Source: a virus
DNA: 33,765 bases
Virus record (IMG/VR): IMGVR_UViG_3300034103_000204
Coordinates: 1-33,765 of that record
Reading direction: 5' to 3' (one strand)
Made by a program: the position numbers and the translations under genes. Numbering within the stretch: position 1 is the first letter of the stretch; each line of letters starts with the position of its first letter. Under the pieces are notes generated by a model. The model worked only from the letters and a program-made list of their open reading frames with translations. It searched no databases and had not been told where the DNA came from. Below are positions 1 through 33,765 of the stretch, one piece after another.

Positions 1-132
1 CCAAGAGTCTTGAATGCATTGAAGGTTGGATCGCTTTCACCGATAGCACCGGCTTCAGAAGTAACAGTACCAACGCTGTATGCAGATAGTGAAGGAATCT
101 GAAGATTCTCGCCACCGGCTGTGTTAAGGATG
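1..132. repeat. Terminal direct repeat, left copy (assembly overlap of a circular genome)
   Basis: Bases 1-132 match 33634-33765 with a single difference: A at 6 against T at 33639. The overlap lies inside the capsid gene, and joining the ends restores an intact reading frame. The mismatch falls in a third codon position (ACT or ACA, both Thr). The simplest reading is an assembler overlap from a circular or circularly permuted genome, with a silent population variant or read error at one base. It is not a biological terminal repeat, because it would duplicate capsid coding sequence. Confidence 0.93.
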
Positions 133-563
133 GTTGAAGTTTCTAGCATTGGGCCAACGTGACGAGCAAGCATAATTACCTGATCGTAGAAAGAGGTCGG
201 TACTGGTGCGCCAGTTGATCCCTTTGTTACATCGCGCTTCTCGAACGAGTGGGAACGAATCTCACCACGAGCAAGGGAACGGATAAGTTCAGCTTCGTCA
301 ATCGCTGGAAGAGCAACGGCTGGCTTAACTTGTGCTTCAAAACCTTGCATGGCTTCAGCAGCGCGTTCTTCGCGTTCTGCCTGTGCCTTCATGGTTTCCA
401 TTACCTGTGAACGTGAATCAAGGTCTGCCATGATGCGGTCATAGGTTTGATTTTCTTCTGCGGATAGATCGCGCTTTTCAGCTGCTGCTGAGTCAAGAAG
501 AGCCTTTGCTTCTTCCCAAGCCTTTGCACGAGCTTCTGCTTGCTGACGAATGTAGTCAGACAT
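1..563 (-). CDS. Major capsid protein, N-terminal part (gene continues at 33765-33006)
   Basis: This is the 5' part of an HK97-fold major capsid gene that runs off the window at base 1 and continues in frame at the other end; joined, it encodes 396 residues. The ATG at 563-561 has an AGGAG ribosome site 5 bases upstream. The first ~100 residues are charged, Ala/Glu/Lys-rich and probably helical, like the delta (scaffolding) domain that the prohead protease removes in HK97-type phages. After that come the fold's usual segments, reaching the sequence FNAFKTLG at the contig end. It lies directly downstream of the protease gene, as in HK97. A terminator separates it from the protease, so it probably has its own promoter. 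The call rests on gene order, length and sequence pattern. Confidence 0.9.
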   Translation of the reverse strand, partial: MSDYIRQQAEARAKAWEEAKALLDSAAAEKRDLSAEENQTYDRIMADLDSRSQVMETMKAQAEREERAAEAMQGFEAQVKPAVALPAIDEAELIRSLARGEIRSHSFEKRDVTKGSTGAPVPTSFYDQVIMLARHVGPMLETSTILNTAGGENLQIPSLSAYSVGTVTSEAGAIGESDPTFNAFKTL

Positions 564-667
564 AGTAACTCCTAAAGTGTTTGATTGGATTGGTCTTACG
601 GGTTCTGCGTGGCTCCACGACAGTTGCAGCAACGGCGGCTCCGCACAATGCTTATCTAATTATTGCA
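564..667 (-). promoter_or_regulatory. Capsid gene leader with three tandem palindromes and a candidate promoter
   Basis: This 104-base region between the protease terminator and the capsid ATG contains three consecutive perfect inverted repeats: 608-619 (CGTGG-CT-CCACG), 623-633 (GTTGC-A-GCAAC) and 635-644 (GCGG-CT-CCGC). They are separated by 3 and 1 bases. Upstream of them on the minus strand, at 659-664, is AATAAT preceded by TGC, a possible extended -10 element. I see no good -35. The palindromes would lie in the 5' untranslated RNA as small hairpins, or act in DNA as protein-binding sites. The ribosome site AGGAG sits just before the ATG. Confidence 0.5.
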
Positions 668-712
668 CAAATAAAAACAGACCCAGATGCTTCCCCACAT
701 CTGAGCCTGTTC
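668..712 (-). terminator. Rho-independent terminator after the prohead protease gene
   Basis: On the minus strand a 14-bp stem (arms 698-711 and 676-689, two G-U pairs) encloses an 8-base loop and is followed by TTTTTATTT. It begins 13 bases after the protease stop codon, so it should end most transcripts coming from the terminase-portal-protease operon before the capsid gene. Confidence 0.85.
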
Positions 713-724
713 TTTGTAGAAACT

Positions 725-2332
725 TTAGAACGCCTTGAGCATTAGGTCAAGTTGCTTGCGCTTGATCTCTAGCAAGTCTAAGTCTGCTGGTTTGTCAGCG
801 CGTAACTTTTGCACTACTTCACTAATCAAATCGGCGTGAGTATCATCTAGAGTTTCGCCGGCTTCTAGCTTAAGGATCGCATCACTAAGCGCATCAACAT
901 CAACGGCAGTACGTTCTGCCAGAATGTCTAACGAACGAACGCTTGCAGTTGTTGCTTCATAGGCAGGGAATCCAGTCACAATAGAAACCTCGTGCAACCG
1001 CACCTGATGCAGTTCACGAGTTGCGCCATCGCTTGACCAAGAATCACCCTTTGGTGGAACGCTAAAGCCAAATGACATTGAAGATACATCGCCACGCTGC
1101 ATAAGCACCGATAGGTCGCGCCCTGCTGTGGTGTCAGGAAGTTCAGCCTGTGCAAGTAGACCGCGTGAATCTTCAGTTAGTTTCAAAGTTCCAGCGCGTG
1201 TAGAACCTAGAACAACATCTGTGTTGTGGTTCATAAATAGTTTGATTTCGTTGCGCGACTTTAACGAACGCTTGAATGCACCTTCTTTGATTACCTCAGT
1301 AAACGGTAACGGTTCACTAGGGGAATTGAATACAGCTGCGTAGCCTGTGAAACTCATGCCGTCACTACTAGCTTCGCCATTACGAACATCAAACTCAACG
1401 GTATTAACACGGCGTTCTACATTGGTTGTCATTGACTGCCCTTCATCTTTCTTTAAGTTTAGCGTTATTGAACGCCACTTCTCATTTTGCAAATCATTGG
1501 CAGTTCTTTCTTCTGCCCGTATTCTTTCCACAACTCCCTGAGCGTATTCCAAAGCACGTTGCGCTTGTCGCTTGCTAGGGCCTGAACCCCAAAGCAAATG
1601 AGCGACCACGCCTGCGCTTGGGTAGTTCTCTGAGTTAGGGTCTGCATCTGGTGAATCTAAATCAACTAAGTGGCGAGCAATCCAAGCAGCAATGCGAATC
1701 CACTTATCATCTGAAACTTGACCGTCTGCCATTAGCCGGGCTTCACGAATAGTGCGCTCAACTAATCCGTCACCGCCTAGACCTTCAGCGTTGTATTCAA
1801 GTCCACGCCTAGCTGCTGCTCTCATGTAGGCAGGCGCATCTTGGTTAATAGCGCGTTCTAGATCATCGTCTACTTCAATCTCGTCATCAAGTAGTTCTTG
1901 ATCGTCTTGCATTTCGTCTTGACCTTCGTAGTCCATCTTGGTCAATGGCGCAAAACCCTTAACGACAAACTCAGGCGTTTCATTTAGAACGCCGTTGTCT
2001 AATGTGTAAACCTGAATAGTTGCAAGTGGTCTGTCTTGCGTAGCGGTTATGTCACCACCTAGCGGATTCTTTACTGCACCAAATGTAGATACTGAAGTGA
2101 TCTCGCCGTACATTGTTTGTCCAGCGTTATCCCAAAAGACATAATCGCCAACTTCTAGTTCATCATTAAGTGCGCGTTCACCGCCGGGTGCTATGTCCTC
2201 AGCTACTGATACTGCAACCATCTGATCTATTGCATCCTGTTTAGTTGTGTGGCAACCGATAACTTCACCGTCATCTTTAATAGTTGCCCAACCTGAGCAA
2301 CCTTCTGCGCTGTCTGTTATGAAGTATGGCAT
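725..2332 (-). CDS. Multidomain prohead protease (HK97-type S78) with three N-terminal accessory domains
   Basis: The last ~235 residues are the capsid maturation protease. They show the family triad pattern: His ~369 in LFMNHN, Ser ~420 in SSMSFGFS, and Glu ~448 before the VSIVTGFPAY stretch. Upstream are three extra modules: a short segment (1-48) with the phage-common GWATIKDDGEVIGCH pattern, a Tudor/DUF2945-like small beta domain (~59-133, beginning VGDYVFWDN), and an acidic linker followed by a helical domain (~170-275) containing RRGLE and YPSAGVVAHLLWG. I chose ATG 2332 (MPYFITD) because it lies 2 bases after the previous stop; a TTG at 2356 would be longer. An internal ATG at 1432 has GAAGGG 6 bases upstream and could make the protease domain alone (235 aa). 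The product should cleave the capsid delta domain during head assembly. Confidence 0.88.
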   Translation of the reverse strand: MPYFITDSAEGCSGWATIKDDGEVIGCHTTKQDAIDQMVAVSVAEDIAPGGERALNDELEVGDYVFWDNAGQTMYGEITSVSTFGAVKNPLGGDITATQDRPLATIQVYTLDNGVLNETPEFVVKGFAPLTKMDYEGQDEMQDDQELLDDEIEVDDDLERAINQDAPAYMRAAARRGLEYNAEGLGGDGLVERTIREARLMADGQVSDDKWIRIAAWIARHLVDLDSPDADPNSENYPSAGVVAHLLWGSGPSKRQAQRALEYAQGVVERIRAEERTANDLQNEKWRSITLNLKKDEGQSMTTNVERRVNTVEFDVRNGEASSDGMSFTGYAAVFNSPSEPLPFTEVIKEGAFKRSLKSRNEIKLFMNHNTDVVLGSTRAGTLKLTEDSRGLLAQAELPDTTAGRDLSVLMQRGDVSSMSFGFSVPPKGDSWSSDGATRELHQVRLHEVSIVTGFPAYEATTASVRSLDILAERTAVDVDALSDAILKLEAGETLDDTHADLISEVVQKLRADKPADLDLLEIKRKQLDLMLKAF

Positions 2333-2334
2333 TG

Positions 2335-2598
2335 TTAAATCGTCTGCCTTAGCCAATGCATTGTTGCAGTTCCTGATTCTGTAATGGCGTACAAACTTTC
2401 ACCGGGATTAAGTGTGATTTGTAACTGTTCCAATTTTAATAATCCAAAACCATTGCTCGCAGTTACGCCACTATTTCCAATAAAAATAGTCTTGTCGTTA
2501 CCTGCGTTGGAAATCCAAATCGTAGACGGATTAGGTGAACTGCCATCTATTTGTACGCGCTCAGTTGTAATCGTTACATGATCTGTTGAAAGAGCCAT
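2335..2598 (-). CDS. Small beta-rich protein between portal and protease
   Basis: An 87-residue protein, mostly alternating hydrophobic and polar residues with many Gly, Asn, Ser and Thr, as expected for a small beta-sandwich. The stretch GNSGVTASNGFGLLKLEQLQITLNPGESLYAI is repeat-poor, and I recognise no catalytic motif. Short proteins of this style between portal and protease occur in many actinophages and resemble capsid decoration or spike proteins, but that role is inferred only from position. Its stop lies 2 bases before the protease ATG, so the two are probably translated together. Confidence 0.7.
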   Translation of the reverse strand: MALSTDHVTITTERVQIDGSSPNPSTIWISNAGNDKTIFIGNSGVTASNGFGLLKLEQLQITLNPGESLYAITESGTATMHWLRQTI

Positions 2599-2601
2599 TG
2601 A

Positions 2602-3957
2602 CTAGACCTCGTAAACAGACTCAGGATTTATTGGGTCAATCTGTGCCACTTGTTGTAGCTGTGTAGACGGCAAGCCCGTATGTTCTATTGCTGGCAGATT
2701 TAAGGCAGAAAGAACAGCAGCAGGATCAAAGCCAGAATAGATAAGTTTCTGAGCCATAGTAACGCGCTTGTCTGTTTCAACGAGTGAAGCAGCACCCAGA
2801 TCCACGTTAGCCAAAGGAACGCGATAAACGTCACCACCCGTAACAGGTCGCAAGTCTTCAAATCTTCTAATGTCATTGACTGATAAGAACCCTGCCTGTG
2901 AGCCGATTGAGTAGCCGTTCATTCTTGTAGCAAAGTCACCGCGAAGTAAACCGTCTACATTGAAACGAATAAACGCACCATCTGGTAATAGTGCGCTGTA
3001 AGCATCTTCAATCTTAGCAACGTATGGGCGCAGCGTATGAGTTACAAAGTTAATGTTGTTCTGTTCTACTGATGCATAAGACATTGCACCCGGCGTAGTA
3101 ATACCGATCATGTGTGGTGGAACTCTGAAGATACGAGCTACTTCTTCAATCGCTAACTTGCGACTATCTAACATCTGCGCTTCATCAGGGTTCACGCCAG
3201 TTCTTACAAACTTTGCGCCACCTGTTAGAACGCCAGTCTTATGCGCTTTCTTAAATCCATTGTGACGGCTGTTGAAACTATCAACCATTTGCTTAGCTTG
3301 CTCAGACTTTAAGTCTTGTGGAGTTTCAATGATTCCAGAAGTAGTTGCACCCTGACCAAAGAAACGTGCAGCGAAAGACTGCAACGCACTAGACAAACCT
3401 AAGTTATCTTTGAGTTCTGTAACACGCGACATACCGCGAAGTTCGCCAGCCTTGCGCATTTCAGTTATCTGAATCATGTCGCGCTTGCTAACTGGTTCTT
3501 CTTGATACTCGTCAATGATGTATTCAATTTCACGAGTCAGTTTGTTTCTTGTAACTCTTACGCGGTAGGGATCAACAACAACAAGGTTTACAACATCCCC
3601 ACGATTATCACGGAACACGCGCACGAAAGCGTTGCCATCTAGCAATAGAGAAATAAGAACTTGCTGGTAATGCTCTGAACGCAACAGGTCTACATCTGGT
3701 CGCTGAATCCAAGAAGGCTGTGGGCGATAAGGTACGCGGTCACCATCACGCCTAATGAACGAATCAACTGGAAGCGTACTGATGGTGTCAGAGATAAGAA
3801 GCACACAAGCATAGAAAGCATTTATCTTCATCGCTTGGAACTGATCTATATTTGCACCAGACTCAGTAGTGAAAGCAAATGAATCGCCTGCACCCCAGAT
3901 TGACTGGAAACTAATTGCGCGTTCCTCTTTATTACCGCCGGCTAAATTTCCAAGCAT
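2602..3957 (-). CDS. Portal protein, HK97 family
   Basis: A 451-residue portal subunit. The N-terminal part has the HK97 portal pattern (KINAFYACVLLISDTISTLP, then DPYRVRVTR). The central part includes the EEVARIFRVPPHMIG segment typical of the family, and the C-terminus is proline-rich and variable. Twelve copies should form the ring at the head vertex through which terminase pumps DNA. The ATG at 3957 overlaps the stop codon of the upstream small membrane protein by one base (TAATG). It sits between the terminase and protease genes, as in HK97. Confidence 0.92.
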   Translation of the reverse strand: MLGNLAGGNKEERAISFQSIWGAGDSFAFTTESGANIDQFQAMKINAFYACVLLISDTISTLPVDSFIRRDGDRVPYRPQPSWIQRPDVDLLRSEHYQQVLISLLLDGNAFVRVFRDNRGDVVNLVVVDPYRVRVTRNKLTREIEYIIDEYQEEPVSKRDMIQITEMRKAGELRGMSRVTELKDNLGLSSALQSFAARFFGQGATTSGIIETPQDLKSEQAKQMVDSFNSRHNGFKKAHKTGVLTGGAKFVRTGVNPDEAQMLDSRKLAIEEVARIFRVPPHMIGITTPGAMSYASVEQNNINFVTHTLRPYVAKIEDAYSALLPDGAFIRFNVDGLLRGDFATRMNGYSIGSQAGFLSVNDIRRFEDLRPVTGGDVYRVPLANVDLGAASLVETDKRVTMAQKLIYSGFDPAAVLSALNLPAIEHTGLPSTQLQQVAQIDPINPESVYEV

Positions 3958-4094
3958 TACTTGCCTTTCTCAAATGCGATACCGACAAGCAAAATACTCA
4001 CGCCAGCTGCAACTATTCCTAATGGCAGGATGAACAAACCAAGACCTAAAGAGATTGTTGCTAGACCAACCACTTGCAGGATAGATGGGATCAC
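3957..4094 (-). CDS. Small two-helix membrane protein
   Basis: A 45-residue protein starting at GTG 4094 with AGGAG five bases upstream. It begins 8 bases after the large terminase stop and ends in a TAATG overlap with the portal start. Almost the whole sequence is hydrophobic: residues ~3-24 and ~25-41 look like two membrane spans joined by a short Pro/Gly turn (FILPLG), with a charged tail FEKGK. I do not know its function; very short membrane proteins in this position are a recurrent feature of actinophages. A longer frame (4161-3970) overlaps it but has no ribosome site and a poor composition. Confidence 0.7.
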   Translation of the reverse strand: MIPSILQVVGLATISLGLGLFILPLGIVAAGVSILLVGIAFEKGK

Positions 4095-4102
4095 GCAAAC
4101 TC

Positions 4103-5617
4103 CTAGAAGCTAAAGAACTGAGGCACAACGGGTTCTTCTCTTGAAACAGTTGCCCTATCAAATCCTATGATACTAGCAACTGCGGCATCTATCTTTCTTG
4201 GTGAACCTCTGTGTTCTTTCACAATGCGCGGCCCTAGTCTGTCGGTCTTAACTACTGCGTTCTCTAAGTGTCTTTTGAGTAGTGGGTTTCCGTCATGGGT
4301 TAGCTTGTTTGATACCACCGCATCATAGAACTTTGCACACGCTGGAACCATACGAGCCGGTGAAGTAGAAGGCCACTCAACTATTGGGAATCCTGCTTCA
4401 TCTAAGACTTGCATTGTGCGTTGCCACCTGAACGGATCGCAAGCAATTTCTTTCACGTTGTGTGTTGAGCAGAACTCAATGATTGTGTTTTCAACATCTA
4501 GAATGTCTACGCGCCACTCATCATCATCTTCAGGTTGCTTTTCCCACGCCTTGACCATAAAGACATAGGGCTGATCTTCTACGGTCACGCCGATAATTAC
4601 AGAAGCATCACCACTAAAGGAACCGTCAAAGCCTAAGACAACTGGTGTATCTGGTGAAATCTCACGCTTAATTTCTAGCTGTTCCCACGCGCCATTAGGC
4701 AACCAAGCGGTCTGACTGCTTACCCATTGGTTGCACCGCTTAGTTCTGAACTCTGCTTCAGGTGTTCGCTTGACCATTGCTGCAAAGTCTTTGGGATCGT
4801 TCAGGTCACCGAATGCAGGGTTAGCATCTTTCCAAGTTTCTTCTAAGTGGTGGTCTGCATCTGTCTTAGCTTCCCACCACGCCATAAAGAAAGTTGGATC
4901 ATCTATTTCTTTACGCGCTACCTTTTGCCCGTACTGATACAGGCTGTACGCAATAGAATCCTGACCAGTTGAATCTGCTCTCACGCCAGCAGTTGTAACA
5001 CCGATAAGCATTGGCTCACGCCTTGCACCCATACCAAGTTGCATAACGTCAAACAGTTCACGATTAGGTGCTGCGTGTAGTTCGTCAAAGATAACCATTG
5101 TCGGACTTAGACCTTCTTTAGTAAAGGCTTCACTAGATAGAACGCGGTACACAGAACCAGTTGCAGGAACTTCTACGGCATCGCGGTAAACATTACAGAG
5201 TTCAGCAAGTTCTGGTTCTGCTTCAATCATTCGCTTTGCATCAGCAAACACAATACGCGCTTGATCTTTGTCAGCTGCGCAAGAATAAACTTCACCACCA
5301 TTAGGCCCCATAATCAAAGACCAAAGACCTATGCCAGAACCTAGTGCGCTCTTGCCGTTCTTGCGAGCCATGCCAATAAGCGCGGTGCGGTGTCTGAACT
5401 TTTTATCTGCACCAACAGCAAACAAGTGGCGCATAAGTTCTTTCTGCCAGTCGCGCAGTTGCATCTTGTCACCTGCATAACCGGCAACAGTTTCCTTAGT
5501 CTGAATAGCAAACGTATCTATGAACTCTGATACTTCCCAACCACGCGACTTATTAAGCGCGGCTTTGTTTACAGGTGTCAACCATGTAGGCGGCCAAGAT
5601 TCAATTTTGGCTGGCAC
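4103..5617 (-). CDS. Terminase large subunit
   Basis: A 504-residue packaging motor. The ATPase half has a Walker A-like loop GMARKNGKS (82-90), Walker B MVIFDE (174-179) and the coupling motif TTAG (208-211). The nuclease half has the expected spaced acidic residues: Asp331 in LGFDGSFSGDAS, Asp394 in IACDPF and Asp477 in KIDAAVAS. It should translocate DNA into the prohead and cut concatemers. It starts at GTG 5617, overlapping the small terminase gene by 17 bases, which suggests translational coupling. Confidence 0.95.
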   Translation of the reverse strand: MPAKIESWPPTWLTPVNKAALNKSRGWEVSEFIDTFAIQTKETVAGYAGDKMQLRDWQKELMRHLFAVGADKKFRHRTALIGMARKNGKSALGSGIGLWSLIMGPNGGEVYSCAADKDQARIVFADAKRMIEAEPELAELCNVYRDAVEVPATGSVYRVLSSEAFTKEGLSPTMVIFDELHAAPNRELFDVMQLGMGARREPMLIGVTTAGVRADSTGQDSIAYSLYQYGQKVARKEIDDPTFFMAWWEAKTDADHHLEETWKDANPAFGDLNDPKDFAAMVKRTPEAEFRTKRCNQWVSSQTAWLPNGAWEQLEIKREISPDTPVVLGFDGSFSGDASVIIGVTVEDQPYVFMVKAWEKQPEDDDEWRVDILDVENTIIEFCSTHNVKEIACDPFRWQRTMQVLDEAGFPIVEWPSTSPARMVPACAKFYDAVVSNKLTHDGNPLLKRHLENAVVKTDRLGPRIVKEHRGSPRKIDAAVASIIGFDRATVSREEPVVPQFFSF

Positions 5618-6050
5618 GCGATTTTAGTTCTTCTAGTTTTGAAGCGCGTTTGACTTCAGCTACTCCAAGTCTTGAACGGTCTGTTGGTGTAAATCCTAGA
5701 AGCGACAAGTTAGCAACTAGCTGACGGTCAAGATCGCGCAGGGCTTTGCGTTCATCTGGTCTGTTGTTTTGCAGAACTTGAATACGCAAGTTACGGCGTT
5801 CATCTAGTAACTCACAAGTCATAAGCAGAATCTCAATGTCAGTCAGTGGGCTTAACCAAGTTTGACCCATACCCCAAATGCGTTCCCAAAGTTCTGTGCC
5901 TGCGCTACCTAGTGGGCGATTAGGTTCAGGGATGTTGTACGCAGAAGGCAACAACACAAGTTCTTTCTGGTCTGGAAGTGTGCGCTTGCCGGGGTTGCCA
6001 GTAAGTCTTTTCTGCTCAATCGGTTTTGGTGGTCTGCCACGCGGAGCCAT
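5601..6050 (-). CDS. Terminase small subunit, P27 family
   Basis: A 149-residue protein beginning MAPRGRPPKP and followed by RLTGNPGKR, the typical basic start of P27-family small terminases. A central helical region (GSAGTELWERIW...LLDERRNL) and a C-terminal segment with LGFTPTDRSRLG follow, also normal for the family. It should recognise phage DNA and recruit the large subunit. ATG 6050 lies 2 bases after the ParB-like gene stop. Confidence 0.93.
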   Translation of the reverse strand: MAPRGRPPKPIEQKRLTGNPGKRTLPDQKELVLLPSAYNIPEPNRPLGSAGTELWERIWGMGQTWLSPLTDIEILLMTCELLDERRNLRIQVLQNNRPDERKALRDLDRQLVANLSLLGFTPTDRSRLGVAEVKRASKLEELKSRASQN

Positions 6051-6052
6051 AG

Positions 6053-6526
6053 TTATTCCTTAATTGAAGAACCGCAAGTTGGACAAACTTTATCCTGTTT
6101 GAATTTTAACGGTTCGTCACTCTGATCACCTAATGGTGGTTGCAAAGATTCAAAACCTAGTTCTTCAAGTTCCCATCCGTTTGCATCTAGTTCAAGCAAC
6201 TGATCTGCAAGAACCTTGTCATCCCATTCAGCAAGTTCTGCGGTGCGATTGTCTGCAAGTGCAAAGGCGCGTATCTGTTCCCACGACCAACCAACAGGAG
6301 TGCGAGCAATTACAATTTCAGTCCAGCCCAAAGACTTCGCGGCTTCAAGTGTGCCGTTGCCGGCAACAACGATTGAGTCAGGTGTTACGCAAATTGGTTT
6401 ACGTTGTCCAAATTTCAGCAGTGAGTTTTCTATTGCCTGCAAGTTCTTGCCGTCATGCTTGCGTGCATTAGCTGGATCAGGCGTAAGGCTGTTGATCGCA
6501 ACCGTTTCAATTTTTAATTCAGTCAT
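6053..6526 (-). CDS. ParB/Srx-fold DNA-binding protein
   Basis: A 157-residue protein with the ParB N-terminal (sulfiredoxin-fold) pattern. It has PDPANARKH near residues 16-24, LKFGQRKPICV (38-48), and VVAGNGTLEAAKSLG (53-67), which corresponds to the ParB box II phosphate-binding loop. The C-terminus carries a CPTCG knuckle (149-153). Such proteins often sit directly before phage terminase genes, sometimes fused to DNA methyltransferases, and may help mark or bind packaging DNA. There is no Shine-Dalgarno before ATG 6526, but TAAACT lies 6 bases upstream. That arrangement matches a leaderless actinobacterial promoter. Confidence 0.82.
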   Translation of the reverse strand: MTELKIETVAINSLTPDPANARKHDGKNLQAIENSLLKFGQRKPICVTPDSIVVAGNGTLEAAKSLGWTEIVIARTPVGWSWEQIRAFALADNRTAELAEWDDKVLADQLLELDANGWELEELGFESLQPPLGDQSDEPLKFKQDKVCPTCGSSIKE

Positions 6527-6640
6527 GGATTCAGTTTACGCAAAAACCGCGCAAATCCGCCATTTTCCAAAACGATGAATTTCGCGGAGATGCACACTTG
6601 GCTAGGTCGGGGTTCCGCTGCCGATGTGTGTCTGAGATTT
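6527..6640 (-). promoter_or_regulatory. Candidate cos/packaging region and leaderless promoter
   Basis: This 114-base gap separates the HNH gene from the ParB-terminase operon. It is the longest non-coding stretch in the packaging area and the position where cos lies in HK97-type phages that have an HNH gene next to terminase. It contains a GGAACCCCGACC block and CTCCGCGAAATT. At its end is TAAACT, 6 bases before the ParB ATG, which could be a -10 element for a leaderless transcript. No cut site can be read from sequence alone. Confidence 0.4.
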
Positions 6641-6961
6641 TTACCCACCCCTATTAACTGGCGGTGGGGGTGTGTTGCCCCTGCGACTGTTGCAGGATCG
6701 GTGCGCTGCTATCAGGGGACTAGCTGGATCGCCGGGATAGTAGTGATCAGCCGTAAAGGGATCATCTAACCTGCGACCTTGACCACAGAGCCAGCACACA
6801 GTTGCCGTATCTCTTATGATCTTTGCCTGTTTACGGTATGAACCCTGATAATGCGGTCTTGTGGCGTTCCTAGCCGTGTCTGCAAGTCTTTGGCAGGTGT
6901 CGCATAGTGACGGGTTACGGTGCAGGGCTTTGCATCTCAAACAAGGTTTGTTAAACGCCAC
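6641..6961 (-). CDS. HNH endonuclease (terminase-associated)
   Basis: A 106-residue HNH protein. It has CxxC pairs at CLRC (8-11), CDTC (19-22) and CWLC (56-59). The HNH core is FTADHYYPGDPASPLIAAHRSCNSRRG, with the central DH and the later H and N. Small HNH proteins next to terminase, such as HK97 gp74, are needed for efficient terminase cutting in that phage. The start is GTG 6961, overlapping the Ntn hydrolase stop by 11 bases. The C-terminus ends in a Pro-rich PPPPVNRGG tail. Confidence 0.85.
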   Translation of the reverse strand: MAFNKPCLRCKALHRNPSLCDTCQRLADTARNATRPHYQGSYRKQAKIIRDTATVCWLCGQGRRLDDPFTADHYYPGDPASPLIAAHRSCNSRRGNTPPPPVNRGG

Positions 6962-7505
6962 GCATTACCTTGCCGTTGCCATAGCTGCGGTACTGGTCTA
7001 CCGTTCCCCTAGTATTAGGATCAAACATTGAAGCAGCTTCGATGGCGCGCTTGGCCGATAGGTCGTGGTTCTTATTCCAGTCAGGTAGATACTGCTTGTC
7101 AGCTAGTGACCCAATGGCTAGGTCTGCGCCTGATCCAATAGCCCAGTAAGGCGCGGCAGTTAGAACGCTCAAGTCCTCACCGATTAGGAAAGACTTGCCA
7201 TGCGTTACAAGTAATGCTTCAGCATCCATCTCTTTATCTTTAATCGTGTCATCTATTAGTGGCACAACCTTAGTAACAATCCACTTGAGCCAATCGCCAG
7301 ACTTAACTACTTCAACAGGTGGCTTAGGGTATTCAATCGCGTACTGCAACTGATCGCATAACCTTGCGCTACCGGCAACACCAATAAGCCATGTATCTTG
7401 TTGAATGATCTTAGGCATGTCAGGATGAATTAGGTCTGATGTAATCCCTTGATCTGCTGTTAGTGTGCAGAAGTTGTTGCCTGTTGTTGTAACAATCGTG
7501 GTCAC
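6951..7505 (-). CDS. HslV/proteasome-like Ntn hydrolase
   Basis: A 184-residue protein that matches the proteasome/HslV N-terminal-nucleophile pattern. It begins M-TTIV, so removal of Met exposes Thr1. TADQ places an Asp at mature position 17 and Lys at mature position 31. IGVAGSA (41-47) and AIGSG (122-126) correspond to the two glycine loops of HslV. These are the expected catalytic elements for a threonine peptidase. The start is GTG 7505 in a GTGA overlap with the methyltransferase. No HslU-like ATPase or proteasome regulator is encoded here. It might self-assemble, join the host proteasome, or have another Ntn amidohydrolase role. Family assignment is fairly strong; the substrate is unknown. 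Confidence 0.75.
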   Translation of the reverse strand: MTTIVTTTGNNFCTLTADQGITSDLIHPDMPKIIQQDTWLIGVAGSARLCDQLQYAIEYPKPPVEVVKSGDWLKWIVTKVVPLIDDTIKDKEMDAEALLVTHGKSFLIGEDLSVLTAAPYWAIGSGADLAIGSLADKQYLPDWNKNHDLSAKRAIEAASMFDPNTRGTVDQYRSYGNGKVMRGV

Positions 7506-8755
7506 AGTAGCATTCCTTCTACTTGGTCTTGAGCGTGCTTAATTCTAGCCGTTGCAATCTGTAAATAGTCTGCGCTTTGATCTATGCCTATGAAGTTAAA
7601 GCTTTCAAGCACTGCTGCCTTACCTGTTGAACCTGAACCCATGAACGGGTCTAGCACTGTTCCTTCAGGTGGCGTAACTAATCGCACAAGGTAACGCATG
7701 AGTTCTGTTGGCTTAACTGTTGGGTGATGGTTTGATTGTTTCGCAACTCCCTTTTCTGTGAATGTACCCATGCCAGTTTCACTTCTATCATCAGGGCGTT
7801 TCTCTACAAAGCCATCTAGTCCTTCGTTGCGGTCCTTCTTACTAGCCTTAGCGCAGTAAAAGAATCGTGCAGCTGAACCTGAATCGCCTAGATGTGAACC
7901 TGTTATTTGCCCTGAATGATGTTGTCTATATTCAGTTTTAGCATCGTTTATGTGTGGTTTTATTGACCCTGTTTTTGTATCAGGAAACAACTCAACTACT
8001 TCATCTGAACCATCATGTATAAAGTTTGCAGGCCAGCGACCAGCATTTAACTTTCCAATATCAACTGTGCCGTTTATTCCTTCACCATAAATTCCGTTTG
8101 ATGTTCCTTCAGGCTTTGATGCTTTAAATGTGCCGCCATCATTCCCAACCCTTGACCCGTCAATATTCAACGCACCAGTGCCATGAATGATTACGTTTGT
8201 TGCAACTGTTCCTATCAACGGCTTACGAGCTAGGACTATCGGCTCATGCGCCGGCTTTAGTGCTGTTCCCCATCCTGCCCATTGCTTTGCTTTGTCTGTT
8301 ATAGGAATGTTAGAAAGTTGTTTAGATTCATAATCTGATGGTCTGTATCCCTGCTCTTGCTGTCCAACTGAAATTCCATAAGCAAAGCCAGTTTTAATAA
8401 CTTCGCGCTCTGCTCCAGCCTGCTTATCTATTGCCTTACTTACATCCATTGACTTAGGGAAGCCCGAACCATAGACCCACATAATCTGATCGCGTATTTC
8501 AAAGCCTGCATCTTCAATGGCAACTGCCATACGGTGATAGGTGCGCGATCCACTGAACGCAAGCAAGTGACCGCCGGGCTTTAGAACTCGCAGTGCTTCA
8601 TCCCACATCTTTACGCTGTATGCAATGCCCGTTGAATCCCACGACTTACCCATAAAACCTAACTCATACGGTGGATCAGTAACTATGGAGTCCACACTGT
8701 TAGCTGGTAGTTGTCGCATTTGTTCTATGCAATCGCCGTTACGCAAGTCAATCAT
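7502..8755 (-). CDS. Site-specific DNA methyltransferase (DPPY type)
   Basis: A 417-residue SAM-dependent DNA amino-methyltransferase. The catalytic motif DPPY is at 27-30 and the SAM-binding motif DPFMGSGST is at 369-377 near the C-terminus. This permuted (beta-class) order resembles phage and CcrM-like enzymes; DPPY favours N6-adenine methylation. A long central region (~100-340) is the variable target-recognition part. No restriction partner is nearby, so it is an orphan enzyme that could protect phage DNA or regulate replication or packaging. It starts in an ATGA overlap with the upstream gene. Confidence 0.9.
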   Translation of the reverse strand: MIDLRNGDCIEQMRQLPANSVDSIVTDPPYELGFMGKSWDSTGIAYSVKMWDEALRVLKPGGHLLAFSGSRTYHRMAVAIEDAGFEIRDQIMWVYGSGFPKSMDVSKAIDKQAGAEREVIKTGFAYGISVGQQEQGYRPSDYESKQLSNIPITDKAKQWAGWGTALKPAHEPIVLARKPLIGTVATNVIIHGTGALNIDGSRVGNDGGTFKASKPEGTSNGIYGEGINGTVDIGKLNAGRWPANFIHDGSDEVVELFPDTKTGSIKPHINDAKTEYRQHHSGQITGSHLGDSGSAARFFYCAKASKKDRNEGLDGFVEKRPDDRSETGMGTFTEKGVAKQSNHHPTVKPTELMRYLVRLVTPPEGTVLDPFMGSGSTGKAAVLESFNFIGIDQSADYLQIATARIKHAQDQVEGMLL

Positions 8756-9048
8756 TTATCTAGCCCATCACTTAGGTGTATTCCGTATCTAACTAAATCA
8801 ACTGCTGACTGCAAGCCTGCTAAATAATCCAACGTCATGCTGTTGTCACCTAGTACGCGGTGCAGGATCATTGCTTCAAGTTCTGCTTCTAATACATCCG
8901 CTATTGCGTTGCGTGTAATGCCTACGCTCAGTGACATATTGATAATGCTTTTCTCTAGCTTGTCCCTGTTGGCATCTGGTTTATTCTTCAGCGCGTTGCG
9001 CACAAGGTCATTGTGAATAGTAACGCCTACTGTGTCTGTCCAGTTCAT
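8752..9048 (-). CDS. Hypothetical helical protein
   Basis: A 98-residue protein with no motif I recognise. It is predicted largely helical (MSLSVGITRNAIADVLEAELEAMILHRVL) and acidic toward the C-terminus. It overlaps the downstream methyltransferase start by 4 bases (ATGA), which suggests co-translation and perhaps a related function. The ATG at 9048 lies 12 bases after the small Cys-rich gene. Confidence 0.6.
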   Translation of the reverse strand: MNWTDTVGVTIHNDLVRNALKNKPDANRDKLEKSIINMSLSVGITRNAIADVLEAELEAMILHRVLGDNSMTLDYLAGLQSAVDLVRYGIHLSDGLDK

Positions 9049-9060
9049 GCGCTAAGTCTA

Positions 9061-9177
9061 TTAAGGTCTAAGGCTAGTTTTGTCTATTGACACGTTGGCG
9101 GCCTGTAAGCATTCCCAGTAGCTGTTGTGGTCTTGTGTATCACAACCAGCGCGACAGATGCCGTTAGGCTCAGTCAT
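9061..9177 (-). CDS. Very small Cys/His protein (38 aa)
   Basis: A 38-residue frame starting at ATG 9177 with GGTGG a few bases upstream. It contains CRAGCDTQDHNSYWECL, a Cx3C...H...C pattern that recurs in tiny proteins of actinophages and probably binds metal. It overlaps the previous small gene by 8 bases, in keeping with the packing of the whole operon. The function is unknown. Confidence 0.6.
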   Translation of the reverse strand: MTEPNGICRAGCDTQDHNSYWECLQAANVSIDKTSLRP

Positions 9178-9262
9178 CCGTTCCACCTGCTGCTATCCAA
9201 TGCGCTAGGCATACGCCGTCTTTGCAATCGTCACAGTCTGCTTTAGGTTCTATCTTTGGCAT
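9170..9262 (-). CDS. Very small Cys-rich protein (30 aa)
   Basis: A 30-residue frame, MPKIEPKADCDDCKDGVCLA then HWIAAGGTDD, with a CxxC-x4-C-x3-H arrangement that suggests a single metal site. Its ATG overlaps the stop of the upstream HNH gene (TAATG), and its end overlaps the next small gene. The call is supported by the overlaps and the cysteine pattern, not by recognised homology. Confidence 0.5.
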   Translation of the reverse strand: MPKIEPKADCDDCKDGVCLAHWIAAGGTDD

Positions 9263-9534
9263 TAGTCATCCCAACTATTCTTTAACCAGCCTTCAGACTT
9301 TCCTTGTGCCGGGTTCTGCGTTATGAATGTGTGGCAAGGCCGACACAACAACGCAAGATTATCTTTGTCCAGAATGCTTCCACCTCTAGCGCGTGTCTTA
9401 ATCTCGTGAACGTCTGTCGCATAGGCCACAGCGCAACGCTGACAGGGTGGGAAGTCCCGTAGCAACTCTCTTACCAACTTACGGCGTTCAGTTGCGTATA
9501 GGCTTTCCATCTTCTTTGAGCGTGGTCTAATCAT
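9262..9534 (-). CDS. HNH endonuclease family protein
   Basis: A 90-residue protein with CQRC (36-39), then DVHEIKTRARGGSILDKDN and LLCRPCHTFIT. The His of VHEI, the Asn of DKDN and the His of CHTF form the HNH metal and catalytic set, and two CxxC pairs build the zinc site. Free-standing HNH proteins of this size are common in early regions of actinophages; whether this one nicks host, competitor or its own DNA cannot be said. It overlaps its upstream neighbour by 8 bases. Confidence 0.85.
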   Translation of the reverse strand: MIRPRSKKMESLYATERRKLVRELLRDFPPCQRCAVAYATDVHEIKTRARGGSILDKDNLALLCRPCHTFITQNPAQGKSEGWLKNSWDD

Positions 9535-9790
9535 TAAAGTTAGTGTCCCTGATTAGTCCTGCGCATCTGTTCTTCATCATTTCCATACCCATCTTTATAG
9601 CAGGGTCTGAATGACTTAGTTGGATGCTGTTGATCGCTTCTAGTAACGTGTCGCGGTATGCCAGCAGGCTCTTGTTGCGATAGCAGCTAGGGCAGAGCGC
9701 GTATTGACGTTGTAACTCCCAGACTGTCCACCAGCCATCCGTTTGCTTGGATGACCGGTGGCAGTTGTTGCAGGTTTGCTTATCGCTCAT
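9527..9790 (-). CDS. Zinc-finger-like small protein
   Basis: An 87-residue protein from ATG 9790 (MSDKQTCNNCHRSS), chosen because it overlaps the upstream stop (ATGAGCGATAA) as neighbouring genes do; the frame can extend to 9838. CNNC near the start and CPSC about 25 residues later form a four-Cys zinc site, with WWTVWELQRQYALCPSC between. The C-terminal half is helical. It lies between a membrane protein and an HNH gene. The function is unknown. Confidence 0.65.
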   Translation of the reverse strand: MSDKQTCNNCHRSSKQTDGWWTVWELQRQYALCPSCYRNKSLLAYRDTLLEAINSIQLSHSDPAIKMGMEMMKNRCAGLIRDTNFND

Positions 9791-9989
9791 CGCGTTCTTC
9801 AAATGACTTAGCAAGTTCTTCTGTGTATGCGTACTCACGATCTAACCGCGCAAAGATTGGCTCAAGAGAACTGCCTTCTTCAAACAGGCTCTGTGTGTAA
9901 ATCTTGTTGTGATAAATCGCTAAACGATAACCAGCTAAGAACGTGATAACTGTCGCGGTTGCTACTGATAAAACTAGGGCAAGAATCAT
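9780..9989 (-). CDS. Small single-pass membrane protein
   Basis: A 69-residue protein starting at ATG 9989 in an ATGA overlap with the ssb stop. Residues 1-20 (MILALVLSVATATVITFLAG) form a membrane helix, followed by a basic/aromatic boundary and a charged helical tail (EEGSSLEPIFARLDREYAYTEELAKSFEERDER) presumably in the cytoplasm. The role is unknown. Confidence 0.65.
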   Translation of the reverse strand: MILALVLSVATATVITFLAGYRLAIYHNKIYTQSLFEEGSSLEPIFARLDREYAYTEELAKSFEERDER

Positions 9990-10360
9990 AACCAAGGATC
10001 CACATCTGCGTTTGCTTCTTTAACTTTGTTTGCTTTAACTACGGCTGCAACTTCATCTGCCGTAATCTCTACGGCTGTTCGTTCAACGCCGTTCTTATCT
10101 TCATACTTAGACACTCGAACCTTACCGATAACTAGAATCGGTTGACCTTTCTTGAATGTGTCTGCTGCTGCTTCAGCTAGTCCACGCCAAAGAACAATGT
10201 CAAAGTAACTGGTGTCACCATCTGACCATTGGCCTTTATCGTCTTTCTTACGTTCGTTGCACGCAATGCGCAACTTGCAACGGCTTATGCCTGATGCAGT
10301 CACTTGGAAGTCTGGTTCAAATACCAAGTTCCCGGTTGCTGTGATTGTTGGTAGTGCCAT
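9986..10360 (-). CDS. ssb: Single-stranded DNA-binding protein
   Basis: A 124-residue OB-fold protein. It begins PTITATGNLVFEPDF and continues with CKLRIACNERKK, TSYFDIVLWRGLAEAAADTF and KGQPILVIGKVR, the standard SSB core. The tail is short, with an acidic-aromatic end DVDPWL, a likely variant of the protein-interaction tip. It should coat ssDNA during replication and recombination. Neighbouring recombination genes (RusA, Rad52-like) fit. Its ATG at 10360 overlaps the WhiB-like stop. Confidence 0.93.
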   Translation of the reverse strand: MALPTITATGNLVFEPDFQVTASGISRCKLRIACNERKKDDKGQWSDGDTSYFDIVLWRGLAEAAADTFKKGQPILVIGKVRVSKYEDKNGVERTAVEITADEVAAVVKANKVKEANADVDPWL

Positions 10361-10692
10361 TATCTTGCTCCTGTTTCTCTTAATCGCTCACGCGATGCTC
10401 TTTTGTTTATTGCATCCCTTGTATCGGCTGCAAACTCGTGTTTGTATTCTTCATCTATGCGTACTGGTGTTATGTGAAAGAACCTGCGTAGTGCTACACG
10501 TTCCTTATCTGTTGTTCCTGCCCACCAGCCATCAACCTTGACCTTTAACGAGTAGTCAAGGCAGTCATCAAAGATTGGGCAACGCATACAAGTTTTCTTT
10601 AGTAACGCTTCCATCTTTTCGCTTATGTTATTTGTTGGAAAGAATAACTCTGGGTCTAATCCAATACAAGCTGCGCCGTCTGTGTTAAACAT
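10360..10692 (-). CDS. WhiB-like iron-sulfur regulator (divergent)
   Basis: A 110-residue protein with the four WhiB cysteines: Cys9 in AACIGLDPELFFP, Cys35, Cys38 and Cys44 in TCMRCPIFDDC. The usual G-I/V-W-G-G turn is altered to GWWAG, followed by TTDKER. The C-terminus is basic (RASRERLRETGAR), as expected for DNA contact. WhiB proteins bind a 4Fe-4S cluster and act with sigma factor to control transcription; phage versions can mimic or antagonise host WhiB proteins. It starts 8 bases inside the RusA gene end. Confidence 0.8.
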   Translation of the reverse strand: MFNTDGAACIGLDPELFFPTNNISEKMEALLKKTCMRCPIFDDCLDYSLKVKVDGWWAGTTDKERVALRRFFHITPVRIDEEYKHEFAADTRDAINKRASRERLRETGAR

Positions 10693-11104
10693 CTAGCACC
10701 TCACTAGCAATGACCTGACACCCAATGCGATCTGTTGCGTATTGCTTGGATGCGCTCACAGCTATAACTAGGGCATCATCTGTGTAAAGTCCACCTGTTG
10801 TAAGTCCGTCAAAGGTTGAACGAATCAACTTGTCTAGATCAGGTTTAACGCTGGGCCACTTACGATTTACACTCTTAGGTCTAGGTAGATGAAACACCAG
10901 CGCGATCTCAACTGGCGTAGTTAGTGTCCACTGCTCTGCCATAGGCCATTTGCTTGCTCTGTATTCCTGCGTGGCAGTTGCTACGGCTTCGCGCCACGGT
11001 TTGACCTTCTTGCTTGACTCAACCATTACAACGCGCCCATTTTTAACAAAGCCGTTCTTTGAGCCTTGCGGTGCAGGTTCGCCGTCTATCCAGTAGCTAT
11101 ACAT
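10685..11104 (-). CDS. rusA: RusA-family Holliday junction resolvase
   Basis: A 139-residue protein from ATG 11104 (MYSYWIDGEPAPQGSKN), placed 4 bases after the previous stop; the frame is open further upstream but would overlap that gene. The RusA signature is clear: PDLDKLIRSTFDGLTTGGLYTDD, with the conserved acidic residues, plus the N-terminal PAPQGSKN and HLPRPKS segments. It should resolve branched recombination intermediates before packaging. Confidence 0.9.
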   Translation of the reverse strand: MYSYWIDGEPAPQGSKNGFVKNGRVVMVESSKKVKPWREAVATATQEYRASKWPMAEQWTLTTPVEIALVFHLPRPKSVNRKWPSVKPDLDKLIRSTFDGLTTGGLYTDDALVIAVSASKQYATDRIGCQVIASEVLDV

Positions 11105-11108
11105 TGGA

Positions 11109-11303
11109 TCACTTCCCACACAATTTGCGAGTTGTGCAGGGATAGACTTCCTGACATTGTTTACAGATACCAGACTGTTCAAAATGAATTGCCTTAATTC
11201 TGTCTAGTCGCGTATTAGCTACATTGAGCAGTCTTGATATGTGCCTAGCTTGTTTCTTATACAGTGACCAATGCTGATCTTTTGGCTTTGTATTGTCTTT
11301 CAT
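11109..11303 (-). CDS. Small protein with C-terminal Cys cluster
   Basis: A 64-residue protein starting at ATG 11303 in an ATGA overlap with its upstream neighbour; GTG 11315 is an alternative. The first 45 residues are basic and helical (YKKQARHISRLLNVANTRLDRIK). The end holds CKQC-x5-C-x5-C, which probably binds zinc. It lies directly before rusA. The function is unknown. Confidence 0.6.
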   Translation of the reverse strand: MKDNTKPKDQHWSLYKKQARHISRLLNVANTRLDRIKAIHFEQSGICKQCQEVYPCTTRKLCGK

Positions 11304-11599
11304 ACGCCTACCCACACTGCTTGAACTGAACCATGTGATTCTTTGCGCTTTGCTGTTGCGTAGCCAACCTTACGAATGATCCCTGCTCTGGCTGCCTTGT
11401 TCATAATTGCGCCTGATGCGTTGTTCTTGTTGATACCTACGCCACCTGAAGGTAACCCGGTAATTGCTAGAACATCCTCACTCGTGAACTCTGTGCCACG
11501 CTTTGCCAGTTGCTTGATTGCTTCATAGGCTTGCTCTGCCCAATCAGGCTGCGCATCTAGAGCTAGTTGCATCCCGTATTCTTTGAGATCATTCATCAT
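11300..11599 (-). CDS. Conserved-type phage protein, probably winged-helix
   Basis: A 99-residue protein with LPSGGVGINKNNASGAIMNKAARAGIIRKVGY, a pattern that recurs in actinophage proteins near rusA and resembles a winged-helix DNA-binding fold (GIIRKVG wing). It has two possible ATGs (11599, 11596). It overlaps the end of the small membrane protein before it by 11 bases. A role in replication or recombination is inferred only from its neighbours. Confidence 0.65.
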   Translation of the reverse strand: MMNDLKEYGMQLALDAQPDWAEQAYEAIKQLAKRGTEFTSEDVLAITGLPSGGVGINKNNASGAIMNKAARAGIIRKVGYATAKRKESHGSVQAVWVGV

Positions 11600-11738
11600 C
11601 GACCACCAGCCTTAACTGCGCAACAAGTGCTTCATGCTGTTCTTGAGTCTGGCGCGGTAAAGTTAGCGCGAAAGCCATTGTCAGCATTCCAAAGAATCCA
11701 CCAAGTAGGAATAGGACTGCGCCTAGTAAGAACGTCAT
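11589..11738 (-). CDS. Small single-pass membrane protein (49 aa)
   Basis: The frame starts at ATG 11738, overlapping the TGA of the Rad52-like gene (ATGA), and its end overlaps the next gene. Residues 3-27 are strongly hydrophobic (LLGAVLFLLGGFFGMLTMAF) and form a membrane helix. The rest is a polar tail (PRQTQEQHEALVAQLRLVVDDE). The perfect overlap at both ends supports a real gene. The function is unknown. Confidence 0.7.
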   Translation of the reverse strand: MTFLLGAVLFLLGGFFGMLTMAFALTLPRQTQEQHEALVAQLRLVVDDE

Positions 11739-12313
11739 GCTGTTTTCACCAGTTCCGTTTTCTTGTTATTAAAGATAAGCCGTAGATTGCGCTTTTCTGT
11801 TTCTGTAAAATCGCCACTTTGAATTAACGGCACGACTTCAGATAGTTCAACAAGTGAACCTGCAACGTTAATGCGTTCAATCATCTTCTGCGTAGCTGTG
11901 CTTAGTTCCTTAGTTGCTTTAGGTGCAGGTTTTGTTTCAGCTGGTGGTGCTGGTGCTTCTTTGGCCCATAGATCAAGTGCTACGCCGTATCTCATGGCTG
12001 CATTTCTGACGGCATTACCGATGGCCGATTTCTTTTGATCGTACTTATCTCTAGTTGCTGGTTCACCGTAGCCGTATCGGGTAACTCCACAAACCGTAAG
12101 TTTGATCCATAGGCCACCGTTCTCATCAAACTTAGGTAAACCATCTACATCAAATGCAACTGGTTCCCAATTCCAACTGGGATCAACTTTAAGCAGGCGA
12201 TCAGTCACCCATGCGTGGCTGACGTAATCTAGCTGCAGTCCACCTGTTGGTAGTTTCTGAATCTGTTCTTTAGGGAACGGAGCGCGTAACGCATCCTGTT
12301 GTTCTTGTTTCAT
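11735..12313 (-). CDS. Rad52/Erf-like single-strand annealing protein
   Basis: A 192-residue protein. The core YVSHAWVTDRLLKVDPSWNW, the GGLWIKLTVCGVTRYGYGE strand region, and KKSAIGNAVRNAAMRYGVALDLW match phage Rad52-superfamily annealing proteins. The last motif is the helical DNA-binding part. The C-terminal ~60 residues are a Pro/Ala-rich linker and a helical tail that may contact SSB. It should promote annealing of homologous ssDNA during replication or recombination. No partner exonuclease is evident nearby. Confidence 0.8.
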   Translation of the reverse strand: MKQEQQDALRAPFPKEQIQKLPTGGLQLDYVSHAWVTDRLLKVDPSWNWEPVAFDVDGLPKFDENGGLWIKLTVCGVTRYGYGEPATRDKYDQKKSAIGNAVRNAAMRYGVALDLWAKEAPAPPAETKPAPKATKELSTATQKMIERINVAGSLVELSEVVPLIQSGDFTETEKRNLRLIFNNKKTELVKTA

Positions 12314-12531
12314 GCTTTGTCCTTTGTCTGTTGAATGTTCTTAATCTTGCTGCGTAGTGTTATGAAGTCTTGCCTGCTCATCTTGGTTGTGTCAAAAGGT
12401 TTACCAAGTAGGGCTGACATAAATTCCATCTGCTGCGCCGGGTGGGTGATGCCTAAGTATTCGAGCATCTTTCTGATCTTGTGCTTGTCATCTAGTGTTG
12501 CGTATTCCATGCCATAAGGTACGAATCCCAT
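12310..12531 (-). CDS. Hypothetical protein next to the annealing protein
   Basis: A 73-residue protein, MGFVPYGMEYATLDDKHKIR then a helical, basic C-terminus (RSKIKNIQQTKDKA). I see no known motif. It is joined to its upstream neighbour by TAATG and to the Rad52-like gene by ATGA, so it is probably co-translated with the recombination genes and may be an accessory factor. Confidence 0.6.
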   Translation of the reverse strand: MGFVPYGMEYATLDDKHKIRKMLEYLGITHPAQQMEFMSALLGKPFDTTKMSRQDFITLRSKIKNIQQTKDKA

Positions 12532-12653
12532 TAGTTACCACCTAGAGCAAACCAAGTGCCAACGAATAGAACCCAGCCTGCACCAATCACAGCTAGTGCA
12601 GTCAGTAGTTCACCTATAAATCTTGCGCGTGGTGTCCAGTTCCAATTAGTCAT
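12531..12653 (-). CDS. Small single-pass membrane protein (40 aa)
   Basis: The frame starts at ATG 12653 inside the end of the previous gene and finishes in a TAATG overlap with the next. It has a polar Trp/Arg-rich start (MTNWNWTPRARF) and one hydrophobic helix (~17-37, LTALAVIGAGWVLFVGTWFA). This is the third tiny membrane protein placed in this way in the early region. The function is unknown. Confidence 0.65.
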   Translation of the reverse strand: MTNWNWTPRARFIGELLTALAVIGAGWVLFVGTWFALGGN

Positions 12654-12870
12654 TTGGGATACCTACAACTTTGCAAAATTCTGCATCTGTCATCTTTAGC
12701 TGCATTGCCTTCATGATCCAGCCGCGTACAGTGATTAGTGCATCCCACTCAACAAACAATTCTTCTGTGCGTGGCTTTGTCTTTAGTGCATCTATTTGAG
12801 TTTCGCTCTGATTCCAAACCAAGATTAGTTCAGCTGCTGTTTTGTTTTCTAGTGCTAGTGTTGCGTTCAT
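12646..12870 (-). CDS. Hypothetical early protein behind hairpin leader copy 3
   Basis: A 74-residue, mainly helical protein (TAAELILVWNQSETQIDALK...). I do not recognise it. It is the first gene after one of the three promoter-leader elements and has AAAGGA about 10 bases before ATG 12870, so it probably opens an early operon that continues through the Rad52-like, rusA and ssb genes. Confidence 0.65.
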   Translation of the reverse strand: MNATLALENKTAAELILVWNQSETQIDALKTKPRTEELFVEWDALITVRGWIMKAMQLKMTDAEFCKVVGIPND

Positions 12871-12966
12871 TGCTTTGTTTCCTTTGTCCTAGAACCTTGC
12901 GGTTCGCTTATGTGTTATACATTACCCTAGCTGGCAGACAGTTTGTACCATTTCAGCAATTTATTT
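12871..12966 (-). promoter_or_regulatory. Promoter-leader element, copy 3 (GNRA hairpin)
   Basis: On the minus strand, TAATGTATAAC and ACATAAGC are followed by a hairpin GAACC-GCAA-GGTTC (12892-12905), then TAGGACA (12885-12891), AAAGGAAAC and the ATG. The order and spacing match copies 1 and 2. Three of the five stem pairs differ from those copies yet still pair. The -10 could be TAATGT or TATAAC; no good -35 is visible, and the 26-bp upstream block of the other copies is absent. Confidence 0.65.
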
Positions 12967-13003
12967 TGTAACATTTAGATAACGCGCCGTTCGTACATTT
13001 GTT

Positions 13004-13342
13004 CTAATTGGTGTACGCAAAGACCCTTAGAAATCGCCGTTTATCTAGTTTGTCCTTTGGAACTTTGCCAGACTTAGACAGTTTGTAACGCTCGATTGGA
13101 TCCAATCCACCCCACATGCCCCATTTCTCATCTAGGCCAATCTCTAGGCAGAAACCAGACACCGGGCATTCTTCGCACATCCGCTTGGCTATGGCGTACA
13201 GGTGCGGTTCTTCATTCTCAGGGAAGCAAGTGTCAGGGTGAGCATCATTGCAAGCTGCTTTGTGCATCCACGATTCAGGCGCGGAACAGATTAGGCACAT
13301 TCCAGAATCTAGCCACGCTTCGTGATCGCAGTCTTTGAGCAT
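13004..13342 (-). CDS. WhiB-family transcriptional regulator
   Basis: A 112-residue WhiB-like protein. Cluster cysteines are Cys31 (AACNDAHPDTCFPE), Cys56, Cys59 and Cys65 (CEECPVSGFC), and the turn WGMWGGLDPIER (74-85) is intact. The C-terminal region is basic (KVPKDKLDKRRFLR), as expected for DNA contact. An extra N-terminal CDH...CLIC group may bind zinc. WhiB proteins use a 4Fe-4S cluster and bind sigma factor region 4; a phage copy may redirect host transcription. This is the clearest host marker in the genome. Confidence 0.92.
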   Translation of the reverse strand: MLKDCDHEAWLDSGMCLICSAPESWMHKAACNDAHPDTCFPENEEPHLYAIAKRMCEECPVSGFCLEIGLDEKWGMWGGLDPIERYKLSKSGKVPKDKLDKRRFLRVFAYTN

Positions 13343-13369
13343 CCTTCCAGTATGTCAGTTGCCTATGCG

Positions 13370-13537
13370 TTAGCGCAAAGACCCACAAACTGAACAGCGC
13401 AGATAATCCTTTTCATACATCTTTGCCTTTAGCTCATTGCTGACTGCCATCCAGCCGATCATGTTGGTATCACCTGCACAAGACACGCAAACAATTTGCT
13501 TACTGACAATCTGCACCCAGAATAAAGTCCTAGTCAT
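13370..13537 (-). CDS. Small zinc-ribbon protein (55 aa)
   Basis: The frame starts at ATG 13537, overlapping its upstream neighbour by 8 bases, and ends 28 bases before the WhiB ATG. It contains VCVSC near residue 18 and LRCSVCGSLR at the end: two CxxC pairs about 28 residues apart, typical of a zinc ribbon. The function is unknown; its position before WhiB suggests a place in the same early transcript. Confidence 0.65.
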   Translation of the reverse strand: MTRTLFWVQIVSKQIVCVSCAGDTNMIGWMAVSNELKAKMYEKDYLRCSVCGSLR

Positions 13538-13871
13538 TTATCAGGCCAAAGCCTTTGAGTTGCTGCCTGATTGCTTCTGGCATTCCTTGTGACTTAGGAC
13601 TTGACCCAATGGCTCTTACGTTGTCAATCTCGTTCTGCCTGTTCCTGTGACTGCTCCACATTGCGTTTAGGTGCGCCGGCATAACTGAAGCAGTTGATGT
13701 TGCGTAGTGCTTGCCTACTGCATCACGCGCAAATTCAAACTCCATAGTTGCGCTTAGTGCTAATGACCAGCCTTCAACCTTTGCTCTAAATCCTGCTTCA
13801 TCAGCTGCACTAAGTCGCGCATCTATCGCCATTGCAACTGCTAAGACTTTGCCTATCTCTGCTTTGTTCAT
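13530..13871 (-). CDS. Replication-region protein of unknown function
   Basis: A 113-residue helical protein with the pattern AMAIDARLSAADEAGFRAKVEGWSLAL ... AVGKHYATSTASVMPAHLNA. I associate this layout (AxxxDxR, later HYxxS...MPAHL) with small proteins beside replication initiators in actinophages, where a helicase-loader role is sometimes suspected. No ATPase motif is present. It overlaps the PAPS-reductase-like gene by 4 bases. Confidence 0.6.
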   Translation of the reverse strand: MNKAEIGKVLAVAMAIDARLSAADEAGFRAKVEGWSLALSATMEFEFARDAVGKHYATSTASVMPAHLNAMWSSHRNRQNEIDNVRAIGSSPKSQGMPEAIRQQLKGFGLIND

Positions 13872-14674
13872 TCCTGTTCCTCATAATCTGTAAAGCAACC
13901 GCAGCCACCAATGTCTAGATCATCAAATAGTTCTGGTTGCTGTTCTTTGCGTTGTCTTATGACTTTTAGTGGCAATCGCTTCACTTCACCGTTTACAGTT
14001 TCTTTCAGTATTGAAACATCACCTAATTGCTCTTGCAATAAAGATTCTTGATGTTCCCATTCTGCAAATCGTTCAGGCATTACATCCAACAGTTTCTTGA
14101 ATTGCGCTTGGCCTGCTCTTACGCATCCACCACCACAATTATTATGAGCAAAGCCCATTGCATAAAGTCGCGGTGGTTCTAGTTGTTCTGACAAAGCCCA
14201 TTGAATCAAATCTTGTTTATCTAGATACGGTGGTTCAGTCAATGGTGCTTCAGCTTTAAAGGGTAAATAGTTTCTTACAATAGCCGGGAGCCTATGAATC
14301 TCTGACCAGTCAATTCCAACATAAACAACTGTGTTATCTGGATCGCAGTTTTCATCTAACCATTCTCTAGCTGGTTTCTGTTTTAGAACGTGTGAGCAAT
14401 TAGCAAGTCTTGAATTGCCTAGAAACTTCTTATCACTAAACACTTCCCAAATGTTTCTGCCATCCATAACAGTCACAACTGGTGCGCCTAAGTTATCTGC
14501 TGCATCTTTAATAAACCTATAGGTATCTTCATCTTCGCCTATGTGAGGATTGTCTGTATTGCCCTTAACGTCACTAAACAAAAGTGTTACGTCATCTGCG
14601 CCATACTTTGCAACAACACGTTTAGCCGTTGCCCAACTACCAATGCCACCTGAGAACATCACAACGTGCTTCAT
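13868..14674 (-). CDS. PAPS-reductase-like PP-loop ATP pyrophosphatase family protein
   Basis: A 268-residue adenine-nucleotide alpha-hydrolase. The PP-loop is FSGGIGSWATAK (7-18), followed by LLFSDVKGNT and a Cys at 93. A C-terminal cysteine group (NNCGGGCVRAGQ, Cys180 and Cys184; GGCGC, Cys258 and Cys260) could hold an Fe-S cluster or zinc. The family includes PAPS reductase, DndC-type DNA sulfur enzymes and tRNA-modifying enzymes. With two DNA methyltransferases nearby, a nucleotide- or DNA-modification role is plausible but unproven, and no other sulfur-pathway gene is present. It overlaps both neighbours by 4 bases. Confidence 0.78.
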   Translation of the reverse strand: MKHVVMFSGGIGSWATAKRVVAKYGADDVTLLFSDVKGNTDNPHIGEDEDTYRFIKDAADNLGAPVVTVMDGRNIWEVFSDKKFLGNSRLANCSHVLKQKPAREWLDENCDPDNTVVYVGIDWSEIHRLPAIVRNYLPFKAEAPLTEPPYLDKQDLIQWALSEQLEPPRLYAMGFAHNNCGGGCVRAGQAQFKKLLDVMPERFAEWEHQESLLQEQLGDVSILKETVNGEVKRLPLKVIRQRKEQQPELFDDLDIGGCGCFTDYEEQE

Positions 14675-15447
14675 TGTTCTAGTTCCTTTGTATCGTTCTC
14701 TAGGTTCTTTAACCAGTCCATAGTCTTAGTGAACTTGCTTTGCTTGCTACCGCGCTGTGCTGCCAGTCGTAGCTGATCGTATTGCTTACGCAACTTGCCG
14801 GGACTCATAATGTTTCCACGCCAGAACTCATCTGCCTGACACCACTCAATCGCTTTGGTGATCTGCTCCCAGCTGCGTTCATCTATCCGGTGCAGTCGTT
14901 CCATGTCACTTAGCCACTTATCAGTAACCTGTGGCCTGCGTGATCCGTTGGATTCAATTAGGTCAGCTAGTAACTTGCAAGCCTGATGAATCTCGTCACC
15001 GTAGGTGCGAGTATTAAGTTCATTGGTTCTAAGTTCTATATGGTTATTAGTTTGTTCACCACTGGTGGGTATAGGGGTATCACCACTGGTGGGTATAGGT
15101 CTACCCACTGATGATGATAGGTATCTGCAATTTACAACGCTTGAAGTGTGAACGTGATACAGGTTAGAAGTCCAGTCACCGTCTTTATTCTTACGGTTGA
15201 TCTGGCACAACGCACCCATTTCAATTAGTTCTTTCTTAGCCCTATCCATTGTGTTGGATGACGTGCCTAACTGCTCTGCTAACTTCCGGCGCGACCAGTA
15301 ACTAACACCACGTTTGTTATCCCCGTTCTTGCGCAGCACTAGGTATAACTTGATAGCCGTAGCTGAAACATCAGACTCAAACACCCAGTTAGGAATCTGC
15401 TGAAACGGTAAAGGCTCAACGTGTATTTCTGCTTTGTCGTTGTCCAT
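14671..15447 (-). CDS. Winged-helix DNA-binding protein, probable replication initiator
   Basis: A 258-residue protein. The N-terminal ~100 residues form a winged helix-turn-helix (SATAIKLYLVLRKNG; SRRKLAEQLGTSSNTMDRAKKELIEMGAL), like phage replisome-organiser proteins. The C-terminal half (~130-250) is helical (SWEQITKAIEWCQADEFWRGNIMSPGKLRKQYDQLR), which is typical of the helicase-loading part of such proteins. A tandem 18-base repeat in the linker (15057-15074 and 15081-15098) encodes PIPTSG twice, with a related third segment; if this gene contains the origin, that is a candidate spot. No polymerase or helicase is encoded, so it would recruit host machinery. Confidence 0.72.
   Translation of the reverse strand: MDNDKAEIHVEPLPFQQIPNWVFESDVSATAIKLYLVLRKNGDNKRGVSYWSRRKLAEQLGTSSNTMDRAKKELIEMGALCQINRKNKDGDWTSNLYHVHTSSVVNCRYLSSSVGRPIPTSGDTPIPTSGEQTNNHIELRTNELNTRTYGDEIHQACKLLADLIESNGSRRPQVTDKWLSDMERLHRIDERSWEQITKAIEWCQADEFWRGNIMSPGKLRKQYDQLRLAAQRGSKQSKFTKTMDWLKNLENDTKELEQ
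15057..15107. repeat. Short direct repeats inside the replication initiator gene
   Basis: The 18-base sequence CACCACTGGTGGGTATAG occurs at 15057-15074 and again at 15081-15098. A partial copy (GTCTACCCACTGATGATG) follows. CCACTGGTGG is itself a perfect 10-base palindrome. Iterated palindromes within an initiator gene are where phage origins often lie, as in lambda O, but this could equally be just a Pro-Thr-Ser-Gly linker. Confidence 0.6.
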
Positions 15448-15752
15448 TACAGGTTTTCTTGGAACTCGACTTTAGACCACTTCAAGCGCAAGGCTTCAGC
15501 TACTGCTTGACGTTCAATCTGTGGCAAGTTAGCGATCTCGTCAAGGCTGACTTCAACCATTTCAGAACCACATAGGAACTCTAGAACTGCAACTATAACT
15601 AGCTGGTGTTCGTCAAATTCTGGTTCATCTATGTTGTCTATTACTTCCCAGACCTTAGCCCAATCAACCGGCGTGACGGCATCATGATTTGCAAATAGTT
15701 TGTGGTCTGCCATCCACGTTGTTTGCACTAGCTGTTCACTTGGTGTTCTCAT
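15447..15752 (-). CDS. Hypothetical acidic protein
   Basis: A 101-residue protein, MRTPSEQLVQTTWMADHKLF onward, acidic and probably helical (VDWAKVWEVIDNIDEPEFDEHQ). I chose ATG 15752 because AGGAG lies 7 bases upstream and it overlaps the preceding stop (ATGA); the frame itself continues to 15827 but there it only shadows the ribbon-helix-helix gene. It ends in a TAATG overlap with the replication initiator. The function is unknown. Confidence 0.65.
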   Translation of the reverse strand: MRTPSEQLVQTTWMADHKLFANHDAVTPVDWAKVWEVIDNIDEPEFDEHQLVIVAVLEFLCGSEMVEVSLDEIANLPQIERQAVAEALRLKWSKVEFQENL

Positions 15753-15907
15753 TGCTTTGCTCCTGTCATTAGTTCTATTGCTGATCTGATTACTTGACTT
15801 ACGTTTGCGTTGTGCTGGTGCGCCCACTGTCTAACTGCAAGCATCTGCTCACTGTTAAGGCGTAGGGCAATCATGTTGTCTTTGTTTTCTTTCTGTTCGT
15901 CAGCCAT
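15749..15907 (-). CDS. Ribbon-helix-helix DNA-binding protein (52 aa)
   Basis: The frame starts at ATG 15907 with AAGGAG 7 bases upstream, overlaps the methyltransferase stop by 8 bases and ends in an ATGA overlap with the next gene. Residues 12-48 match the CopG/Arc ribbon-helix-helix pattern: a short beta strand MIALRL, helix NSEQMLAVRQWAHQHN, then the NVSQVIRSAIELM helix with the conserved VSxxIRxAI element. Such proteins dimerise and bind operators, so it may regulate early promoters. It is short but very well supported. Confidence 0.82.
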   Translation of the reverse strand: MADEQKENKDNMIALRLNSEQMLAVRQWAHQHNANVSQVIRSAIELMTGAKQ

Positions 15908-16853
15908 TTGCCAACTCCTTTTCTATTTCGTTTAATAGCGGTGCGTCATTGTAAATACGATCAACCGCTAATTCTGCATAGTCTGGATTAAGTTCAGTGC
16001 CTACAAAGTTTCTGTTGTGTCTTAGTGCCACCATCCCAACAGTTCCAGAACCTGTAAATGGATCAAGCACCGTATCGCCAGCTGCTGAACCTGCAAGTAT
16101 GCAAGGCTCAACAAGCGCTTCAGGCATTACTGCAAAGTGCGCGCCTTTGTAGGGCTTGGTTGCAACTGTCCAAACGTCACGTTTGTTACGTTTTCCATCT
16201 AGTGCTGAAGTTCCTAAATTTTGAGTGTCTTTTCCACCATTTTGAACGTGCAACGCATAAGGGTTAGGCTTGGATTCTTTGTGTTCCGTAGTTGCATCTT
16301 CCTTTATTGCTACATGATCATAAAAATACTGACGTGATTTAGTCAAAAGAAAAACGTATTCGTGTGACTTTGTGCATCTATCGGTAACTGATTCAGGCAT
16401 TGGATTAGGCTTAGCCCAGATAATGTCTTGTCTTAGATACCAGCCGTCAGCCTGTAATGCGAATGCTAAACGCCAAGGAATACCAACAAGGTCTTTTGGC
16501 TTGAGTCCGTCAGGGATAGTGCGCTTTCTAGTGTTATCGTTCACACCTGCCTTCTGTTTAACTTTTCCACTAGTCCCGTTCGTATTGCCTTCTTTGGTGG
16601 ATGCGTAGCTATCACCAATGTTTAACCAAAGTGTGCCGTCATCTTTTAGCACGCGCCGCACTTGCCTAAACACTTCAACCATTTGATCAACGTATTGCTG
16701 CGGTGTTTCTTCTAACCCGATCTGATCGCCTTCACCGTAGTCACGCAAGCCCCAGTATGGCGGTGACGTTATGCAGGTTTGAACTGACTGCTCAGGTAGT
16801 AGCTGCAATGCAGTTCTAACATCACCAATAATGATCTTTGCTTTACTCATCAT
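15900..16853 (-). CDS. Site-specific DNA methyltransferase (TSPPY type, probably N4-cytosine)
   Basis: A 317-residue DNA amino-methyltransferase. The catalytic motif SPPY (30-33, in TSPPYWGLRDYG) comes first and the SAM-binding loop DPFTGSGT (264-271) near the end, the beta-class order. An S at the first motif position is more common in N4-cytosine enzymes, while the other enzyme of this phage has DPPY. TKSHEYVFLLTKS (161-173) is the usual motif between them. No restriction endonuclease partner is visible, so it is probably for self-protection or regulation. A second ATG lies one codon in. Confidence 0.9.
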   Translation of the reverse strand: MMSKAKIIIGDVRTALQLLPEQSVQTCITSPPYWGLRDYGEGDQIGLEETPQQYVDQMVEVFRQVRRVLKDDGTLWLNIGDSYASTKEGNTNGTSGKVKQKAGVNDNTRKRTIPDGLKPKDLVGIPWRLAFALQADGWYLRQDIIWAKPNPMPESVTDRCTKSHEYVFLLTKSRQYFYDHVAIKEDATTEHKESKPNPYALHVQNGGKDTQNLGTSALDGKRNKRDVWTVATKPYKGAHFAVMPEALVEPCILAGSAAGDTVLDPFTGSGTVGMVALRHNRNFVGTELNPDYAELAVDRIYNDAPLLNEIEKELANG

Positions 16854-16861
16854 TCGCCTGC

Positions 16862-17098
16862 TTACGATTCATCTAGTAAACCATCTTCTATGTCATTCAA
16901 AACTTCATCCCAAAGTTCAGCCTTAGTCATGCTGTAACGATCAAATTCAAAACACAAGACCCCAGATAAGTTAGATGCCCAGACCTTGCCCTCCGGTGCG
17001 ACTATTTCAATTTCGTCAAAATCGTATTTGCCGGGGTCTTGAGTTAATGCTGCACCTAGCTGCTCTAGTGCTTTGCTGACTTGTTGCTTTGTAGCCAT
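16862..17098 (-). CDS. Hypothetical acidic protein
   Basis: A 78-residue acidic protein (VSKALEQLGAALTQDPGKYDFDEIEIVAPEGKVW... ending DIEDGLLDES) with alternating helix and strand segments. I see no known motif. Only 2 bases separate its ATG from the upstream stop, so it belongs to the operon that starts at leader copy 2. Confidence 0.6.
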   Translation of the reverse strand: MATKQQVSKALEQLGAALTQDPGKYDFDEIEIVAPEGKVWASNLSGVLCFEFDRYSMTKAELWDEVLNDIEDGLLDES

Positions 17099-17100
17099 TG

Positions 17101-17358
17101 TTATTCACCTAATCCTGTTGCTGTCCAAGTGTCACCGTCAATTTCTAAAATGATTAAATTCTTTTCGGCTAAACTTTTCAGCGAATTGAAGATGCTTAAT
17201 CTGCTGCCTTCCTCGAAGCGTGGATGGCTTGCGTGTGTGTCTGAACTTTTTACAACTGCACCTATTGCAATTTTTTCGTAAAGAAAAATTTCCTGCCACG
17301 TTAATCCAATGCCGATCATTCTCTGCTTGTGAATAGGGTTTACGTTTTCACTAAACAT
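17101..17358 (-). CDS. Hypothetical protein behind hairpin leader copy 2
   Basis: An 85-residue protein from ATG 17358 (MFSENVNPIHK). This start is chosen because the conserved leader ends just before it; the frame is open back to 17430, but that part overlaps the promoter and hairpin. The second half (SRLSIFNSLKSLAEKNLIILEIDGDTWTATGLG) resembles a winged-helix layout. The function is unknown. It would be the first gene of an operon running toward the replication genes. Confidence 0.65.
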   Translation of the reverse strand: MFSENVNPIHKQRMIGIGLTWQEIFLYEKIAIGAVVKSSDTHASHPRFEEGSRLSIFNSLKSLAEKNLIILEIDGDTWTATGLGE

Positions 17359-17481
17359 TTGCTTTCTCTTTTCTGTCCTAGCAGGTTGCCCTGCGCCTAT
17401 GTAATGATCATTGCACCTTTTGTTATACAAGTCAAGCCCATTTGCAAAATAGCCAATTTACCGCGTGTCTATTGGGTTTTT
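17359..17481 (-). promoter_or_regulatory. Promoter-leader element, copy 2 (GNRA hairpin plus upstream block)
   Basis: On the minus strand, -35 TTGACT (17435-17430), a 17-base spacer, -10 AATGAT (17412-17407), then ACATAGGC, a hairpin GCAGG-GCAA-CCTGC (17381-17394), TAGGACA (17374-17380) and the ATG at 17358. Upstream, a 26-base block (17456-17481) is identical to 28815-28840, and GTCAAGCCCATTT (17431-17443) is also shared. This is the same arrangement as copy 1. Confidence 0.75.
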
Positions 17482-17488
17482 GGGCAAA

Positions 17489-17528
17489 GTAAATGCCACC
17501 CGACAAAGCATAAGCAGGTGGCATTTAC
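17489..17528 (-). terminator. Terminator-like perfect inverted repeat
   Basis: Arms 17489-17500 and 17517-17528 (GTAAATGCCACC and its exact complement) form a 12-bp stem with a 16-base loop just after the stop codon of the gene at 17543. Only three Ts follow on the minus strand, so it may be a weak terminator or a processing or 3'-end stability hairpin. It separates the preceding genes from promoter copy 2. Confidence 0.6.
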
Positions 17529-17542
17529 GGTCTAGGGATCGC

Positions 17543-17764
17543 CTAGAGCTGCGCAAGTCTTGACAGTCTAGCGCGTAAGTGCGCCAAATACACAATGGCA
17601 TCATCTAGTTCTTCCAGCGTTTCTAAAACGATCTGCTCACCTGATTTAGTTTCAATGCTCTGTTCAGTTCCGCGTGAGTATTGCTCGTCACCTGTACCCA
17701 TAATGCGTGAGCGCAACGACTCAACACAGCGCGTAACTTGATCAGCTAGTTCTTCACTTGTCAT
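17543..17764 (-). CDS. Hypothetical protein with MazG-like C-terminal motif
   Basis: A 73-residue protein. The C-terminal helix LETLEELDDAIVYLAHLRARL resembles the second acidic helix (EExxD) of MazG-type nucleotide pyrophosphohydrolases. The first acidic motif is not evident, so an active enzyme is doubtful. RIMGTGDEQYS in the middle is a pattern I associate with small phage proteins. It overlaps the preceding small zinc protein by 11 bases. Confidence 0.6.
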   Translation of the reverse strand: MTSEELADQVTRCVESLRSRIMGTGDEQYSRGTEQSIETKSGEQIVLETLEELDDAIVYLAHLRARLSRLAQL

Positions 17765-17858
17765 GGACTAACCTCAATTCACTACATACACGGCAGGTTT
17801 CATAATCGCCTTCTGTTGATCTGACATACAACCAATCGTGGCTACAAGATTTTGGCAT
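17754..17858 (-). CDS. Very small zinc-binding-type protein (34 aa)
   Basis: The frame starts at ATG 17858 inside the end of the phosphoesterase gene, with GGTGGG upstream. It contains CSHDWLYVRS then CRVC: a C-x-H...CxxC pattern common in tiny phage zinc proteins. It overlaps both neighbours. The function is unknown. Confidence 0.55.
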   Translation of the reverse strand: MPKSCSHDWLYVRSTEGDYETCRVCSELRLVHDK

Positions 17859-19020
17859 CATCCCACCTACCTTGTCCAACTGTTAGCGTGAGCATTCCTG
17901 CCGGTGCTGCTTGACCTGATGAGTTCTCAAACCAAGTTGAACCACCGTCTAACGATGGTGCTTGTATCCAAGTCTTGCGACCTGACTGTTCAATCTTTAA
18001 GTGGTGATAGTGACCAGTCAATAACAACGTGGCTTCACCAATGTCTTGTTGCCCATGCGCCATGTTCTTCCACCACTCCACCGCTTTACCCCTGCATTGG
18101 TGTCCGTGTGCAAGGCCAACAACTGTGCCAGCCATGTCTAGGGTTACGGTCAAAGTGTCGTACTTAGGGAATGTGAAACTGACGTGCTTGTAATCAGGGT
18201 GATCTGCCAGCGCATCTGCAACGGCTGAAGCTGCATCTAGTGCAAATGAATCTGTGTAAGTCGTAGCCATTGAGTTACCAACGCGCACTGCTTCATCATG
18301 GTTACCGGGAACGCAAGGAACAATCACGCGGTCAGCTAGTGGCGCGAATGTTTTAACCATGTGCAATAGCAACCTGCGATAGACACGAATCTGAGCAGTA
18401 AGGTCTAGGTCTGTACGCCAAACATTCTTGCCGCCTTGACTGTTAAACCCTTCAATGCAGTCACCCAGTTGCGGTAGGTAGATCGTTCCAATGTCGCGCC
18501 CTGCCTTACGCAGTTCTTTGAGTCTGACAACGGCTAAATCTGTCTTGTGTAATACGTTTTGAATGATCTCGTCAGAGCCACCACCGTCAATCTTTCCAAC
18601 CTGTGTGTCTGCTAGCACCACAACGTAGGCTTGCGTGGCTCTGCGTGGCTCTGTGGGCTTCCTAGAGGTATTGCGTGGCTTCCACTTCCCTACTATTTCC
18701 AGCAGGTCATCTATCGGGACAGACCTAGAACCACTATGAGGTACGAATGTAGCCCTAAAAGATTCCAGCCACTCGCCATCCCAACGCTGCCACTTGCTAC
18801 GGCGTAGCCCTGTGATGCGCCACTTAGCAGGGTCTAGTTCAAACTCAGCTAGAAGTTCCGCGTGGTCAGGTTCATCACCTGCTGGTCTTGGAACTGATCG
18901 CAGAACGCCACCGCTTGAGTCATACTCAATGCCCGGCTCAAAGCCTTTGGGGATTTCTTTAGCAACGCGCTTGCGCTGTTCGTCATCACCCATCTTTGAT
19001 AGATCATCTTTAAGGCTCAT
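17842..19020 (-). CDS. Calcineurin-like metallophosphoesterase
   Basis: A 392-residue protein from ATG 19020 (ATGA overlap with the upstream gene). The metal-binding motifs appear in order: VLADTQVG (~136-143, Asp-x-Gln instead of the usual Asp-x-His), LPQLGDCIEGF (~182-192), VPGNHDE (~237-243), GLAHGHQ, and LLTGHYHH near the C-terminus. The N-terminal ~125 residues are not recognised and may bind DNA or a partner. Mre11/SbcD-type phage phosphoesterases act as nucleases; the substrate here is not known. It lies between the lysis genes and the early genes. Confidence 0.88.
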   Translation of the reverse strand: MSLKDDLSKMGDDEQRKRVAKEIPKGFEPGIEYDSSGGVLRSVPRPAGDEPDHAELLAEFELDPAKWRITGLRRSKWQRWDGEWLESFRATFVPHSGSRSVPIDDLLEIVGKWKPRNTSRKPTEPRRATQAYVVVLADTQVGKIDGGGSDEIIQNVLHKTDLAVVRLKELRKAGRDIGTIYLPQLGDCIEGFNSQGGKNVWRTDLDLTAQIRVYRRLLLHMVKTFAPLADRVIVPCVPGNHDEAVRVGNSMATTYTDSFALDAASAVADALADHPDYKHVSFTFPKYDTLTVTLDMAGTVVGLAHGHQCRGKAVEWWKNMAHGQQDIGEATLLLTGHYHHLKIEQSGRKTWIQAPSLDGGSTWFENSSGQAAPAGMLTLTVGQGRWDDAKIL

Positions 19021-19259
19021 GGGCATTTACATCCTTCCGCATTTGTCTTGCGGTTACGGTGTCGGTTTATTGTTTGTCGGCTTATCTTGTAGCCGTTCTT
19101 GTTTAGAATCAACGCCAGATTAGTAGGGCTTGAATCAGGATCATCTAGTGCTTTGTTAAGTGCTTTGGCTTCACTTGCATTTAGGGTCTTGATTATCTCA
19201 GCAACGGTGCAACCGGGTTTCTTGTGTCTTACGTTTTCTAGATCGTCAAGTAAGGCCAT
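19017..19259 (-). CDS. Helix-turn-helix protein
   Basis: An 80-residue protein from ATG 19259, with AAAGGTGG upstream; GTG 19268 would be slightly longer. The segment LALILNKNGYKISRQTINRHRNRK is a helix-turn-helix with a basic recognition helix, preceded by a helical part (TVAEIIKTLNASEAKALNKALDD). The C-terminus ends CKCP. Such small HTH proteins commonly precede the phosphoesterase in actinophages. It could be a local regulator. Confidence 0.72.
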   Translation of the reverse strand: MALLDDLENVRHKKPGCTVAEIIKTLNASEAKALNKALDDPDSSPTNLALILNKNGYKISRQTINRHRNRKTNAEGCKCP

Positions 19260-19301
19260 TGTGACCACCTTTCGTCTAGATAAGTCTAGAGCGCAGGTAC
19301 G

Positions 19302-19580
19302 TCAGGAAGCGGATTTCTTAGCGCGTGTCGGCTTAGTAACCAGTTCTTCTATTGAGTTCAAGCGATAGTCAAGGTCTTTAACATTTGATTCAATGCGGTT
19401 TACGGTTCTAGCTACGTCTGCAAGGCTCTTGCCGCCGTTGGCATCTGGGTGCAAAGCGTAAGTAGCGGTGTCAATGTATGCCTTTATGGGCTTAACAATC
19501 GCCCACTTGATAAACATTCCAAATAAAACAGCGATTGCAGTTAGCGCGCCTGCGTATTGCCCTAGTTCAATGAGTCCCAT
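19302..19580 (-). CDS. Single-TM protein with coiled coil, holin-like
   Basis: A 92-residue protein. Residues ~8-30 (QYAGALTAIAVLFGMFIKWAIV) form one membrane helix, followed by a polar helical part with heptad-like spacing (ADVARTVNRIESNVKDLDYRLNSIEELV) and a basic tail. This TM-plus-coiled-coil layout in a lysis cassette is typical of second holins or holin-modulating proteins. Its position after the endopeptidase supports a lysis role. Confidence 0.68.
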   Translation of the reverse strand: MGLIELGQYAGALTAIAVLFGMFIKWAIVKPIKAYIDTATYALHPDANGGKSLADVARTVNRIESNVKDLDYRLNSIEELVTKPTRAKKSAS

Positions 19581-19975
19581 TACGCAATAGCCAACTTTGT
19601 TTCACGAGTTGTGACTTTTGCCTTGCCGTTTGCCTTAACCATAAAGACAACAGGCTGACCCTTGATAGCTTGGAACATCCAAGTATCTTTGATGAACGTA
19701 GTGCCACCTTTCTTAAGCGACTTAGTTTCATAACCAGTTGCATCATTTAACTTTGCAGGATCGCGCACCCACTTAATTACTAACTCAGTTGCGCCACCAA
19801 TTTTGGGTGACTCAATGTTTAGATAGGCAGACCAGATTGCGCCTGTCTTAGTGGACTCAGTTGGAACTAACGGCATCTTTCCGCCGGCTTCAATGATTGT
19901 CCAGACGTTAGGTTTTAGAACCTGTGTTGGTGGCTTGCTCTTAGCATCTGACTTGCGGCTTATGTATTGACTCAT
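19580..19975 (-). CDS. Lysis-module protein of unknown function
   Basis: A 131-residue protein from ATG 19975, overlapping the endopeptidase stop (ATGA); the frame extends to 20020. It appears mostly beta (GAIWSAYLNIESPKIGGATELVIKWVRDP) with a Lys-rich start (SRKSDAKSKPP). No catalytic motif is seen. Its place right behind the endopeptidase suggests a cell-wall-binding or virion-associated role, but this is inference. Confidence 0.62.
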   Translation of the reverse strand: MSQYISRKSDAKSKPPTQVLKPNVWTIIEAGGKMPLVPTESTKTGAIWSAYLNIESPKIGGATELVIKWVRDPAKLNDATGYETKSLKKGGTTFIKDTWMFQAIKGQPVVFMVKANGKAKVTTRETKLAIA

Positions 19976-20397
19976 GCCTTTAACCACCTTTGAGGATTGA
20001 CGTGCTTGCGCGGATTCCAAGTACGGCTTGCAAGAATCTGAAAGTGCAGATGTGGGCCTGTGCTTCGACCTGTATTTCCAGACCAGCCAATTAAATCCCC
20101 ACGCTCAACGCGCTGACCAACAGCTAGAGCAACCTTAGACAAGTGACAGTAACCAGCCCATAAGCCTGCATCACCATCTTTGAACTTGTCGTTGTCCACG
20201 ATCACATGAATACCAAATGCAGAACCCCAGCCCTTGCGGAACTTGTGTACCCCTGAATGAACTACCCTGCCCGACACGGCTGCATAAACTGGCGTTCCAA
20301 CTTTGGCTGCGCCGTCTATGCCTTTATGGATTCCGCCGTTGCTGTATTTAACGCCATACGGAAATGTAGTGCGCCATGCCTTTAGGGGATAAGCCAT
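19972..20397 (-). CDS. M23 (LytM-type) peptidoglycan endopeptidase
   Basis: A 141-residue single-domain zinc peptidase. The Zn ligands are His24 and Asp28 in GGIHKGIDG and His118 in HLHF, and His85 (GYCHLS) and His116 are the catalytic histidines. The core TPVYAAVSGRVVHSG and VERGDLIGWSGNTGRSTGPHLHFQI is classical. There is no signal peptide, so release should need the adjacent holin. It probably cuts peptide cross-bridges at lysis. Its ATG overlaps the holin stop by one base. Confidence 0.92.
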   Translation of the reverse strand: MAYPLKAWRTTFPYGVKYSNGGIHKGIDGAAKVGTPVYAAVSGRVVHSGVHKFRKGWGSAFGIHVIVDNDKFKDGDAGLWAGYCHLSKVALAVGQRVERGDLIGWSGNTGRSTGPHLHFQILASRTWNPRKHVNPQRWLKA

Positions 20398-20612
20398 TAC
20401 TCATCCACGCCTACATCATTACCAAAGCGTTCGTCAGCTGGATTCAACCACGAAACTAGAACAGGCAAAGATGAAGCGAGTGCAATAGCAACTGCCGGGT
20501 GAAGGTTAAGGTCATTAGCGTTAATGATTACCCAACCTAAAAGACCTGCACCAAATGTGCGTAGGAATGAAGCTAGTGGTGATGTGGCGAACCAGATTTG
20601 TATTTGTTCCAT
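20397..20612 (-). CDS. Holin
   Basis: A 71-residue protein with two probable membrane helices (~13-31, SFLRTFGAGLLGWVIINAN; ~38-57, HPAVAIALASSLPVLVSWLN) and an acidic C-terminal tail (ADERFGNDVGVDE). Size, topology and position immediately before the endopeptidase fit a class II-type phage holin. AAGGAAA precedes ATG 20612. Confidence 0.82.
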   Translation of the reverse strand: MEQIQIWFATSPLASFLRTFGAGLLGWVIINANDLNLHPAVAIALASSLPVLVSWLNPADERFGNDVGVDE

Positions 20613-20621
20613 TGTGTTTCC

Positions 20622-21230
20622 TTATGCTGCTTCGTAAGTAATTTGAAATGCTAAGGTATCGCCTGTTCCCCAAAGTCCCGGAACTGATCCACCAATAATT
20701 TGAGTGACGGTTACATATGTAGCACTTGCTACTTGTGCAACTATGCGTAATGAAGTTGTGCTTTCAAGACGGGCAATTAGTGCGTATTGAGATCCAGCAA
20801 CGCTTGAATAGCAATTCCAAGAAAGAAAAGTGGAAGCAGCCGTGACTGGCAAGGTCACGCGCATATCTGTTCCCTTTGTAGTCGAACTACCCAATGTAAA
20901 AAATCCTCTTGCAATAACAGTTTTGCCAATCTGCGCATAAGTCGCATTCCAAGTTCCGTTGCCATTCAGCCAACCGCCACCTAAAACTGGTGACCAACTC
21001 TGCCACGCGCCAATAGGCAACGCAGGAACCCACGCTGAACCGTTGTAGTAGTCAATCTCATCGTTGTCTAAAGTCAGCGACAACAAACCTTCAGTTGGTG
21101 TTGGAATTGCAGACGAACGCGCAGCATCAGTTGCGAAGTTCATAACGGACTGATCCATTAGGTAATCATTTAATTCTTGCGCTAGTAGAACTTCACCAGC
21201 AACAAATGTTTTCCGACCTTCGCCAGCCAT
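20622..21230 (-). CDS. Tail fibre / receptor-binding-type protein
   Basis: A 202-residue protein. It starts MAGEGRKTFVAGEVLLAQELNDYLMDQSVMNFA, an N-terminal attachment segment common in actinophage minor tail proteins, followed by a DYYNGSAWVPALP hinge and a beta-rich C-terminal domain (QSWSPVLGGGWLNGNGTWNATYAQIGKTVIARG...) of the sort found in fibre tips. It is the last structural gene before lysis and a good candidate for host-surface binding. Confidence 0.72.
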   Translation of the reverse strand: MAGEGRKTFVAGEVLLAQELNDYLMDQSVMNFATDAARSSAIPTPTEGLLSLTLDNDEIDYYNGSAWVPALPIGAWQSWSPVLGGGWLNGNGTWNATYAQIGKTVIARGFFTLGSSTTKGTDMRVTLPVTAASTFLSWNCYSSVAGSQYALIARLESTTSLRIVAQVASATYVTVTQIIGGSVPGLWGTGDTLAFQITYEAA

Positions 21231-21262
21231 TGTTTAACTCCTATGTATTGGTTGTTTTAAGT

Positions 21263-21703
21263 TTACGCCATAGCCGTTGTACGGCCCAGTTCAATAAGGG
21301 TTGTGCCGTCACTAATGAACTCAAGTGCAAAGTAACGCGCAGTTGTTGTGCCTGTTGCAAGTGTTCCCTGTGATCTAAAGCCTGCACCAAATGTCATGGT
21401 GTAGCTTGTCGCACCTGAAGTCAGAATCAACAAGGTACGGCGCATACCGGCAGCTGGAACAGTAGTGGTAAAAGTTGCAGTTGCATTAGGGGTAACTTCA
21501 ACATTAACGTTAGTGCTTGAACCCATTGCTAGAGCAAGTGTGCCAGCAGTAAGAACCACGAACCCACTTAGCAAATAAGTTTCAACTGCTTCAATGGCAT
21601 CGTTTGAGTTTGTGTGTTGCGCTGAATGTGGCGGTGAGTTCAGCGAACTTGTTGGAGTTGGGTTGCTTAGAATGTCCACGCTAGTTGGAAAGTTTGTAGC
21701 CAT
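21263..21703 (-). CDS. Minor tail / fibre-linked protein
   Basis: A 146-residue protein. Residues 1-45 (FPTSVDILSNPTPTSSLNSP... SAQHTNSNDAIEAVE) are an attachment and trimerisation start typical of phage tail fibres. The rest is Thr/Ala-rich beta sequence (NATATFTTTVPAAGMRRTLLILTSGATSYTMTFG). It sits between the large baseplate protein and the putative receptor-binding protein. Confidence 0.7.
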   Translation of the reverse strand: MATNFPTSVDILSNPTPTSSLNSPPHSAQHTNSNDAIEAVETYLLSGFVVLTAGTLALAMGSSTNVNVEVTPNATATFTTTVPAAGMRRTLLILTSGATSYTMTFGAGFRSQGTLATGTTTARYFALEFISDGTTLIELGRTTAMA

Positions 21704-21711
21704 GTCAAATC

Positions 21712-23055
21712 CTAATTCTTAGTGAACCGAGTTCGTAAGTCTGTCACGTTGCCAGAGTTCTCTGCACCGTTATATCTTACCTGCGGATCATCATAGATTG
21801 CATTGAGTGCATCGTATAACGGCAAGCCACCACCAAGCACACCGTAAACAGGATGGTCAAGAATGAATGGGAACTTACGGATTGAGCCAAAGTCAAACGT
21901 GATCTTGTGCTGCGCTATACCGATTGAATGCTTGATACCTGTAACGTCTGCATACTGCTCAAACGGATCGCCGATGCCGTTAGGTGTGAATACAACTTTG
22001 TAGACATCCTGCAATTCAATCTGCAATAACTTGCCCTGCTGCTCTGGTGTCTTATCGTGCAGATTAACTTCTACGCTTGTGATTCGTAGTTCAGGTTGAT
22101 CATAAACACCAAGTAGATATTCAGCTAAAGTAAGTGCTTCTTCATCGTCTACTAATAACAAACCGTCAAGGGATAAAGTCTGAATGCCGTAAAGAGCTTG
22201 CGAGTCTACCGAGTCTGCTATCTGTGCAGTACCACCAATGCGCGTAACCACTACGCGGTTGTAAAGGTTCTCTGATCCGTAGACAACTTGAATGTCACTA
22301 TAATTTACAGTTGTTGCAGTAACTGCTGTGCCGTGTGTGCCGTCACTAAAGACTAAAGTTTCATCAAGTGGTGGCCCAACAATTCTGTCTTGGAATACTA
22401 ATGCGCCGTCTTTATTCATAAACAAAGAACCGACTTCAGTTGATTCAATCAGCTGCAAGTAACTGAGCAGGTTAGTGTTTTGCGCTACCGTGTCATTGGT
22501 TAAAGTGCGCCGACCTTCTTCAATGATTCGCTTAGATGCAGGCCACGCAACTTCTGGTCTGTTGAGAATCTTAAAGATGCGCTCACCAGATAGTTCTTCT
22601 ACGTTAGTGAAAGCATTGAGTTGAGTTGCGTTGAGTTGTAAGAATCCATCTACGCAAGAAACTCCAGCAAATGATTTGTTACCAAGTTCATAGGACAAAT
22701 CCCAATCATCTATGAACCCGGTGTATTGCCTGATTCCGTTTGTTTCGATAGCAACTTCCTTGCGTGGAACTATCTGCGTGTAGAACGGCCCATCTTCATA
22801 GAACGGGTCAAAGTGTCTATCGTCATTGTGCAGGGTTATAGATGCGTTGCCTGCTGTGTATCTGTCTAACTCGTTTGACTTGCCACGCGAAATAGAAACA
22901 CTAGCCACATGATCAGTAACGTCATAGAGAACATCGCCACCAAGAATGTAGTTGCTATTTAGAACGCCACGAACAGGATCATCTAGCGCGAAATAAGAAC
23001 CTAGTGAGTCTGTTAAATCAAAGGCAATGAACACCTTAGTATCTGGTTGTGACAT
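21712..23055 (-). CDS. Minor tail protein (baseplate hub, Dit/Tal-like)
   Basis: A 447-residue protein located right after the tape measure gene, the usual place of distal tail and baseplate hub proteins. The N-terminal region has VASVSISRGKSNELDRYTAGNASITLHNDDRHFDP, a pattern common in actinophage minor tail proteins. A curious internal echo is LDDPVRGVL near residue 24 and LDHPVYGVL near residue 404. It probably forms the ring and hub at the tail tip that carries the fibres. Confidence 0.82.
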   Translation of the reverse strand: MSQPDTKVFIAFDLTDSLGSYFALDDPVRGVLNSNYILGGDVLYDVTDHVASVSISRGKSNELDRYTAGNASITLHNDDRHFDPFYEDGPFYTQIVPRKEVAIETNGIRQYTGFIDDWDLSYELGNKSFAGVSCVDGFLQLNATQLNAFTNVEELSGERIFKILNRPEVAWPASKRIIEEGRRTLTNDTVAQNTNLLSYLQLIESTEVGSLFMNKDGALVFQDRIVGPPLDETLVFSDGTHGTAVTATTVNYSDIQVVYGSENLYNRVVVTRIGGTAQIADSVDSQALYGIQTLSLDGLLLVDDEEALTLAEYLLGVYDQPELRITSVEVNLHDKTPEQQGKLLQIELQDVYKVVFTPNGIGDPFEQYADVTGIKHSIGIAQHKITFDFGSIRKFPFILDHPVYGVLGGGLPLYDALNAIYDDPQVRYNGAENSGNVTDLRTRFTKN

Positions 23056-25278
23056 TTACGCACTCGCAAAGACTGGGCCACTTGTGCGTTCGTATCGTTT
23101 GATCGCATCAACAATTTCACGCCCTACCTGTGTCCCGTTTGTTCCTATTCCTGCATTGACGGTGATGTTGTAATTGTTTCCACCTGAGCCACCCATCTTT
23201 GACAATGGCACAACTGCTTCAGGCCCGGCTTCACCAATGAGAGCTAGTGTCGGTTTGTTTACAACGCCACCTTCTGCAAGTGCAGGAACACCCTTGAGTA
23301 AAGTGTTAAGTTCTTTGATCTGATCCTTAGATAACTTGCCTGCATCCAAAGCCTTCTGCAAGTTCTTAGGCAAAGCAGCAAAGCCACCAACAATGCGGAA
23401 GCCTGACTTCTTAATTGCTGCAATGATTCCGTTCACCATTGCTTGACCTTGAGTAATACCTGCTTGATAGAACGCAGTTGCGCCTGCCTGTCCTAATGCA
23501 GTTGCTGCTGTGTTTACGCTTGCAACTAATTTGTTGGTTTCACTTATTGCGCTTGCGCCACCAGCAATAAGTTCATCAGCTATTTTGCCACCTGCTTCTG
23601 CGCCTGCTGCTAAGACCTGTTGGATCGCAGACTCAGATAAGCCCATCTTGATAAGTTGCTGAATCTTGCCAGCAAACGAAACAATGCCATTGGCTTGAGC
23701 GCGTAGGTTCTGCAAGAACGTGCCAGTCTGTGCATTGGCTGCATCACCAAAGTTAAGTAGTCCGTTGATCGAATCTTTAACTCCATCACGGAAAGATGCA
23801 AACGCTTCCTTTGCAGCAGCAAGTTTGTCACGCGCTGCTGTTAGTTTGTCATTCATCTTCTGTAATGCAGATGCAGCCTTAGCAGCTTGTTTAGCAACTT
23901 CCTTAGCCATAGCAGCAGCAGCCTTAGCAGACTTACTTGCGCCCTTTGCTGCGTTGCTTGCCCCACTACTAGCACCAGCAACATCACTTGAACCGGGAAC
24001 TTTAACAGGAACAGGAATGTTGCCAGTCTTAACTCCCTTGATTCCTGCATTGTCTAACGCATCTGCTGCACGAGTAGCAGCTAGAGCAACGGCGTTAAGG
24101 CTGATAATGTTGCGGTCTACATTCTGTCGCGCAAGATCAGCAGCAGTTCCAAATCTTTGGAAACTGCGAACGCCATTAGATTCCATAAAGCGAACTTCTT
24201 TGTCTGTCGCTTCAGCTGCAATGGCTACGTCATAAATCTTTGCAGCAAGGAAACCAGCTGCAACAATGAGCGCACCAATACCCGTACTGATTAACGCTGA
24301 CTTCATAACACCAGTAGCAACTTTTGTTGCAGTTGCTGTTGCACCGATAGCAGCAGAAGTTGCGACCCATGAAGCGCGCAACGCTAGAACTAATGGAGTT
24401 ACAGTCTTGATACCAAGAAACAAAAGAATTAGATTCTTAATCTTTAGAGCAGTTCCGTCTAGGTTAGTTATTACATTTGCAATCTCTGTGCCAATAGCTT
24501 CAAGCCCTGCACCTGCACCTTGAAACTGGATCACTTCAACTACGCGCTCAATGGCTGGCATCACATTGTTCAGGAACTTATCAACTAACTTGGTCAGGAT
24601 AGGCAGCAACAATCCACCAATAGTTTCTTGCGCTTCAGCTAATCGCTCACGCATAATTGCTAACTTGCCTGCAAATGTATTTGCAGCAACGGCAGCCTGA
24701 CCACCAAATAACTTGTTCAAGTATTCCTGAACTTGTCCAAAGTCTTTAGACTTCTTTATGTTTTCAGGGATGACAATGCCTAACTTACTTAATGAAGCAA
24801 AGTTGCCACCTAATGCACGAGTCAAACCAAGCGACACGGTAGACAAGTCACGGCCTGAACCGGCACTAACATCAAGGCTAAGTTTCAACAGGTCTTGAGC
24901 TTGCCCAATGTCACCTGTTGCTCTAGCAAGATTCTCTAGTGCTGGTCTTAAATCGGTATCAGATACACCAGTTGCAAACTGTTGCGCGGTAATGAACTTC
25001 TCTGTTGCAGCAATGGCTGAATCAGTTGCGCCTGTGACGTTCTGTAAAGTCTTGGCTAATTTGAGTTGGGCTTTCTGATCGGCAGCAGCAGCCTTAACTG
25101 CATCAACACCTAGCTTGATACTTGCAGCACCCATAGCAGCAATGCCAAGTGCAGCCTTGCGAGTTGAATTGGATACATTCATACCCATTAGTTTTGAAGT
25201 CTTAGATACACCTTTGAGTGATGTAGTTAGCTGAGTGGTGTCACCCTTAAATCTAACTTCAAAATCTTTGCCTGCCAC
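23056..25278 (-). CDS. Tape measure protein
   Basis: A 740-residue protein, the longest in the genome. It shows an N-terminal helical region, a hydrophobic central part (~280-350, several membrane-like segments), an Ala/Lys-rich coiled coil (~435-500, GASNAAKGASKSAKAAAAMA...), and the C-terminal GEAGPEAVVPLSKMG motif typical of tape measures. Length sets the tail: by the usual ~0.15 nm per residue it suggests a tail near 110 nm. It is encoded downstream of the frameshifted chaperones, as expected, but two other genes intervene. Confidence 0.92.
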   Translation of the reverse strand: MAGKDFEVRFKGDTTQLTTSLKGVSKTSKLMGMNVSNSTRKAALGIAAMGAASIKLGVDAVKAAAADQKAQLKLAKTLQNVTGATDSAIAATEKFITAQQFATGVSDTDLRPALENLARATGDIGQAQDLLKLSLDVSAGSGRDLSTVSLGLTRALGGNFASLSKLGIVIPENIKKSKDFGQVQEYLNKLFGGQAAVAANTFAGKLAIMRERLAEAQETIGGLLLPILTKLVDKFLNNVMPAIERVVEVIQFQGAGAGLEAIGTEIANVITNLDGTALKIKNLILLFLGIKTVTPLVLALRASWVATSAAIGATATATKVATGVMKSALISTGIGALIVAAGFLAAKIYDVAIAAEATDKEVRFMESNGVRSFQRFGTAADLARQNVDRNIISLNAVALAATRAADALDNAGIKGVKTGNIPVPVKVPGSSDVAGASSGASNAAKGASKSAKAAAAMAKEVAKQAAKAASALQKMNDKLTAARDKLAAAKEAFASFRDGVKDSINGLLNFGDAANAQTGTFLQNLRAQANGIVSFAGKIQQLIKMGLSESAIQQVLAAGAEAGGKIADELIAGGASAISETNKLVASVNTAATALGQAGATAFYQAGITQGQAMVNGIIAAIKKSGFRIVGGFAALPKNLQKALDAGKLSKDQIKELNTLLKGVPALAEGGVVNKPTLALIGEAGPEAVVPLSKMGGSGGNNYNITVNAGIGTNGTQVGREIVDAIKRYERTSGPVFASA

Positions 25279-25286
25279 TAAGACTC

Positions 25287-26012
25287 CTAAGCGACAGTAA
25301 GACCTGCCATTAACTCCAAGAACTCACGGCGTATATCTTGCCGTATTTCTTTCTGACTCATCCCATTGTACCTAGATAAATCAACATCCTTAAATTCTAT
25401 TTCACACTTAGCGCATACCTTCTCAAGTGTGCAGCAGCATTCCCAATGATCTAGGGTGCGGTGTGACTCACGCTTAGTAATCGTCACAGGTGGTCGGTCT
25501 GAGTATCTCTGCTCAGGTGCTTGCATAATCTCGCCATAACCGCGCAAGGTTTCAAACTCTGCGCCGGGTGCGTGTTGTGGCGCAAAGAAGATACGGGCAG
25601 GATCGCAAGTCTGTGGGTCACCAACAATGTCTAACAGTTCGTGCATCTGCTTCCAGACTGAGAACCACTCGTGACTAGGTACGGGTTCTGCAAATGGGAT
25701 AACAATGTGCCAATGCTGTTCTTCTAGGCTGTGGCTGTGCGTGGTGTAAATAATGTATTCATAGCCGTCTAGTTTCTTTAGTGTGTCATCTAGTGCTTCG
25801 CCGTCTAGATCAGCTACGAATGCGTTGATAGCAATTACGTTCTTGTTACCGCGTGACCCGTTCTCAACGTAGGTAACTGGACTGTATAAGTGACCCTTGT
25901 ATTTATCTTCACGTTCAGCGTGATGCGATAGCAAAGCTACAAAGCCAGCCCAATCATCTGCGTATGGCTTAGGTCTGTTGTCCTTGACTGACCACCATTT
26001 AACTGCGTACAT
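25287..26012 (-). CDS. Archaeo-eukaryotic-primase-like protein in the tail module
   Basis: A 241-residue protein with the spaced motifs of AEP-type primases and replication initiators: AFVADLDG (Asp68 and Asp70, metal ligands), EQHWHIVIPF (His102), and CDPARIFFAP (Asp137). A C-terminal Cys group (CCC 192-194, Cys200, Cys203) could bind zinc. There is no fused helicase. It would prime or initiate DNA synthesis, yet it sits between a neck-type gene and the tape measure, far from the replication genes. It may be an inserted gene, or a re-purposed nucleotide-binding protein. Confidence 0.6.
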   Translation of the reverse strand: MYAVKWWSVKDNRPKPYADDWAGFVALLSHHAEREDKYKGHLYSPVTYVENGSRGNKNVIAINAFVADLDGEALDDTLKKLDGYEYIIYTTHSHSLEEQHWHIVIPFAEPVPSHEWFSVWKQMHELLDIVGDPQTCDPARIFFAPQHAPGAEFETLRGYGEIMQAPEQRYSDRPPVTITKRESHRTLDHWECCCTLEKVCAKCEIEFKDVDLSRYNGMSQKEIRQDIRREFLELMAGLTVA

Positions 26013-26048
26013 GAGTCAGACTCTAGCAGTTGTTATACGCTCTGTCTA

Positions 26049-26561
26049 CTACATTCGTTCAAGTTTTTTAGTCAAGCGATCTAAGGATTTTAGGTACTCT
26101 TGGTTGATCTTTGGAGCCATTGCTTCAACGGTAGGCCAGAAGAAATAGCCCTGATTTCCGTTGCCCAATTTAGGCGATCTGTCAGGAAATTGGCGCAACC
26201 TGTCAGACCCAAACTCTGCGCCGTAGAACACGTCACCCCTAGTAACTGGTCGCTTGCGCTTCTTGCTTGGTCTGGATTTAGAAACGAACTCAGATGAACC
26301 GCGTAACTTGATAGCCGGCACACGGTCAGAGAAAGCGCGTAAGCCCATTGCAGATTGAATTGCTTGCCTGCGATTAGGTGCGTAGCTTGCATGCGCTCTA
26401 ACTTCAGTCACAATAACTTTAGCCAACACAATAGATGCAGAACGTATCTCTTGGTTAAACATTGAATCAGCTGCCGAAGCCCGTCTAAGAAACTCAAACA
26501 GACCGACAACTTCCACAGATGCACCACCGGCGCGACCTGTTGCAAATTTACTTAGTGCCAT
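26049..26561 (-). CDS. HK97-gp10-like neck/tail morphogenesis protein
   Basis: A 170-residue, basic protein. An N-terminal helix (VGLFEFLRRASAADSMFNQEIRSASIVLAKVIV), the middle RSSKKRKRP-type basic loop, and the C-terminal GYFFWPTVEAMAPKINQEYLKSLDRL resemble the neck or tail-completion proteins usually called HK97-gp10-like. Its usual place is before the major tail gene; here it lies after the chaperones. Its ATG overlaps the stop of the frameshifted chaperone (TAATG). Confidence 0.68.
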   Translation of the reverse strand: MALSKFATGRAGGASVEVVGLFEFLRRASAADSMFNQEIRSASIVLAKVIVTEVRAHASYAPNRRQAIQSAMGLRAFSDRVPAIKLRGSSEFVSKSRPSKKRKRPVTRGDVFYGAEFGSDRLRQFPDRSPKLGNGNQGYFFWPTVEAMAPKINQEYLKSLDRLTKKLERM

Positions 26562-26961
26562 TATGTCCCCTGACTATTTCGCCAGCGCAGATACATTGCC
26601 ATTGTAAATAGCATACGTTCAGATTCTTCCATTAAGACTGACGGAGCAATGCCAGTTTCAACGGATAGATAAGCCAGATACCAATGTTGGGATGAGTCAC
26701 CCAACCCAGTTATTTTGGGCTTTCTTCACTCGCTTCAATCGTGTCTACGTCATCGCACCATTCTTCAAAAGACTTTGCAGTTTTGTTAGTACGGTGCAAC
26801 CAATGCCATGAGAGCCACAACATATCTGTGATTCTAAAATCTGTTTCTAATGCTGTTACCGACTTAGTGAACTTGTCCTCAAATGCAACAAGGTCACGAG
26901 TTGTAGCAGAAACATCTTCTACTGACTTATCGTTAAAAGTTACGCGCAGGTTGATCTTCAT
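26561..26961 (-). CDS. Tail assembly chaperones, short form and -1 frameshift fusion
   Basis: The zero-frame product (26961-26710) is 83 residues, MKINLRVTFNDKSVEDVSAT onward, ending EESPK at a TAA. A -1 shift on CCCAAAA continues the protein for 50 residues (ITGLGDSSQHWYLAYLSVET...), giving a 133-residue fusion ending at 26561. This is the G / G-T arrangement conserved in long-tailed phages: both forms bind the tape measure and tail tube protein during tail assembly. It lies between the major tail protein and the tape measure, as expected. Confidence 0.88.
26713..26719 (-). other. Programmed -1 ribosomal frameshift site (CCCAAAA)
   Basis: A canonical X XXY YYZ heptamer, read as CCA AAA in the zero frame and CCC AAA after slipping back one base, directly followed by the zero-frame TAA (26712-26710). 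The -1 frame is open across the gap to the next gene and encodes a chaperone-like extension. No unusually strong pseudoknot is obvious downstream by eye. Confidence 0.88.
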
Positions 26962-26962
26962 A

Positions 26963-27373
26963 CTAGGCAGAAGTTCCGCGAACGATTGTGCCAGATGTAG
27001 GCCAAGTTACAGACAGAGTTGCAATGTCACCAACGCTGGAAGCAAATGGCGAGTAGGAATTTACAAGACATAGTGACGTGTAGCTTGGGTTAGTTGAAGA
27101 TACTGAACCTGAAGTTGGAACGATTACAACAGTAGCCAAAGTATTTAGCAATGGGAACAGAGTTGCATCAACTGAAGCTGCACCAAAGTCCTGCATGAAC
27201 TGAAGTGTTAGTGATCCAGTCTTTAGACCGCCGATACGCTCACGGAAAGTTCCACCAAAGGCAGTTGTTTCTAGGTCATCAGATTCAATACTCAGTTCAA
27301 CACTATTAAGTGAGGTAGAGAAGTTGGTTCCGTTTACGGTTACTTTGTAATCCGTAGCTGAAAATTTTGGCAT
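26963..27373 (-). CDS. Major tail (tube) protein
   Basis: A 136-residue protein with the tail-tube pattern: KVTVNGTNFSTSLNSVELSIESDDLETTAFGGTFRERIGGLKTGSLTLQF, with the characteristic TTxxG and GLKTGSLT segments of a beta-sandwich tube subunit. It should polymerise in hexameric rings to form the tail tube. Position and strong composition (few charges, many Ser/Thr) agree. It ends 1 base before the chaperone ATG. Confidence 0.87.
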   Translation of the reverse strand: MPKFSATDYKVTVNGTNFSTSLNSVELSIESDDLETTAFGGTFRERIGGLKTGSLTLQFMQDFGAASVDATLFPLLNTLATVVIVPTSGSVSSTNPSYTSLCLVNSYSPFASSVGDIATLSVTWPTSGTIVRGTSA

Positions 27374-27387
27374 TGCGTGTTGCTCCC

Positions 27388-27795
27388 TTAGTCTGCGTAG
27401 CAGAGAACTAGGAACTCTGCTGCTAAATAGTTTACTTCACCGACAGGGATCGTGGCATACGCTCTCATATCGGTAACTCTTAAATCATACACTTTCCCAC
27501 CAAGTGTCTTGTCGCGCTCAATGGCTAATTTAATACTGGATGTGCCGGTGCTAGAACAGAAGGCATCCATTGAGTTCTGCGCTGTTCTCTCAGCTACGCG
27601 ACCAACTAGCACAATGACGGTGAACTGGTAAGTCTGCATTCCTCGTGCAAAGGTATTGTCATAGGCAATAGAGTCAGGCGAGATAATCGCAATGGGTGGA
27701 TTTGGATTATCAGGCAAGACTGCTGCTGTGCGTAGTCCCGTGATAGTTGCAAGGTTTACTGCAAGCCCTGTACGGATTTCAGATAGTAGTGCCAT
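27388..27795 (-). CDS. Tail terminator protein
   Basis: A 135-residue protein preceding the major tail gene. It has an N-terminal helix (LLSEIRTGLAVNLATITGLR), then PNPPIAIISPDSIAYDNTFARGMQTYQFTVIVLVG and a C-terminal YLAAEFLVLCYAD, the layout of the small terminator/joining proteins that cap the tail tube. Its ATG shares one base with the connector stop. Confidence 0.72.
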   Translation of the reverse strand: MALLSEIRTGLAVNLATITGLRTAAVLPDNPNPPIAIISPDSIAYDNTFARGMQTYQFTVIVLVGRVAERTAQNSMDAFCSSTGTSSIKLAIERDKTLGGKVYDLRVTDMRAYATIPVGEVNYLAAEFLVLCYAD

Positions 27796-28400
27796 TACGC
27801 AAGGTTTCGCATTCTGCGATAAGGCGCAACCAACTGAGCAACGTCAGGGTCAATGTCCCTAGTTACTGAGATCGCTCCAAGATCGCCAAAGCCTGCAACA
27901 CCTAGCGGTGAATCTAAACGCTTGAAGATACGGCTGGCCTGAATGATGCAAGCCTGTGTGATTGCAATAGGAACACTAGACCAACCAAAGACTGCGGTTA
28001 CTTTTACAAGTGCTTGCTCAGATTCAACTGGGAATAGATAGTTCTCTACTGCGCGAATGCGTGTGTACGGAACAGGCAGACCATCTACGTTCCCGTTCAA
28101 TGGTTCTAGCTGATAGTCAATAGGTGCAAAGGTTGTATCAAAGACACCATCGCCACCAGATGAAACTTGAATTGTGATAGCCGTTCCAGATACATCATCA
28201 ATTTGAGTAACGAAAGAATCTTCTGCTGCGTAGTAGCGCGTGGCTGTTCCTGATGAATAGAAGTATCTGCCAGCGTGTCCGTCAATAGCCCGTGATGCTG
28301 ACTCAACTGCCATCTCTAGTAACGAATCATCAACAGCATCTGTGATGCGCAATGCTGCCTTAATTTGTGTAAGTGTGGCGTAGCCGTTTGTGATTGCCAA
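27795..28400 (-). CDS. Head-tail connector (gp6-like)
   Basis: A 201-residue protein starting at TTG 28400 with AGGAG 7 bases upstream. The N-terminal helix region (LTQIKAALRITDAVDDSLLEMAVESASRAIDGHAGRYFY) is the classic head-tail connector pattern of HK97 gp6-type proteins. The C-terminal part (ITQACIIQASRIFKRLDSPLGVAGFGDLGAISVTRD...VAPYRR) also fits. It should bind the portal and continue the DNA channel. It is the first gene of the tail operon after a terminator. Confidence 0.85.
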   Translation of the reverse strand: MAITNGYATLTQIKAALRITDAVDDSLLEMAVESASRAIDGHAGRYFYSSGTATRYYAAEDSFVTQIDDVSGTAITIQVSSGGDGVFDTTFAPIDYQLEPLNGNVDGLPVPYTRIRAVENYLFPVESEQALVKVTAVFGWSSVPIAITQACIIQASRIFKRLDSPLGVAGFGDLGAISVTRDIDPDVAQLVAPYRRMRNLA

Positions 28401-28434
28401 TGGAAACTCCTAAAGTCTGTTCCTATTCTACGGC
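28401..28434 (-). promoter_or_regulatory. Candidate promoter and ribosome site of the tail operon
   Basis: Immediately downstream of the moron terminator, the minus strand has TAGAAT (28430-28425), a good -10 match, about 25 bases before the TTG start of the connector gene, then AGGAG. No clear -35 is seen. A promoter is expected here because the terminator would otherwise silence the tail genes. Confidence 0.35.
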
Positions 28435-28443
28435 AGACAAAAG

Positions 28444-28480
28444 CAAACAGCCCCACCGTCAGGCAGGGCTGTTCGTTTTG
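28444..28480 (-). terminator. Rho-independent terminator after the moron gene
   Basis: On the minus strand, GAACAGCCC (arm 28475-28467) pairs with GGGCTGTTT (28454-28446), with further CC-GG pairing inside and a small TGAC-centred loop, followed by GCTTTTG. It lies just after the stop at 28486, so it should end the short transcript that starts at promoter copy 1. Confidence 0.75.
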
Positions 28481-28485
28481 TTTAA

Positions 28486-28722
28486 CTATGCAGCTGATTT
28501 GATTGCATTGAATTCTGCTTTGTCAATTTCTGTTACTTCAACAACTGCTATTGGCTGAAAGTAACCACGATTTATTGGCTTGCCTGCTGCATTAGAACTT
28601 TTGTGCCATGTGCAAGCGATTGAATCATCCATACCAAGTAAGAAAGTAGCAACTACATAATCTGCATCTGATGAGCGTACTTCGATCTGACCTTTGTATT
28701 CTGCTTTGAAAAACTTCTTCAT
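28486..28722 (-). CDS. Single-gene moron of unknown function
   Basis: A 78-residue protein, MKKFFKAEYKGQIEVRSSDADYVVATF onward, with alternating beta-type segments and an acidic/Ala C-terminus. I do not recognise it. It has its own promoter-leader (copy 1), a ribosome site AAAGGA and its own terminator, all inside the late structural region. That is the definition of a moron: a gene expressed independently of the surrounding operon. The shared early-type promoter suggests early or constitutive expression, perhaps for host takeover or superinfection control. Confidence 0.7.
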   Translation of the reverse strand: MKKFFKAEYKGQIEVRSSDADYVVATFLLGMDDSIACTWHKSSNAAGKPINRGYFQPIAVVEVTEIDKAEFNAIKSAA

Positions 28723-28840
28723 TTTGTTTCCTTTGTCCTAGCAGGTTTCCCTGCGCTTATGTATTAAGTATTGCTTGTTTGTATAACAATGTCAAGCCCA
28801 TTTAGGAAACCCGTATTTACCGCGTGTCTATTGGGTTTTT
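28723..28840 (-). promoter_or_regulatory. Promoter-leader element, copy 1 (GNRA hairpin plus upstream block)
   Basis: On the minus strand, -35 TTGACA (28795-28790), 17-base spacer, -10 AATACT (28772-28767), then ACATAAGC at the likely transcript start, a hairpin GCAGG-GAAA-CCTGC (28741-28754), TAGGACA (28734-28740), AAAGGAAAC and the ATG at 28722. The 26-base block 28815-28840, identical to 17456-17481, overlaps the last codons of the epimerase gene. The spacing from -35 to leader is the same (27 bases) in copies 1 and 2. Confidence 0.78.
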
Positions 28841-29694
28841 CTTTCTGCTAATGCCCTGCGGATACCTTCACGCAGGCTGATCTGAGGTATGAAGTATTGG
28901 TGCGACAAGTGGTGGTCACCAACCCGATAAGTCACGCCAGTTGGTGCAGTGATCACATGATTGAACTCAGGCTTGTAACCTGCTTCTTCACAAACCATTT
29001 CTGCAAGTTCATTAAAGCTAGTGGCAAAGCCTGAACACAGATTGAACGTGCCGGTGTATTTGGTCTGAACGTGCCACAGAACAGCCTGCACAATATCGTC
29101 AATGTGGATGAAGTCGCGTACCTGTTCGCCGTTGCCCCAAATGTCAAACGGGTCTGCCTTAGCTAGAGCGCGGTCAATGAAACTAGGGAACGGATAATCA
29201 GCATCTTGATCAGAGCCATAACCAGAAAACGGCCTGAACACAAATAGGTTTGTGCCATCTAAGAATTGCGCTAGGTATTCCCCTGTAAGTTTTGCCCAGC
29301 CATAAGTCAGGTCTGGATTCCTAACTTCATAAAGATTCAGGTCATACTCTGCCAGTTTGTTTTGACGATGTGAGTTCTGCAAGTCAATGGGATACGCGGC
29401 AGAACTAGAAAAGTAAACCGTATTTATGGGTTTTGTTTTCTGCACCCAGTTAAAGAACTCAGCATCTATTGACAGGTCAGTTGCTACCGATAGCGGCTCA
29501 CCTTCAATAGTTGCGCGACCACCAACAATGGCGGCTAGATGAATAACTAGATCGAACTGCTCTGTATTGGTCTTGAAGAAGTCCCGGCAGTCGTTGCCGT
29601 CTTTTAAGTCAATTCCTGTTATGTCGCTGTCTGGTAATGCCTTAACAAAGTTGCGCCCAACGAATCCCTTGTGACCTGTAATTAAAATTTTCAT
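28828..29694 (-). CDS. NAD-dependent sugar epimerase/dehydratase (extended SDR family)
   Basis: A 288-residue protein from ATG 29694 (ATGA overlap with the methyltransferase). The NAD-binding loop is ITGHKGFVGRN (4-14). The catalytic elements are the Ser-rich YFSSSAAYP (~94-102) and Tyr-x3-Lys in TYGWAKLTGE. The active-site layout is that of GDP- or dTDP-sugar epimerases/dehydratases such as GalE-, WcaG- and RmlB-type enzymes; the exact substrate cannot be read. It likely makes a nucleotide sugar for the three glycosyltransferases encoded upstream. It ends the cassette. Confidence 0.85.
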   Translation of the reverse strand: MKILITGHKGFVGRNFVKALPDSDITGIDLKDGNDCRDFFKTNTEQFDLVIHLAAIVGGRATIEGEPLSVATDLSIDAEFFNWVQKTKPINTVYFSSSAAYPIDLQNSHRQNKLAEYDLNLYEVRNPDLTYGWAKLTGEYLAQFLDGTNLFVFRPFSGYGSDQDADYPFPSFIDRALAKADPFDIWGNGEQVRDFIHIDDIVQAVLWHVQTKYTGTFNLCSGFATSFNELAEMVCEEAGYKPEFNHVITAPTGVTYRVGDHHLSHQYFIPQISLREGIRRALAERKTQ

Positions 29695-30236
29695 TTGCAA
29701 ACCCAAATCTGGTAGTCGTAATAAAACTGATCAGCTAGTTCTAGCAACTCGAAACTTACCGTTTCAAATCCTGCTTCTGCAAGTAGTTCTGCAACGCCGT
29801 CTTTATCCCATGCCCAATAATGTTCTTGATTTACGTCATCCCATTTTGCGTGTGGCGTACTCAGTAAAAGGTATTTAGTTTTCTGCCGTATCTGCTTTAA
29901 CACTTCAACTGGATTATCTAGGTGTTCTAAAGTTTCTGAACAGATGTATAAATCCACATCAGGTATCTGCTCAATGGTCTGTTCTATAGGCCCTGTGTAT
30001 TCGTATTTAGGCGCATAGTCACCAATGAAAGTTTTGCTAAGTCCAAGTGCGTTGATAATGAAGGCATCACCGGCAGATAGATCAGCTACGGATTTGATTC
30101 CCTTTATGCCTTGCGCAATCTCTAAAGTTCTATTGACTCTAAGAACGTGATCCTGCCATTGCTTGTGACTGTGTGGCGTTGCGTAGATTTTTCCTAGTTC
30201 TTCATCAGACCATTTAGGTCTAAGTCTTGTAATCAT
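29691..30236 (-). CDS. SAM-dependent methyltransferase (class I, type 11-like)
   Basis: A 181-residue protein from ATG 30236 (TAATG overlap with the preceding stop). The SAM pocket is VADLSAGDAFII (~50-61), with an acidic residue at the end of the next strand, and the post-I motif is DLYICSETLEHLDNPVEVL (~95-113), where ETLEHL is characteristic of type 11/12 methyltransferases. Small-molecule or sugar O-methylation is likely from the cassette context. Confidence 0.82.
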   Translation of the reverse strand: MITRLRPKWSDEELGKIYATPHSHKQWQDHVLRVNRTLEIAQGIKGIKSVADLSAGDAFIINALGLSKTFIGDYAPKYEYTGPIEQTIEQIPDVDLYICSETLEHLDNPVEVLKQIRQKTKYLLLSTPHAKWDDVNQEHYWAWDKDGVAELLAEAGFETVSFELLELADQFYYDYQIWVCK

Positions 30237-30910
30237 TACCAAGCCTTGACATTCTCAACGTCATTAGCAAATTCTGTTGCAAGGTATTCAGCAAAGATAG
30301 CCTGATCGCCGTTGTGCATTTCAACAGTGTTCACAGCTGCGTATCTTTCGTCATGCGCTGACTTGCCGTTTGTGTAGTGCATATGTTCAAGGATTACATC
30401 TGGCAAGTAGTTTGCGTTTCCTAATGCCTTGCCCATTGCCAACCAATAGTTATCTAGAAACAAGTGCTTCAATGCTGGTGGACTCATAAAGCCCGTAGCT
30501 CTAATAATCTTGCTAGACATTACTACGGCAGTTGGTAGATTCTCGCCTTGCAGTAAATCGTTCCCGTATGCAATGCCGGGCTGATCGCCAATCGCTTCAG
30601 CGAGTTTCGTATCCCATCCGCCTGTGCGCGGTAGGTGATCATCACCCATAAAACAGATGTAGTCATAGTCAGGGGCAAACCATAAAGCCCAATAGTTAAG
30701 AGTTCCGTTCATTCCCATACGCTCTGCAATAATTACCTTGACGTTATCCAGTCCAGCAGTTTCGTGCATAAGGCCGTTATAGGTTGCAACATCATCTGCA
30801 TCTATTGCAAACACAACTTCTGTAAAGTCTGCCGTTGCGTTAATCGCTTCAAATAATCTAATGGCATTATGGTTCCTGCCACGAGTCGGAATGATCGTGA
30901 GCATTCTCAT
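30236..30910 (-). CDS. Glycosyltransferase, GT-A fold (family 2-like)
   Basis: A 224-residue protein from ATG 30910 (ATGA overlap). It starts MRMLTIIPTRGRNHNAIRLF, a typical GT-A nucleotide-sugar start, followed by VVFAIDADD and the metal-binding DxD-type motif CFMGDDHLP (~108-116). The later LFLDNYWLAMGK segment resembles the acceptor-side acidic motif. It should transfer a sugar from a nucleotide donor; the acceptor is unknown. Confidence 0.8.
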   Translation of the reverse strand: MRMLTIIPTRGRNHNAIRLFEAINATADFTEVVFAIDADDVATYNGLMHETAGLDNVKVIIAERMGMNGTLNYWALWFAPDYDYICFMGDDHLPRTGGWDTKLAEAIGDQPGIAYGNDLLQGENLPTAVVMSSKIIRATGFMSPPALKHLFLDNYWLAMGKALGNANYLPDVILEHMHYTNGKSAHDERYAAVNTVEMHNGDQAIFAEYLATEFANDVENVKAW

Positions 30911-31710
30911 TGCTGCACCAGTTTCCAAAATGTATCGCCTGCCTTATCTATCATGTGGCGTAGTGCATCTGCATCATGCCAATCTTCAACGCTAGTAATT
31001 CCTACGTTCTCGTTCGTGTGAATCCTGCAACCTGAAAGTACCGCTTCCATAACTGCTCTGCATTCTGACTCAAAGGCTAACGGCAAGTGAACAAACCACT
31101 CACACCTAGCCATCGCATCTAGTACCTGATCACGCGGTACATCTGTCAGAGCTTTGAACTCGTAGCCTGCCTGCGCTGCCCAAGCGTGTGCGCGTAGCTG
31201 ACCTTTCAACGGGTGATTTCTTGCAGCCCATAAAGCAAACGGTTTCTTGTCCATGTGATCGTGACACTTACTGGTGTCGAAGTAGGAAAGAACTTGCGCG
31301 GTCTTGCGTGGCTTACTCCAAGATAATTCTCTGCGCATGTGAGCAGGGGTATGAGTTACGAATAATCGAGAGCCACGAATCAAAGCGTTCAGTCCGGCGC
31401 GTGGTGTTTGCAGGTGATGCACGAACACAAACGGGTCATGCTCTGCCAGCCTGTATAACTGCGCATCTGTAAAGGCATCTGTCCCAGTAACTATGACTGA
31501 ATCGAATTGGTGTATCTCGTGTGTATCGAATGTGTACGGTGTGACAATTTCGATCTCATAGTTCAATGGTGCTTGCAGGCGGTATTCATAGTCTGACATT
31601 TCTGCGCCACCTGCGAACTGCCCCGTGAATAGTCCTTGCTGGCTCACAGGCGAACGTACAAGCACGTTCTGCGTGTTCTCTGTGTGATGTGTGTACCAGC
31701 CAATCTTCAT
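30907..31710 (-). CDS. Glycosyltransferase-like protein, GT-B fold
   Basis: A 267-residue protein, shorter than usual GT-B enzymes (350-400). It starts MKIGWYTHH with GGAEMSDYE, a donor-side pattern seen in family 4-like transferases. The C-terminal part has LPLAFESECRAVMEAVLSGCRI, which matches the E-x7-E motif of that group. The central part is reduced, so activity may depend on a partner. It lies 4 bases after the GT4 stop. Confidence 0.72.
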   Translation of the reverse strand: MKIGWYTHHTENTQNVLVRSPVSQQGLFTGQFAGGAEMSDYEYRLQAPLNYEIEIVTPYTFDTHEIHQFDSVIVTGTDAFTDAQLYRLAEHDPFVFVHHLQTPRAGLNALIRGSRLFVTHTPAHMRRELSWSKPRKTAQVLSYFDTSKCHDHMDKKPFALWAARNHPLKGQLRAHAWAAQAGYEFKALTDVPRDQVLDAMARCEWFVHLPLAFESECRAVMEAVLSGCRIHTNENVGITSVEDWHDADALRHMIDKAGDTFWKLVQQ

Positions 31711-31714
31711 CGCT

Positions 31715-32905
31715 CTAGAGCCGTTCTAGGGCTTTGGCTTCTAAAACCGTAAGTACGGGTTTCCAATGTTCTTCAAAGACCGTATCTGCGTTATACGCTT
31801 TGGCAAACTCCTGAGCCTTGTCTGATCTACCGCGCCCACGCTGATAAGCCTGCTCAAGCGAATCCACTATTGCAGGAACGCTAGGCATGTGGAACCAACT
31901 TGCTTGCGGTGCATCCCAAAGCGGTTGCCCGTCAATTAACCACCCGTCACCTAGTAGTTCAGTTGAAGCTGCAAAGTCGCTGATAATGACAGGCGTTCCA
32001 CAGGCTTGCGCTTCCACAGTTGGAATACCAAAGCCTTCACCGTAGCTAGTCGCAAGTAGAACATCCATAGCCGTATAGATCGTGGCTAATGTTTGCTGGT
32101 CAATGCCGGTTCGATAAACGTAAGGATCAACAAACTTGAACTTATCTTCTGGAACTCCACAGGATTGAAGCAACTGCAATAACTTGATGCCACCTAGTGC
32201 GCCCATCTGATCTGTGTGCAGATACAAAACAACGTCATCGTGCTTTTGCGCGAACATAGAGAACGCCAGAATGTTCTCACCAAATGCTTTGCGGTTAGGG
32301 CTTACGCCTTTGTTAGCCGCGTTCATACCAACAACAAACTTATCTTCTTCAATGCCTATGTAATCTCTGCCAGTAATTCCCTTGTGTCTTTTCATTGGCT
32401 TAAATACTGATTCAATTCCATGTGGCACATAAAGCGATTCAATGCCTGCGTTCTCAATCATTGCCTGCCCGTATTTGCTCATTGCAATAGGAGTTACTGA
32501 ATCATTGCGTAACCACTTTAGAACTTCAGGCGGTACAGGTAAGTGATCAACTGGAACCCAACTTGCAACATTCCAGTCATGCCATCTATCACCCTTGAAT
32601 ACCCATACGTCATAGAGCGTGAATAGAATGTGTCCCTGCTTTGGGTGCTGTGATGTCCAATGGTGCATGTGTGCAGGCACTACGTCATTTGAATAAAGGT
32701 CTGCGCCACGTTGATAAACAGGAATCCCGTTCCAGTCTGTGTTGCTTCCTTCTAATCCGTAGTTGTTAAAGATCGCAACATCGTGACCAATCTCTTTAAG
32801 TCGCTGAGTGACTTGCGCTGTTTGTGTTCCGTAACCAGTAGCAGCCCAAGGCGCGTTAGAGTTCCAGCCGATAGATAGGGGTTTAGTCACAGGTGATCCG
32901 TTCAT
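31715..32905 (-). CDS. Glycosyltransferase family 4
   Basis: A 396-residue GT-B transferase. The N-terminal domain begins SIGWNSNAPWAATGYGTQTA, an acceptor-side pattern of phage and bacterial GT4 enzymes. The C-terminal domain has the E-x7-E motif (Glu290 and Glu298, SYGEGFGIPTVEAQACGTPVI) for the nucleotide sugar. It opens the five-gene cassette, about 100 bases after the capsid stop and beyond a strong terminator, so the cassette needs either read-through or its own promoter. A direct role in virion or host-surface glycosylation is inference. Confidence 0.88.
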   Translation of the reverse strand: MNGSPVTKPLSIGWNSNAPWAATGYGTQTAQVTQRLKEIGHDVAIFNNYGLEGSNTDWNGIPVYQRGADLYSNDVVPAHMHHWTSQHPKQGHILFTLYDVWVFKGDRWHDWNVASWVPVDHLPVPPEVLKWLRNDSVTPIAMSKYGQAMIENAGIESLYVPHGIESVFKPMKRHKGITGRDYIGIEEDKFVVGMNAANKGVSPNRKAFGENILAFSMFAQKHDDVVLYLHTDQMGALGGIKLLQLLQSCGVPEDKFKFVDPYVYRTGIDQQTLATIYTAMDVLLATSYGEGFGIPTVEAQACGTPVIISDFAASTELLGDGWLIDGQPLWDAPQASWFHMPSVPAIVDSLEQAYQRGRGRSDKAQEFAKAYNADTVFEEHWKPVLTVLEAKALERL

Positions 32906-32943
32906 TCGCAGGTGCTTTGACTTTACATTAAAACACGGTTAAA

Positions 32944-32990
32944 TAAAAGCAGAACCCCACCAAGCCTGCGCTCTCGGTGGGGTTCCACGT
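32944..32990 (-). terminator. Rho-independent terminator after the major capsid gene
   Basis: On the minus strand GAACCCCACC (32985-32976) pairs with GGTGGGGTTC (32961-32952), a perfect 10-bp GC-rich stem with a 14-base loop, followed by TGCTTTTATTT. It lies 20 bases past the capsid stop and ends the capsid transcript before the glycan cassette. Confidence 0.88.
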
Positions 32991-33005
32991 TTTGGGGTAT
33001 TGCGA

Positions 33006-33765
33006 CTAGCTGGCTCCGCCTGCAAAGTACTTCACATGTGAAGTCTGAATTAGGTTGCCATCCACGCGCATTGTTGCACGGAACGTGATTAGGTCGTTCT
33101 GGAAGGCATAGTCATCCGAACGGTCTAGACGTAAGCCACCAACGGTGCGAGCAAAGTAACTTGGCAAGTGACCAAAGATTACTGACTTCGCGCTTGTTGC
33201 TGGATCCACGATTGCTGGGTTCTCAAAGATTGGGTAACCAAGCAATAGATCACGAGCATCAGCAGAAAGTGACGGGCTGAACAGGTACTGACCAGCGTTG
33301 TCCTTTAGCTTACGAACAGCAGAGATTGCCTTAGCGTTCATCTGCCATCCTGTACCCGGAAGAGTACGGCCTGCTGTATCAACGCTGTAAACCAAGTCAA
33401 TTAGGTTGTCAGCAGTGAATCCACCAGATACGCCAGTTCCACCAGTAATGCCTGAACCAGCAGCAGTTACGATACCTGTTGGCTGAGTTGTACCAGTTCC
33501 AGTTGTTAGTGCGCCATTGACTGCATAACCAAGAGCGTTACCAGTCTGAGTTGCAAGGAATCCAAGAATGTCCACGCCTGCATCTTCAACCATTTCGCGG
33601 CTGATCTGAGTTAGGAATGAATACTTGTATGCACCAAGTGTCTTGAATGCATTGAAGGTTGGATCGCTTTCACCGATAGCACCGGCTTCAGAAGTAACAG
33701 TACCAACGCTGTATGCAGATAGTGAAGGAATCTGAAGATTCTCGCCACCGGCTGTGTTAAGGATG
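33006..33765 (-). CDS. Major capsid protein, C-terminal part (continues from base 563)
   Basis: This is the 3' portion of the HK97-fold capsid gene described at 1-563; the last 132 bases are shared by both ends. It contains the P-domain spine and A-domain segments typical of the fold (LLGYPIFENPAIVDPATSAKSVIFGHLPSYFARTVGGLRLDRSDDYAFQNDLITFRATMRVDG), ending in GGAS at a TAG (33008-33006). The gene with an internal Met at 33593 is not separate. A terminator follows. Confidence 0.92.
   Translation of the reverse strand, partial: ILNTAGGENLQIPSLSAYSVGTVTSEAGAIGESDPTFNAFKTLGAYKYSFLTQISREMVEDAGVDILGFLATQTGNALGYAVNGALTTGTGTTQPTGIVTAAGSGITGGTGVSGGFTADNLIDLVYSVDTAGRTLPGTGWQMNAKAISAVRKLKDNAGQYLFSPSLSADARDLLLGYPIFENPAIVDPATSAKSVIFGHLPSYFARTVGGLRLDRSDDYAFQNDLITFRATMRVDGNLIQTSHVKYFAGGAS
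33634..33765. repeat. Terminal direct repeat, right copy
   Basis: This is the partner of bases 1-132, with one silent difference at 33639. See the left copy for interpretation. Confidence 0.93.

Follow-up and report, generated by a model that had tools for sequence, protein, structure and literature searches.

Phage morons consist of a promoter, a small gene and a terminator inserted between structural genes, and the boxB hairpin of phage lambda is a fixed stem with a GNRNA-type pentaloop that is read by the N protein. In cluster K mycobacteriophages, the SAS has the sequence GGGATAGGAGCCC, with at most two deviations, and lies next to the start codon, while the arms of the ESAS are imperfect 17-bp inverted repeats with conserved letters; the authors who described these elements found little support for mRNA hairpins (PMC3203893). 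Going by titles cited in PMC3997798, a 5' hairpin stabilises the gyrase mRNA in M. smegmatis, and other mRNAs are stabilised by 5' stem-loops. Here we compare with these systems a short hairpin leader that recurs in one viral genome and in its relatives, and of which searches of the literature did not find a description.

Three copies of the leader in one viral genome

The window, meaning the whole stretch of DNA that was analysed, is a virus record of 33,765 bases whose identified phage genes lie on the minus strand. The initial annotation had reported three copies of an mRNA leader in it, and the minus strand does contain all of them, at 28762-28734, 17402-17374 and 12913-12885, the end first given for the third (12914) being one base too far. 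The order that they were said to share also stands, as all three fit ACATARGC-N5-GNRA-N5-TAGGACA with zero mismatches. In copy 1, ACATAAGC (28755..28762) would form the unpaired 5' end of the mRNA, with +1 predicted at 28760 (an A) from the spacing of the -10 box, and is followed by the hairpin GCAGG-GAAA-CCTGC (28741..28754; predicted -7.8 kcal/mol, mean pair probability 1.00) and the conserved TAGGACA (28734..28740). Copy 2 is made up of ACATAGGC (17395..17402), with a putative +1 at 17400 (also an A), the hairpin GCAGG-GCAA-CCTGC (17381..17394), recognised by pattern match, covariation and folding, and TAGGACA (17374..17380). In copy 3, a pattern match places ACATAAGC at 12906..12913, ahead of the hairpin GAACC-GCAA-GGTTC (12892..12905; -5.5 kcal/mol, mean pair probability 0.72) and TAGGACA (12885..12891). 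All three heptamers are supported by pattern match and alignment. With GCAGG/CCTGC in copies 1 and 2 and GAACC/GGTTC in copy 3, three of the five pairs differ while pairing is kept, exactly as the annotation had it.

A scan of the window allowing up to three mismatches returned these three copies and no fourth match; at the same tolerance, shuffled windows gave a mean of 0.12 matches, and none of 100 shuffles reached three. Rfam 15 yielded 0 matches in the window at its curated threshold. A GTGA-capped 5-bp stem before a start codon at 10383-10396 was rejected as a fourth copy: it lies within a coding region, and relatives do not retain its arms. Weak model matches at 32364, 19968 and 10631 were also discarded, being without a stem.

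Covariation of the stem in further copies

A search pattern in which the stem arms and one loop base were left free gave 13 further matches in 11 IMG/VR viral contigs, every one of them with perfect 5-bp arms; the one in L004 is a duplicate of window copy 1 as far as the displayed stretch extends. The strict pattern matches once in 257 Gb of genomes from bacteria and archaea, in a Chlamydiae contig, and there the arms are unpaired. A second scan, with a free loop and a gap of 8 to 22, found the real copies again and only at the 14-nt geometry. Its seven matches at other gaps have neither stem nor promoter, and some 190 unrelated operator-to-TAGGACA matches rarely carry a stem, so that a chance origin can be set aside. 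In the sequences collected, 32 of 75 TAGGACA words are directly preceded by a hairpin of at least 4 bp, against 0 to 7% for control words of similar composition, except one word with 1/9.

The covariation set comprises 28 five-bp copies, which reduce to 25 distinct rows. In these, 100% of the stem cells form standard pairs, both-sided changes occur at four of the five pairs, and no pair is lost; the closing G-C pair never varies and is thus uninformative. The covariation score is 0.833, versus 0.209 for shuffled rows and at most 0.173 with slid partners. Because kinship among sequences can inflate such counts, leaders standing before homologous genes were compared with one another, and in nine comparisons (two of which share one window copy) the stem substitutions amount to 15 double and 0 single. 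Nor do any of the additional copies have arms that diverge without compensation. The covariance-model search that had been proposed recovers diverged members of the family, which together with those from direct scans have stems of 4, 6 and 7 bp and loops that read GATA, GTTA, GACA, AAAA or ACCCC. Over the family as a whole, the stem thus ranges from 4 to 7 bp (4, 5, 6 and 7) and the loop is usually GNRA when read on the mRNA strand, with GCAA, GAAA and GCGA in the majority. Since the hairpin persists through changes of stem letters, stem length and loop, it is structure and stability that appear to be selected and not letters, and the rule of the family is a hairpin rather than a sequence. The observation of a three-copy covarying leader is therefore genuine, and the claim that covariation reflects a selected RNA structure at the predicted 5' end of the transcript holds with independent sequences.

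The same data bear on the idea that the repeat acts as DNA, that is, as an inverted repeat downstream of the promoter bound by a dimeric protein. This would agree with its fixed distance from the -10 box and its conserved flanks, but an operator would retain its letters, whereas here both arms change theirs together and the 4-nt GNRA spacer stays strand-asymmetric; we regard this explanation as very improbable.

Predicted promoter and putative operator

Thirty-three copies were studied, 25 of them in class A and 8 in class B (window copy 3 and seven others). In class A, the predicted promoter is of the sigma-70 type: a -35 box reading TTGNNN, TAGACA or TGGACA is separated by 17-18 nt from a -10 box such as TAGAAT, TATGCT, TATTAT or AATGAT, and the spacer holds TGTTATACA, its reverse complement TGTATAACA or a one-base variant. 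Copy 1 has its -35 box TTGACA at 28790..28795 (a 10/12 promoter-like site with a 17-nt spacer) and its -10 box AATACT at 28767..28772, and in copy 2 the promoter alignment places TTGACT at 17430..17435 and AATGAT at 17407..17412. The spaced -35 and -10 boxes claimed for these two copies thus exist in the sequence, as TTGACA-17-AATACT and TTGACT-17-AATGAT, and the predicted start falls on the second A of ACATA. A palindrome, TTGTTATACAA / TTGTATAACAA, lies inside the class A spacer (window 28788-28780 and 17429-17421). Its core in copy 1 is TGTTATACA (28780..28788), a putative operator present in all class A promoters, and copy 2 has the reverse complement TGTATAACA (17421..17429); the palindrome is a probable operator of some regulator.

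On inspection of the alignment by eye, the hairpin lies 12 nt from the -10 box in 23 of the 25 class A copies and 9 nt from it in the other two; a hairpin that begins 9 nt after the -10 box, GCGGA-AAAA-TCCGC, is found at L144 14023 and L155 1628. Automatic promoter scoring picked the 12-nt distance in 16 of the 33 copies and an upstream TATAAC or TATACA in eight others. This alternative -10 box, which would precede the hairpin by about 25-27 nt, has a good score in those eight and was rejected as inconsistent across the set. The sixth base 5' of the hairpin, which is the predicted +1, is an A in 30/33 copies, in leaders beginning with AUARGC as well as with AACAGC. Promoter spacing thus predicts that the mRNA starts about 6 nt upstream of the class A hairpin.

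In the records examined, all recognisable class A-type promoters carry a hairpin, some of a different kind. At L173:10471 (10471-10550), a GTTGG-TTCG-CCAAC stem with a UUCG cap takes the same place behind such a promoter, and at L163:10699 the hairpin is ATAAGC-AAAAG-GCTTAT; both are without TAGGACA.

In class B, the letters upstream differ from those of class A and the promoter is poorly defined. The -10-like TAATGT of copy 3 (12919..12924) is weak and has no consensus -35 box, which makes its assignment uncertain. The stems of this class are nearly all GAACC/GGTTC and so show little covariation of their own. Upstream of the hairpin, class B promoters share GNACAA and TGTCTGCC (about 12935-12960 in the window, minus strand), possibly an activator site adjoining the WhiB-like gene.

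Fold of the leader and access to the ribosome site

From its 5' end, the leader consists of a short unpaired end (AUARGC or AACAGC), the hairpin, UAGGACA, a Shine-Dalgarno site and the ATG. Folding calculations that begin at the predicted start give the hairpin in all leaders, at -5.4 to -10.4 kcal/mol and with a pair probability of 0.72-1.00, while 0.52-0.98 of the ribosome region is unpaired. Hiding the ribosome site is therefore not how the hairpin acts, and the stable fold next to a free ribosome site, both predicted, is what is expected of a 5'-terminal stabilising stem-loop. Of the two roles suggested at the outset, a stabiliser of the 5' end has the better anatomical fit; a sequence-specific binding site fits less well, given that the stem varies in both sequence and length and the loop varies too.

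The distance from the hairpin to the ATG is 17-22 nt. This constancy, which approximates the upstream edge of the 30S footprint, would suit a hairpin acting mainly in translation, either by keeping the leader open or as a standby platform for the 30S subunit. The ribosome site is computed to be more open with the hairpin in 28/33 leaders and equally open in one, by modest amounts. However, the computed gain is small, and a role in translation alone would leave the fixed 12-nt distance from the -10 box unexplained, which makes this account unlikely.

The heptamer requires separate treatment. In the 28 copies TAGGA is invariant and the full TAGGACA nearly so, and in nearly all copies a separate Shine-Dalgarno-like sequence stands 3' of it, the heptamer itself being too far upstream to serve as one. 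Pairing of TAGGACA with 16S rRNA was considered and rejected for E. coli, where the longest perfect complement is 5 nt. These features could mean that a protein or an RNA, of phage or host origin, binds the hairpin together with UAGGACA and controls all slots at once at the post-transcriptional level. Since neither the letters nor the length of the stem is constrained and the loop is equally free to change (AAAA and 5-nt loops occur), such a factor would have to recognise UAGGACA and, in the hairpin, nothing beyond its shape; moreover, no candidate factor was found, and the two variants that share the promoter, at L173:10471 and L163:10699, lack the heptamer. We thus hold a binding site to be possible if rather improbable, and the same grade applies to its corollary, a phage-wide post-transcriptional regulon in which one docking factor would switch all accessory slots and inserted genes would join it.

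In E. coli 16S rRNA (L411, last 60 bases), helix 45 reads GTAGG-GGAA-CCTGC, near to the commonest phage hairpin, GCAGG-GNAA-CCTGC. This resemblance is set aside as probably a coincidence, because other phage stems differ entirely.

Cargo genes and genome slots

The 33 copies precede 23 unrelated families, mostly of small proteins. In the window, the open reading frames downstream of the leaders, all on the minus strand, encode 78 aa behind copy 1 (28486..28722), 85 aa behind copy 2 (17101..17358) and 74 aa behind copy 3 (12646..12870), as cargo of slots 1, 2 and 3, respectively; none of the three proteins has a Pfam or PHROG match. With homologues of window genes as landmarks, the copies can be assigned to four fixed genome slots. 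Slot 1 is between a sugar-gene module and the head-tail connector, slot 2 is after a phosphoesterase gene and ahead of the replication module, and slot 3, where all copies are class B, is between the WhiB-like gene and a single-strand annealing protein. Slot 4 is on the opposite strand, between a gene labelled MCP? and a glycosyltransferase. In one subgroup (L085, L079, L077, L081 and L073), the capsid and glycosyltransferase genes have this second cassette between them, in antisense orientation and with a very strong symmetric terminator at its end (AGAAAGAACCCCG...CGGGGTTCTTTCT).

Homologous cargo recurs in different slots: window 28722-28486 (slot 1) is related to L113 (slot 2), L110 (slot 3) to L112 (slot 2), L105 (slot 2) to L060 (slot 1), and L077, minus strand (slot 4), to L132 (slot 1). 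As slot 3 retains the GAACC stem whatever its cargo, the leader there appears to stay while the cargo changes. Taken together, these comparisons indicate that the hairpin belongs to a predicted promoter cassette, which occupies four fixed slots before interchangeable small genes and had escaped the initial annotation.

The copy 1 unit is closed by an intrinsic terminator on the minus strand (28444..28475; 14 pairs, 8 of them G-C, with -24.5 kcal/mol for a slightly longer stretch). A strong terminator is predicted 224-824 nt after the ATG in 20/25 class A units, and in slot 2 all 10 of 10 copies have another terminator about 120-150 nt upstream of TAGGACA. Most class A units have strong terminators behind their first small gene or genes, the leader lies directly after the promoter, and its 5-bp stem with a GNRA-type loop is reminiscent of lambda boxB. 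All this would be in keeping with a site for processive antitermination in the manner of lambda nut or HK022 put, which RNA polymerase would take up on its departure from the promoter. Yet a read-through signal would defeat a terminator lying 0.2-0.8 kb further on, unless it were regulated. Inspection of the leaders by eye showed no boxA-like element, order and spacing differ from those of known sites, and the specific stem and loop letters that such sites require are not kept. Antitermination is accordingly judged quite unlikely.

Host and relatives

WhiB-like genes are typical of actinobacteria and their phages, and the window carries a gene for a WhiB-like transcription factor at 13004-13342. 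The closest cultured relative of the terminase is that of Pontimonas phage phiPsal1, with 57% identity. This relationship and the WhiB-like regulator point to an aquatic actinobacterium as host, and the hosts of the virus family are probably aquatic actinobacteria. A related terminase is encoded in at least 599 viral contig stretches. phiPsal1, the closest cultured relative, lacks the element, and a BLAST search of the consensus cassette against cultured phages gave chance matches only. The window also holds a phosphoadenosine phosphosulfate reductase-like gene (13868-14674) beside a replication initiation gene, and two DNA methyltransferase genes (7502-8755 and 15900-16853).

A model for the cassette

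The letters of the hairpin are free while its fold is constant, very stable loops are preferred, and its place is by the predicted start of the mRNA, so a protector of the 5' end fits best. We propose a promoter-leader cassette for swappable accessory genes, in which the hairpin stabilises the 5' end of the mRNA and translation is kept independent of the gene that follows, and we give this reading, which is drawn from sequence comparison, a probability of roughly 60%. Transcription would start about 6 nt before the hairpin, which would then shield the 5' end from 5'-end-dependent decay by RNase J and RNase E, both of which are listed in the M. tuberculosis degradosome (PMC3997798). Lying just upstream of the 30S footprint, the hairpin would leave the ribosome site open, and any gene behind the cassette could be expressed alike. 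In the least certain step, UAGGACA may serve an early ribosome contact or a trans-acting factor. Protection alone does not account for the invariant TAGGACA, for which a pure stabiliser has no need, and its position beside the hairpin would allow for a binding partner. The nearly uniform stems and ill-defined promoter of class B also count against the model, as does the lack of the element in phiPsal1.

The leader is a phage RNA element that is conserved, covaries cleanly and has no Rfam family. As its copies stand at four sites of exchange of small genes whose functions are unknown, the motif is of practical use in the search for accessory genes, some of them possibly genes of host takeover, in uncultured aquatic actinophages. 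The cassette suggests a route for the immediate expression of newly acquired genes, by means of a standard promoter, a 5' hairpin and a gene-independent ribosome site. If stabilisation is its role, these phages would offer a natural experiment, with replicates, on 5'-end protection in actinobacteria.

Comparison with known systems

The nearest described elements are SAS and ESAS, by placement and not by structure. They too are short conserved elements just upstream of the start codons of many, often unrelated, small actinobacteriophage genes, with a repeat pair adjoining a fixed 3' sequence. However, the aligned copies have TAGGACA and not GGGATAGGAGCCC, and in place of imperfect 17-bp repeats the arms of the phage leaders are perfect, 4-7 bp long and covarying in their letters, at the predicted start of the transcript. 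The stabilising stem-loops of E. coli ompA and papA, B. subtilis aprE and M. smegmatis gyrase have a hairpin a few nucleotides from the 5' end, as promoter spacing predicts for the class A leaders, and resemble the present leader in leaving the ribosome site free; they are leaders of single genes, whereas in these phages the same promoter and leader, with a conserved heptamer on the 3' side, recur from slot to slot. Lambda nut boxB and HK022 put also place a small hairpin just after a phage promoter, with a GNRA-type loop in boxB, but the leaders here have mostly tetraloops, stem letters replaced at four of five pairs, no conserved loop letters, no boxA that was noticed, a heptamer on the 3' side and a nearby terminator. 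Finally, slots 1 and 4 have the anatomy of morons, with a predicted promoter and terminator of their own and a small gene, variable among relatives, between structural genes; the difference is that one covarying RNA leader is common to all slots, including those in the early modules.
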